The position numbers were made by a program, and so were the translations under genes. The notes below the pieces were generated by a model, which searched no databases, had not been told where the DNA came from, and saw only the letters and a list, made by a program, of their open reading frames with translations. A stretch of DNA of 47,735 nucleotides from an uncultured Alphaproteobacteria bacterium. Lineage in GTDB: Bacteria > Pseudomonadota > Alphaproteobacteria > Rhodobacterales > Rhodobacteraceae. Position 1 is the first letter of the stretch. Each line of letters opens with the position of its first letter. Location: positions 1 to 47,735 of the forward strand of contig CACIJG010000014.1 in NCBI GenBank assembly GCA_902586885.1. Direction: 5' to 3'. Below, in pieces: positions 1-47,735 of the stretch.

Positions 1-3000
1 AATTGACGTGACTTTTACTCCTTTAATTGACGATATTGGAGCATTAGATCTTAAAGAATTTGCCACCGCCTTCGTAAGAGCCGATTTCGTTTGTTCCTGT
101 AAGTCTGAACTCTTTACAGATGCAGAAAATGCAGTTCCAGCACTTGTTAAAGACGGATCAACAAAGTTAACATCAATTCCGTAAGTAGCCGCGGCAGCAG
201 AGGCAGCTTGCCCAAGTGTATCTCCAGCATTAAAGTCAATTTGTTCATTAATTTTGAAATTAAGAGTTTGCTTTTCTCCGGTGGAAGTTGTTGTTTGCTT
301 CACTAGCCCTTCAACTAATGGGTCTGCGGTAGCGGTATTTGTAGCTCCCCCAGTTACTACTGATTGAAATGAACTAGCAGATTCTAAGTTGAGGAGACCA
401 CCAAAACGTCCAGAGTCTATCAATTTAACTTGACGAAATCTTAAAGCATGACTGTTGGCTGTCTCTGCACCACCCGGTGTTAGTTTTACATCAGAACCGT
501 TTGCAGAACCAGTAGCTAACTTAAAGTCGCCAGTTTCTGTATCTACCGACTTAACATAATAAATAACCCCACCGTTGTTTAAAGCTCCAGAAGTAGTATC
601 TGATAATGTGGAAACTGTTAGACCTGTGGTAGTTTCTCCTCCGGCTATAATTCTACCGATAACGGTATCGCCGACTCGTAGTCCATGAGAATTTCCAGCA
701 GAAATTGTACCATCTATATTCATTTGTCCTGCAGGAACGTCAATCGGAGCTGCAACGCCTGCATTGTTTTGCCTTAGGTAAGTACCTAGTGTAATAGGAT
801 CTGTATTGCCACGAGCGTGCATGGTAGCGGTATTGTCACCAATGGGCTTTGCGTTCTTATCAACAAATCTAGTTTTAAGTGTTAAACCGCTTGATGAAGA
901 ATAAGATGATAAAGAAATATCTTCACCATCAACACTTTCCAAAACTATACGTGTTTTATCTTTTGACAAAAATACATTAATACCAACTTGACCAGACTGT
1001 TGATTTAATGACTCATATAGTGCGGTTAAGTCTGTTGATGTTGTAGAGGTTGTTATCTTTATTGGTTTCTGATTTCTGGACTCAATGTCAAAGGAAATTT
1101 CACCATTTCCGCTAAGGCTATATAATTCAATACGATTATTAGCAGAGGCTCTAATACCTAGGTCAGACATATTCTCATTAATTTGATTTGCTGCAAATTT
1201 AGCTGAGCTACCAGCGGGAATGGTAGTGTTCAAAGTATCACCAGCGAGGTTAGGAAAATAAATATTAAGTTCATATGCAGCAGATGTTGCGCTTGCTGGT
1301 AAGGACCCCAGTCCAAGTTGTGCCTTTCTACCAACTCCATCACCACCTAAGGGTATAGAAAATAGACCTGCTGGATTGACTCGCTCTAAGTTTAATCCCC
1401 TATAGCCAACAGGTTCATTTAAATTGAGATAGTCTGCATTGTAAACCGCTTGATCAGAAAATCCGTTTGCGGTTGACATAAAAGTTGATTTCTCAAGTTT
1501 AGTCAATGGTGATCCAGCGATATGTCTCCCCTCCCGCGTAAAAATCTGAACGTTGGAAGCATTTTCTGACGCTTGTTTAACTGCGTTTATAGTCGACGCA
1601 CCTGCCGTAATTGTAGCTCCAGTTGCAAAATCGCCTGATGCTAGAGACAAAGTTAAATTACCTGCATTTCCAGATGCAAAAATTCCTAAACTTGCTAAAG
1701 TAACGCCATTCCCAGTATTATTTAACTCGCCCAAGTTTAAATATTTTGCTATTTCAGAAGCATCTTCCCATGCACCGGTAGCGGGATTCTCCGTATTTGC
1801 AGGTTTAACTTTGAAAACATCACCATAAGCAATATCAAAGTTGTAGGCTGTTCCACCTACCGTAAAACCTAATTGACTCGCTGTAGAAAGATCACTCGTT
1901 GACATTGTAAATTGTAAAGCAGATTGCTTTGCGAAGCTTGCCAATTGTATTGCTTCCGTTGCTTTTGGAATTGAAGCTACAAATCCATCATTGAAAAATG
2001 TTGTTGACGAGATTGGTGATAAGGAGTTAGTAAATACGCTGTTTATCTTTGCCAGCTTAGTATCTTGAATAGTTCCTATAGAGTCTGCAGAGATACTTGC
2101 ATCACTCATGTTTTTAGTATCAGCTGAAATAAGAAAACTTGCTGAAGCAGCTATATCTTCTGCGCGTCTAAGAGCAAACTCCATATCTTTAGCAAAACTA
2201 TTTGATGGATTTATCGTAATTTCATCTCCGTCACTTGCTGTTCCAAGTAGGGTAATAGTAATTCCCTGGGTAGAGATTGAAGTTAAATCACTACCTAGTT
2301 CAGTATTTGCTACATCATATGCTATCCACTCTTCTCTTGGCTCAGAATACACCAGTCTTACCGGATCTGGATTGATAAGACCTCCACCGGAAGCTGTAGC
2401 TGAAGCTGTTGTATTTCCTTGGTTGGTAGGGTTTTGATTAGATGTAAATCCAACGGAAGTAAACATATCTTTACCTTTGACGCCGTCTAATGTAAGACCT
2501 TTTTTATGCTGATCATTAATTTCCTGTGCAAATTTTTGAGCCAAACTATCTAAATCCTTTATAGTCTGTTCAATAGTTTTAGAGGAATCTATCAATCCTC
2601 TTAAAGCACCATTAGTAATTTGGTTTGTAGGACTGTTCAGAGTTCCTGGCCCCAATATAACTTTAATGTCAGTACTTTCTTCGTCTAAACCCAGAGTAAT
2701 TCGCTTAGCCTCTTCAACTATTTTAGGGCCACTACCAGACCCACCTAGTCTTACAATAGCAGCGTTTTTGTTCGTATAGGTAACAGTAACTTCAAGAGTC
2801 TTACTAAGCTCATCAATAAGTCTATCTCTATTATCAAGTAGGGCATTTGCAGCACCTCCTGAAGTAGAGCTTGAAAGTAATTTAGAGTTAACGTTAAGGA
2901 TCTCCTTGGTAAGAATGTTAACAGTATCTATCTCTTGTTGGGCATGAGTTTTAGCACCGGTTTTTAACTGCTTTAGTACTTCGGAAGTTCTGCTAAAGGT

Positions 3001-3438
3001 AGCGGCAACGTTTTTTCCTTCTTCAACAGCTACAACTCTTGCGGCAACGTCAGCAGGAGAGGCTGCAACTTCTTGAAGAGATGAAAAGAATAAGCCTAAG
3101 GAGGAACCTAGGTCTGCATCACCAGGAAGCAGTAGATCCTCTAATTCACTAATTTTTTCTAGAAAGTTATTTGCTGTCTCTTCCCTAGAAAAAGAGTTTC
3201 TTTTTCTATCCAATAGATAGGCATCAAATGATCTCTTTATGTCTTCTACTCTAACTCCAAGTCCGGTACCATCCTGAATTTGAGTGATACCGCCCTGACC
3301 TGAGCTCACTTCTGTAAGAGTAGCCTCTCTTCTTTTGTATCCATCTGTATTGATATTAGCAATGTTTTGACCCGTTACGGACAAAGCCTGTCTGTAAGAT
3401 TGAACTCCACTTTTTCCTATGTCAAATAAACTTGGCAT
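1..3438 (-). CDS. flgK: Flagellar hook-associated protein 1, FlgK (partial, giant form)
   Basis: FlgK forms the first junction ring between hook and filament. The reading frame is open without a stop from the ATG at 3438 to the window edge, at least 1146 codons, so the C-terminus is missing. The N-terminus has the rod/hook-family D0 pattern: SGVQSYRQALSVTGQNIANI, then NTDGYKRRE. It continues with the helical D1 region typical of FlgK (RKRNSFSREETANNFL, LGSSLGLFFSSLQEVA). The rest is Ser/Thr/Gly/Asn-rich, with beta-type surface domains. Known FlgK proteins are mostly about 450-750 aa, so this one carries large insertions. The gene lies 5 bases after flgJ as the last visible gene of the flgB operon. 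Identification is strong from the N-terminus and position; the C-terminal D0 helix cannot be checked. Confidence 0.9.
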   Translation of the reverse strand, partial: MPSLFDIGKSGVQSYRQALSVTGQNIANINTDGYKRREATLTEVSSGQGGITQIQDGTGLGVRVEDIKRSFDAYLLDRKRNSFSREETANNFLEKISELEDLLLPGDADLGSSLGLFFSSLQEVAASPADVAARVVAVEEGKNVAATFSRTSEVLKQLKTGAKTHAQQEIDTVNILTKEILNVNSKLLSSSTSGGAANALLDNRDRLIDELSKTLEVTVTYTNKNAAIVRLGGSGSGPKIVEEAKRITLGLDEESTDIKVILGPGTLNSPTNQITNGALRGLIDSSKTIEQTIKDLDSLAQKFAQEINDQHKKGLTLDGVKGKDMFTSVGFTSNQNPTNQGNTTASATASGGGLINPDPVRLVYSEPREEWIAYDVANTELGSDLTSISTQGITITLLGTASDGDEITINPSNSFAKDMEFALRRAEDIAASASFLISADTKNMSDASISADSIGTIQDTKLAKINSVFTNSLSPISSTTFFNDGFVASIPKATEAIQLASFAKQSALQFTMSTSDLSTASQLGFTVGGTAYNFDIAYGDVFKVKPANTENPATGAWEDASEIAKYLNLGELNNTGNGVTLASLGIFASGNAGNLTLSLASGDFATGATITAGASTINAVKQASENASNVQIFTREGRHIAGSPLTKLEKSTFMSTANGFSDQAVYNADYLNLNEPVGYRGLNLERVNPAGLFSIPLGGDGVGRKAQLGLGSLPASATSAAYELNIYFPNLAGDTLNTTIPAGSSAKFAANQINENMSDLGIRASANNRIELYSLSGNGEISFDIESRNQKPIKITTSTTSTDLTALYESLNQQSGQVGINVFLSKDKTRIVLESVDGEDISLSSYSSSSGLTLKTRFVDKNAKPIGDNTATMHARGNTDPITLGTYLRQNNAGVAAPIDVPAGQMNIDGTISAGNSHGLRVGDTVIGRIIAGGETTTGLTVSTLSDTTSGALNNGGVIYYVKSVDTETGDFKLATGSANGSDVKLTPGGAETANSHALRFRQVKLIDSGRFGGLLNLESASSFQSVVTGGATNTATADPLVEGLVKQTTTSTGEKQTLNFKINEQIDFNAGDTLGQAASAAAATYGIDVNFVDPSLTSAGTAFSASVKSSDLQEQTKSALTKAVANSLRSNAPISSIKGVKVTSI

Positions 3439-3443
3439 ATTAT

Positions 3444-3737
3444 TTACTCAGTAGTGTTTTTGTCAAATTGTCTTACAAGAGCGTCTGCAATGCCTAAATC
3501 CAGTTCGATAGCTAAGCTTCTAGATCTTTCTTGATCAAGCAATGAGCCAAACTTGTCCTCTTCGTCGCTTGAAAACAGGCCATCTGATAATTTGCTTTCT
3601 CTGGCCTGTTTAAGCATTTGATTTATAAACATTGCCTCAAATTCTTCTGCCAATTCTCTCAGATCAGCTTTTTCATTATTTCTCTGAAAAAGGGTGAAAC
3701 CAGTATCTTGAATTTGATTTATGAACTTAGTTTCCAT
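3444..3737 (-). CDS. flgJ: Rod-binding protein FlgJ, single-domain form
   Basis: This 97-residue protein matches only the N-terminal rod-scaffold half of FlgJ: a helix with LAEEFEAMFINQMLKQARES, then FGSLLDQERSRSLAIELDLG and IADALVRQF. The peptidoglycan-hydrolase half found in Enterobacteria is absent, which is common in Alphaproteobacteria, so wall cutting for rod passage must come from another enzyme. It sits between flgI (8-base gap) and flgK (5-base gap). It should act in the periplasm as the cap or scaffold for rod polymerisation. The family is clear; the lack of a hydrolase domain is directly seen. Confidence 0.88.
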   Translation of the reverse strand: METKFINQIQDTGFTLFQRNNEKADLRELAEEFEAMFINQMLKQARESKLSDGLFSSDEEDKFGSLLDQERSRSLAIELDLGIADALVRQFDKNTTE

Positions 3738-3745
3738 AACGATAC

Positions 3746-4885
3746 CTATATTATGATTAATTCTGCTCTAAGTGCACCTGACTCTCTAAGGGCTTCTAAG
3801 ATAGCAACAAGATCGGAAGATCCAGCACCGACTGAGTTTATTGTGTCAACTATCGTTGAAAGTGATACACCGGGATCGAATACGAATGCCCTTGCAGGTT
3901 CCTCGGTAACTTCTATATCAGTTTCTGGAGTTACAACAGCGTCTCCGGGAGTAGTAACAACCTGATTTTCATTGACAACAGCACCACCAGTAGCAGTTAC
4001 TTTTTTCTTCTCGTCTATTTTCACAGTTAAAGAGCCATGTGTTACTGCTGCAGGGGTTACGCGGACGTCACCACCAATAACAATTGTCCCGGTTCTTGCA
4101 TTTACTACAACTTTAGCTGCAGGCCGAGAGGGTTGAACTTCAATATTTTCTAAAAGACTGACAAAGGCAACTTTTTGACTTGGGTCTTTTGGAGATCTTA
4201 CTTTGATTGAAGAAGCATCAATTGGAACTGAAACATCGTCACCAAAAATGTCATTAATAGCCTCTGAAACGCTTAATGCGGTACTGAAGTCACCTTGATG
4301 AAGGTTCAAAATAATATTCTCTGAATTTATAAAAGGTGTTTCAACCATTTTTTCTATAGTTGCCCCTCTTGGGATTCGACCTACTGTTGGGATGTTTACT
4401 GTCAATGAGGAACCATCTCCTCCTTCAACCCCAAGACCTCCTACCACTAAGTTACCTTGTGCAACAGCATAAGTCTCTCCATCAGCACCAAGAAGGGGGG
4501 TCATAAGAAGGGTACCTCCTCTCAATGATTTTGCTTTTCCTAAAGTAGAAACAGTTACGTTAATATTTTGACCTGGTTTTCCAAATGCTCCGAGTTCTCC
4601 AGTTACCATTACTGCAGCCGTGTTTTTCCCATCCAAACCTTTTATATCTGTCGCAAGACCAAACCGAGATACCATAGATTGCATCGATTGTAACGTCAGA
4701 CCTATGTTGCCATCTCCCGTACCCGCGAGACCAACAACAATACCGTATCCAACGAGCTGATTGCTCCTAACACCTGCAATGGAAGTTAAATCCTTTAGTC
4801 TATCGGCGTTAACCAAGCATGTAGTTAAGAAAAATATCTTTACAAAGAAAAGAGAGGAAAGAATTAATTTTGGAAAATTTATCAT
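3746..4885 (-). CDS. flgI: Flagellar P-ring protein FlgI
   Basis: FlgI builds the periplasmic P-ring bushing around the rod. The sequence has a signal peptide ([14 protein letters not shown]..., Ala at the cleavage region before DRLKDL). The typical FlgI core follows: [61 protein letters not shown], and a C-terminal [21 protein letters not shown] chose the ATG at 4885, giving 379 aa. It overlaps the flgH stop in an ATGA arrangement that suggests translational coupling. An upstream in-frame ATG at 4921 would add 12 unlikely residues before the signal peptide. Length is normal for the family. Confidence 0.95.
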
Positions 4886-5565
4886 AATGGAGTTACAACA
4901 TCTATTAATTTTGAAAACCATCCCTTACGAGAGGTATCTGCTACATCACCTGCACCTGTATATGAGATTTTGGCGTTAGCTATTCGGCTAGATTGAACAA
5001 CGTTTTGATTTGTAATATCTTCTGGTCTTATGATACCGACTAACCTGATGTATTCATCGCCATTATTTAGCGTCAGCTTTTTCTGTCCCAAGATCTCCAT
5101 ATTTCCATTTGAAAATACTTTCGTAACTGTCACAGATAATTCACCCTTCAAAGAGTTGTTTTGCCCCGCAGAGCCCGAACCATCAAAAGATTGATCTGAT
5201 GTACTATCGAAAAGACCATCGTCTGCACCAGCCGTCATAATATTAGGTAAGTCAAATGTCATTGCACCTTTTTTAGCACTTTTTGCGGACTGAGATTTAG
5301 AGGCGCTAAAATTCTCTGAAAGAGAGACTGTCAGTATATCTCCAATCTTTGAAGCTCTTCTGTCTGTAGCAAACAATCCAGATTGGCTATTGCTGTAGAT
5401 TGAGCCATATGCATTTTTTTGAGGCTTAGTAGCTAGGTTTGGCATCGAAGGCTCAAAATCAAGAGACGCTCTTTCTTCAATTTGTGTTTGGCATCCCGTT
5501 ATAAATGAAGAGAGCAATATTACGCCCGAAATCTTATAAAACGTTTGTTTAATGAACATTATCAA
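4882..5565 (-). CDS. flgH: Flagellar L-ring lipoprotein FlgH
   Basis: FlgH forms the outer-membrane L-ring. The 227-aa product starts with a lipoprotein signal ending in the lipobox FITGC, with the acylated Cys at residue 25. It contains the family stretch [20 protein letters not shown] and the later [20 protein letters not shown] and [20 protein letters not shown] segments. These are standard FlgH landmarks. The second Met (residue 3) is an equally possible start. The stop codon overlaps the flgI start by four bases, and the gene follows flgG with an 8-base gap. Length and motifs fit the family well. Confidence 0.95.
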
Positions 5566-5573
5566 AGCCCTTT
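5566..5573. other. Tight flgG-flgH junction
   Basis: Only 8 bases separate the flgG stop and the flgH start on the minus strand. No terminator or promoter could fit, which supports a single transcript through flgG-H-I-J-K. Confidence 0.6.
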
Positions 5574-6362
5574 TTATAGATTGTTTGAAACAAATCGCAT
5601 CATTTCGTCGACGGCAGATATAGATTTTGAACTCACTTCGTAAGCCCTTTGAGTCTCAATCATGTCAACTAACTCTTGAACTACATTTATGTTTGATGCT
5701 TCAAGAGAACCTTGAACTAACTTACCAAACCCCTCTCCAAAAGGATTTCCAATTGCTGGTGCACCAGATGCAGTTGTTTCCACAGTAAAATTCTCCCCTA
5801 TAGGTTGAAGTCCTGCCGGATTAGCAAAGTTTGCCAGAGTTAATTGGCCTACTTCCTGTGCTTCAGCTTCTCCAGCCAATTGGACGCTTACTAAGCCGTC
5901 TGCTGAAACGTTTATCTCCGTAACACCTTCTGGAATAGCAATTTCAGGTTGAAGCACATATCCACTAGGGGTTACTAAAGTTCCCTCAGCATTTCTTGAA
6001 AATGAACCATTTCTTGTAAAACCAACACGGCCGTCTGGCATAAGAATTTGGAAAAAACCACTACCATCTATTGCTAAGTCTAGAGCGTTATCAGTGTTGA
6101 TTAAACTTCCTTGAGTGTAAAGTTTTTGTGTGTTTACAATCCTTACTCCAGTACCCACTGCAAAAGCTGAACTTAAGTCAGTATCAGCAGAAGTTTGTTC
6201 GCCACTTGCTCTTTGAATTTGGTATAATAAAGACTCGAAATTAACTCGATCTTTTTTGAACCCAGTAGTATTTACGTTTGCTAGGTTGTTAGCAATCACT
6301 TGCATCTTTGTCTGTTGTGAGTTTAGGCCCGTTTTGGCCACGTGCATTGCGCTACTTGACAT
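5574..6362 (-). CDS. flgG: Distal rod protein FlgG
   Basis: FlgG polymerises into the distal rod that passes through the P and L rings. The 262-aa sequence has the N-terminal D0 motif (TKMQVIANNLANVNTTGFKK), the central DLAIDGSGFFQILMPDGRVG with FTRNGSF, and the C-terminal SNINVVQELVDMIETQRAYE. The last run is the FlgG-type version of the D0 helix, and length is exactly typical. A 56-base gap separates it from flgF upstream; no promoter pattern was seen there. Context between flgF and flgH supports the assignment. Confidence 0.96.
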   Translation of the reverse strand: MSSSAMHVAKTGLNSQQTKMQVIANNLANVNTTGFKKDRVNFESLLYQIQRASGEQTSADTDLSSAFAVGTGVRIVNTQKLYTQGSLINTDNALDLAIDGSGFFQILMPDGRVGFTRNGSFSRNAEGTLVTPSGYVLQPEIAIPEGVTEINVSADGLVSVQLAGEAEAQEVGQLTLANFANPAGLQPIGENFTVETTASGAPAIGNPFGEGFGKLVQGSLEASNINVVQELVDMIETQRAYEVSSKSISAVDEMMRFVSNNL

Positions 6363-6418
6363 CTTTACTCTCCTTGATGAATACTTATGTATTCATAGCA
6401 AGAGCTATGCCAAAATTA

Positions 6419-7180
6419 TCAGGTAGGTAATCTCATCAAGCTGGTACCACCCTCATCAATCTCTTTTGAGAGCGAAATTAATTTAACATTAATCTCAAAT
6501 TGACGCTGATCTTCCATAGTGCCAACCAATTCACTTATTGGGTCAACATTGCTAGCCTCAAGAAAACCTTGAGACAAAACTGCTCCTTGGTCTGCATCAG
6601 GAACGCCTCCACTAGCCAACCTTAATTGACCATCCAAGGTTTTTACCAGAGGGTCTTCTTCGCTACCTCCAAGGCTTGTTCCTATCGTTCCAATAAGTTG
6701 TCTTTCTCCATCAGCACCATTTAAAGGTTCGATGTAAACATCGCCGTTTTCGCTGACAATCATTTTTTTGTTTGGTGGAATTTCTAAGGGAGCTCCACCA
6801 GTATCCAAGACTTTGGAGCCGGCTCCATCTACTAACAGTCCAGTATTTGACACAGAGAAATCGCCTCTTCTTGAAAGCGCAGGGCCTCCTGACTTTGGTT
6901 GAACAATAAAAAAACCTGGTCCGTTAATAGCAATATCTGTCTCTAGCCCAGTTGGATTAAGTTGACCTTGTTTATTGGAGAAACCGTTTGCTCCGTCATG
7001 AATAGCAAATACTCTTGTATCAAACTGTTTGTCCTCATGCAGAAAGCCTGAAGTAAAGTTAGTATTTGTATCTTTTCTGTGACCTGGCACATTTAGGTTG
7101 GACATATTTTGAGCTCTTACCGACCTATTCGCTGATAAGTTCTTAAGAGTATTAAGAGCTGTATGAATCATCCTATCCAT
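6419..7180 (-). CDS. flgF: Proximal rod protein FlgF
   Basis: FlgF is a proximal rod subunit. The 253-aa product starts MDRMIHTALNTLKNLSANRS and has a somewhat divergent D0 (RAQNMSNLNVPGHRKD). The central rod-family segment is ETDIAINGPGFFIVQPKSGG with LSRRGDFSV, and the C-terminal D0 is SNVDPISELVGTMEDQRQFE. The N-terminal motif is less standard than in FlgG, as is usual for FlgF in this group. It lies 26 bases after flgE and before flgG, the canonical position. A preceding TTTCTCC (forward) gives a GGAGAAA ribosome site on the coding strand. Confidence 0.9.
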   Translation of the reverse strand: MDRMIHTALNTLKNLSANRSVRAQNMSNLNVPGHRKDTNTNFTSGFLHEDKQFDTRVFAIHDGANGFSNKQGQLNPTGLETDIAINGPGFFIVQPKSGGPALSRRGDFSVSNTGLLVDGAGSKVLDTGGAPLEIPPNKKMIVSENGDVYIEPLNGADGERQLIGTIGTSLGGSEEDPLVKTLDGQLRLASGGVPDADQGAVLSQGFLEASNVDPISELVGTMEDQRQFEINVKLISLSKEIDEGGTSLMRLPT

Positions 7181-7206
7181 TAGTTTCTCCTGTTAAATTA
7201 TCAGTC

Positions 7207-10200
7207 TTATCCTCTAATATTAATGATTGTTTGCGTTAAGGTGGTAGTCGTCTCAATAGCTTTTGCAGAAGCTTGGAAGTTTCGTTGTGCAGTAATGAGA
7301 TTCACTAGCTCTTCCGTGATATCAACGTTGGAACGTTCCAACGAACCTGAAAGAATATTTCCAAAACCTTCAGCTCCAGCTTCACCTACCTGCGCCGTAC
7401 CTGAAACCGCTGTTTCTACATAGGTTGCGTTACCAATCTGTTTAAGACCATTTTGGTTATTAAAGTTAGCCACAACAATTTTTCCAAGTGGATTGTTTTG
7501 ACCGTTCGTATAGTTAGCTCTGATAGTTCCCGAAGCATCAATTTCCAATCCGTCCAATCTACCAGAAGTAAATCCGTCTTGATTAACACTTAGAACAGAG
7601 AAAGGCTGGGCAAACTGTGTTGATGAACCAAAATCTATGTTAAGAGAGATAGAAAAACCTTCTTCCTGTTTCTCATAATGTACATCTTGTTTTGGATTTA
7701 CCAGTTTACCAGTCTTATCAAAGGTAAGCTCTCCCTCATCAATATATAGAGGATAGTAACCATCAACCATATTTTCAGGTGGAGCTTCCACTACTTTTCC
7801 TTCCGCGTCAACATAAAGTGCTACCCCATCCTTATTTGTCGCTTGAACAAGATTATAGATTTTTGGAACTGTACCAACACCAAGAGGAACATCATCTAGT
7901 CCAAGACGTGCTGCTCCCTTAACTTTGATGGTAGATGTGTCTCCAGCCGTTCCTGTAGTGAATTCAAAGCTGTTGGAAGAGGCATTAAATTTGGCAGTAA
8001 CACCGCCAACTGTCTCGCCTGTCACTGGATCCATAATTTGATTTATTTTCGACTGTAAAGCTTCAGCCAGCGTTGAACCAACATAAAATCCAGGTGGAAT
8101 AGTGATCACACCACTAATACCATTAACTGAAACGTTGAAAATATTTTCACCGTTAGTCGTAGAAAGTCTAAAAACTTCATTTAATGGCTCTGTAGCAGTT
8201 GCACCTATGGCCTTTGCTGACGTTGCTGATAGTCCCTTACCCGCAGTAAACTCTGCTTCAGTTTTTGTTGAGCCAACTCCAAGAAGGTTGTTGTCTCCCG
8301 AGAAGTAATCGGTGCTATCAACTACGGCTCCCGTAGCATCTAATGCATATCGACCGACTTGAATGTTAGACGCCTTTTGAGTTGAGGTAACTCCCAAAGC
8401 TCCCTGAGCTGCTATTTGTTCTCCTGTGGTTCCACTAGAAATCTTAAATGACTTTTTGTCACTATTATATTCAACTTCGATTCCATATCGTTTATCGTTT
8501 AATTGAATTTCTTCACCATCCGCTACGAAACTTTCCCCAGATAAAATCTCTCCACCTCTAATCAAGGTGCTTGGAGAGTCATCCTTAGAAACAAGGCCCA
8601 GATTGTTGGTATCTGTAGCTGTGCCTTTACCATAAATAGTGAAAGAGTTGAAATTACTGTCTGTTCCAGTACCAAGAACTGTTCTATCTACCGTAAACTG
8701 TAATCTCTGATTGATTTCGTCATAAGTAACCTTTACGGGTGGATTTAATTCGTCAACCCATTGTACTGTCTCATTATTTGCTTTGGAGTATGTTTGCAAA
8801 CCAAGCATCGCTTTTGTGCCTGTAGTGTTGTTTGTTTGATATGTGGCAGTAAAAGCGGAAAAAGCACCGGCGGCTGCATCGTTTCCTGGGTCAGTTTGTT
8901 TAGCGGTACCAGTTTCTCTTATAACTATTTTTTTACTTGCAAAGTTAACAGGCGCGTCTTCGTAAACATTTTGGGCACCCTCAAAAAATGCTTCAACATT
9001 TGTAGAAGGGTTATACATTACATTTAACTTATTCCCAGCAGTATTTTTGACATTGAAATCTGCGTCTGGAAAACCTAGACCGGTTGTATTTATTTGAACG
9101 TAGGCATTAGTACTATTTGACGCTGCGTCTGTATATTGAACACTGGAAATTGTGAATTCGCGACCATTTAAATAAGATGCCTGGGTATTCTCTGTGGCAT
9201 CAAAATCGCCACTTAATCTTATTTTCCCGTTAGCTTGAAAAATTGGATTATTAGAACTCACTCCTGTGAAATAAATTCTTAACGTATTTTCTGTAGTGGA
9301 ATACATTATCTTATTTTGGGCGGCGTTCGTAGCGTTGCCAGCACTATCATTTACATTAGCAGGTGTTGTGGCCACTTGTTGTTTGCCATCATACACGCTT
9401 AGATTAGGCTTATTATCAAAATAAGAGTAAACTAGGTGCTTAGTAGCAGTATCATCTGGAGTACCTGCGCTTGCTGGTGTTCCATAATCGTTTGACGTAT
9501 GAGTAAATGAAATTACGTCATTAGTTTCATATATCGTATCTATAGTTGTTCCAGCGGCTCTAGTAAATTGTAACTTCTCAATTCCAAGCGCAGCTTTTTG
9601 AGTAGTATTGGATGAAGCATAGGTATTCAGTGCTTCGTTTACACGGGCCTGAACGTGAGCAAGGAACTCATCTCTAGTAAAGTCAGGAGACGCTCCAGTA
9701 AGATTTATTCTGTTAGCTCCACCGACTTGTTGAGAGGTTACATAACTATCTGTTAGTAGATCGACAGTAATAGCCGCATCCAAAGATGAAGTTGAACCAT
9801 CAGCATTTAATTTTGATAAATCGATATTAATTTCATCGTCAACATTTCTAACAACTTGAATTTTTTTATCGTCTCCATATGCTTCGTTAATAGCACGTTC
9901 TACTTCTTTCGCTAATTGAGCCGCATTATATTTACCGGGACGGATATCAATATTTACCGGTTGGTCAGCACTATCAACATTAAGTGTAAGAAAGTTCTTA
10001 CCCCAATAAATATCACTATCGGTGAGCTTTCCTGCCTCCACTGTAGCGTTGTATAATAGTGGGTCTGTAACCACTTCAACTAGTTTGTCACCTTCTTCAC
10101 CAAAGTCAAAAGCCGTTAACTCACCCTGAATATTGGCTGCCGTTGATGGCACCTGAGTTTTTAAGTCATCTAATTTATATAGAGGTGATCCTTTTCCTTC

Positions 10201-11031
10201 CAGGAAGTAGTTGTCGTCTGGAACACTAGTTGTTTGAGCTCCAAATTTATCTATATAAATTTGATTTTTAGCATCATCCACAGCACTAACTAGATCAGGG
10301 GTGATGATGGTATCATTTATAACCAATCTTGTATCAAATTTATTAGTTGGGTCAGTAGCAGATGCTGTCTGTGTCTTTATGAAGTACATAGTAGCAATCG
10401 TCGGATTACCCAAATCGTCAAAGATTGTAATTGATGTTGAGTTTGTAAAGGTTTCAGAGTTATTCGGATCAAAAGTATATCCATCAGCAAATTGTGGTTG
10501 ATCCGGAACGACAGCTGCCGCAGCTGGAACGTTTACCCCAAGATCAATATTGGTTGTAGCTTTTGGATCACCAGAAGTAACTGGAAGTTGCAGTGGTATT
10601 GATGATATTAAGTCTTTAGCAGTAACAGAGCCGTCTTCATTAACAGGGTAAACTAATAGGTACTGACCAGCAGAATCAACAACGTATCTGTCATTATTCA
10701 CGTTAAGTGAACCGTTTCGAGTATAAACTGTCTGAGCTGATGTTAAAGATGGTTTAAGAGCAAAAAATCCCTGACCAGAAATAGCAAGGTCTAGAGCGTT
10801 CAATGATGAAGAGATGTTACCCTGTGTGAACTGCTGCTTAATTCCTTTTAGAATTGTACCAGAACCAATTGATGATGAAGAGTTTTGTAGAGGGGAGGTA
10901 GCAAAAATATCACCGAATTCTGCTCTACTCCTTTTAAACCCAGTTGTCCCAACGTTTGCAATGTTATTAGAGGTTGCTGATATATCAGATTGAGCCCCGT
11001 TTAGTCCTGTTAAAGCTGTATAGAATGACAT
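7207..11031 (-). CDS. flgE: Flagellar hook protein FlgE, giant form
   Basis: FlgE is the hook subunit. Both ends are canonical. The N-terminal D0 reads SFYTALTGLNGAQSDISATS, NNIANVGTTGFKRSRAEF, then ALDLAISGQGFF near residue 80-90. The C-terminus has GSLERSNVDITEELVNLITA and ends in ETTTTLTQTIINIRG. The length, 1274 aa, is about three times the 400-aa enterobacterial form. The extra mass lies between roughly residues 200 and 1130. Two inserted stretches, near residues 345-400 and 965-1035, look alike in style: a beta strand, a Pro-Gly-Xaa-Tyr turn, an amphipathic helix with AI(N) or KI(N), then beta strands. This resembles the flagellin insertion motif. The gene is open throughout, with a GGAG ribosome site just upstream. 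Confidence 0.95.
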   Translation of the reverse strand: MSFYTALTGLNGAQSDISATSNNIANVGTTGFKRSRAEFGDIFATSPLQNSSSSIGSGTILKGIKQQFTQGNISSSLNALDLAISGQGFFALKPSLTSAQTVYTRNGSLNVNNDRYVVDSAGQYLLVYPVNEDGSVTAKDLISSIPLQLPVTSGDPKATTNIDLGVNVPAAAAVVPDQPQFADGYTFDPNNSETFTNSTSITIFDDLGNPTIATMYFIKTQTASATDPTNKFDTRLVINDTIITPDLVSAVDDAKNQIYIDKFGAQTTSVPDDNYFLEGKGSPLYKLDDLKTQVPSTAANIQGELTAFDFGEEGDKLVEVVTDPLLYNATVEAGKLTDSDIYWGKNFLTLNVDSADQPVNIDIRPGKYNAAQLAKEVERAINEAYGDDKKIQVVRNVDDEINIDLSKLNADGSTSSLDAAITVDLLTDSYVTSQQVGGANRINLTGASPDFTRDEFLAHVQARVNEALNTYASSNTTQKAALGIEKLQFTRAAGTTIDTIYETNDVISFTHTSNDYGTPASAGTPDDTATKHLVYSYFDNKPNLSVYDGKQQVATTPANVNDSAGNATNAAQNKIMYSTTENTLRIYFTGVSSNNPIFQANGKIRLSGDFDATENTQASYLNGREFTISSVQYTDAASNSTNAYVQINTTGLGFPDADFNVKNTAGNKLNVMYNPSTNVEAFFEGAQNVYEDAPVNFASKKIVIRETGTAKQTDPGNDAAAGAFSAFTATYQTNNTTGTKAMLGLQTYSKANNETVQWVDELNPPVKVTYDEINQRLQFTVDRTVLGTGTDSNFNSFTIYGKGTATDTNNLGLVSKDDSPSTLIRGGEILSGESFVADGEEIQLNDKRYGIEVEYNSDKKSFKISSGTTGEQIAAQGALGVTSTQKASNIQVGRYALDATGAVVDSTDYFSGDNNLLGVGSTKTEAEFTAGKGLSATSAKAIGATATEPLNEVFRLSTTNGENIFNVSVNGISGVITIPPGFYVGSTLAEALQSKINQIMDPVTGETVGGVTAKFNASSNSFEFTTGTAGDTSTIKVKGAARLGLDDVPLGVGTVPKIYNLVQATNKDGVALYVDAEGKVVEAPPENMVDGYYPLYIDEGELTFDKTGKLVNPKQDVHYEKQEEGFSISLNIDFGSSTQFAQPFSVLSVNQDGFTSGRLDGLEIDASGTIRANYTNGQNNPLGKIVVANFNNQNGLKQIGNATYVETAVSGTAQVGEAGAEGFGNILSGSLERSNVDITEELVNLITAQRNFQASAKAIETTTTLTQTIINIRG

Positions 11032-11067
11032 TTTTTACTCCGTTTTACAAAAAACTTAAATCGTTAA

Positions 11068-11757
11068 TTAATTTCTGAACTTGATGACATCTGCTGCTGC
11101 CATTTCGCCGTAATCTTTTACATCAATAGTCACACCTTGATTATTTTTGCCTACTGTAGCAGCCATTACTTCCGAGAAGACTGATGGGGTGAGTCCTTGT
11201 GACCCTTTACCTGTGTTTATAAAAGCTTCAACTCTTAAAGGCATGTTCTTTGCTTTTATATCTTCTGGAATATCAAGCCATTCAAAACCTACTAATCCAC
11301 CTGGCTGTGCTCCTAAATCTATAGAATGAAGATGTTCACCTGACTCGTCAAAGAAAGACACTGAAGTCTCACTTGAAGCAGAAGGAAGGTCTATTATGCC
11401 GTGTATTTCATTATTTTTGTTTGGTCTGGCAATATTTCCTGGGACTAGTACAGAATTTCCTAATAAATCCGAAGCTGTTGCAATTCTAAACTCATTGAGT
11501 TTATCTGAAATTCCGTTAAGGCTTTGTCCCATTTCAGTAATACCAGTCACAGTTGAGAATTGAGCCATTTGTGCTATAAACTCTCCATTCTCCATTGGAG
11601 CAAATGGATCCTGATTTTGAAGTTGTGTAGTCATTAATCTTAGAAAATCCTCTTGACCAAGACTGCTTTTTCGTTTTGTAGCATCGGCTTCTGGAGTTTT
11701 AGCTCCTATTTTTTCAAGAATATTGTTAAGTGCTTGGTTGTTTTCTATACTAGACAT
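11068..11757 (-). CDS. flgD: Hook cap/scaffold protein FlgD
   Basis: FlgD caps the growing hook and is discarded at completion. The 229-aa protein carries the diagnostic N-terminal motif LGQEDFLRLMTTQLQNQDPF followed by PMENGEFIAQMAQFSTVTGI. A beta-rich C-terminal region follows (Tudor/FnIII-like in the family), with a GGLVGFEWLDIPED segment. It sits directly between flgC (16-base gap) and flgE (36-base gap). The length is normal, so the hook cap has not grown along with the giant hook protein next to it. Confidence 0.94.
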   Translation of the reverse strand: MSSIENNQALNNILEKIGAKTPEADATKRKSSLGQEDFLRLMTTQLQNQDPFAPMENGEFIAQMAQFSTVTGITEMGQSLNGISDKLNEFRIATASDLLGNSVLVPGNIARPNKNNEIHGIIDLPSASSETSVSFFDESGEHLHSIDLGAQPGGLVGFEWLDIPEDIKAKNMPLRVEAFINTGKGSQGLTPSVFSEVMAATVGKNNQGVTIDVKDYGEMAAADVIKFRN

Positions 11758-11773
11758 AATCGTACTCCACTAA

Positions 11774-12190
11774 TTACTTTCCTAAATTTATGGTTTTCAC
11801 CATAAGAGCTCTTAAAGTCGAAATAACTTCAATATTGTTTTGATATTGTCGACTTGCTTCAAGCATTTCGACCATTTCTTCCTCTACGTTGACCGCTGCA
11901 TTAAAAACATAACCATCCTCATCAGCTTTCGGGTGGTCAGGCATGTATACTCTTTCAGGCTCTCTATTTAATTCTTGAACATTAATTGCATCCACAGTGG
12001 CCAGACCATTATTTTGCAATTTATTTGAATAAATAGTTTTGAAGATAGGTTTTAAAGGCCTGTAAGCTCCCTCGCTAGTAGTTGAGATATTATTTGAATT
12101 AGCCAGGTTACTTGCTACTGTATTTAATCTTATCATTTGAGCAGCCATAGCTCTTCCTGATATATCAAAAATATTTTTCACCGAAGCCAT
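11774..12190 (-). CDS. flgC: Proximal rod protein FlgC
   Basis: FlgC forms part of the proximal rod. The 138-aa product has the N-terminal D0 helix (SGRAMAAQMIRLNTVASNLA NS region), the YMPDHPKADEDGYVF segment typical of FlgC (usually P-DHP-AD--GYV), and the C-terminal VEEMVEMLEASRQYQNNIEV. Its ATG overlaps the flgB stop by one base (TAATG), indicating coupled translation. Length and all landmarks match the family. Confidence 0.95.
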   Translation of the reverse strand: MASVKNIFDISGRAMAAQMIRLNTVASNLANSNNISTTSEGAYRPLKPIFKTIYSNKLQNNGLATVDAINVQELNREPERVYMPDHPKADEDGYVFNAAVNVEEEMVEMLEASRQYQNNIEVISTLRALMVKTINLGK

Positions 12191-12576
12191 TATTCACCCC
12201 TTATCGCGGACATAAGTCCATTAATTTTGTTAGATAGGAATTGTAGGGTAGTTTGGTATCTCACCACATTTTCAGAAAATTCCATTTGTTCAACTGCTAG
12301 CTCAACGGTATTGCCATCTAATGAAGGATTTAATGGTTCTCTAAAGAGCATGTCATTTGGTCTCACCTTAGATAACAGAGCAAAGTGCTTTTCGTGATTT
12401 ACAGAAATATCACCTATCTTCTCTCTCTTTTTTATTTCAGTTTCAAAATCTATGTCCCGGGCTTTAAAATGAGGTGTAGCCGCATTGGCAATATTAGAAG
12501 CAAGGATTTTGTTTCTTTTACCCCTTAGATTTAAAGCGTTTGAGTAGACACTTAGATGATTTTCTATGGTTTTCAT
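12190..12576 (-). CDS. flgB: Proximal rod protein FlgB
   Basis: FlgB is the first rod subunit, contacting the MS ring/FliE. The 128-aa protein has a D0-type N-terminus (RNKILASNIANAATPHFKAR, DIDFETEI) and a C-terminal helix (VELAVEQMEFSENVVRYQTT, then LQFLSNKINGLMSAIRGE). It is the first gene of the minus-strand rod/hook operon and sits about 46 bases after the expected start site of the sigma-54-type promoter at 12633-12648. Length is typical. Confidence 0.94.
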   Translation of the reverse strand: MKTIENHLSVYSNALNLRGKRNKILASNIANAATPHFKARDIDFETEIKKREKIGDISVNHEKHFALLSKVRPNDMLFREPLNPSLDGNTVELAVEQMEFSENVVRYQTTLQFLSNKINGLMSAIRGE

Positions 12577-12620
12577 TTCAATAATTTTATTCTATGCTTT
12601 TTACAAAATTTAGTTAATTG

Positions 12621-12636
12621 TGGTGTGAAAATTGCA
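12621..12636 (+). promoter_or_regulatory. Opposing sigma-54-type promoter sharing the same -12 GC
   Basis: The plus strand reads TGGTGTGAAAATTGCA, with GG at 12622-12623 and GC at 12634-12635, again spaced by ten bases. Its GC is the same base pair step used by the minus-strand site, because TTGCAA is palindromic. The -24 box is weaker (TGGTGT instead of TGGCAC). A start near 12647 would give a leader of about 25 bases before the ATG at 12672. This site is less certain than the minus-strand one. Confidence 0.5.
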
Positions 12637-12648
12637 AATAGAATGCCA
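12633..12648 (-). promoter_or_regulatory. Sigma-54-type promoter of the flgB operon
   Basis: On the minus strand the site reads TGGCATTCTATTTGCA. The invariant GG and GC are separated by ten bases, as required for RpoN. Only one base of the TGGCAC and none of the TTGC core deviates. The start site would fall near 12622, leaving a leader of about 46 bases before flgB. Sigma-54 control of rod/hook operons is well known in polar flagella. Transcription would need an activator of the FlrC/FleR kind, which is not in this window. Confidence 0.8.
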
Positions 12649-12671
12649 AGTTGACTAACAATGAGAAAAAA

Positions 12672-13361
12672 ATGAATACTTCAAATGAAAACAGTGAAAA
12701 TTTTAAATTAAGTGCCCCTGTCCCCCTGGACCCAATTATAATAAGAGCAAGAGACGAAATATTGGAACAATATTCTGATAAATCTCTAGAGGAACAAATT
12801 ACTTTTTATAAAGCTATTATAGAGGGCGAGAAAGACAGTGTTACTCGATTAAGCGCAATGGCTGCAAGAGTTTATGTTCTTAGAAAAAGATTAGCGTTGT
12901 TAGGAGGAAACTCACCGGAACAGAATTTTGATGAAGAATCTAATATTGATCTGGGTGTTGATTTAGAGTCCGTTGCATCTGATTCTGTAGATGCTAAGGA
13001 ACCAGAGTTGATAGGAGATGAAGGGTCTTGGATGAGGCTCAAAATTTTAGACTCTAGTGAAGTTAATGGAGTAAGGTTTCCAGCTGGAGTGGTAATCGAT
13101 GTAAAACGTGAAGATGGTGAGAAGTTAATTGAGGCAAAAAAAGCGGAATTTGTCTCCACTGAGGAAAGTCGACTATTCAAATCCCAGGAGGGATTAGACG
13201 ATGGCCAGGCTGAAGAGGACACCAATTTAAAAGCTTCTCCTGATGAGCAGAGTGCTAAAGAAGAGGTTTCAGAAGAGGCGGAAGCTTCTCCTGATGAGCA
13301 GAGTGCTAAAGAAGAGGTTTCAGAAGAGGCGGAAGAGAAAAAGGATGATGGTAAAATTTAA
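12672..13361 (+). CDS. Acidic hypothetical protein with a duplicated C-terminal repeat
   Basis: Not recognised as a named family. The 229-aa product has a helical, moderately conserved-looking N-terminal region (DPIIIRARDEILEQYSDKSL, then ALMAARVYVLRKRL-like helices around residues 50-75). A short beta-rich unit follows around residues 120-160 (GVRFPAGVVIDVKREDGEKL IEAKKAEFV). It resembles the small 'G-x-x-x-PAG ... A-x-F/V' units seen in some phage head-tail-type proteins; that likeness is weak. The C-terminus is very acidic, with two perfect 17-residue repeats. I chose the ATG at 12672, preceded by GAG at a good distance; a TTG at 12651 would lie at the predicted transcript start. It is divergent from the flgB operon, so a flagellar role is an inference from position only. 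Confidence 0.65.
   Translation: MNTSNENSENFKLSAPVPLDPIIIRARDEILEQYSDKSLEEQITFYKAIIEGEKDSVTRLSAMAARVYVLRKRLALLGGNSPEQNFDEESNIDLGVDLESVASDSVDAKEPELIGDEGSWMRLKILDSSEVNGVRFPAGVVIDVKREDGEKLIEAKKAEFVSTEESRLFKSQEGLDDGQAEEDTNLKASPDEQSAKEEVSEEAEASPDEQSAKEEVSEEAEEKKDDGKI
13233..13334 (+). repeat. Two perfect 51-base tandem copies inside the acidic protein gene
   Basis: Copies at 13233-13283 and 13284-13334 are identical and in frame. Each encodes 17 residues starting ASPDEQSAKEEV. Identity at silent positions shows a recent duplication, or length variation in the culture or population. The unit length keeps the frame, so copy number could change without killing the protein. Confidence 0.95.
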
Positions 13362-13486
13362 TATTAAGAATAATAATAATATTTAAAATAATAATTAATA
13401 ACTTCAAATATTCCCGAAAAGATTGTTAATGTCTTTTTGTTGTCATTCGTTTTCGAATAAAGAGAATAAAAAGTCAAATAAAGGGA
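13362..13486. other. AT-rich convergent gap
   Basis: The 125-base gap between two convergent genes is almost pure AT at its left end. A five-pair hairpin ATTCG-TTTT-CGAAT lies at about 13445-13458. It has no T tract in a useful place. No gene was seen. Confidence 0.5.
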
Positions 13487-13918
13487 TTATCCTTCACTAC
13501 CATGAAATCTAACAATTGTTTGGACCTGGTCCTTTGTTAAACCTGTTTCCTTAGTTATTTCTTCTGGGGATGAACCTAATCTAGCCATTTCTATTGCTTT
13601 ATTGAAAATTGTTTCACTATTAATGCCGTCTGCTAGCATACTAAGTTCTTTTTTTGTATTTTCTGCTACACTGTTCGCATCAGATACTGCCCCTGACAGG
13701 CTCGAAATTCTTGAGTTTAAAGAAGAAAGGTCTGATGAGGCATTATCAGATTTATGTCCCAACTTATCCAATTTAGACTTCACTGCTTTAATTTCTTTTT
13801 CGAGTAGGTTTTGCTGTTTCATCTGTACAAATAATAGATACAGAAAAACAGCGAGCAAGACTATTATCCCAGCCCTTTCTGTTAATATAAAATCTAAAAT
13901 AAATTCACTAACATCCAT
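13487..13918 (-). CDS. Membrane-anchored coiled-coil protein, DUF2802-like
   Basis: A 143-aa protein with one N-terminal membrane segment (about residues 13-33, rich in Leu/Val/Ile/Phe), a long Lys/Glu/Ser coiled coil (about 34-100) and a small C-terminal helical unit. The last part, IEMARLGSSPEEITKETGLT then KDQVQTIVRFHG, resembles a helix-turn-helix. That build matches the DUF2802-type proteins found beside flagellar or chemotaxis genes, though the match is by architecture, not by search. It is last in the flgP-flgT-lysM-flgA-flgM operon, after a 40-base gap. Its role is unknown; a cytoplasmic regulator or motor-tethered factor would fit. Confidence 0.6.
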   Translation of the reverse strand: MDVSEFILDFILTERAGIIVLLAVFLYLLFVQMKQQNLLEKEIKAVKSKLDKLGHKSDNASSDLSSLNSRISSLSGAVSDANSVAENTKKELSMLADGINSETIFNKAIEMARLGSSPEEITKETGLTKDQVQTIVRFHGSEG

Positions 13919-13958
13919 AATCGTTTAAGAGTGTAATAAGTTATGGATTTAAAACAAG

Positions 13959-14264
13959 TTATTTTGTTACGTTTTTATCTTGTAGGAAGTTAGAAAAACC
14001 ATTTGACCATTTAAGTTTTTCTTCACTTTCTTTTTGCTTAATTACAATCTTTTGCAACAAAGCATTTATTGTTTGCTTCTGATCACTGGATAATGAGAGG
14101 TTTGTATCTTCACTAGTTATTGTAAGATAATCTCTTTCAATAAGTCTTTCTATATTGGTAAGGTGACCCTGTAACTTCTTTGGTTCAAGAAAGTCCCTTT
14201 CTACCAGATCAAAATTTTTTTTGAACTCTCTTATAAAGGTATCATTTGGCGTGGGGAAAGACAT
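13959..14264 (-). CDS. Small helical protein in the flgN position
   Basis: The 101-aa product is mostly helical and charged (LQGHLTNIERLIERDYLTIT, LSSDQKQTINALLQKIVIKQ KESEEKLKW). It lies directly after flgM, where many Proteobacteria carry flgN, the export chaperone for FlgK and FlgL. FlgN proteins are usually about 130-150 aa and diverge strongly, so sequence alone does not prove the call. A chaperone for the giant FlgK would be expected somewhere. The position makes FlgN the leading idea, but any small coiled-coil chaperone is possible. Confidence 0.5.
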   Translation of the reverse strand: MSFPTPNDTFIREFKKNFDLVERDFLEPKKLQGHLTNIERLIERDYLTITSEDTNLSLSSDQKQTINALLQKIVIKQKESEEKLKWSNGFSNFLQDKNVTK

Positions 14265-14293
14265 GTCTATTTTCTTTAGCTTTTAAAAAAAAT

Positions 14294-14599
14294 TTAAGAC
14301 TTAGAAACCCAGTATGACTCTAAAAGCTTGTCAGCTAATTTTTCAAAATCAATAGGATATTCGCCATTCTTTATTTTTTCCTTTATTCTTTCTACAGCTT
14401 CCATATTCACCGAAGGGTTTTCAGCCATGATCTTAATCGCCTCTTTAGACTTATTGGTTAATATAGCATCCGCGCTGTTCCCAGAAGAATTTACTTCAGC
14501 TGAACTAACCTTTTGAGAGGCAGATGCAGGACTATTATTGGGTTTTCCTTTTTGGACTTCTACCCTTTGTCCTGTAAAATTTTTTATTGTTCCAACCAT
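14294..14599 (-). CDS. flgM: Anti-sigma-28 factor FlgM
   Basis: FlgM holds FliA inactive until the hook is complete and FlgM is exported. The 101-aa protein has an unstructured Ser/Asn-rich N-terminus (about residues 1-45) and the conserved C-terminal sigma-binding half: SVNMEAVERIKEKIKNGEYP, then IDFEKLADKLLE. That run is the family hallmark. FliA itself is encoded at 21831 in the same window, giving a matched pair. An AGGAGA ribosome site precedes the ATG. Both FlgM and FliA are missing from many Alphaproteobacteria, so their presence is informative. Confidence 0.92.
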   Translation of the reverse strand: MVGTIKNFTGQRVEVQKGKPNNSPASASQKVSSAEVNSSGNSADAILTNKSKEAIKIMAENPSVNMEAVERIKEKIKNGEYPIDFEKLADKLLESYWVSKS

Positions 14600-14634
14600 T
14601 TTTTTTCTCCTGTGCTTATATATACGACATATGT

Positions 14635-15399
14635 TTAATAAATTTTACGAAAAATAGATATTTTTTTCTCACTTTTTACAAATCCTTCAATGGTTTTATT
14701 GCTTGACAGGTTTTTAACCAAAATTCTGTCTCCTTTTAAACCATTACTTAAAGCAATACCTTGCATTGTGACCTTTATAGAGCCCACTTTATTTTCAATT
14801 TCTATTTTCTGATTTTTGTGTACCAGCCAATCTTTCATCAAGTGCTTTTCTTTTAGAATAGAGCCTTTTTTCAAGCTTCTTTTAAGCTTTTTCCCTAAAA
14901 TTGGTTTTAATTCTGAAAAACCTCCTTTTGAAAGAATTCTTTTTCTCAGCTCCAATTTTACATCTGACTTATTCAATATTTCATCTTTTTGCTTTGAATT
15001 AGTTAGAACAAACACCAAATCCTCCCTATTATAGGATTTTGCTCCCTTTTGTATATCAGAAGAATGTTCTTCACTATATATATTAAATTGTCTTTGATCA
15101 TTAGTTCTCGCATGTATTTTGTTTCTAAAATTAAATGTCCAAGATTTATTGATCTCACAAGTAACTTTTATGGTATTCCATGACTCATCTCTTCTACCAA
15201 TTTTTATATGTTTTTCAGGACATCCATGAAAAGTCCTTTTCTTATCTATTGCTAGATCTGACTTAACGCCCTTTGATGATAGGTCTTTAATTACTAAGTT
15301 CTTTAGCTGATTTCCTGTAATTGAATTAGCTATCGCCGGTTGGAAAAAAGAAATAGAAAAAGAAAAAAAAACAATAATCGGAAAGCTTGAGTAAATCAC
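14635..15399 (-). CDS. flgA: P-ring assembly chaperone FlgA
   Basis: FlgA is a periplasmic chaperone that helps FlgI form the P-ring. I place the start at a GTG at 15399, because a strong GGAGG lies five bases before it (15404-15408); a TTG at 15411 would put the ribosome site inside the gene. The 254-aa product then begins with a signal peptide (MIYSSFPIIVFFSFSISFFQ, PAIA cleavage). The C-terminal SAF-like part reads LKKGSILKEKHLM, NKVGSIKVTMQGIALSNGLK and GDRILVKNLSSNKTIEGFV, all typical of FlgA. The gene starts two bases after the stop of the LysM-like gene. Confidence 0.88.
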   Translation of the reverse strand: MIYSSFPIIVFFSFSISFFQPAIANSITGNQLKNLVIKDLSSKGVKSDLAIDKKRTFHGCPEKHIKIGRRDESWNTIKVTCEINKSWTFNFRNKIHARTNDQRQFNIYSEEHSSDIQKGAKSYNREDLVFVLTNSKQKDEILNKSDVKLELRKRILSKGGFSELKPILGKKLKRSLKKGSILKEKHLMKDWLVHKNQKIEIENKVGSIKVTMQGIALSNGLKGDRILVKNLSSNKTIEGFVKSEKKISIFRKIY

Positions 15400-15400
15400 T

Positions 15401-15826
15401 TTAACCTCCAAAGAAATAAATATTTTTAGTTCTTGAGAAGCTTTCTTCGTCTGTTTTAAATTCTATTCCCTTCATCAATTTTGTGATTTGGTTTATGCTT
15501 GGCAGGTGAATATTCTCGTCTGCGACCATATAGTTCACATTTCTGTTCCTAAAGGCATGCGAGTTTAACGATACTATCGCAAGCTGAAGAAAGTATTTAT
15601 TAAGGCCACTATTGCCATAATAATTTTTTATAATAAGGTTGAGAGACTCTCCTGGAGCAATTTTATGTTTAGCATAGTAATCAGGGTTTTTCGTGAATTC
15701 GTTGTCTCTGTCGCCGAGCTCTGATGCATTGTTATAAGATAAAACCACAAAAGGTTCTGATGATAGGTTTTTGAAACTCAAAAGCGTTACAAAGAAAATC
15801 AAAATTACTGATATTTTTTTTAACAT
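15401..15826 (-). CDS. Periplasmic LysM/FimV-like small protein in the flgA operon
   Basis: The 141-aa product has a signal peptide (MLKKISVILIFFVTLLSF, cleaved near SSEPF). A segment follows that reads KIAPGESLNLIIKNYYGNSG, LQLAIVSLNSHAFRNRNVNY and ADENIHLPS. This follows the LysM-like pattern of the FimV N-terminus (gating 'P-GESL' turn, then 'NP-AF--N-N-L' and 'L-IP'). Such domains bind peptidoglycan, so the protein may anchor the ring parts encoded next to it. It is coupled to flgT by a one-base TAATG overlap and ends two bases before flgA. The Vibrio H-ring clusters have FlgO at a comparable place, but I see no clear FlgO likeness. Confidence 0.6.
   Translation of the reverse strand: MLKKISVILIFFVTLLSFKNLSSEPFVVLSYNNASELGDRDNEFTKNPDYYAKHKIAPGESLNLIIKNYYGNSGLNKYFLQLAIVSLNSHAFRNRNVNYMVADENIHLPSINQITKLMKGIEFKTDEESFSRTKNIYFFGG
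15404..15409 (-). promoter_or_regulatory. Ribosome binding site that fixes the flgA start
   Basis: The coding strand reads TGGAGGTTAAAGTG. The GGAGG core is five bases from the GTG at 15399 and lies across the stop region of the preceding gene. This argues against the upstream TTG start at 15411. Confidence 0.75.
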
Positions 15827-16959
15827 TACATATTCTCTAAAAATTGAACTGTTTTTCCAGAAAGTTTTTCCAGATTTAAGGAGTCGTTTAATGGAACCAA
15901 AATAGCTTTAGTTTTTAATAATTTTTCTACCCGTAGTATAGAGAAGGGGGTTATTTCGCCCTTAGCTACAGCGAGCGAAGACAATGTTATTCCATGTTTT
16001 TGTCCCAATGGTACTTCGAGCTTGCCGTCCGCAAGAAAAATTCTGCTTTGTACTGGTTTACAACCTATTTGATCAACAATTTCTATTACATGGTTTCGTG
16101 CCTCTTCGATAATAGGAGCTACTATTGTTTCTTTTGTTGATGCTAAAAATAAATTAAGAGTTCTCCATGGTCCTCCAGATTTAAGCAAAACCTCTATTGA
16201 TTTCGATTTTGAAAAATCCATCAAATATTTCTCTCCTTCATAAAGGTTTGTTTGAAATTCCAAAAACATAGTTTCATATGAGTTAAAACCTGACAATCGC
16301 TGCCCAGTACTAATCTTTATTGAGGGAACTAATGAGTAATCTCCGTGCTGAGTTCGGTCTCTTCCAGAGGTTAATGAAATATAGTCAAACTGATCATTTA
16401 CGGAGTTCAGCTTTTCGATATCTAAATAAGTACTCAGATATGTATTCAGAACAACATTTCTTTTTGAGGAGTAAGTATCAATCATGGTGTTAATAATTTC
16501 AACAGTTAATTCATTAACCCAGAAAGGCGCATTTGGATCTATTTCAATTACAGGTTGAAATAATGAAATCGTCTTTATTCCTCTACCATCACATTTTTTG
16601 TTATTTAATTGACCAACGGCTGCTCTTAGTTTCACGATATAATGAGTGGCGCTTTTCTCTTCTGCTAAAATTGTGTAGTCTAAAATTCTACTCGAGGGTT
16701 GTACCACTAAATTTTCTTCTATTGATGTATCAGTTTTGACACTAGAAAAACCATTTATCTTTGCTCCCCCGTGAAGAGCGGCGAGGTAGAGAGCGTCTTC
16801 CAAAGCTCTTCGTCTCGAGACATCTATTTGTTGCTCTTGATCAATAACGGCTCTACCTGTTGTTTCTATAAACTTAAGATTCTCTTTAGCATTAACTTCT
16901 CCTGTTAATCCTAAGATAGCTATTATACATAAACTCAGAAAGAAATTTGGGAATGACAT
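15826..16959 (-). CDS. flgT: Flagellar H-ring protein FlgT
   Basis: FlgT is a periplasmic protein of the Vibrio H-ring, needed for ring assembly around the P/L rings and for recruiting MotX/MotY. The product is 377 aa, the same size as Vibrio FlgT. It has a signal peptide ending near NAKENL. The N-terminal domain reads IETTGRAVIDQEQQIDVSRR then RALEDALYLAALHGGAKI, which is the FlgT_N pattern. The C-terminal part has ARNHVIEIVDQIGCK, keeping a Cys also found in Vibrio FlgT, then LEVPLGQKHGI. The match comes from remembered family sequence, not a search. It lies between flgP (21 bases) and the LysM-like gene (one-base overlap). Confidence 0.82.
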   Translation of the reverse strand: MSFPNFFLSLCIIAILGLTGEVNAKENLKFIETTGRAVIDQEQQIDVSRRRALEDALYLAALHGGAKINGFSSVKTDTSIEENLVVQPSSRILDYTILAEEKSATHYIVKLRAAVGQLNNKKCDGRGIKTISLFQPVIEIDPNAPFWVNELTVEIINTMIDTYSSKRNVVLNTYLSTYLDIEKLNSVNDQFDYISLTSGRDRTQHGDYSLVPSIKISTGQRLSGFNSYETMFLEFQTNLYEGEKYLMDFSKSKSIEVLLKSGGPWRTLNLFLASTKETIVAPIIEEARNHVIEIVDQIGCKPVQSRIFLADGKLEVPLGQKHGITLSSLAVAKGEITPFSILRVEKLLKTKAILVPLNDSLNLEKLSGKTVQFLENM

Positions 16960-16980
16960 TATAAATTTTCCAAAGGGCTT

Positions 16981-17514
16981 TTAAGCAACTGTCCTAGCCT
17001 GCCGAAGTAGGTAACTAAGTGTATCTTTGTCAATTTCTAACAGAACTTCATAGGTGTCAGTACCGGTTGGATTTATTCTAACAGTTCTTGCTCCTCTTAT
17101 AGTTCCTGAAACGATGCCTCTGAAAGTATCGTTTTGAACCATTAGGTCAATCACAGTGGTATTACCTTCTACTTTTAAACCATGTATCTGTTCTGCCAAA
17201 TCCCTCATTGCTGCCATTCTTGCAGATCTGATTGCCATAAGTCTTTTTTGATTGGCTGATCTACCAGGCTGAGAGGATACAACAGCATAACCTACAGCAT
17301 TTATCGTAGGCACATTATCAACTGATGCATCCAACACCTCGTTTATAGCTGCTAAATGAGCTGCATCTTCACCGTTCCTGTTACTTAAAACATTTAAGGC
17401 AGGTTTAGAAGGATCATCATCAGTATTTCTAAGAAAACTTGACTGACAACCAGATACCATTAGAGCTATCCCAAAGATAGAAATATGTCTTTTCATTTTA
17501 TTACTTAAATTCAT
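16981..17514 (-). CDS. flgP: Flagellar outer-membrane lipoprotein FlgP (LPP20 family)
   Basis: FlgP forms an outer-membrane-associated disc or ring in Vibrio and Campylobacter. I start at the ATG at 17514, which has GAGGG seven bases upstream; an ORF start at 17610 lies upstream of the promoter. The 177-aa product then begins with a lipoprotein signal and lipobox MVSGC, Cys at residue 23. The core reads INAVGYAVVSSQPGRSANQK, RLMAIRSARMAAMRDLAEQI and VSGTIRGARTVRINPTGTDT, the usual FlgP/LPP20 pattern. First gene of its operon, directly behind a sigma-54-type promoter. Confidence 0.87.
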   Translation of the reverse strand: MNLSNKMKRHISIFGIALMVSGCQSSFLRNTDDDPSKPALNVLSNRNGEDAAHLAAINEVLDASVDNVPTINAVGYAVVSSQPGRSANQKRLMAIRSARMAAMRDLAEQIHGLKVEGNTTVIDLMVQNDTFRGIVSGTIRGARTVRINPTGTDTYEVLLEIDKDTLSYLLRQARTVA

Positions 17515-17551
17515 TTTAAAACCCTCGTCTTTAAAAACGTAACGTAGTCTT

Positions 17552-17567
17552 TGCATGATTTGTGCCA
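17552..17567 (-). promoter_or_regulatory. Sigma-54-type promoter of the flgP-flgT-flgA-flgM operon
   Basis: The minus strand reads TGGCACAAATCATGCA. The -24 half matches TGGCAC fully and GG-N10-GC spacing is kept; the -12 half is ATGC rather than TTGC. The expected start site is near 17541, about 27 bases before the flgP ATG at 17514, with the GAGGG ribosome site in the leader. Confidence 0.75.
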
Positions 17568-17604
17568 GATAATTCAGTTTTGTAGAAATAACGCGATAAT
17601 GCTT

Positions 17605-17620
17605 TGGCATGATCTTTGCT
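17605..17620 (+). promoter_or_regulatory. Sigma-54-type promoter of the flhA-flhF-flhG-fliA operon
   Basis: The plus strand reads TGGCATGATCTTTGCT, with GG and GC ten bases apart and a full TTGC -12 core. The start site would be near 17631, about 110 bases before flhA. It stands back to back with the flgP promoter, with about 40 bases between them, so one activator bound here could serve both. Confidence 0.75.
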
Positions 17621-17740
17621 TCTTTTTGACTGAATAAAGCTATTGGCGTTAATTCTGGAAAGTTATATGTGGAAAAATTAGCAGTAAGTTATGATTAATG
17701 CCAAGTTGTGACTAAATTTTGACAAAGAAAGAGCAGAGTC

Positions 17741-19840
17741 ATGGAATTGACAGCGCAAAAAACAGGGGTTCTCGGAAATATTACCGACATTATGAAATCA
17801 GGTATTCTTCCATTAGGAATAATAATCTTGGTCGCAATGATGGTTTTACCTTTACCAGTATTCTTATTGGATATCTTTTTTGTTTCAAACATTTTGGTTT
17901 CTTTGGTCATCTTAATGGTAGCAATGCATACCTTTAGACCGTTAGACTTTTCTAGCTTTCCAAATTTACTTTTAATTGCTACTGTTTTACGTTTGGCTCT
18001 CAACGTTGCTTCCACAAGAATTGTTCTAGGTCAGGGTCACAATGGCAGCGATGCGGCTGGACAGATAATTGAAGCTTTTGGTAATTTTATTGTTTCTGGT
18101 AACTATGCTGTTGGTATATTTGTATTTATAATTCTTGTTATCATAAACTTAGTGGTGATTACCAAAGGTGCGGGTAGGGTGTCAGAGGTCTCTGCAAGAT
18201 TTACACTAGATGCGATGCCAGGGAAACAGATGGCCATAGATGCAGACCTTAACGCAGGCGTCTTGTCAGCTGAGGAAGCTACAGCTCGCAGAGAGGATAT
18301 CGCTAAGGAAGCAGATTTTTATGGGGCTATGGATGGTGCCTCTAAATTCGTTAAAGGGGATGCGGTAGCATCTATCTTAATTCTGGCAATTAATATCATA
18401 GGGGGGTTGATTATTGGCATAAGTCAATACGATCTGCCAGTGGCTAAAGCTGCAGAGACTTATGTTCTTTTATCAATAGGAGATGGATTAGTCGCACAAA
18501 TACCCTCACTGCTTTTGGCAATATCTACTGCCATAATAGTAACTAGAGTCTCTTCAAAACAAGACATGGCTTCACATATAGGAGAGCAATTAAGTATCTC
18601 TAGGGCCTGGATTCCAGTCTCAGCCGTACTTTTATTGATAGGGTTTGTTCCAGGAATGCCAAACCTTTTATTTATTGTGTCAGCGGCGGTTGCTGCAGGA
18701 GCAGGCTTTTTATCACGATCAATAGAAAGAAAAAGGGAGGTAAGTGATCAAGATTTAATTCAGAGTGATATAGAAGAAGAGGAAAGCTCAACAGATCAAT
18801 TGAAGCTTGAAGAGGTTACAGATTACTCACCAATTTCAGTCCAGCTAGGTTATGGATTGGTTGAAATGGTTGATGACGAGTCTGGGGGTCCATTAGTAGA
18901 AAGAATTACTGGAATAAGGCGACAAGTATCCAAAGCATTAGGTTTTATAGTACCCGCTGTCAGGATTAGAGATGATTTAACACTGAGCTCAAACCAGTAT
19001 AGAATAAGAGTTGGCCAAACAATTGTTGGAGATGATGTTATTTATCCTGACAGAAAACTTGCTATCCCAAGTGATGATACCAATATAAAAATAGATGGCA
19101 TAGAAGTTAAAGACCCTTCTTTTGGAATGAATGCTACATGGATTTTATCTTCTCAGCAAAATGAGGCTGAGGAAAAGGGTTATGTGGTTGTAGCTCCTGA
19201 ATCAGTTTTAGCTACGCACTTAAGTCAAATATTTTATAAACATGCAGGAAAGCTTATTGGACAGGATGATGTTCAAACTTTGCTGGATAATTTATCTCAG
19301 ACGGCACCTAGCTTGGTCGAATCTTTAGTCCCAAAACTTGTACCGCTTCACAATTTAACAGGAGTGTTAAGGGAATTGTTGTCTGAACGAGTACCAATTA
19401 GTGATCTTAGGATAATACTTGAATCTTTGGCAGGGTTAGTGGGTAAGAATCTTAGTTTAATTGATACTGCTGAAGCCGTTCGACCTTCATTATCGGGACT
19501 GCTGATTCAACAAGTAGCGCCTTTAAATCAACCTCTTCCTGTTATTACTTTTAACTCAGAGTTAGAGCACATGTTAATTAAAATGGCTAAACAAAGTGGT
19601 GAGGAGGGTTTGGTTTTAGACAATGACCTTGCTCAAAAATTGATTACAAATATTTCTGATCTGAATCAGAAGCTTACGTCAGAGGGGAAAACCGCTATTT
19701 TGGTAGTCTCTCCTAATATTCGAAGACAAATCTCTGCAATTATTAGACAACATATTGAGGATTTAATTGTTTTATCCTTTACGGAGCTGCCTGATAGCAG
19801 AAAAGTTGATGTGGTGGCAACTATTGATGGTCAATCATAA
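17741..19840 (+). CDS. flhA: Flagellar type III export gate protein FlhA
   Basis: FlhA is the large inner-membrane export gate that binds substrates and chaperones. The 699-aa product has about eight membrane segments in its N-terminal half (first at about residues 18-45) and the FHIPEP-type signature region around LLIATVLRLALNVASTRIVL. The loop GAGRVSEVSARFTLDAMPGK then QMAIDADLNAG follows, also typical. The C-terminal cytoplasmic half starts after the linker near residue 345 and includes YVVVAPESVLATHLSQI and LRELLSERVPISDLRIILES. Length is normal. The ATG at 17741 follows AGAGCAG. It heads an operon with flhF, flhG and fliA. Confidence 0.97.
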   Translation: MELTAQKTGVLGNITDIMKSGILPLGIIILVAMMVLPLPVFLLDIFFVSNILVSLVILMVAMHTFRPLDFSSFPNLLLIATVLRLALNVASTRIVLGQGHNGSDAAGQIIEAFGNFIVSGNYAVGIFVFIILVIINLVVITKGAGRVSEVSARFTLDAMPGKQMAIDADLNAGVLSAEEATARREDIAKEADFYGAMDGASKFVKGDAVASILILAINIIGGLIIGISQYDLPVAKAAETYVLLSIGDGLVAQIPSLLLAISTAIIVTRVSSKQDMASHIGEQLSISRAWIPVSAVLLLIGFVPGMPNLLFIVSAAVAAGAGFLSRSIERKREVSDQDLIQSDIEEEESSTDQLKLEEVTDYSPISVQLGYGLVEMVDDESGGPLVERITGIRRQVSKALGFIVPAVRIRDDLTLSSNQYRIRVGQTIVGDDVIYPDRKLAIPSDDTNIKIDGIEVKDPSFGMNATWILSSQQNEAEEKGYVVVAPESVLATHLSQIFYKHAGKLIGQDDVQTLLDNLSQTAPSLVESLVPKLVPLHNLTGVLRELLSERVPISDLRIILESLAGLVGKNLSLIDTAEAVRPSLSGLLIQQVAPLNQPLPVITFNSELEHMLIKMAKQSGEEGLVLDNDLAQKLITNISDLNQKLTSEGKTAILVVSPNIRRQISAIIRQHIEDLIVLSFTELPDSRKVDVVATIDGQS

Positions 19841-19867
19841 ATTAAGAATCTCGAGAGGTATTAAAAA

Positions 19868-21019
19868 ATGGCTACATTAAAATTTATAGCATCCGACAGT
19901 GCAACTGCGATGGAAGAGGTAATAAAAAAACTTGGTCCGGAAGCCCTGATCATTTCAACTTCTAAAAGAGGAAATAAGGTGGAGATTGAGGCCACAAATG
20001 ACAAAGTGATCCCAAAAAGAAATTTGTCTAAAACTTCTAAAGACTCAAACTTCTCAGAAGTTTTACATTCAAAAATTGATTTCCTAAGAGAAAAACAGAG
20101 AAATAGAATATTTAGTAAAAACAGTGGGGAAATTGGAAGTTCAATCAAAACTGATTTTCCAGATAAAAGTCACTCTGCTAACAATATTAATGATGTGAAA
20201 GAACAAATTACCGCATTGCAGAATATGTTATCGGGTATGGTTATAACTGATGAAAGAGGTGTAAATGAAAAAATTGGACATTCCACGTCTCTAAAATTAA
20301 GGCAACTTGAATTCTCACCAGAAATAGTAACAAGCCTTCAACCTTCCTTTGAGGGTTTAAGTTTTGAAAGAGGGAAAGCTGCTTTTATAAATGCTTTTTC
20401 TAAAAGAATTGCATATGAAGAAACGGAGGAGGTTCTTGAATCCAAGGTTATATTTCTTGTTGGACCTAGTGGAGCAGGAAAGACCACTTTGGCTGCAAAG
20501 ATAGGAGCTCGAATACTTGAAAGATCGAAATTGAGTGATCTGGCGTTAATTTCAACAGATGATATCTTGCATTATCAAGCAGATGATTTAACTTATTTTT
20601 CTAAGCTATTAAATGTTCCGAAGTTTAAAATAAAGACCGAAGATCGTTTAAAGAATACCGATGAAATTCCACACGATCAAAAGATTGTTGATGTTTCTAG
20701 CATAGAGGCGCATGCTAAACATCTTATCTCCTCTGTTCGAAATGAAATTGGGGCAACAAAAGTAACGACTGTTCTTTGTCTACCTGGAAGCTCTAACAAA
20801 CAATTGATAAAAAATCAGTTAGCGACTTATAAAGATCTTAATCCTCTTGTAGCTTTTACGAAGCTAGATGAAAGCGAGATTTTTCCACGAGAATTATCAT
20901 TAATTGCCGAACAAAATGTAAAAATTGGATTCATAACTGGTTCAAGATCAATTTTGGGGTCTTTAGCTTTGGCAAGCCCAGAAGTGTTATCTAAATACCT
21001 TAGTAATTATTGTTTATAG
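19868..21019 (+). CDS. flhF: FlhF-like SRP-type GTPase with degenerate motifs
   Basis: FlhF places the polar flagellum. The 383-aa product has a short beta-rich N-terminus (ATLKFIASDSATAMEEVIKK LGPEALIIST, the usual FlhF start), a low-complexity B region, and an NG domain. The P-loop GPSGAGKTT is intact at residues 199-207, and the G4 motif TKLDE at 331-335 is kept. But G3, normally DTAG, reads DVSS at 275-278. The usual D-x-YR-x-GA-x-QL region reads DDILHYQADDL, and the closing GQ-x-PEDL element reads GSRSILGSL. It may bind but not hydrolyse GTP normally. It lies between flhA and flhG, so identity is firm even though activity is doubtful. Confidence 0.88.
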   Translation: MATLKFIASDSATAMEEVIKKLGPEALIISTSKRGNKVEIEATNDKVIPKRNLSKTSKDSNFSEVLHSKIDFLREKQRNRIFSKNSGEIGSSIKTDFPDKSHSANNINDVKEQITALQNMLSGMVITDERGVNEKIGHSTSLKLRQLEFSPEIVTSLQPSFEGLSFERGKAAFINAFSKRIAYEETEEVLESKVIFLVGPSGAGKTTLAAKIGARILERSKLSDLALISTDDILHYQADDLTYFSKLLNVPKFKIKTEDRLKNTDEIPHDQKIVDVSSIEAHAKHLISSVRNEIGATKVTTVLCLPGSSNKQLIKNQLATYKDLNPLVAFTKLDESEIFPRELSLIAEQNVKIGFITGSRSILGSLALASPEVLSKYLSNYCL

Positions 21020-21029
21020 AGAGAGTGAT

Positions 21030-21809
21030 ATGGCTAATTCAATAGCAATTGCAAGTGGAAAAGGCGGAGTAGGAAAGACAACTATCGCTGTAAATTTGGC
21101 GTTAACTCTAACTAAAATGGGTTCAAAAGTAGCTTTATTTGATACAGATTTTGGTTTAGCTAACTCTCACATTATGTTGGGAATAAATCCTAAGAAAACA
21201 ATAAGGGACTTAATAAAAAATAACGCCTCTATCAATGAGGTAATTGAAAATGGGCCTGCTGGTTTGAGGTTTATTTCTGGTGGAAGTGGTTTGATCGATA
21301 TCTTAAATATCGAAAAAAATTCAATATTTCAGGTAATACGAGCTTTAGACTCATTAGAGAAGTTGGTTAATACTATGATTGTAGATACCCCAGCAGGTGC
21401 TTCTGATAATTCCATATTATTTTCAGCAGCCGTAGATAGGCTTTTAATAGTGCTAGTTGGAGAGCCTACTAGCTTTTTAGATGCATACACTTTCATAAAG
21501 GCAGCAAATATAGAAAAGGGCATTCGTAACTTCTCTGTAGTTGTTAATATGGTTGATAATGATGAAACTGGGAAAAAAACTTTCGATAAATTTCACAAGA
21601 TAACTGACAAGTTTTTGGATGTTAACGTTAGTTATGCCGGTTCCATTCCAAAATCAACGAAATTACAACAATCTATTGTAAAAAAACTCCCGATAGTTTT
21701 AAATAAGGATGCGGAATTGGAGGCAATAGCATTTAAGAGATTGGCGAAGAATGTTATTAAGTCTGCAACAAATAGGAATAAAGGCATAAGATTTTTCTCG
21801 GGAAGTTAG
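21030..21809 (+). CDS. flhG: FlhG/FleN, MinD-like ATPase for flagellar number
   Basis: FlhG limits flagellar number by acting on FlhF and, in several bacteria, on the sigma-54 activator. The 259-aa protein starts MANSIAIASGKGGVGKTTIA, a deviant Walker A with the signature Lys, at residues 9-18. It continues with ALFDTDFGLANSHIMLGINP, VDTPAGAS (Walker B region) and the MinD-like VGEPTSFLDAYTFIKA. It starts 10 bases after flhF, and the order flhF-flhG-fliA is the usual polar-flagellum arrangement. The N-terminal DQA-type helix seen in FleN that stimulates FlhF is not present ahead of the P-loop. Confidence 0.93.
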   Translation: MANSIAIASGKGGVGKTTIAVNLALTLTKMGSKVALFDTDFGLANSHIMLGINPKKTIRDLIKNNASINEVIENGPAGLRFISGGSGLIDILNIEKNSIFQVIRALDSLEKLVNTMIVDTPAGASDNSILFSAAVDRLLIVLVGEPTSFLDAYTFIKAANIEKGIRNFSVVVNMVDNDETGKKTFDKFHKITDKFLDVNVSYAGSIPKSTKLQQSIVKKLPIVLNKDAELEAIAFKRLAKNVIKSATNRNKGIRFFSGS

Positions 21810-21830
21810 AATAATTAATAGGAAAAAACA

Positions 21831-22535
21831 ATGAAGGCCGGTTATCCAGAACAGCAACCAAACGTTGAAAGACTTATCATAGATAATATGAACTTGGTCA
21901 AAAAGATAGCTTGGCACATGCATGGAAGGGTTAGAGCAGCTATCGAGATAGAAGACCTTATGCAAATAGGGTATTATGGTTTAGTCACCGCTGCTCAGAA
22001 ATATAGCCCCAAAGAAGGAGCTACTTTTGTAAGCTACGCGGTGCTGCGGATAAGAGGAGCAATTGTTGATCATTTAAGAAAAAGTTCAAACCTGTGTCGA
22101 ACAACAATCCAAATGCAACAAAAAGCAAAAAAAGTTGAGGAAGAGCTTCGATCGTCTTTGCAAAGGAATCCTACTCCCGCTGAAATGGCAGAAAAAATGG
22201 GAATAGAATTAAATGAATATAGAGAATGGGAGAAAGCCTTCAATGCGAATATACATCAATCTTTGGATGAAGTTTATGATGAATATTCAATGTGGTTCGT
22301 TTCTAAAGAGAATACCCCTGAAGAAAATCTAGACAGAAACCAACTAAAAACAATTTTAACAACGGGCCTAAAAGACCTACCTGAAAAGGAAGCAATGGTA
22401 ATTCAACTTTATTATGTTGAAGAGTTAAACGTTTATGAGATCGCAGAGGTAATGGAGATAACTACTGGCCGCGTTTCTCAAATAAAAAAGTCGGCGATAT
22501 CTTTACTACGAAACCACATTAAAAAAATCTATTAG
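21831..22535 (+). CDS. fliA: Flagellar sigma factor FliA (sigma-28)
   Basis: FliA directs RNA polymerase to late flagellar genes such as flagellin. The 234-aa product has sigma region 2 (NLVKKIAWHMHGRV, IEDLMQIGYYGLVTAAQKYS, FVSYAVLRIRGAIVDHLRKS), region 3 (RNPTPAEMAEKMGIELNEYR) and region 4 (LPEKEAMVIQLYYVEELNVY, EIAEVMEITTGRVSQIKKSA). This two-linked-domain form and length are typical of FliA. It sits 21 bases after flhG with a GGAAAAAA leader. Its partner FlgM is at 14294-14599. No convincing sigma-28 promoter was found in the window, so targets probably lie elsewhere. Confidence 0.94.
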   Translation: MKAGYPEQQPNVERLIIDNMNLVKKIAWHMHGRVRAAIEIEDLMQIGYYGLVTAAQKYSPKEGATFVSYAVLRIRGAIVDHLRKSSNLCRTTIQMQQKAKKVEEELRSSLQRNPTPAEMAEKMGIELNEYREWEKAFNANIHQSLDEVYDEYSMWFVSKENTPEENLDRNQLKTILTTGLKDLPEKEAMVIQLYYVEELNVYEIAEVMEITTGRVSQIKKSAISLLRNHIKKIY

Positions 22536-22541
22536 AATTAA

Positions 22542-22955
22542 ATGAAAAACGATACCCAAGAATTGGAAGCTATTCATATGTCTATCCAAACCGCTGAGCT
22601 GAGCTTAATAGGGTTTGATATTGAAGAGCAACTAAATCTGTCCTGTGGTCTTATGAATATTGGTAGAGGAACCTGTTCAGTCAGAATCATACCTATTAGT
22701 GAACAACAATTTGGGAAGGCTGAAGGCTGGTTGAATATAGAAATAAACAGACCCTTTATGAAAGCTGATATTAAATTGAACGAAAAGGCATTTTTTAAAG
22801 TCTCTAAGCAATTATTTAAAGTAACCTCTCGCCCTGTAACCCTGATTATTCTTTTAGATCATCCGTTAAGCGTAAACAGCAAAGGAGATTTATTGATAAA
22901 CAGGGAGACCAAAAGATTAATCAAAGATATTTCGTGGATACTGCCAATAAGATGA
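22542..22955 (+). CDS. Hypothetical protein at the end of the flhA operon
   Basis: Not recognised. The 137-aa product starts 6 bases after fliA and so is very probably co-transcribed. It has no signal peptide or membrane segment. A beta-rich core can be seen (SLIGFDIEEQLNLSCGLMNI, EGWLNIEINRPF, RPVTLIILLDHPLSV) and a charged C-terminus. A PilZ c-di-GMP domain was considered because of the position, but no RxxxR or (D/N)xSxxG motif is present. It ends one base before the convergent short hook-type gene. A flagellar or motility role is likely from context; nothing finer can be said. Confidence 0.6.
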   Translation: MKNDTQELEAIHMSIQTAELSLIGFDIEEQLNLSCGLMNIGRGTCSVRIIPISEQQFGKAEGWLNIEINRPFMKADIKLNEKAFFKVSKQLFKVTSRPVTLIILLDHPLSVNSKGDLLINRETKRLIKDISWILPIR

Positions 22956-22956
22956 C

Positions 22957-23742
22957 TTATTGATCCATTAGTCGGCGCGTGACGTCTGCGTCTGCCTGCA
23001 TCATTTTTGCAGATCCATTAAATGCCTGCTGTGCTCTAATTAGAAGAGTAAGCTCAGCCGTAATGTCTGTGTTTGATGCTTCGAGAGAACCAGCTTTTAT
23101 TTTCCCAAAGCCAAAATCTTTTCCTGCACCTATAACGGCCTCTCCCGACTCGGGCGTTGATGTGAAGATATTATCTCCTAAAGCTCTTAGTTGATTTTCA
23201 TCTGCAAACCGTGCCAACCCTATTTGGGCAATAGTCTTATAGTTGTCAATTCCATAAGTGGCCTTCAAGAAACCCTCTGCGGTAACTTTTACTTCAGAAA
23301 GATTCTCTACAGTGCCTTTGTTGCCTAATATCTGAAAGGGCAGGGTGATTGGCTGCTCATTTATGTCAAGATATGATAACCCATCAGAATTTATCAATTT
23401 ACCGTCTTGTTGAATCGTAATAGCTCCATTCCTAGTGTAAGATAACTCACCGAGCTTTTCTCGTGTGTCTAGAATAAACATTCCTTGACCATTCATTCCT
23501 AAATCAAGGGCATTACCTGTTAAAATCAAAGAACCTTGTGAATGATTTCTACGAGGTTGATTCTGACTTACGCCATTTCCGACTCTATTTCCGTTTCTGA
23601 CATCAGACATTTCAGTATAAATATCCGAGAAACTAGCTGAACTTCGCTTAAACCCTAATGAAGAAGCGTTGGCAATATTATTGGAAATTACCGAGATTTC
23701 TTGTGATGCAGCGCTTAGACCGGACCTGACAACTGAGAGCAT
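22957..23742 (-). CDS. Second hook/rod-type protein, short FlgE-like paralog
   Basis: A 261-aa protein of the FlgE/F/G family, separate from flgE, flgF and flgG in the main operon. The N-terminus reads RSGLSAASQEISVISNNIAN then ASSLGFKRSSASFSDIYTEM. The tail after the NNIAN motif (GFKRS-x-F-x-DIY) is closest to the giant FlgE in this window (GFKRSRAEFGDIF). The middle has ALDLGMNGQGMF and YTRNGAI, and the C-terminus SLEASNTDITAELTLLIRAQ with QQAFNGSAKMM. It has essentially only D0/D1 and a minimal D2, so it looks like a hook subunit stripped of decoration. A GGATAAAAT leader and a sigma-54-like site precede it. Alternatives: a second FlgF, or part of a different rod. Confidence 0.85.
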   Translation of the reverse strand: MLSVVRSGLSAASQEISVISNNIANASSLGFKRSSASFSDIYTEMSDVRNGNRVGNGVSQNQPRRNHSQGSLILTGNALDLGMNGQGMFILDTREKLGELSYTRNGAITIQQDGKLINSDGLSYLDINEQPITLPFQILGNKGTVENLSEVKVTAEGFLKATYGIDNYKTIAQIGLARFADENQLRALGDNIFTSTPESGEAVIGAGKDFGFGKIKAGSLEASNTDITAELTLLIRAQQAFNGSAKMMQADADVTRRLMDQ

Positions 23743-23766
23743 ATTTTATCCTTTCGAAAAAACTAA

Positions 23767-23782
23767 TACAATTTTCATGCCA
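23767..23782 (-). promoter_or_regulatory. Sigma-54-like promoter before the short hook-type gene
   Basis: The minus strand reads TGGCATGAAAATTGTA. The -24 half and the ten-base spacing match, but the -12 half is TTGT instead of TTGC. The start site would fall near 23757, leaving about 15 bases before the ATG at 23742. It is weaker than the flgB, flgP and flhA sites. Confidence 0.5.
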
Positions 23783-23870
23783 CATGTCGTTTATTATATT
23801 ATAATTTTTGGGTTTATCTTCATTTGGAAATCCTTTATTTATATTTGTAAATTTGTTGAATATAAGAGAT

Positions 23871-24263
23871 ATGAAAGAAAGTAATTCAAAAGCATTAGTT
23901 CCTATTAATAAGCTTTCTCCTCCTGCATTAAAAAAAGAAAGTAGTAAGGGGATTGGTGCATTGGAACTTGTGAGTGAAAATTTACACTTAGGTTCCAGAG
24001 ATGATGTAAGGAATTTATTGCCAGATATTCTTGGTAAAGTTCTTGCTCGAGTTTGGTTAGACACAAGCTTTCATAGGCAGTTTTCCCTTGACCCGCAGTT
24101 AACTCTCGAGAAAAATGGTGTATTTTTGCCAGAAAATATGTCTATAGAGTTCCAAAAACAAGACACAGACCGACCAAGAATAGTTGTATACGAACAAAAA
24201 CCAGGCTCAAAATTTAAGTTGAGAGTTTTTTACCTACAGTTGGTAATGATGGCAGGAAGATAA
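23871..24263 (+). CDS. Small protein with a nitrile hydratase alpha/NHLP leader-like segment
   Basis: The 130-aa product starts at the ATG at 23871 after AAGAGA; an in-frame TTG at 23808 is less likely. Residues about 53-108 follow the pattern of nitrile-hydratase alpha and NHLP leader peptides: a helix with LARVWLDTSFHRQFSLDP, then LTLEKNGVFLPENMSIEF, then RIVVYE. The family norm is A-W-D-x-x-F-(x)-x-L-x-x-DP, G-x-x-P, then a strand. The catalytic CxxCSC cluster of true nitrile hydratase is absent. The C-terminus KFKLRVFYLQLVMMAGR has no Cys, Ser or Thr core for typical RiPP modification. No modifying enzyme lies nearby. The gene heads a run with the Sel1 and 63-aa genes. The likeness is by eye and may be only structural. 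Confidence 0.55.
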   Translation: MKESNSKALVPINKLSPPALKKESSKGIGALELVSENLHLGSRDDVRNLLPDILGKVLARVWLDTSFHRQFSLDPQLTLEKNGVFLPENMSIEFQKQDTDRPRIVVYEQKPGSKFKLRVFYLQLVMMAGR

Positions 24264-24974
24264 ATGAGAATAGTTCTAGTACTTTTCTTAATGTTTTTTA
24301 TGTCTTATATCAGCGGTTTTTCGCAAGTAACTAATTCAGATAAGCTATACAAAAAAGGATCAGATGCTGTTTTAGATAAGAATTATTCACTTGCTGTAGA
24401 TATTTTTAAAAAAATGGCTATGAATAACGAGTACGATGCTCAATATAATCTTGCTTACTTGATACGGAGTGGTAAAGGAGTCACTCAAAATTATAGCGAA
24501 GCACTTTTCTGGGCTTTTAGTGCAACACTTGGACTCAGAACATGGATTGATCCTTCAAAAAATGACGAAAAGTTAGAGCAGGATTTGAGAAAAGCAAATG
24601 ATCTAACTAGTGATTTAATTGATCTCCTTCCTGAAAAGACTACAGAAACTGTTAGGAAGGAGTTGTTGTCATATCTTTTAGATAGGTACAAAAAGAAAGA
24701 AATTGATGTTATTACTCAGTTAGGAGATTATTTTCTGATCATTTTAGAGGATGAAAACTATGCTGACGCTTATATGTGGTATTCAGTAGCAACCGCCTTG
24801 GGTGTAGAGGGAGCAATAGAGGAAAGAGATAAAGTTGAAAGAAAATTGGATTCTGATACACTAGTGAAAAAACAAAATGAGGCAAAAATAAAATTTGAAG
24901 ATTTTAAAAAAACTGAAACGATACCGGATGAAAAGGTGAAAGAAAATAAAGCGGAAAAGGAATATGAAAGTTAA
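24264..24974 (+). CDS. Periplasmic Sel1-repeat protein, possible MotX-like stator part
   Basis: The 236-aa product has a signal peptide (about residues 1-20, MRIVLVLFLMFFMSYISGFS) and Sel1/TPR-like helices. One repeat reads YNLAYLIRSGKGVTQNYSEA then LFWAFSATLG (residues 61-90), and a later one reads YADAYMWYSVATALGVEGA near 166-185. The C-terminus is Lys/Glu-rich. In Vibrio, MotX, a Sel1-type periplasmic protein of about 210 aa, forms the T-ring together with MotY and depends on FlgT. FlgT and FlgP are present in this window, so a MotX-like role is reasonable but unproven; Sel1 proteins have many roles. It starts directly at the stop of the preceding gene and overlaps the next by 11 bases. 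Confidence 0.6.
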   Translation: MRIVLVLFLMFFMSYISGFSQVTNSDKLYKKGSDAVLDKNYSLAVDIFKKMAMNNEYDAQYNLAYLIRSGKGVTQNYSEALFWAFSATLGLRTWIDPSKNDEKLEQDLRKANDLTSDLIDLLPEKTTETVRKELLSYLLDRYKKKEIDVITQLGDYFLIILEDENYADAYMWYSVATALGVEGAIEERDKVERKLDSDTLVKKQNEAKIKFEDFKKTETIPDEKVKENKAEKEYES

Positions 24975-25155
24975 AGTTCATTGGGTAATTGATGGCATTG
25001 CTGAAATTGAAGCTAAGAATTTAGAAGAAGCTGAAGTGGAGATAAATAAAAAGCTAGAAAAAATTGTTTCTGATAATCCTGTTTTTGAAGAGGACCTGGG
25101 AGCAAAAGCCATACAAGGAAAAGGATATTTGCCTGGTGCTGGTGAAGAAGACTGA
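24964..25155 (+). CDS. Small beta-alpha-beta protein (63 aa), unknown
   Basis: Not recognised. The product begins MKVKVHWVIDGIAEIEAKNL and continues EEAEVEINKKLEKIVSDN, a strand-helix-strand build. It recalls small proteins with a 'v-A-x-x-x-EEA' turn, such as the DpnD/PcfM type. It ends in a Gly-rich acidic tail (GKGYLPGAGEED). Its ATG lies inside the end of the Sel1 gene (11-base overlap), so translation is coupled and the gene is probably real. No cysteine and no signal peptide are present. It ends 13 bases before the convergent 83-aa gene. Confidence 0.5.
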   Translation: MKVKVHWVIDGIAEIEAKNLEEAEVEINKKLEKIVSDNPVFEEDLGAKAIQGKGYLPGAGEED

Positions 25156-25168
25156 TTTCTCTAATTCG

Positions 25169-25420
25169 TTATACTAGAGGGCGCCAAGTTACGAGCCATT
25201 CGTTTGTTGAAACTATAAAAGTCTTTGGATCATTAATGTATGACTCTAGAAAAATATTCTTATAGTTACCGTGATTTTCATTAGGGGCCTCTTCTTCATT
25301 TTGTAGGAAATAATGATTATTTCCATCTTTATTATTTTTTTCAAGAATCTCGGGAACAGGATTGTCATGTGAAATATAACTATTGCTGATCTTAGGTATG
25401 TCCATTTTCTGAGTTTCCAT
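25169..25420 (-). CDS. Hypothetical protein (83 aa) after fliL
   Basis: Not recognised. The product is polar and Asn/Glu/Lys-rich over its first 50 residues and ends in NDPKTFIVSTNEWLVTWRPL V, which looks like a short folded or binding tail with two Trp. It has no signal peptide or membrane segment. It starts 3 bases after the fliL stop, so it should be co-transcribed with fliL. The first half looks disordered. It could be a partner of FliL or of the stator, but only position supports this. Confidence 0.45.
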   Translation of the reverse strand: METQKMDIPKISNSYISHDNPVPEILEKNNKDGNNHYFLQNEEEAPNENHGNYKNIFLESYINDPKTFIVSTNEWLVTWRPLV

Positions 25421-25423
25421 CTA

Positions 25424-26059
25424 TTAAATAATTAAAATCTTTGTAAACTGAACGGTTTTGATTTCTGGATCAGCACCCAAATTCTTTAACTCTTTATTTA
25501 TTGCCTTTAACATCTCAAGCTTGAGTTGCTCTTTGCCTTCTTTACTTTCAACTTCAGCTTTTGTTTTTGATCGCATTACGCCCAATAATACAGATCTCAA
25601 CGCCGGCTCAAATTTTTTGAAATTTTCAAAGTACGCATCCGCATTAAGTTTGCCCATGAAAATAGAAACTGCCAGTTCTATTGTTAGTATACCAGTGTCG
25701 TTCTTTAAATCGGTCGCAAGAGCACCAGTAAATGATTGATAATAATGTTGTGGCCCTATAAATGGAATGTCAGAACCTTGCTCTAATTTTTTCTCATTGG
25801 GTGGTTCTAGATCAGAATTTTTTTCTACTTTGTCAACTGATCCTTCTGGAGTACTTTCTTTTTTGATTAATAATTCTTTAATCTCTTCTCTAGACGGCGG
25901 TGCTTTAACCATCATATTGTGCGCTATTATAAATAATAAAAAAGTCCCAATAGCAGGTAAAAAATAAAGACCAATTACCTTCCATGGAACAGTAAGCTTT
26001 TTTTTTCTTTTAGGCGCTTGCTCCTCAAGTTCTTCAGTATTTTTAACTTCTTCCGACAT
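25424..26059 (-). CDS. fliL: Flagellar basal body-associated protein FliL
   Basis: FliL surrounds and stabilises the motor stators in the inner membrane. The 211-aa product has a basic cytoplasmic N-terminus (PKRKKK), one membrane segment (about residues 27-47, VIGLYFLPAIGTFLLFIIAH), a disordered acidic linker, and a C-terminal domain. The last part reads TGILTIELAVSIFMGKLNAD, FEPALRSVLLGVMRSKTKAE and EGKEQLKLEMLKAINKELKN, then VQFTKILI. This matches the FliL stomatin-like fold pattern (EP-LR--L---L, EGK--L---I---IN). FliM, FliN and the MotAB stators are not next to it as in many clusters; it stands in the accessory patch. Confidence 0.82.
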   Translation of the reverse strand: MSEEVKNTEELEEQAPKRKKKLTVPWKVIGLYFLPAIGTFLLFIIAHNMMVKAPPSREEIKELLIKKESTPEGSVDKVEKNSDLEPPNEKKLEQGSDIPFIGPQHYYQSFTGALATDLKNDTGILTIELAVSIFMGKLNADAYFENFKKFEPALRSVLLGVMRSKTKAEVESKEGKEQLKLEMLKAINKELKNLGADPEIKTVQFTKILII

Positions 26060-26181
26060 AACAACTTTATTTTTCTTATTCCTGTATTTAAACGGCTATA
26101 AAGAAAAAAAGTTTATTTACTAAAAAAAGATTGGGAGCGTCGTTATAAATTATCAGAATACTTTGACAGAAGGCTAATGAA

Positions 26182-26496
26182 ATGGAAAGAGTAAATAAAA
26201 ATTTATCTGTAAAATATATTTCGAACGAGGAAGATAGTACTTTAGAGGAAGAATTTTCATCGTTTCAAAGTGATGTGGCTAATGCCCTTTTAGATTATAT
26301 TGAGGATAAAGATGATTCAGAGGTCGTGAATAGATTGGAAGAGTCCAAACGCTTTTTCGTCAAATTAAGCAAAGAGATTGGCAATACGTTGCCACAAAAC
26401 AAGTTATCTTTGGACTTACGAAATGAAGACTTTGACTGTGCCGAAGATATTTTAAAATGTAATAATAGTTATTTCGAGTCACCTTTAATTCATTAA
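26182..26496 (+). CDS. Hypothetical acidic protein (104 aa) divergent from fliL
   Basis: Not recognised. The product is acidic and helical, with EEFSSFQSDVANALLDYIED then KDDSEVVNRLEESKRFFVKL in its middle. No signal peptide or membrane segment is seen. The ATG at 26182 follows AGAAGG at a normal distance. It is transcribed away from fliL across a 122-base gap and followed by a hairpin at 26522. A helical adaptor or chaperone would fit its composition, but no family likeness was found. Confidence 0.45.
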   Translation: MERVNKNLSVKYISNEEDSTLEEEFSSFQSDVANALLDYIEDKDDSEVVNRLEESKRFFVKLSKEIGNTLPQNKLSLDLRNEDFDCAEDILKCNNSYFESPLIH

Positions 26497-26805
26497 GGGT
26501 AATTAAGAAATATTTGATAACGCTTTTTAGATGATCAAATTTTCTATTTCAAATGATCTAAAAGCTGTGTCCTTTTTCACACTTTGAAGTTGAATGAGTT
26601 TATTAATTTTCTATTGAAATACAATTTCTCCAGATAGTTTTTTTTCGCCCGTTGTTATTAAATTTTTTTTTAATTCTTGTTAGTTTCTTCTTTTCTTATT
26701 TTTTCTGTGTTCTTTTTACAACTATTTTGAATCAACAAAATTTTTTCTAATAGAAACTAATTTTTAGTCGTATCAGCTTATGGGCAAGTTTAAGGAGAGT
26801 ATCTT
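26497..26805. other. Intergenic stretch without a gene
   Basis: This 309-base gap is very AT-rich and T-rich. It holds a long imperfect hairpin near its start and, at its end, the AAGGAG ribosome site of the lipoprotein gene. No open frame of useful size, tRNA or repeat was seen. The promoter of the lipoprotein gene is probably within the last 100 bases, but no box is convincing. Confidence 0.6.
26522..26565 (+). terminator. Hairpin after the 104-aa gene, possible terminator
   Basis: GCTTTTTAGAT pairs with ATCTAAAAGC with one bulged T, giving about ten pairs, with further partial pairing inside and a loop of about 20 bases. A short T run (26572-26577) follows after seven bases. The weak T tract makes Rho-independent termination uncertain. 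Confidence 0.4.
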
Positions 26806-27201
26806 ATGCGTTTACTAGTTTTATTTTTAATTGGATTATTTATTTCAGGGTGTCAGGGCACCAATCCTTACGGGTTGACCACAGCAAGCCTTGGAGACAA
26901 AGTGGTAAGTAGTGCGACAGGCGTAGCTGGAGAGGGAGTAACCCCGGTGAAAGGTATAAAATATGTTTCACTGCATCCAGATCGTTTGTTAAGAGACGAG
27001 AAAACATGTACACAGGTTATTAAGCTTTCGTATGCATCAAATATAAACTATTCAGAAGCGATTATCGGTTTACGAAATAGGGCGCTATTAGTAGGAGGTA
27101 ATGCGATATCCATCGTTGGATGGGCTGAGAGCGCGTCATCTTCTGGGTTAGTAGGGAAAATATACCTTTGTAAGAAAAAACCTTTCCACATTCATTGGTA
27201 A
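26806..27201 (+). CDS. Small lipoprotein, DUF4156/RcsF-like
   Basis: The 131-aa product has a lipoprotein signal with lipobox FISGC, Cys at residue 16. The mature part has two further Cys (in EKTCTQV and YLCKKK), with a helix between them: SEAIIGLRNRALLVGGNAIS IVGW. The spacing Cys ... A-x-x-LRN-A---GGNA--I ... C resembles DUF4156 and the RcsF fold, so a disulfide is likely. RcsF senses envelope stress in Enterobacteria; no Rcs genes are here, so function is open. It has a strong AAGGAG ribosome site and a clear terminator downstream, so it is probably a single-gene unit. Confidence 0.65.
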   Translation: MRLLVLFLIGLFISGCQGTNPYGLTTASLGDKVVSSATGVAGEGVTPVKGIKYVSLHPDRLLRDEKTCTQVIKLSYASNINYSEAIIGLRNRALLVGGNAISIVGWAESASSSGLVGKIYLCKKKPFHIHW

Positions 27202-27220
27202 GAAAAATAAAAAAACAAAG

Positions 27221-27258
27221 ATGGTCCCTTTTAAATAAACTGGGACCATTTTGTCTTG
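27221..27258 (+). terminator. Rho-independent terminator after the lipoprotein gene
   Basis: ATGGTCCC at 27221-27228 pairs perfectly with GGGACCAT at 27242-27249, with a 13-base AT loop. The stem is followed by TTTTGTCTTGTTTT and preceded by an A-rich run. The structure ends about 20 bases after the stop of the lipoprotein gene. Confidence 0.85.
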
Positions 27259-27314
27259 TTTTATTCAAAAAAAAAATATATTTAGAGAATAAATTATAAT
27301 AACTGAAACTAAAT

Positions 27315-28637
27315 ATGTTTGAGTCCTTCTTTCCAAAACCTAAATTGTTTTTGATTTCTGTGGTTGTCTGGACCATTGTTTCTGTTGGTTATTGGTATTT
27401 GGAAGGGTTATTATTATTTCTTTTTGGACTATTTAATATAGATAATAATGATCTACTGAATCTTATTGTAGGTGGAAAAAACCTGGGAAAGTTCATTGGT
27501 CTCAGTGCTTCTGAAGAAGGTTCTTCCGTTATAGGGCTAGCATACTTTGTTACCCCTGAGTTTATTTGGTTTGATATTTATTATATTTTGGCAACTCTGA
27601 TCTTCTTTGGATTTTGGTCTTACTACTGTCCTCACAAATGGCAAAACTGGTCTATTTTAGGCTCTTCATTTCTCATTTTTTTCACATATTTGTCTGTACA
27701 AGTATCTGTTGTTATTAACGCTTGGTATGGACCTTTTTACAATGATATTCAAAAAGCTCTTGGAGGGGGTGGGGAGGTTACGGCGAAGGATCTTTATGAC
27801 CATCTTCTGATATTTGCTATTATTGTGTTCCCATATTTATTCTTTGCTTCTTTCAAAATATTTTTCAATCAGCACTATTTGTTCAGGTGGAGGAATGCGA
27901 TGAATGATTTTTATACTGAACGTTGGTCTCAGCTAAGACATGTCGAGGGAGCATCTCAAAGAATACAAGAAGATACTAAGCAGTTTTCAAGAATTATGAA
28001 AAACGTAGGCATATATATGGTGGACTCAGTAATGACGCTAATTGCTTTTATGCCTGTGCTTACTGCCTTATCTATTCATGTCAAAGATCTGCCTTTAATT
28101 GGTCAAATACCTAACCCTCTTGTTACTTTGGCGATATTGTGGGCAGTCTTTGCTACCGTTTTGTTGTTGGTAGCTGGCATAAAATTGCCTGGACTTGAGT
28201 TTAGGAATGAAAGAGTAGAAGCGGCTTTCAGAAAAGAGCTAGTTCTTGGAGAAGACTCTCAAGAAAAAGCTGAGTTGCCTACATTAGTTCATTTGTTTAA
28301 TAATGTCAGGAGAAACTATTTTAGACTCTATTTTCATTATGCTTACTTCAATCTTTTCAGATATTTTTATATACAAACAGACAATATAATAATTTATATT
28401 TTTCTAATTCCAACGATTGTAAGTGGTCGAATTACATTAGGTATTATGACACAAATTACTAGAGCATTTAGTCAAGTAGCAAACGCATTCCAATTTCTTG
28501 CAAATTCGTGGCCAAGTATTATTGAGTTGATGTCTATTTACAAGAGATTACAAGCTTTCGAAAAATCTATTTATGGCGGCAATTTATCAAAAATTGATCA
28601 GGAATTCGTCAAAAACGAAACTGTAGACGATAAATAA
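27315..28637 (+). CDS. SbmA/BacA-family peptide transporter
   Basis: SbmA/BacA proteins are proton-driven inner-membrane importers of antimicrobial peptides, and in rhizobia BacA also affects lipid A very-long-chain fatty acids. The 440-aa product opens MFESFFPKPKLFLISVVVWT, nearly the E. coli SbmA start, and has about seven to eight membrane segments. Family landmarks include NAWYGPFYNDIQKAL, FRWRNAMNDFYTERWSQLRH, VEGASQRIQEDTKQFSR and LTALSIHVKDLPLIGQIP. Length is slightly above the usual 400-420. The gene stands alone, with TusA convergent at its end (13 bases). SbmA versus BacA cannot be decided here, so no symbol is given. Confidence 0.9.
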   Translation: MFESFFPKPKLFLISVVVWTIVSVGYWYLEGLLLFLFGLFNIDNNDLLNLIVGGKNLGKFIGLSASEEGSSVIGLAYFVTPEFIWFDIYYILATLIFFGFWSYYCPHKWQNWSILGSSFLIFFTYLSVQVSVVINAWYGPFYNDIQKALGGGGEVTAKDLYDHLLIFAIIVFPYLFFASFKIFFNQHYLFRWRNAMNDFYTERWSQLRHVEGASQRIQEDTKQFSRIMKNVGIYMVDSVMTLIAFMPVLTALSIHVKDLPLIGQIPNPLVTLAILWAVFATVLLLVAGIKLPGLEFRNERVEAAFRKELVLGEDSQEKAELPTLVHLFNNVRRNYFRLYFHYAYFNLFRYFYIQTDNIIIYIFLIPTIVSGRITLGIMTQITRAFSQVANAFQFLANSWPSIIELMSIYKRLQAFEKSIYGGNLSKIDQEFVKNETVDDK

Positions 28638-28650
28638 TATATAATAAATA

Positions 28651-28917
28651 TCAAATTCTTACCTTTCTTTTGCGTTTAATACTGAAATACTGCTCATTTT
28701 TGTCGTCGTCATGGATTATTTCTCTAAAGGAATAATTATTGTGTTCACAGAAATGTCCTAGATCAACTGAAGCTAAAGGGTCATCGGCTATAACTAGAGC
28801 TATCTGATTAAAAGCTAAGCTTTTTATGTCTTTTTGGACTTTTAATAACGGTAATGGGCAACGAAGCCCTCTGGTATCAATTTCAATAGAGTAGGTATTC
28901 TTATTTTTTTTTGTCAT
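28651..28917 (-). CDS. tusA: Sulfur carrier protein TusA
   Basis: TusA-type proteins carry persulfide sulfur from a cysteine desulfurase to acceptors such as tRNA modification or molybdenum enzyme maturation. The product contains the diagnostic DTRGLRCPLPLLKVQKDIKS, with the Cys-Pro-x-Pro active site, then IALVIADDPLASVDLGHFCE. I use the ATG at 28917 (88 aa); a TTG upstream at 28932 would add five residues. It is divergent from fdhD across 61 bases. In E. coli, TusA and IscS supply sulfur that FdhD needs for formate dehydrogenase, so the pairing with fdhD makes sense. Confidence 0.88.
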   Translation of the reverse strand: MTKKNKNTYSIEIDTRGLRCPLPLLKVQKDIKSLAFNQIALVIADDPLASVDLGHFCEHNNYSFREIIHDDDKNEQYFSIKRKRKVRI

Positions 28918-28978
28918 GTAGTTCAAACGCAAATAATATTACTATCTGATTCCTTGCTATTAAGTTTATGCTGTAGAA

Positions 28979-29806
28979 ATGATAAAATTAAAAAAAAATC
29001 TTTATAAAGTTAATTCAGAAAAACGACTTTTAAGCTTAGTTGCTGAAGTAAAGGGTTTCAATGAGCAAAATAAATATGAGAATATAAAACTTGTCGATGA
29101 AAAAATACTTGCCATATATTTGAATTCTCAGGAAGTATTAACAGCGATGACTATATGTGACTACCCAGAATATTTAGCAGCTGGCTTTTTACATAACCAA
29201 AATATACTAAAAAAATTAGATGAAATAGAATCAATAGATTATGATGAAGAACTATCTGCAGTTGTGGTACGGACAAAAGAGGAAACGTTGTTCGAACAAA
29301 AAAATATCAAAAGAATAAAAACCAGCGGTTGTGCTCTTGGAACGATATTCGGTGACATGTTCAATAAACTAACCCCAATACCTAAAACTAATAGAACTCA
29401 ATTTAAGCTTAGTCATATCAGACAATTGGTTAAAGAGATAAATATGGCCCCAAGCTTATATCTAGAAGCAGGAGCAATTCATGGGAGTGTTCTTTGTTCT
29501 TCCAGCAAACCATTGGTTTATATGGAAGATGTGGGCAGGCACAATGCGGTTGATAAAGTTAGTGGTTGGATGCTAATTGAAAAAATCGAACCAGAGGATA
29601 AAATTCTTTATACCACGGGACGATTAACCTCTGAAATGGTCCTAAAGGCAGTTAGTATGAAAATCCCTGTTCTTGTATCAAGGTCAGGTTTTACAAGGTT
29701 GGCAGTAGATCTTGCAAAGCAATTCAACTTAACAATGGTGGGGAGATTTAAAGGTAAAAGATTTTCTTGCGTAAGTAGAAAAACAAGGATTTTGTTTGAT
29801 AAATAA
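28979..29806 (+). CDS. fdhD: Formate dehydrogenase sulfur-insertion protein FdhD
   Basis: FdhD moves sulfur to the molybdenum cofactor of formate dehydrogenase. The 275-aa product has the landmark stretches DYPEYLAAGFLHNQNI, YMEDVGRHNAVDKVSGWMLI and YTTGRLTSEMVLKAVSMKIP VLVSRSG. The active-site loop reads TSGCALGT (Cys118) where most FdhD proteins have CxxC (E. coli Cys121/Cys124); the second Cys is replaced by Gly. The first Cys is the one reported as important. It starts a plus-strand run with mobA, mobB and moeA, gaps of 11, overlap and 7 bases, so it is probably one operon. Confidence 0.9.
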   Translation: MIKLKKNLYKVNSEKRLLSLVAEVKGFNEQNKYENIKLVDEKILAIYLNSQEVLTAMTICDYPEYLAAGFLHNQNILKKLDEIESIDYDEELSAVVVRTKEETLFEQKNIKRIKTSGCALGTIFGDMFNKLTPIPKTNRTQFKLSHIRQLVKEINMAPSLYLEAGAIHGSVLCSSSKPLVYMEDVGRHNAVDKVSGWMLIEKIEPEDKILYTTGRLTSEMVLKAVSMKIPVLVSRSGFTRLAVDLAKQFNLTMVGRFKGKRFSCVSRKTRILFDK

Positions 29807-29817
29807 TTTTTAGTTAA

Positions 29818-30450
29818 ATGAAAGAGAGAGATAGAAAAACATGTGGTGTTATTCTTTCTGGAGGAAAATCCAGAAGAATGGAAGGCAAAGATAAAGCTTT
29901 TTTAAAGATTGGTAGGAAGACTTTACTAGGGAGATCTATTGAAAATTTAGATAAGCAAGTTGAATTTGTAGCCATCAACACAAATTCTGCTGATCAGAAA
30001 TACAAGAAATATGGACTTCCAGTTCTAAAAGATATCGCGTCTGGATATCTAGGGCCTTTAGCTGGTGTGTTAACAGCCATGTTATGGGCGGAGAAGAAAG
30101 GTTATAAAAACGTTGTTACAGTGGCAGTCGACACTCCCTTTTTCCCTGAAAACTTTGTGGAAAAAATGAAAGAAGAAAAAATCAAATCTCAAGCTAAAAT
30201 TGTATTAGCTCGTTCTTTTTCCATAGAATATAAAAAATTTGTTGTGCACCCTACTTTCGGATTATGGAGTAATTCTCTAAATGAAGACCTTACTGAAAGT
30301 TTGGACAAAGGAACGAGAAAGGTTCTCGATTGGGTTTTCCGTCATCCTGTAGGATACGTAAATTTCGTTAATGAAGGTATTGATCCCTTTTTTAATATCA
30401 ATCAAAATGAAGATCTTGACGCTTTAAATAAAAAACGGAATGTTGATTAA
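29818..30450 (+). CDS. mobA: Molybdenum cofactor guanylyltransferase MobA
   Basis: MobA attaches GMP to molybdopterin to make the bis-MGD cofactor used by formate dehydrogenase and its relatives. The 210-aa product has the nucleotidyltransferase motif GVILSGGKSRRMEGKDKAFL near residues 10-29, then GPLAGVLTAMLWA and the metal/substrate region VAVDTPFFPENFVEKM. A later GTRKVLDWV follows the family pattern. Its TAA overlaps the mobB ATG by one base, a sign of coupled synthesis. Length is typical. Presence of MobA means the cell uses bis-MGD enzymes of the DMSO reductase class, probably encoded elsewhere. Confidence 0.93.
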   Translation: MKERDRKTCGVILSGGKSRRMEGKDKAFLKIGRKTLLGRSIENLDKQVEFVAINTNSADQKYKKYGLPVLKDIASGYLGPLAGVLTAMLWAEKKGYKNVVTVAVDTPFFPENFVEKMKEEKIKSQAKIVLARSFSIEYKKFVVHPTFGLWSNSLNEDLTESLDKGTRKVLDWVFRHPVGYVNFVNEGIDPFFNINQNEDLDALNKKRNVD

Positions 30451-30950
30451 TGGAGATATTTGGTGTTGTTGGATGGAAGAACTCAGGTAAGACAACCTTA
30501 GTTGAGAGGTTAATTGTTGCACTTCTGGATAGGGGTATAACTGTTTCGACCATTAAACATAGTCATCATAATTTTCAAATAGATAAAAAGGGTAAGGACT
30601 CATTTAGGCACAGAGAAGCAGGGGCCATTGAGACCATCTTAGCTAGTGATATTGAATGGGTAAAGTTTTCCAATAATGTTCCAAAAATACCGGGTGATTT
30701 AGGGTTTTTTCTAAACCAATTAGGTAATGTGGATTTAGTAATGGTGGAGGGTTACAAAAACGGTTTGCATAAAAAAATAGAAGTTTTCGACCGAAAACTT
30801 GGAAAGCAACCAATATTTTTAGAAGATGACACTATTTGTGCAGTTGCTTATGCAGGACAAAAATTAAATACTAGGTTACCAGTGTTTGACAGAAACGATA
30901 TAGAAGTAATTGCAGAATTTATTATAAAATTTTTGAAAATAAAGGTTTAG
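30450..30950 (+). CDS. mobB: Molybdopterin-guanine dinucleotide adapter MobB
   Basis: MobB is a GTP-binding helper of MobA, not always essential. The 166-aa protein starts with VVGWKNSGKTTLVERLIVAL, a Walker A motif, then STIKHSHHNFQIDKKGKDSF RHREAGA, and ends with a VMVEGYKNG segment (Walker B region of the family). Length and motifs match the usual MobB. It overlaps mobA by one base and is followed by moeA with a short gap, in the order fdhD-mobA-mobB-moeA. Confidence 0.93.
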   Translation: MEIFGVVGWKNSGKTTLVERLIVALLDRGITVSTIKHSHHNFQIDKKGKDSFRHREAGAIETILASDIEWVKFSNNVPKIPGDLGFFLNQLGNVDLVMVEGYKNGLHKKIEVFDRKLGKQPIFLEDDTICAVAYAGQKLNTRLPVFDRNDIEVIAEFIIKFLKIKV

Positions 30951-30957
30951 AGACTTG

Positions 30958-32178
30958 ATGGATTTAGAAAAACTGAATCTTGTTCCTCTCAGTAAGGTAA
31001 TTGGTAAATTGAAAAACGTACTATTACCTATCAAAAAAAAAGGTTGGTCCAATATAGATGATAGTATTGCTAAAATTTTAGCGGATGATGTTTTTGCTAA
31101 GCTAGATAATCCACCTTTTAATAATTCAGCAATAGATGGCTATGCAGTAAAGGTTGAAAAGATAGATGAAGAGCAGACATTTAAGATTTTAAAAAAAACA
31201 TCAACCCCTGGGAGTCCATTCACAGGTATCCTAAAAAACAAAGAAGCCGTGAAAATTCTGACTGGTGCACAAATACCTGAGGCTTCAGATAAAATAATAT
31301 TTGATGAAGAAGTGAATATAAAGGAAGACAAGTTCTCTATAAGATTTAAGAAAAATGAAAGTTCAAATATTAGGTTTAAGGGGGAGGATATAAAAAAAGG
31401 ACAACTACTCTTTCAAAAAGGCTATTCAATAAATGAGACCGATATGCCCTCTTTAATAGCGTCAGGTAATTCAAGATTAGCTACTTTTGACAGATTACGA
31501 GTTGGGTTGCTCAAAACTGGAAATGAAATTAAGAAAAAAAAAATAGGTAAGTCAGCAGGATCTGTCTTAGACAGTAATGGCGTACCTTTGGCTGCCTTAT
31601 TCAAAAGATGGGGTTACGAAGAAATTTCACTAGGGAATGTCAATGATAATCTCCCGGAAATTAAAAAAGCGCTATCACAAAATTTAGAGACAGTTGACGT
31701 GATTGTAACAACTGGAGGTGCTTCCGCAGGAAAAGAAGATTTTATATCGAAGCTCTTGTTATCTGAGGGAGAGGTATATGCTTGGAAAATAGCTATAAAA
31801 CCTGGAAGGCCAATAATTTTTGGCCGATGGAACGGAAAATATATTTTTGGTCTACCCGGAAATCCGGTAGCAGCTTTTGTGTGTGCACTGATTTTCTTAA
31901 GGCCCTCATTAGGTAGGGTCGCAGGTGAGATCAACTGGTTTGAACCACTTTCTTTCAAGGTAATTTCTGCATTCAAGAAAACAAAAAAGGTTGGAAGGAC
32001 AGAATTTTTAAGAGCAAAACTAGAGAAAAATAATACAGTATCAGTTTTCCCGTATGAAGGATCTGGTCGCCTGACAAGTTTAGCTTGGTCTAATGGGCTT
32101 GTGAAGCTAGATGACGAAATATCTAATGTAGTAATAGGAGATAAAGTTACATTTATTCCTTACTCGAGCTTTTACTAG
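30958..32178 (+). CDS. moeA: Molybdopterin molybdenumtransferase MoeA
   Basis: MoeA inserts molybdate into adenylylated molybdopterin. I use the ATG at 30958 (406 aa); a TTG one codon earlier is also in frame. Motifs: NPPFNNSAIDGYAVK near residue 60, VKILTGAQIPEASDKIIFDE, LLKTGNEI, VLDSNGVPLAALFKRWGY, and TTGGASAGKEDFI, which is the TTGG-S-G cofactor site. KPGRPIIFGRW and GLPGNPVAAFVCALIFLRP complete the pattern. The C-terminal domain IV is present. The gene ends 6 bases before the convergent mrp stop, with no room for a separate terminator. Confidence 0.94.
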   Translation: MDLEKLNLVPLSKVIGKLKNVLLPIKKKGWSNIDDSIAKILADDVFAKLDNPPFNNSAIDGYAVKVEKIDEEQTFKILKKTSTPGSPFTGILKNKEAVKILTGAQIPEASDKIIFDEEVNIKEDKFSIRFKKNESSNIRFKGEDIKKGQLLFQKGYSINETDMPSLIASGNSRLATFDRLRVGLLKTGNEIKKKKIGKSAGSVLDSNGVPLAALFKRWGYEEISLGNVNDNLPEIKKALSQNLETVDVIVTTGGASAGKEDFISKLLLSEGEVYAWKIAIKPGRPIIFGRWNGKYIFGLPGNPVAAFVCALIFLRPSLGRVAGEINWFEPLSFKVISAFKKTKKVGRTEFLRAKLEKNNTVSVFPYEGSGRLTSLAWSNGLVKLDDEISNVVIGDKVTFIPYSSFY

Positions 32179-32184
32179 GAAAGC

Positions 32185-33234
32185 TTATAACACACTGATG
32201 ATTTTTTTTGAAATTTGCTTAAAAATACTCGTCCTTTCTGTATCATCAGAGGCAAAGGGCACTCCTTTGTCACTACATTCTCTAATTTCTTTGATTAACG
32301 GAATCTCCCCAAGCAATTCAACATTTTCTTCTCCAAGTCTTTGAGGAATGTTGCCTCCACTAAATATTTCATGCCTTTCACCGCAGCTTGAACACTCGAA
32401 ATAGGACATATTTTCAATAACTCCCAAAATTCTTGTATTAGTCTTTTTATATAAATTGATAGCCTTCTTGGCATCAATTAAAGCAATGTCCTGAGGCGTA
32501 GAAACAACGACAGCCCCAGCTAAATTAACTTTTTGTGCTAGCGTAATATGAATGTCTCCTGTGCCTGGGGGTAGGTCGATAATAGTAAAATCCTGGTGAC
32601 CCCACTCAACATCCATTAATAACTGCTGAATGGCTCTCATAAGCATTGGGCCTCTCCAAACTATGGCTTGATCATCTGGTATCATCATACCCATTGAAAT
32701 CAATGTTACGTTATCAACTTTTTCAGGCTGAATTTTTTTATCTTTTATTTTGGTCTCCGATTTCACTATACCAAACATTTTTTGTTGGCTCGGCCCATAA
32801 ATGTCCGCATCTAATAGACCAACTTTATAACCTAAATTAGACAAAGATACAGCTATGTTACTAGCGATAGTTGATTTGCCAACGCCACCCTTTCCTGAGG
32901 CAACGGCAATAATCTTTCCAAGATGCTGCAGCTGATAATTTTCCCGAACGGGTTTTTTTAACGAGGGCACTTCTTTTGAGCTTTCACTCAATTTTCTATG
33001 AGAGGTGAAAATTACTCGACAATCATCAAATCCAGTGAATTTACTCAGCTCTCTCTGCCAGATTTTTGTTGCAGCCTCAATATCTTCTTTCTCTTTTTCG
33101 TCTACGTTCAAGACAATTTGAATTAAATTGTTTTTAATATCAATATCTTCAATATTCGAGACTAAATTATAATTATTTTTAATCTTTAAATTTTCAAGAA
33201 ACAGAATGATTTCATCTTTTTTTATATCTGCCAT
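32185..33234 (-). CDS. mrp: Iron-sulfur cluster carrier Mrp/ApbC
   Basis: Mrp/ApbC proteins bind and deliver Fe-S clusters. I choose the ATG at 33234 (349 aa), which lies three bases after the amidohydrolase stop; an in-frame start at 33276 would overlap that gene. The N-terminus carries a MIP18-like domain, and the P-loop is SGKGGVGKSTIASN at about residue 113-126 of this form. YGPSQQKMFGI, VWRGPMLMRAIQQLLMDVEW, IDLPPGTGDIHITLAQ and the CxxC pair in YFECSSCGERHEIF follow. All are Mrp/NBP35 hallmarks. The CxxC is the cluster-bridging site. Confidence 0.93.
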   Translation of the reverse strand: MADIKKDEIILFLENLKIKNNYNLVSNIEDIDIKNNLIQIVLNVDEKEKEDIEAATKIWQRELSKFTGFDDCRVIFTSHRKLSESSKEVPSLKKPVRENYQLQHLGKIIAVASGKGGVGKSTIASNIAVSLSNLGYKVGLLDADIYGPSQQKMFGIVKSETKIKDKKIQPEKVDNVTLISMGMMIPDDQAIVWRGPMLMRAIQQLLMDVEWGHQDFTIIDLPPGTGDIHITLAQKVNLAGAVVVSTPQDIALIDAKKAINLYKKTNTRILGVIENMSYFECSSCGERHEIFSGGNIPQRLGEENVELLGEIPLIKEIRECSDKGVPFASDDTERTSIFKQISKKIISVL

Positions 33235-33236
33235 TT

Positions 33237-34412
33237 TCAAGTAGTTCTTAATCTTGATTTTGTTAATTGTGTCCAATATGCTACGCCAATAGAAATAATA
33301 TCATCATCAAAGTTATAATTTGGGTTATGCACGGGCGCAGTGTCACCGTTGCCTATCAAAATGTATGCTCCTGGTCTTTCATTTAACATAAATGAGAAAT
33401 CTTCAGCACCCATTACCGGGGGCACATCAATTGTTTCATTTCCAGTAACAGAATATCCAATTTCTTTGGCTATCATCGTCTCTTTTTCAGAGTTTGTCAT
33501 TACGGGATAGCCCCTCTTATAGTCAACAGTCGCTGAAGCTCCAAAGGCTCGAGCAGTATTTTCACAAATTAGACTGAGGTTTTTTTCAGCCAAATCGCGA
33601 ATATCATCTTCCATCGTTCTCACTGTTCCTTTAAGAGTAACAGTTCCTGGGATTACATTGTGAGCGTCAGTATCTGTCATAAAACTGCATACCGAAACTA
33701 CAATTGATTTGAGTGGATCCGCGTTTCTAGCAGCAATCGTCTGAATAGAGCTTACAATTTGTGAAGCAACCAAAGTGGTGTCTATAGCCGAATGCGGGTT
33801 TGCTGCATGACCTCCTTTACCTTCCACATTGATTGTAAAGAAATCTGCTGCCGCAAAAAATTTGCCCGACTTTATTGCAAAACTACCTTTTGATAGGCCA
33901 GGCCAATTATGCATCCCGTAAACCTCCTGAACGCCAAATTTGTCTAAGAACCCTGTTTCTACCATCTCTTTACCACCTCCACCGCCTTCTTCAGCCGGTT
34001 GAAAGATTAATACTATCTCACCGTCAAAATCTCTGTTTTTTGAAAGGTATTTTGCTGCTCCAAGTAGCATTGCTGTATGGCCATCGTGGCCACAAGCATG
34101 CATTACTCCTTCTACCTTCGAAGAATAGGGTAAATTTGTTTTTTCTGTAATAGGCAATGCGTCCATATCTGCCCTAAGCGCGATAACTTTGTTTCTAGTA
34201 TTTTTATTGCCTTTAATTTTGCCAATTACCCCTGTTCTTCCAACACCTTCTACTACTTCATCGACACCAAAGAACCTAAGCTTGTCGGCAACAAGTTTAG
34301 ATGTTTTAATTGTATCAAACATCAATTCAGGTAATTGATGAATTTTTCTTCGAATACTTACTATCTCTTCTTGTGCTTCAAGTATCTGTTTATCAATTAG
34401 CATTTTTTTCAC
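33237..34412 (-). CDS. M20-family metallo-amidohydrolase (hippurate hydrolase type)
   Basis: The 391-aa protein belongs to the M20D aminoacylase/hippurate hydrolase group, which cleaves N-acyl amino acids or related amides in the cytoplasm. Landmarks: RKIHQLPELMFDT, VIALRADMDALPITE, VMHACGHDGHTAMLLGAAKY (metal ligands Cys107, His109), FQPAEEGGGGGKEM with Glu141-Glu142 (catalytic Glu and ligand), GKGGHAANPHSAIDTTLVAS and GAEDFSFM near the end. All metal-site residues appear present. The substrate cannot be told from sequence. It is immediately upstream of mrp; the pairing has no obvious functional link. Confidence 0.9.
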   Translation of the reverse strand: MKKMLIDKQILEAQEEIVSIRRKIHQLPELMFDTIKTSKLVADKLRFFGVDEVVEGVGRTGVIGKIKGNKNTRNKVIALRADMDALPITEKTNLPYSSKVEGVMHACGHDGHTAMLLGAAKYLSKNRDFDGEIVLIFQPAEEGGGGGKEMVETGFLDKFGVQEVYGMHNWPGLSKGSFAIKSGKFFAAADFFTINVEGKGGHAANPHSAIDTTLVASQIVSSIQTIAARNADPLKSIVVSVCSFMTDTDAHNVIPGTVTLKGTVRTMEDDIRDLAEKNLSLICENTARAFGASATVDYKRGYPVMTNSEKETMIAKEIGYSVTGNETIDVPPVMGAEDFSFMLNERPGAYILIGNGDTAPVHNPNYNFDDDIISIGVAYWTQLTKSRLRTT

Positions 34413-34445
34413 TTTATTTTCTCCCCAAGGAATGAATTAATGTGC

Positions 34446-35213
34446 TTAATTTTCTATTTTTAACAAATTACTAAATTTTTCATCATACCTCAATATATCG
34501 AGGTAAGGGCGTTCACCAAAAACATTAGGCACTATAGTTTTCGCTAAAGTATGTATTTTGCTTTTAATGATAAGCAACTGTTTTTTTGTATAATCAGTGT
34601 TATCAAACATAGAGGATAACGACCAAAGAGGTTCTATGCCGAATTTTTTGCATTCAAAGTTATCCTTTAATCCACTGAAATGCTCAGTAACCACCTGTTC
34701 TTGATTAAAAGAATTTTCTGCATTATTTTTTGCCGAAGTTGATCCGATATAAAGACCATATCCTTGATTGGTTTTTTTGAAGTCAATTAAGATGATATAA
34801 ATTGAATTACTTTTCTTTTTAGCCTTATATGATTTTGTGGAAGCAATGTTTAGCTCTTTTCTAAGAATCGAGTTCAAACTATCTAGCCAGATGATTGGAA
34901 TAATATTTTTTGATTGAAAAATCGATTTTACAGATTCTATGTCTAATGTACGGTGCCTTTTTATTAGTTCAATTAGGGCCAGAGATGATAATTCTATTGA
35001 GGGCCATGGTCGTTTTAAACCGTTAGTTGCCAATCTAATGAGTTCTTCACTTTTCCAGCCATAAAGAGGGCGTGGCGCAGAATAATGGACATCCATTGAC
35101 TTTTTTCTAAGAGTTCGGTGTAAAGGACTTAATGCATAATTCTTTACTTGTTCCTCTATACCTAAAAACCAGTCATTGGAGCCCTTTAAATTTTTTGTGA
35201 GGTTATAAATCAA
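34446..35213 (-). CDS. Hypothetical protein with a GIY-YIG-like segment
   Basis: Not firmly recognised. The open frame reaches 35300, but its first part reads through the tRNA-Cys gene, so the real start is downstream. A TTG at 35213 after AGAGAAAG is my best guess (about 255 aa); the Met at MDVHYSAPRP is another. A C-terminal segment IYIILIDFKKTNQGYGLYIG STSAKNN, followed by EHFSGLKDN and a conserved-looking Glu/Asn tail, resembles the GIY-YIG nuclease beginning (strand, GLYIGST turn, H-x-x-G). The catalytic Arg and Glu are not clear. The N-terminal part is helical, with RPLYGWKSEELIRLA. Function unknown. Confidence 0.5.
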   Translation of the reverse strand: MIYNLTKNLKGSNDWFLGIEEQVKNYALSPLHRTLRKKSMDVHYSAPRPLYGWKSEELIRLATNGLKRPWPSIELSSLALIELIKRHRTLDIESVKSIFQSKNIIPIIWLDSLNSILRKELNIASTKSYKAKKKSNSIYIILIDFKKTNQGYGLYIGSTSAKNNAENSFNQEQVVTEHFSGLKDNFECKKFGIEPLWSLSSMFDNTDYTKKQLLIIKSKIHTLAKTIVPNVFGERPYLDILRYDEKFSNLLKIEN

Positions 35214-35240
35214 TAAATCTTTCTCTTTAACTACTTTTTT

Positions 35241-35314
35241 TGGAGGCGACGACCGGAATCGAACCGGTGTCCACGGATTTGCAGTCCGCTGCGTAACCAC
35301 TCCGCCACGTCGCC
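35241..35314 (-). tRNA. tRNA-Cys (anticodon GCA)
   Basis: The minus strand reads GGCGACG (acceptor, 35314 inward), a D arm with GTGGCGGAGTGGTTACGC, an anticodon arm CGGACTGCAAATCCG with anticodon GCA, and a T arm CCGGTTCGATTCCGG. It closes with CGTCGCC, T and an encoded CCA at 35241. The acceptor stem pairs perfectly. No long variable arm is present, so it is not a Ser or Leu tRNA. The gene sits just upstream of the GIY-YIG-like gene on the same strand. Confidence 0.96.
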
Positions 35315-35417
35315 ATTAATAGTAGAAAGTTACAAATATAAAATTATTTAATTTATTGCAAGTAGATATAAACTTTAGTAGTAAACTAATGTCTTACTAA
35401 TTTGTTGCATTGGTATT

Positions 35418-36068
35418 ATGTTTGATTATAAAAAAGCCCGAAAAAATATGGTTGATAACCAAATTCGACCTTCAAATGTAACCAATAGAGATCTTTTGAG
35501 ATCACTCTCCTGGGTTCAAAGAGAGAATTTTTTGTCCTTAGAAGATTCTACATTATCATACAGCGAAACTGATTTACGTTTGGAAGATGGCAGAGATATT
35601 ACAAATCCCCGGCTGATAGCAAAAATGATAGACAGTTTAAAGATTAAAAAAGAGGACATCGTTTTAAGTATTGCTCCAGGTCTTGGGTATAGTTGCGCAC
35701 TAATGGCAACCCTTTGTAATTTGGTTGTGGCTGTAGAAAGAGAAGGGTTCGCTGAAGAAGCTCAAAATCGATTGGTAGAAGGAGGCTTTGATAATGTCAT
35801 TGTTATCCCTGGTGAGTTTGCGCAGGGATCTGTTGAGCATGGTCCTTATGATGCCCTTATAATTGAAGGAGGATTAGAAATCTTACCTGAAAATTTGAGC
35901 AATCAAGTTAAGTTGGGCGGCAGAATAGTAGCAATTTTTGTCGAGGGAAAGTTTGGTCAATGTAATTTTGGTATAAAAACAAAGGCTGGCATTGATTGGA
36001 GAGTGCTTTTTGAAGTAAGTTGTCCTATCTTGCCTGAATTCAAGAATAATCAAGAGTTTGTTTTTTAG
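35418..36068 (+). CDS. Protein-L-isoaspartate O-methyltransferase-like protein
   Basis: The 216-aa product has the family start MFDYKKARKNMVDNQIRPSN, VTNRDLL, and a SAM-binding motif region LSIAPGLGYSCALMATL (residues about 75-91; the usual form is tGtGyqtAvLA). VVAVEREGFAEEAQNRL then DALIIEGGLEILPENLSNQV KLGG follows. It belongs to the subgroup found directly before tolC in Alphaproteobacteria. The usual catalytic details of true Pcm repair enzymes are only partly visible, so activity on isoaspartate is not sure. tolC starts 2 bases after it. Confidence 0.8.
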   Translation: MFDYKKARKNMVDNQIRPSNVTNRDLLRSLSWVQRENFLSLEDSTLSYSETDLRLEDGRDITNPRLIAKMIDSLKIKKEDIVLSIAPGLGYSCALMATLCNLVVAVEREGFAEEAQNRLVEGGFDNVIVIPGEFAQGSVEHGPYDALIIEGGLEILPENLSNQVKLGGRIVAIFVEGKFGQCNFGIKTKAGIDWRVLFEVSCPILPEFKNNQEFVF

Positions 36069-36070
36069 CT

Positions 36071-37342
36071 ATGCAACAATTTCCAATTATAATTCGTCCT
36101 ATGCATCTCTTCGCGTCCTTAATCTTTTTGTTTGTATTTGTGTTTGAGCTGAAGGCTCAAAGCCTCAATAGATCAGTAAATTTGGCTTTAAAAAATAATC
36201 AAACAATCAAAAATCAAGAAATACTCCTGGACAATAGCTTACAGAGGTTGAATATACAAACTGGTAAAAAATTACCATCCTTATCATTGAAAGGTTCGGG
36301 TTCAAGATCAACAAATCTACAAACAAATTCAAATAGTGATTCCTACAGTATCTCTCTGGAGTCCAATTATACTTTGTTTGACTTCGGTAAATTAGAATCG
36401 GATAGAAGAGCCGAAGAGTTAGCAAATAATGTGGCCTCGTTAAAGTTTTCTAATTTTAAAAACGATCTTATTTTAAGAATCATTCAGGTTCATCTAGAGC
36501 TCTATAAAGCAAGTAAGCTGGTAGATCTATACTCAACCAGTCTTGATGTGAGGAAGCAACAGTTTCGAGCCGTGGAAAGTCGGTTTGAGTTAGGAGAAGC
36601 TACAAAATCGGATTTGCTAAGAGCAAAAGCATCAATATCTGGAGCAGAAGCTCAACTTCAGCTTGGAGAAGGTAACCTTGAAAAATTAAGAGAAAATTAC
36701 TTGTTTACAGTAGGTGAGAGATCAAAGGAAGTCAAGCTACCAGAGAAAAATATCAATATCCCTAAGACATCAAATGAACTCATCGAGATTGCATTTAAGA
36801 ACGACCTGCAGATGCGCTATCTGAAATTAGAGGAAGAGGCGGCTAGAGAAAAATTAAAATCATCAGAAAAATCAAATTTGCCAAACTTAAGTATCTCTGG
36901 ATCTTTATCTTATGGCGACAGCGCTACCACTGGGACTAATCGTTCCTCTGGAACAATAGCGTTAACTTCTTCATTAACACTTTTTAGTGGGGGTCAAAAA
37001 AAAGCACAAGTTAAAATAGCGGCAAACAATTTGTTGTCGAGGTCAGTAGAGATTTCAATTAGAAGGAATGAGTTAATTCAGAATGTTAAAACAAAATGGA
37101 TAGAACTTAGAGTCGCAAATTCATCTGTTAGTGCTAAAAAATCTGAGGTTGAAGCACTAGAAGGTTTGTATGATAGTGTTTTTGAGGAATGGAAACTTGG
37201 TAGTAAAACTTCGCTTGACTCTGATCAGGCATACCAGAATTTGTTAAATGCTGAGGTGGAGCTGTTAAACGCATCAGTGAATGTTATTTTGGCAAAGTAT
37301 AGGTTATTAAAGGAGATAGGTACTCTTGAAAGAAATCTATGA
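36071..37342 (+). CDS. tolC: TolC-family outer-membrane efflux/secretion channel
   Basis: TolC trimers form the outer-membrane duct of type I secretion and multidrug efflux systems. The 423-aa product has a signal peptide (MHLFASLIFLFVFVFELKAQ; the second Met at 36101 is a possible start). The TolC duplication follows: two halves of helices and beta strands, with LNLALKNNQTIKNQEIL-like openings, YTLFDFGKLESDRRAEELAN and a second set ALTSSLTLFSGGQKKAQVKI. The typical GEATKSDLLRAKASISGAEA and SKTSLDSDQAYQNLLNAEVE segments are also there. Operon-like with the preceding methyltransferase gene; the partner pump cannot be assigned, though an ABC exporter lies at 43908. Confidence 0.85.
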   Translation: MQQFPIIIRPMHLFASLIFLFVFVFELKAQSLNRSVNLALKNNQTIKNQEILLDNSLQRLNIQTGKKLPSLSLKGSGSRSTNLQTNSNSDSYSISLESNYTLFDFGKLESDRRAEELANNVASLKFSNFKNDLILRIIQVHLELYKASKLVDLYSTSLDVRKQQFRAVESRFELGEATKSDLLRAKASISGAEAQLQLGEGNLEKLRENYLFTVGERSKEVKLPEKNINIPKTSNELIEIAFKNDLQMRYLKLEEEAAREKLKSSEKSNLPNLSISGSLSYGDSATTGTNRSSGTIALTSSLTLFSGGQKKAQVKIAANNLLSRSVEISIRRNELIQNVKTKWIELRVANSSVSAKKSEVEALEGLYDSVFEEWKLGSKTSLDSDQAYQNLLNAEVELLNASVNVILAKYRLLKEIGTLERNL

Positions 37343-37388
37343 TAAAAAAGGCTAAAATTATGATATCATTTAACGTAGGAGAAAGCCT

Positions 37389-37850
37389 ATGAAAAGAAAC
37401 ACAAAGGAATTAAATGATAATTTGAAGCAAAATCATGAAGCTCTTGAAGAAATATTAGGAGACATTAAGGATGTTGTGTCAGAAGAAACGGAAACGCGCT
37501 TTAAAGTTCAAATGGAACATAAGGTTATTAAGCTCAAAAAAAGTGACCTAGTAGATTTTAAATCTGGAAATAAAAATGAATCAGTTGGTTCCAATCTAGA
37601 TAAGATTGAATTGGAATCGCTAATTAGAAAAATAGTTCGCGAGGAACTAATAAAGAAAAATGAAAACATTCCAGAAAAAAGGAAAAAGAATAATGAGTTA
37701 GACTCCTCGAAGAAAGAAGTATCGCATAAATTTGGTAAAATGACTAAAGTCCAACTTGAAGAGATTGGCAGAAAAAGTGGAATTGAGTTGGATAGGAGAA
37801 AAACGAAGGTAGCATTAATAAAGGAGCTTGAAGCAAACGGTATAAAGTAA
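37389..37850 (+). CDS. PopZ/DUF2497-like polar organiser with a SAP/HeH-like tail
   Basis: The 153-aa product sits between tolC and valS, where Alphaproteobacteria keep popZ (DUF2497). Its N-terminus reads HEALEEILGDIKDVVSEET (residues 16-34), close to the PopZ motif MEEILASIRRIISED. A second helix, DKIELESLIRKIVREELIKK, at residues 71-90 may match the C-terminal oligomerisation helices in reduced form. A 36-residue unit follows, KMTKVQLEEIGRKSGIEL then DRRKTKVALIKELE, that looks like a SAP/HeH/Rho-N nucleic-acid-binding fold and is not part of standard PopZ. The central part is Lys/Glu-rich instead of Pro-rich. AGGAGAAAG precedes the ATG. The PopZ call rests on synteny plus one motif. Confidence 0.6.
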   Translation: MKRNTKELNDNLKQNHEALEEILGDIKDVVSEETETRFKVQMEHKVIKLKKSDLVDFKSGNKNESVGSNLDKIELESLIRKIVREELIKKNENIPEKRKKNNELDSSKKEVSHKFGKMTKVQLEEIGRKSGIELDRRKTKVALIKELEANGIK

Positions 37851-38024
37851 TTGCCCTTAGTCAATGAGACTATTTAATTACAAAATATCTGGAGTCAACA
37901 TTAGTAATGGGAGCTTGATTAGCAAATTGCTTGACTTTGGCGTCTTGCGCACTCATGGACAAGATAAAGCTTTTTCTATTTATATAATAATTTATTTTTT
38001 CAAAAATCTGGGAACCTTTTCATT
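37851..38024. other. Gap before valS
   Basis: This 174-base stretch between the PopZ-like gene and valS holds no open frame. A ribosome site for valS is weak (GGGAACC, about 15 bases upstream). It is long enough for a separate valS promoter, but no convincing -35/-10 pair was seen. No T-box or other leader RNA could be recognised. Confidence 0.5.
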
Positions 38025-40760
38025 ATGAGTTTAGATAGCAAGTTCAATGCTAAAGAAGCTGAACAACGAATATTTAGCTTGTGGCTAGAGACAGGAGTAT
38101 TTCGTTCTGGTCGGACCAAGAACAAAAAGGCCCCACCTTTTTCAATAATGATACCTCCTCCAAATGTCACTGGTAGTCTACATATTGGACATGCCTTTAA
38201 TAATACTTTGCAAGATATTTTAGCAAGACTCCATAGGATGAAAGGATATGATGTTCTTTGGCAACCTGGACAAGATCATGCAGGAATTGCTACACAAATG
38301 GTTGTTGAGAGAGAGTTAGAGAAGGAAGGGACAAAGAGAGAAAGTTTAGGAAGAAAAAAGTTTTTAGAAAAAGTTTGGGAATGGAAGGAAAAGTCAGGAG
38401 ATACGATTATCAATCAGTTGAAAAGGTTAGGAGCTTCTTGTGATTGGGATAGAAATAGATTCACAATGGATCCTGATTTCCAGAGAGCGGTAATAAAGGT
38501 ATTTGTAGATTTTTATCATAAGGGTTTAATTTATAAAGGGACAAAATTAGTCAATTGGGATCCAAAGTTTAAAACAGCAATATCAGATCTTGAGGTAGAG
38601 CAGATAGAAGTGAAAGGTTCGTTATGGGAGTTGAAATATTTTTTAGAAGAAGGTTCTTTTAAGTTTGGCCTTGAATTTGATGAGGACGGAAAAGTTGTCA
38701 AGTATGAGGATAGAAACTACTGTATTATAGCTACTACAAGACCAGAAACTCTTTTGGGTGACACCGCGGTGATAGTAAATTCACAAGATCTCAGATATAG
38801 GGATCTCGTTGGAAGAAAATTGGTTTTGCCAATAGTGGGAAGAGTTATCCCTGTAATTCAAGATGATTACGCTGACCCAAAAAAAGGTACAGGTGCTGTC
38901 AAAATAACTCCGGCTCACGACTTCAACGATTGGGAAGTGGGGAAGAGAAATAATTTAAGGGAAATAAATATTTTTGATGAGAAAGCTCACGTTAAAATAA
39001 AGGAAAACGAAGAGTTTCTCAAAGACATAAATCCCATAAAGGAATTGTGGGACTTACATGGTCTTGAAAGGTTCGAAGCTAGAAAAAAAATTCTGGAAGT
39101 TGTAAAGAAATATGATTGGTTTGTAAAAGAGCATTCAGACACACATTACGTACCTCATGGAGATCGCTCAAAAGTTGTAGTTGAGCCATTTTTAACAAGT
39201 CAGTGGTTTGTAGATACAGAAAAGTTGGTTGAGCGTGCTATTAAAGTTGTGAAAAGCAATGAAATTGAAATTATTCCTGCACGAGACAAGAAAGTATATT
39301 TTAATTGGTTAGAAAATATTGAACCTTGGTGTATCTCAAGACAATTATGGTGGGGCCATCAAATACCAGTTTGGTATGATGAAAATGGGATGGAATATTG
39401 TGCTGAAACTGAAGAGGAAGCACAGAAATTAGCTGGGAAGAAAGTTATTTTTCGTGACCCAGATGTCCTGGATACATGGTTTTCTTCCGGTATTTGGCCT
39501 ATTGGTACATTGGGGTGGCCTGAAAAGACAAAGGAGCTAGAAAAATATTACCCTACCAATGTTTTAGTAACGGGCTTTGATATCATATTCTTCTGGGTCG
39601 CACGAATGATAATGATGCAATTAGCTACTGTAGAAAAAGTTCCTTTTGAAAAGGTATATGTACATGCATTGGTCAGAGACGAGAAGGGAAAAAAGATGTC
39701 AAAATCCTTGGGCAATGTTTTGGATCCTCTAATTTTAATAGATAAATATGGGGCAGATGCATTAAGGTTTACATTGGCTGCAATGGCCGTAACAGGTAGA
39801 GACCTCAAACTCTCAGAATCAAGGATAGAGGGCTACAGAAATTTTGTAACAAAGATATGGAATGCCGCTAGATTCATAGAGTTAAATAATTGTACTTTGA
39901 ATGAACATTTTGATCCAATGTTAGCCAAGCAACCAGCGAATACATGGATAATTAGTGAGACAAAGAGAACTTTGGAACTTGTGAACGAGAATTTTCAAAA
40001 GTTCAGATTTAATGATATTGCAAATACACTATACAATCATACTTGGAAAGTTTTTTGTGATTGGTATGTTGAGTTTTCAAAGGCTCTTCTTGATAGTAAT
40101 GATCCCAAGATTGTAAAAGAGACTAAGGACACTATTGCATGGGCGTTTGATCAGTGTCTTATTATGTTGCATCCAATAATGCCATTTGTTACTGAGGAAC
40201 TGTGGAGTGGTTTCAGTAAGTCAAGAGGGCTGCTTACGGAAACTAAGTGGCCAGAACTCCAGGAAATCGTTACAAGCTCTGAAAAAACCAAAGAAATTGA
40301 TTGGGTTATTACTTTTATAGAAAGGATCCGTTCCACCAAATCAGACTTCAACTTGCTTGGAGGCGAGAAAACAAATTTACTTGTTTTTGAAAAAAATCAG
40401 AAACTTTTTGGTAGGTTGACAAAGCATTCTGAATTAGTTTGTAAGCTTGCAAGATTATCGGAAATTAAGATCATAGATGATAGACCGACAAACGCTATTA
40501 TAGTTTCGGGAGGAGATCTGGATTGTTTTATTCCAATTTCAATAGATTTTGATGTTGATTTTGAAAAAGAAAGAATAAATAAATCTCTTAGAAAATTAGA
40601 AGTGGAAAATGAAAAACTATCAGTAAAGTTGAAGAATAAGGAATTTATGCAAAGGGCTCCGAAAGAGGTTATTGAAAAATTTGAACAAAGCCAAAAGGAT
40701 CTTGTAATGCAATTGGATAAACAAAACAGAATATTAGAAAGTCTTGAAAAGTTAAAGTAA
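38025..40760 (+). CDS. valS: Valyl-tRNA synthetase ValS
   Basis: ValS charges tRNA-Val. The 911-aa product has PPPNVTGSLHIGHAF with the class I HIGH at residues 53-56, the ValS-specific GASCDWDRNRFTMD, the CP1 editing-domain stretch ATTRPETLLGDTAVIVN and TGAVKITPAHDFNDWEVG, DPDVLDTWFSSGIWP, and KMSKS at residues 557-561 (in EKGKKMSKSLGN). The C-terminal coiled coil is present (from about residue 845, VEKERINKSLRKLEVENEKL-like). Length is typical. Its stop overlaps the next start in a TAATG, so the aminotransferase gene is coupled to it. Confidence 0.98.
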   Translation: MSLDSKFNAKEAEQRIFSLWLETGVFRSGRTKNKKAPPFSIMIPPPNVTGSLHIGHAFNNTLQDILARLHRMKGYDVLWQPGQDHAGIATQMVVERELEKEGTKRESLGRKKFLEKVWEWKEKSGDTIINQLKRLGASCDWDRNRFTMDPDFQRAVIKVFVDFYHKGLIYKGTKLVNWDPKFKTAISDLEVEQIEVKGSLWELKYFLEEGSFKFGLEFDEDGKVVKYEDRNYCIIATTRPETLLGDTAVIVNSQDLRYRDLVGRKLVLPIVGRVIPVIQDDYADPKKGTGAVKITPAHDFNDWEVGKRNNLREINIFDEKAHVKIKENEEFLKDINPIKELWDLHGLERFEARKKILEVVKKYDWFVKEHSDTHYVPHGDRSKVVVEPFLTSQWFVDTEKLVERAIKVVKSNEIEIIPARDKKVYFNWLENIEPWCISRQLWWGHQIPVWYDENGMEYCAETEEEAQKLAGKKVIFRDPDVLDTWFSSGIWPIGTLGWPEKTKELEKYYPTNVLVTGFDIIFFWVARMIMMQLATVEKVPFEKVYVHALVRDEKGKKMSKSLGNVLDPLILIDKYGADALRFTLAAMAVTGRDLKLSESRIEGYRNFVTKIWNAARFIELNNCTLNEHFDPMLAKQPANTWIISETKRTLELVNENFQKFRFNDIANTLYNHTWKVFCDWYVEFSKALLDSNDPKIVKETKDTIAWAFDQCLIMLHPIMPFVTEELWSGFSKSRGLLTETKWPELQEIVTSSEKTKEIDWVITFIERIRSTKSDFNLLGGEKTNLLVFEKNQKLFGRLTKHSELVCKLARLSEIKIIDDRPTNAIIVSGGDLDCFIPISIDFDVDFEKERINKSLRKLEVENEKLSVKLKNKEFMQRAPKEVIEKFEQSQKDLVMQLDKQNRILESLEKLK

Positions 40761-41857
40761 TGATAGATAACTTAACAAAAATTGCCAAAGATCTACCAGC
40801 TACTGTACCTTTTGTAGGACCTGAGACCCAAGAGAGAGAAAATAATTATAAATTTTTGGCTCGTATCGGAGCTAATGAAAGTGTATTTGGCCCATCAGAA
40901 AAGGTTCAAGATGCCATAAAAAATGCAGCCCCTTTAACTTGGCAGTATGGTGACCCAGAAAATTTTGATTTAATTGATGCCTTGGCAAGTTTTTATTCTT
41001 TAAAACGAGAGAACTTTGTTGTTGGAGAGGGAATAGATGGTCTATTAGGTTATTTAGTAAGACTCTTTTTAGAACCTGGCGACCGAGTAGTCACCTCCTT
41101 AGGAGCTTATCCCACTTTCAACTATCATGTAGTAGGTTTTGGTGGTAAATTATCGCTTGTTCCATATAAAAATTTTCATGAAGACCTATCTGGTTTGATT
41201 AAAGAAGCCAAGAAAGTTAAGGCAAAAATTCTGTATTTTTCAAATCCGGATAATCCAATGGGTACATTCCATCAAAAAAAAGACGTACAAAAATTTATTG
41301 ATCAGGTGCCTGATGATACATTACTCTGTCTGGATGAAGCCTATTCAGATTTTGTAGGCCAAGATGAATTAGCTGAATTAGATACATCAAGAATCAATGT
41401 AATTCGTTTTAGGACTTTTTCCAAAGCTTATGGTTTAGCTGGTTTAAGAGTTGGTTATGCTATTGGAAATTCAACATTGATATCTTCTTTTAATAAAGTT
41501 CGTAACCATTTTGGGGTTAATAAAATAGGGCAAATTGCTGCGCTTGCCGCATTGGAAGACCAAGAGTATCTTCGAAAAACTCTAATATCTGTGGAAGAGT
41601 CCAAGTTAAGAATTAAAAGTATTTTTAGCAAAATGGGGTTTTCATCATTGGAGTCTCACACAAATTTTGTAGCGATAAACATGGGAAAAGATTCAAACTA
41701 CGCCAAAAATATTTTAACAGAATTAATTAAAAATAAAATTTTTGTAAGAATGCCAGGTGTCGCCCCATTGAATTCATTTATTAGAGTGTCAGCTGGACAA
41801 GAAGAGGATTTGAGAAACTTAGAAAAGGCTTTAGCAGAAATAATGAGAAAAAATTAA
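40760..41857 (+). CDS. Class I/II PLP aminotransferase, HisC-like
   Basis: The 365-aa protein is a fold-type I PLP aminotransferase of the histidinol-phosphate type. Motifs: IGANESVFGPSEKVQDAI (LNxNENP-like start), YGDPENFDLIDAL, VVGEGIDGLLGYLVRLFL, SNPDNPMGT, LCLDEAYSDF, and the PLP-Lys region FRTFSKAYGLAGLRVGYA with Lys222. It is linked to valS by a one-base overlap, not to his genes. Members of this subgroup also act on aromatic amino acids or on C-P substrates, so I do not assign hisC. The gene ends 2 bases from a convergent gene. Confidence 0.85.
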   Translation: MIDNLTKIAKDLPATVPFVGPETQERENNYKFLARIGANESVFGPSEKVQDAIKNAAPLTWQYGDPENFDLIDALASFYSLKRENFVVGEGIDGLLGYLVRLFLEPGDRVVTSLGAYPTFNYHVVGFGGKLSLVPYKNFHEDLSGLIKEAKKVKAKILYFSNPDNPMGTFHQKKDVQKFIDQVPDDTLLCLDEAYSDFVGQDELAELDTSRINVIRFRTFSKAYGLAGLRVGYAIGNSTLISSFNKVRNHFGVNKIGQIAALAALEDQEYLRKTLISVEESKLRIKSIFSKMGFSSLESHTNFVAINMGKDSNYAKNILTELIKNKIFVRMPGVAPLNSFIRVSAGQEEDLRNLEKALAEIMRKN

Positions 41858-41859
41858 CC

Positions 41860-43065
41860 TTAAGAATTTATGGCTTCTGCTAAGTACGTCATAGCATTTT
41901 CAACTCCTCCTAATTTAAACGGAACATTTGTTGCAATAAGGCCCATCTCAATTGAACTTATTACTCCTAATATCATGTGTGGGTTAAGATGCCCCATGTG
42001 AGCGATTCTGAAGGCTGAATTTCCATTAAAATAATCCTCGCCATCAAACCCAAGGCTAATACCTAACTCAACACCAGTATTTGTCTCAACCCAATCTTTA
42101 AGCGGTTTCAAATCAAACTTTTTGGCAACCACAGTAGTTACAGCTTTTGATCTATTTTTTTCATGTTTAACATTGAAATTTAATGGTCCCTCTTGTTGCC
42201 ATATCTCGATTGCTTTCCATACGGTTTTTGCCAGTATTAAATGCCTATTAATAATATTATCTTTACCTTCTTCTCTTATGATGTCCAAAGCAGCTTTTTG
42301 GGCAAAAAGAAGATGGGTTGGCGCTGTTCCACAATAAATTTCATAAAATTTTGAAGGTTCAAGTCTGGGTCCCCAATCCCAATAAGCAGATTTCTCTGTA
42401 ATTTTCTTAGCTTCTTCTTCAGCTTTGTCATTTATTATTAAATAACTTAATCCAGGAGGTGCCATCAAACCTTTTTGTGACGCTGTAAGTAAAACGTCTA
42501 TACCCCATTTGTCCATATGCATTTCATCACATCCAAAACATGCTATACTATCCACAAGGAATAAAGCGGGATGATTGTGCTCATCGAGTACATGACGCAC
42601 TTTATTAATATCTGTAAGAATAGAAGAAGCTGTATCAGATTGAACTGTTAGAATTCCCTTTATCTCATGATTTTTGTCATTTGAAATTATTTTAGCTAAA
42701 TCATCAAAATCTAAAATGTCTTCCATACCATATTCAAGATAGATAGTATTTAAGCCCATTTTATCAGCCATTTTCCCCCAATTAGAACCAAAAACCCCAG
42801 TAGAAATAATTAAAACTTTGTCGCCTTTTCTAAATAAATTGGATATCGCGGCTTCCCAAGCACCGTGACCATTAGAAATATAAAGCACCACCCTGCCTTT
42901 TGTTCCAGCTAGCAGTGCAATTTCTTCAAGAATAGAATGAGTTATATTTTCGAGCTCACCGCCATATATATTTGGAGCAGGTCTCTGCATGGCCTGAAGA
43001 ACTTTATCAGGAATTATTGACGGACCAGGCAGTGCTCTGTGTATTTTTCCATTTGATGCTTTCAT
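41860..43065 (-). CDS. Serine/alanine-glyoxylate aminotransferase family
   Basis: The 401-aa product is a class V PLP enzyme of the alanine/serine-glyoxylate aminotransferase group, which converts glyoxylate to glycine and, in methylotrophs, feeds the serine cycle. Landmarks: LPGPSIIPDKVLQAMQRPAP, YISNGHGAWEAAISNLFRKG, VQSDTASSILTDI, LFLVDSIACFGCDEMHMDKW, and LLTASQKGLMAPPGL with the PLP Lys at residue 198. FRIAHMGHLNP lies near the C-terminus. No serine-cycle genes are nearby, so it may serve glyoxylate or purine-related nitrogen flow. Confidence 0.88.
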   Translation of the reverse strand: MKASNGKIHRALPGPSIIPDKVLQAMQRPAPNIYGGELENITHSILEEIALLAGTKGRVVLYISNGHGAWEAAISNLFRKGDKVLIISTGVFGSNWGKMADKMGLNTIYLEYGMEDILDFDDLAKIISNDKNHEIKGILTVQSDTASSILTDINKVRHVLDEHNHPALFLVDSIACFGCDEMHMDKWGIDVLLTASQKGLMAPPGLSYLIINDKAEEEAKKITEKSAYWDWGPRLEPSKFYEIYCGTAPTHLLFAQKAALDIIREEGKDNIINRHLILAKTVWKAIEIWQQEGPLNFNVKHEKNRSKAVTTVVAKKFDLKPLKDWVETNTGVELGISLGFDGEDYFNGNSAFRIAHMGHLNPHMILGVISSIEMGLIATNVPFKLGGVENAMTYLAEAINS

Positions 43066-43194
43066 TATTTCTCCTCTAGATTTTCTGAATTTCTAATTAA
43101 ACATTGTAATGTTTGCAAGCTATCTCTTAGTTTTTATCAAAAGTCTTGCTCAAGAATATCTGTTGTACTAATAATTCGTTAAGGAACTGTTATT

Positions 43195-43899
43195 TTGTTA
43201 CAATTGAAAAAAAAATTTGAGAAGTTTGATGAAAGGTGGCGAAAGCATTTATCTGATACTTTTTCAGCTAAAAACAAACTGTCTGCTGAACGACACGCGT
43301 TCTGGATAGATCACGAATTTTTAAGAGTACTTTATCACAATGACTTTGAAATAGCCCCAAATGTTTTTAGAGCAAATCAACCTTCTGAGAAAAGAATATA
43401 TGAGTGGAAAAAGACAAAAGGTATAAAATCTATAATAAATTTTAGAGGGGCCTCCGATCAGGGCGCTTTTCTTTTAGAAAAAAACGCATGTGAAACAGCA
43501 GGTATTAATTTAATAAATTTAAAACTTTATTCATCTAAATTACCTGAAAAAGAAAAAATATTTACACTTAAAGAAATTTTTCAAAAAATTAAGCCTCCTT
43601 TTCTTATGCACTGTAAATCTGGTTCAGATCGAGCAGGGCTTGGTTCTGCTCTTTACTTTCTATTAGTTTTAAATTCCTCTATCCCAGAAGCGCAAAAACA
43701 ATTGTCGTTTCGCTATTTACATCTGGGTGGTTGGACAGCAGGTATACTAGATTTTATGCTTATGCAATTCAGAATTGCCAATGAAGAAAGAGGCATTGAG
43801 TTCTTGGACTGGATTGAAAGAGATTACGACATAGAAAATTTAACACTTATGTACAAAAACTTTAGAAAGAACTCGCATTTTTTTAAAATTCCAAGATAG
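43195..43899 (+). CDS. Tyrosine/dual-specificity phosphatase-like protein
   Basis: The 234-aa product has a CX5R phosphatase loop, HCKSGSDRAG, with Cys140 and Arg146, after the usual strand GIKSIINFRGASDQG. This places it in the protein tyrosine/dual-specificity phosphatase superfamily. The acid loop Asp is not certain. The start is a TTG at 43195, supported by AAGGAA nine bases upstream; there is no nearby ATG that keeps the N-terminal helix. It is the first of three plus-strand genes (then the ABC exporter, 8 bases on, and the YgfZ gene). Context with an MsbA-type exporter suggests a role with surface lipids or polysaccharide; substrate unknown. Confidence 0.72.
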   Translation: MLQLKKKFEKFDERWRKHLSDTFSAKNKLSAERHAFWIDHEFLRVLYHNDFEIAPNVFRANQPSEKRIYEWKKTKGIKSIINFRGASDQGAFLLEKNACETAGINLINLKLYSSKLPEKEKIFTLKEIFQKIKPPFLMHCKSGSDRAGLGSALYFLLVLNSSIPEAQKQLSFRYLHLGGWTAGILDFMLMQFRIANEERGIEFLDWIERDYDIENLTLMYKNFRKNSHFFKIPR

Positions 43900-43907
43900 C
43901 TACTATA

Positions 43908-45677
43908 ATGGTTACAGAAAAACTAAATAATAAATCTAATGTTGGTTGGTTTTGGAAATTTTTTGTAAAAGAGCATTTTATATTTCTTTTTTGTGCACTT
44001 ATTTTTATGTCTTTAGAAGGCTCAATGTTAGGCTTACTGTCTTATTCTATAAAATTTCTTTTTGATGATGTTTTAGTCTCTCAAGAGACAAAAAATATAT
44101 TCTTGGTTGGAGCCATAGTTTTTTCTATATTCTCAGTAAGGGCCATAGCGGGTTTTGCTCATAGGCTTATTACCATTAACGTGGCTCAAAAAATAATCAA
44201 GAAATTACAAGACGAGATGGTTATTCATCTTGTCAATCTTGATTTAAGCTTTCATAAAATCAACCCACCTGGCAAGCTAATGGATAGGGTTAGAGCAGAT
44301 AGTAAAGCACTCTCAGACTCGGTCGGAGAAGCCTTCATGACTGTGGGAAGAGACGGATTCTCACTGATTTCATTAATATTAGTAGTTTTCTTTATTGATT
44401 GGAAATGGTCCATAATAGCATTTTTAGGAACTCCAATTTTAGTTCTACCAATAGTTTTCCTGCAGAAATGGGTAAGAGTAAAAGCCGGAGAAAACAGAGA
44501 TTTTGAGACTAAAGCAAATGTGAGGCTTGATGAAATATTCCATGGTGTTAGTGATATAAAATTAAATCAAGCTGAGAATACTGAGCGAGAAAGATTTTTT
44601 TCTATTCTAAATTTAACACATAAAATCCGGTTCAAGCTCGAGTCAGGGATGGCAGGTATACCAGCATTGATTGATATAATTGCAGCAATAGGTTTTTTGG
44701 CTGTAATGGTTTTTGGAGCTATTGATATCGTTTCTGGAACAAAAACTATAGGGGAGTTTATGAGCTTCTTTACTGCCATGGCACTTATCTTTGAACCTCT
44801 AAGGCGATTGAGTAATGTTTCAGGCAACCTTCAGGTGGCTATGGCAAGCCTGGAAAGAGTTAAAAATATATTTGAAACAAAGCCTAGTATAACCAGTGTA
44901 AGGTCATCTATTCCTAAACAATTTATAAATAGAGATATTGGATTGGAATTTAAGCGAGTATGTTTCTCTTATGATAAAATCAAAGCGGTTCAAAATATAA
45001 CTTTCACTGTTGCTCCCGGAACTACCGCTGCTTTTGTAGGCATCTCAGGCAGTGGTAAAACTACTTTGTTTAACCTAATAACAAGGATCATTGACCCAGA
45101 TGAAGGCAGTATTTTTATAAATGGAACTGATATCAAAAAAATTGATTTGTTCCAGTTAAGGTCATTTATCTCTGTTGTTCGGCAAGATGGTATGATTTTT
45201 GATGAAACAATTTTAGAGAATATTAGGTTTGGGAAACAAGATGCCTCTGAAGCTGCAATAAAGCATGCAGCAAAAATGGCATATGTTGATGAATTCGCTG
45301 ATAATATGAAAAAGGGTTTAAACACTAAAGTAGGCCCTAGGGGTTCTGCTCTTTCTGGAGGACAAAGGCAAAGAATTGCAATAGCAAGAGCATTTTTGAG
45401 AGATAGTCCATTATTACTCTTGGATGAGCCGACTTCTGCTTTAGATAATCAATCAGAGAAGCTGATCCAAAAGTCTTTGGCTGTTCTTTCAGAAAAATGT
45501 ACGACCTTGGTTGTAGCACATCGGCTTTCAACAATTGAGGCCAGTGATAATATATTTGTCTTGGATAACGGAAATATTGTAGAGTCCGGCTCACATGAGA
45601 GTCTCTTGAGGAAGGGACAATTTTATTCTAGGCTATTTAAATCTGAGCTTAAAGAAAATGGGATAAAAAGTGACTGA
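43908..45677 (+). CDS. MsbA-type ABC exporter (fused membrane and ATPase domains)
   Basis: A 589-aa half-transporter. The N-terminal membrane domain has about six segments (for example VGWFWKFFVKEHFIFLFCAL at residues 10-30). The ATPase has Walker A GISGSGKTT near residues 377-385, signature ALSGGQRQRIAIARAFLRDS near 482, Walker B LLLLDEPTSALD near 503 and the H-loop VVAHRLST. It resembles MsbA and similar lipid or drug exporters and would act as a dimer. The lipid A biosynthesis gene usually beside msbA is not here; it sits next to the phosphatase gene, so a polysaccharide or lipid cargo is possible. YgfZ overlaps its end by 8 bases. Confidence 0.88.
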   Translation: MVTEKLNNKSNVGWFWKFFVKEHFIFLFCALIFMSLEGSMLGLLSYSIKFLFDDVLVSQETKNIFLVGAIVFSIFSVRAIAGFAHRLITINVAQKIIKKLQDEMVIHLVNLDLSFHKINPPGKLMDRVRADSKALSDSVGEAFMTVGRDGFSLISLILVVFFIDWKWSIIAFLGTPILVLPIVFLQKWVRVKAGENRDFETKANVRLDEIFHGVSDIKLNQAENTERERFFSILNLTHKIRFKLESGMAGIPALIDIIAAIGFLAVMVFGAIDIVSGTKTIGEFMSFFTAMALIFEPLRRLSNVSGNLQVAMASLERVKNIFETKPSITSVRSSIPKQFINRDIGLEFKRVCFSYDKIKAVQNITFTVAPGTTAAFVGISGSGKTTLFNLITRIIDPDEGSIFINGTDIKKIDLFQLRSFISVVRQDGMIFDETILENIRFGKQDASEAAIKHAAKMAYVDEFADNMKKGLNTKVGPRGSALSGGQRQRIAIARAFLRDSPLLLLDEPTSALDNQSEKLIQKSLAVLSEKCTTLVVAHRLSTIEASDNIFVLDNGNIVESGSHESLLRKGQFYSRLFKSELKENGIKSD

Positions 45678-46461
45678 GTCACCTGGTTTTTTAATTATTG
45701 ATAAAGAGAGATCTATGGTTAGCATCTCAGGGAATGATCATATTGAATTCTTACAGGGATTAATAACAAACGATGTGCTGAAACTTGATGAAGGGATATT
45801 ATATAGCGCAATACTTTCACCTCAAGGGAAATACCTTTTTGACTTCTTTATAGTTGAAAACCCAGACCAACAGCTTTTTATTGATATACAGTCAAATAAA
45901 AAAAGTAAGCTCCTAGAGTTTCTAAATTTCTATAAACTAAATTCAGATGTCCGTTTCGAAGAAGTAGAATGTTTAGTAGTACTTGGAAATAAAGAGAAAC
46001 CTATAAATGCCTTGAAGGATCCTAGAAATAACGAAATTGGCTGGCGTCTTTATGATTTATCGTGTTCCTATAAGTGTAAGGAGTTTGGAAAAGATGATTT
46101 AGAAAAAATCCGCGTCTCAAATTGTATTCCAAAGACAGATGAAGAATTGATATCCAAACAGACATATATTTTGGAGACTCATTTTGAACAACTTAATGGA
46201 GTGGATTTTTCGAAAGGTTGCTATGTAGGTCAAGAGGTTACTGCAAGAATGAAGCATAAAGGAACACTTAAAAAACTATTTCATCCAGCGGAGTTTAGAG
46301 ATCTACCTGATGAAGGTAAAAGTAAAGAGGTATTTTCAGAAGGTCGCGTTGTTGGAGAAGTATACAGTATTGCATACCCATTTTGTATTATAAGACTTAG
46401 GCAAGAATTTAAGGAAAAAAACCTAAAAGCTCTTGGGTCGGAGTTAAACTTATTAAGTTAG
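45670..46461 (+). CDS. ygfZ: YgfZ/GcvT-like tetrahydrofolate-binding Fe-S protein
   Basis: YgfZ (COG0354) helps make or repair some Fe-S enzymes through a folate-dependent mechanism. The 263-aa product starts with a GTG at 45670, overlapping the ABC gene stop by eight bases. It has FLQGLITNDVLKL near residue 26, SAILSPQGKYLFDFFIVE, and the diagnostic FSKGCYVGQEVTARMKHKGT near residues 180-199, with the essential Cys of K-G-C-Y-x-G-Q-E. Length is normal for the alphaproteobacterial short form. It converges with the inositol monophosphatase gene, whose stop overlaps by nine bases. Confidence 0.9.
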   Translation: MTESPGFLIIDKERSMVSISGNDHIEFLQGLITNDVLKLDEGILYSAILSPQGKYLFDFFIVENPDQQLFIDIQSNKKSKLLEFLNFYKLNSDVRFEEVECLVVLGNKEKPINALKDPRNNEIGWRLYDLSCSYKCKEFGKDDLEKIRVSNCIPKTDEELISKQTYILETHFEQLNGVDFSKGCYVGQEVTARMKHKGTLKKLFHPAEFRDLPDEGKSKEVFSEGRVVGEVYSIAYPFCIIRLRQEFKEKNLKALGSELNLLS

Positions 46462-47253
46462 ATCTCTTATGATTTTAGAGAATTTTTCAAAAACTGCTTG
46501 TTGATTATTGGAACAAATTATATTGCCGGTAAAAAGTGGGTCTGTGTCTTGTTCTATACCTTCTATAATGCCTCCTGCTTCTTTTACAATTAAGGTACCT
46601 GCTGCAATATCCCATATTGATAAGTTTCTTTCCCAGTAACCATCATAGCGACCAGCTCCAATGTAAGCCAAATCTAACGCTGCTGAGCCACTTCGTCTCA
46701 ATCCAGCACATATGGGCATAAGGGAATTAATTTCTCTTAAAGACTCTGCAAGGTTTGTAGCCTCACCGTAAGGTATTCCAGTAACAAATAGCATTTCTTG
46801 AAATGTAGTTCTATTTGAAACTCTCAGCCTTTGTCCATTTACCCATGCTCCATCCCCTTTTTCAGCGGAGAACAACTCATCTTTTATAGGGTCATAGATT
46901 ATTCCTGCTACTATAGTTTTTTTATGTTCAAGGGCAATAGAGATGGCCCAATGCGGCAAGCCATGTAGAAAATTTGTGGTACCATCTAAGGGATCTACTA
47001 TCCATCGCCTGGTAGGGTCATCACCAATTATTTCTGAGCTTTCTTCAGCTTTCCAACCATAAGAGGGCCTTGAACTTAGTAACTCATCTTTTATTATTGT
47101 TTCGGCTCTTATATCAGCTTTAGATACAAAGTCTCCAGCACTCTTTGATACTACTTGAAGTTTTTCTACTTCATTAAAGTCCCTGATAAGTGATCTGGCA
47201 GCTTTTCTTGCTGCCTTAGTCATTATATTTAAATTGGCAGTGTTACTTTGCAT
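46453..47253 (-). CDS. suhB: Inositol-1-monophosphatase SuhB family
   Basis: The 266-aa product is a Mg2+-dependent inositol monophosphatase of the SuhB type. Motifs: WKAEES with the metal-ligand Glu pair at about residues 70-71, WIVDPLDGTTNFLHGLPHWA at 84-103 (motif A), and LSIWDIAAGTLIVKEAGG near 217-234 (motif B). RRSGSAALDLAYIGAGRYDG precedes motif B. SuhB also has a role in rRNA antitermination in E. coli, independent of catalysis. It is placed right after efp (17-base gap), a frequent pair in Alphaproteobacteria. The second Met at residue 11 is a possible alternate start. Confidence 0.92.
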   Translation of the reverse strand: MQSNTANLNIMTKAARKAARSLIRDFNEVEKLQVVSKSAGDFVSKADIRAETIIKDELLSSRPSYGWKAEESSEIIGDDPTRRWIVDPLDGTTNFLHGLPHWAISIALEHKKTIVAGIIYDPIKDELFSAEKGDGAWVNGQRLRVSNRTTFQEMLFVTGIPYGEATNLAESLREINSLMPICAGLRRSGSAALDLAYIGAGRYDGYWERNLSIWDIAAGTLIVKEAGGIIEGIEQDTDPLFTGNIICSNNQQAVFEKFSKIIRDLT

Positions 47254-47270
47254 TTTTTGATATCACAAAT

Positions 47271-47735
47271 CTAAACTCTTTCTAGATATTCAAATGTTTC
47301 AGTAGATACTAGAATTTTTTCACCTTCTTTGACGAATTGTGGAACCATAATGCGTACACCATTTTCAAGTACAGCTGGCTTAGAACTATTTGCAGCCGTC
47401 TGTCCTTTTATTGTAGGTTCAGTTTCTTGGACAATACAAGTTATCCTCTCTGGTAAAGAAACATTGAGTATTTCATTTTCAAAAAACTCTACCTGAACGT
47501 TCATTCCCTCAACCAAAAAATTTGCTGATTCTCCTATCAAATCTTTGTTGATTTCAATTTGCTCAAAATTCTCATTATTCATAAAAAATAAATCATCTCC
47601 ACTTTCATAAAGAAATTGGTGTTCTTTTTGTTCTAATCTTACCCTCTCTACTTTATCGGCCGATCGAAACCTCTCGTTAAGCTTGGAATTATTTTTAATA
47701 TTTTTTAGTTCAACTTGTGCAAAAGCACCTCCTTT
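47271..47735 (-). CDS. efp: Translation elongation factor P (3' part)
   Basis: EF-P relieves ribosome stalling at proline runs. The frame is open to the window edge, so only the later part is seen. It starts at KGGAFAQVELKN, then LNERFRSADKVERVRLEQKE, FLYESGDDLFFMNNENFEQI, LPERITCIVQETEPTIKGQT and the end GEKILVSTETFEYLERV. This covers most of domains I-III. The modified Lys (in the KPGKGGA loop) lies just outside. An internal Met makes a false short start at 47582; the gene is not truncated there. Confidence 0.95.
   Translation of the reverse strand, partial: KGGAFAQVELKNIKNNSKLNERFRSADKVERVRLEQKEHQFLYESGDDLFFMNNENFEQIEINKDLIGESANFLVEGMNVQVEFFENEILNVSLPERITCIVQETEPTIKGQTAANSSKPAVLENGVRIMVPQFVKEGEKILVSTETFEYLERV

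Follow-up and report, generated by a model that had tools for sequence, protein, structure and literature searches.

A 28-base block between flgB, the first gene of a rod/hook run, and a divergently oriented gene for an acidic protein is likely to be a bidirectional sigma-54 promoter that co-expresses the two genes at a set ratio from a single palindromic -12 element. Both halves of the block are kept in distant relatives, which makes a genuine sigma-54 promoter working in both directions probable. The window (the whole stretch of DNA analysed, 47,735 nucleotides) comes from an uncultured alphaproteobacterium of the Rhodobacteraceae. An earlier note had described the block as two opposed sigma-54 promoters on one -12 step, a proposal that is now well supported by conservation (13 of 13 loci in the genus and 9 of 10 homologues in the class). 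The plus strand reads TGGTGTGAAAATTGCAAATAGAATGCCA, of the form TGG-N8-TTGCAA-N8-CCA, and each of the three dinucleotides from which the proposal had been built is present where stated: GG at 12622-12623, GC at 12634-12635, CC at 12646-12647. The features concerned are:

12621..12648, both strands: predicted bidirectional sigma-54 promoter block, from motif count and conservation
12622..12635, plus strand: plus half, TGGTGTG AAAA TTGCA; -24 GG 12622-12623, -12 GC 12634-12635
12634..12647, minus strand: minus half, the predicted flgB promoter, TGGCATT CTAT TTGCA; -24 GG 12647-12646, -12 GC 12635-12634
12632..12637: palindromic -12 element TTGCAA, common to both halves and invariant over the 6 genera scored
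12647, plus strand: predicted +1 of the divergent gene, from geometry; coincides with the minus -24 GG
12622, minus strand: predicted +1 of the flgB operon, from geometry; coincides with the plus -24 GG
12617-12589, minus strand: weak sigma-70-like site preceding flgB, 9 of 12
12651-12680, plus strand: weak sigma-70-like site, 9 of 12, overlapping the start codon of the plus gene
12190..12576, minus strand: flgB, rod protein, first in the rod/hook run (Flg_bb_rod; FlgB model TIGR01396 above cut-off)
11774..12190, minus strand: flgC-like rod gene (Flg_bb_rod and Flg_bbr_C)
12672..13361, plus strand: divergent gene for an acidic protein of 229 aa, ATG at 12672 (weak DUF7210 match below cut-off)

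The sigma-54 consensus is GG-N10-GC in a TGGCAC...TTGCW context. The minus half agrees with it at 11 of 14 positions and the plus half at 10 of 14, so that both read as sigma-54 promoters and the -24 box of the plus half is the weaker, as had been remarked before. In the plus half, the core of which is kept in 6 genera, the -12 element matches, and the mismatches comprise three in the -24 TGGTGTG and one in the preceding base. The palindromic TTGCAA provides one core element usable on both strands. The strict form TGG-N8-TTGCAA-N8-CCA, that is, GG/GC/CC plus the surrounding bases favoured by sigma-54, occurs once in the window against 0.01 expected, and the half-site TGGY-N7-TTGCAA three times against 0.27 expected, two of the three lying within the block. 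The loose form GG-N10-GC-N10-CC occurs three times in the window against 2.19 expected from shuffles, with no excess over chance, and the case therefore had to rest on conservation. A sigma-70 scan near the start gave the two weak sites listed above, against 0.8 expected.

Within the genus the block is constant. A FlgB search of 61 genomes found orthologues in 13 of the 22 genus genomes, that of the window included, and at all 13 flgB loci the whole block stands 70-71 bases upstream of the flgB start; the nine genus genomes without the block at flgB are also without a FlgB match. The weak FlgB matches (L015-L028) were left out of the block evidence; three of them (L015, L016 and L024) fit the loose pattern only. 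A search of the 22 genomes with the strict pattern found it in 14, at 17 distinct sites, with none for the reversed control. Thirteen of the 17 sites are the flgB block, and one genome (G021) has only an unrelated site. The four other sites (G000 C4, G014 twice and G021), in frames of 256-532 aa, were rejected as coding coincidences. Loss of the plus-strand GG with retention of the minus GG, which the earlier note had named as evidence against two promoters, is seen at none of the 13 genus loci; among the class homologues described below it is absent from nine of ten and present in one (G140).

Beyond the genus, the block follows the acidic gene. A four-sequence profile of the acidic protein, run on a second collection of genomes, gave 22 loci in genomes titled Alphaproteobacteria or Rickettsiales, all with the block upstream, at least 14 of these loci being from repeat genomes counted in other samples. 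A six-sequence profile run on 385 class genomes gave 11 matches, of which 10 are credible; a match in G185 was dropped because it lies in a 2727-aa frame. A match in G134 from another search, by eye a penicillin-binding protein frame, was dropped as unrelated. In nine of the ten credible homologues (G000, G044, G178, G186, G249, G277, G339, G358 and G417), representing four families (f1, f9, f19 and f109), the whole block lies between the acidic gene and flgB, and all nine have a FlgB frame opposite the acidic gene, recognized by model in G000, G044, G178 and G186 and by eye in the other five. The tenth and weakest homologue, in G140, keeps the flgB half alone; at about 1390-1420 of its locus (L071) stands what amounts to a natural half-promoter, with the flgB half GCAATTTACATGCCA, the plus GG missing and the weak divergent homologue still there. 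The alignment is gapless over 6 genera (G339 and G140 being displayed but unscored), with the consensus TGGTNTGRAWWTTGCAANNNNNATGCCAA. Columns belonging to the plus half alone have a mean identity of 0.83, those belonging to the minus half alone 0.73, and the central columns 1.00. The flanks, unalignable across the class, have 0.34-0.35 in the same 6 genera, with a maximum of 0.45 among 60 flank windows. In G339 and L064 an A replaces the otherwise conserved G (of TNTG) in the plus -24 box.

Mirror-image CC bases are largely confined to flgB promoters that have the divergent gene. From a FlgB search of 144 class genomes the best 30 loci were taken, of which 29 were usable (L197 was too short), and 13 of the 29 have a sigma-54-like site in the flgB direction at 11 or more of 14 positions, a cut-off that the plus half in the window, at 10 of 14, falls short of. 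The mirror CC is present at all four of these 13 sites that have the divergent gene and missing from that of G140. It is also missing from seven of the eight without a divergent gene, the exception being G048, where no TTGC reads back; none of these eight genomes has a match to the six-sequence acidic profile. Block or mirror CC in 9 of 10 cases with the acidic gene vs 1 of 8 without gives a Fisher p of 0.003, kinship being ignored. All 15 other GG-N10-GC sites in the window at 10 or more of 14 positions lack the mirror CC. Of 21 intergenic sigma-54 sites mapped in Escherichia coli K-12 and taken from rows of Table 1 of PMC4591121, 20 lack it too; the exception, glmY, has an upstream neighbour that is not divergent. 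For this control, 20 of the 22 rows ending in GCA, together with zraS, were read from the 50 rows of the table; ygfT, cedA and 27 rows with other endings were left out.

By convention the C of the GC is placed at -12, which puts the predicted starts at 12647 (plus) and 12622 (minus), pointing apart with 24 bp between them. The transcripts had been expected to overlap by about 25 bases at their 5' ends; this is wrong, since the promoters face away from each other and the predicted starts diverge across that gap. Each start sits on the opposite -24 box, so that only one orientation could be bound at once, and from this geometry it follows that polymerase would be held in one orientation at a time. 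The start of the plus gene is better placed at ATG 12672 than at TTG 12651, since among the 13 genus loci read there are 8 in which the longest frame begins at the corresponding ATG. For the plus transcript a leader of 20-25 nt is predicted in eight of eight loci, and so short and near-constant a leader is what would be expected of a fixed plus start. The predicted minus leader varies from 20 to 95 nt among the loci compared, the G186 start being uncertain. An AGG lies closely 5' of the plus-gene ATG in six of seven loci, the exception being the window itself.

Downstream of flgB and the flgC-like gene, the minus-strand genes at 7207..11757 are presumably flgD (11068-11757) and flgE (7207-11031), names that we gave by eye; the latter frame has 1274 aa and, if it does encode the hook protein FlgE, is unusually long. 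On the other side, Pfam, NCBIfam and PHROGs assign no function to the acidic protein. The structure predicted for it is of poor quality (mean pLDDT 69.6, pTM 0.42), the model having three helices and then a small strand-rich domain, and when the model was compared with the PDB no entry matched at E 0.001 or lower (best 0.015); for these two reasons we claim no fold. The acidic tail of the protein, which varies in length among species, includes two tandem near-identical copies (13230-13337) encoding EASPDEQSAKEEVSEEAE. To the right of the acidic gene, on the minus strand, lie genes for a DUF2802 protein, a 101-aa protein without a Pfam match and FlgM, and farther right, on the same strand, those for a FlgA-like protein, a 141-aa protein without a match, and FlgT_N and LPP20 proteins. 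The window holds further sigma-54-like sites. At 17551-17621 is an ordinary back-to-back pair with -24 boxes about 40 bp apart: the plus site, TTGGCATGATCTTTGC from 17604, is 5' of a gene at 17741 (by eye flhA), and the minus site, CTGGCACAAATCATGC from 17568, falls inside the frame listed for the LPP20 lipoprotein gene, though 5' of an internal ATG of that gene at 17514. A good minus-strand site, TTGGCATAGCTCTTGC, is found at 6396-6413, upstream of the minus-strand gene 5574-6362 of the rod gene run.

The sigma factor and candidate activators occur in the clade. Of 29 genomes searched for rpoN, 21 have the gene, namely 15 of the 22 from the genus and 6 of the 7 from outside it; no rpoN was found in the window's own assembly (76% complete), in the block-bearing genus genomes G004, G009 and G019, or in G178 (92% complete). 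The window's genome encodes NtrC- and NtrX-like activators, an activator with HTH_8 beside flagellar-looking genes, by eye FlrA/FleQ-like, and an activator cut by a contig end (L121:3-563), 5' of fliE- and fliF-like frames. Relatives of this last protein are present in 13 of 15 genomes searched (L121:3-563; L208-L219). All 13 loci end 44-49 residues past GNVREL, and in a scan of seven of these proteins neither HTH_8 nor Response_reg was matched at E 0.01, although HTH_8 was matched in two other activators scanned. A FliE-like frame (by eye) follows the gene in six of six loci checked, and also in L121. We call these proteins FleT-like on domain make-up and genomic place, namely an AAA+ domain without receiver or HTH, encoded before fliE. 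In the available parts of the sources, FleT of Rhodobacter sphaeroides is an AAA+ protein without receiver and DNA-binding domains, the only such activator known (PMC7175178), which works with FleQ at class III promoters (PMC7175178, PMC11999139, PMC7277832). FleT alone does not activate and FleQ is required (PMC11999139), so that one should not take it for granted that the activator works from solution. The flgB operons of Vibrio cholerae and Pseudomonas aeruginosa are described as requiring sigma-54, with FlrBC or FleSR (PMC7064773, in the part available).

We envisage two full -24/-12 promoters inverted over TTGCAA, the one serving flgB and the rod/hook genes leftward and the other the acidic gene rightward. 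RpoN-polymerase would bind in either orientation, one at a time, and then wait, and a flagellar activator would open whichever closed complex was bound. The activators may be the FleT-like AAA+ protein, probably with a FleQ/FlrA-like protein; since the same activators would open either complex, the two genes would come on at the same time, at the rod/hook stage. The ratio would be set by how strong the -24 boxes are relative to each other, TGGCAT being better than TGGTNT, with flgB as the larger product. The sigma-54 closed complex is reported to be stable and to wait for its activator (PMC7175178, in the part available), so that the choice of orientation and the opening of DNA would be separate steps. 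We incline, with some reserve, to a wider view of the block as an old conserved promoter at which the closed complex takes up its orientation ahead of activation, and this orientation picks the gene that fires and thereby hard-wires the stoichiometry of the rod/hook genes and their partner.

The earlier note had suggested a one-or-other switch. On such a reading, conditions would favour one orientation, and expression of the rod/hook genes and of the acidic gene would be separated in time or between cells. This is possible, and the common -12 element, with each start on the opposite -24 box, does by geometry bar simultaneous occupancy. Moreover, in the available text on sigma-70 bidirectional promoters, activation one way can repress the other (PMC12825309), and mutations of RpoN sites in Yersinia raised expression of the opposite-strand gene in four of five D-site cases (PMC7657599, in the part available). 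Both halves here are, however, of the sigma-54 type, no regulator that would tip the choice of orientation came to notice, and the two genes have stayed neighbours in four families, as if they were needed jointly. In the former study (PMC12825309), the five promoters tested had too little basal activity to compete. Because one sigma factor, and probably one flagellar activator, would serve both halves, we hold co-expression at a set ratio to be more likely and a switch to be unlikely.

It is more doubtful still that the flgB promoter alone is real and that the mirror bases are kept for another reason, for instance as flgB start-site sequence or as the dyad operator of a regulator. The plus -24 box does overlap the predicted flgB start, and G140 lives without the plus half; against this, the spacing is exactly GG-N10-GC on both sides, the plus leader is nearly constant in length, and the mirror CC is missing from seven of eight flgB sigma-54 promoters where no divergent gene is present, as well as from 20 of the 21 sites read in E. 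coli. Chance resemblance we regard as very improbable. The loose pattern is as common as in shuffles, and the strict pattern with one more T is found somewhere in 56 of the 385 class genomes. Nevertheless, the strict form is found once in the window against 0.01 expected, the four other genus sites sit in long coding frames, and four families keep the block despite flanks that do not align. Of 26 background loci taken from the class pattern matches (L147-L172), 24 lie inside stop-to-stop frames of at least 100 aa, a test that is crude, since it also flags L173-L176, which are flgB blocks themselves.

The closest likeness to the bidirectional sigma-54 promoter proposed here is with the sigma-70 bidirectional promoters recently shown to be common, the polymerase of which opens DNA unaided (PMC12825309, in the part available). 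These too have a pseudo-symmetric core, a common opening element (the -10) and divergent starts, which are commonly 18 bp apart and also 10 and 23, and they do not bind two polymerases simultaneously. The block here differs in its -24/-12 boxes, which are those of sigma-54, a factor dependent on an ATP-driven activator, and in the 24 bp between its predicted starts; RpoN is absent from the main text of that paper. In E. coli, the divergent pairs hycA/hypA and zraP/zraS have a sigma-54 site facing each gene; by the coordinates printed in PMC4591121, 128 bp separate the motif centres of the first pair and 154 bp those of the second, unlike in the block. The divergent sgrR and sgrST are described as both dependent on RpoN and NtrC (PMC8743547, in the part available). 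We saw no GG-N10-GC site at 9 or more of 14 positions in the sgrR-sgrS interval of E. coli, so that the scan is uninformative on their mode of action. The flgB promoters of polar flagellates, acting with FlrC, FleR or FleQ/FleT, share the placing of sigma-54 before the rod/hook operon and membership of a FleQ/FlrA-led hierarchy, and no divergent partner on a common -12 element is reported for them in the available parts of PMC7064773 and PMC7277832. The fla2 system of R. sphaeroides also has compact divergent flagellar promoters, including that of flgB, but these are CtrA-activated and not sigma-54-dependent; fliL2/fliF2 uses one CtrA site, and flgB2/fliI2 has starts 47 bp apart and two CtrA sites (PMC6180460, in the part available). 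In the passages available from a text search of the open literature, no sigma-54 pair with a common -12 element is described. We lean towards regarding a sigma-54 counterpart of the known sigma-70 two-way promoters, built on one palindromic -12, as a new architecture. If true, it would be a sharper test system than the sigma-70 promoters, with its conservation over four families as a natural experiment and G140 as a natural half-promoter, and it would tie an uncharacterized acidic protein to the rod/hook genes.
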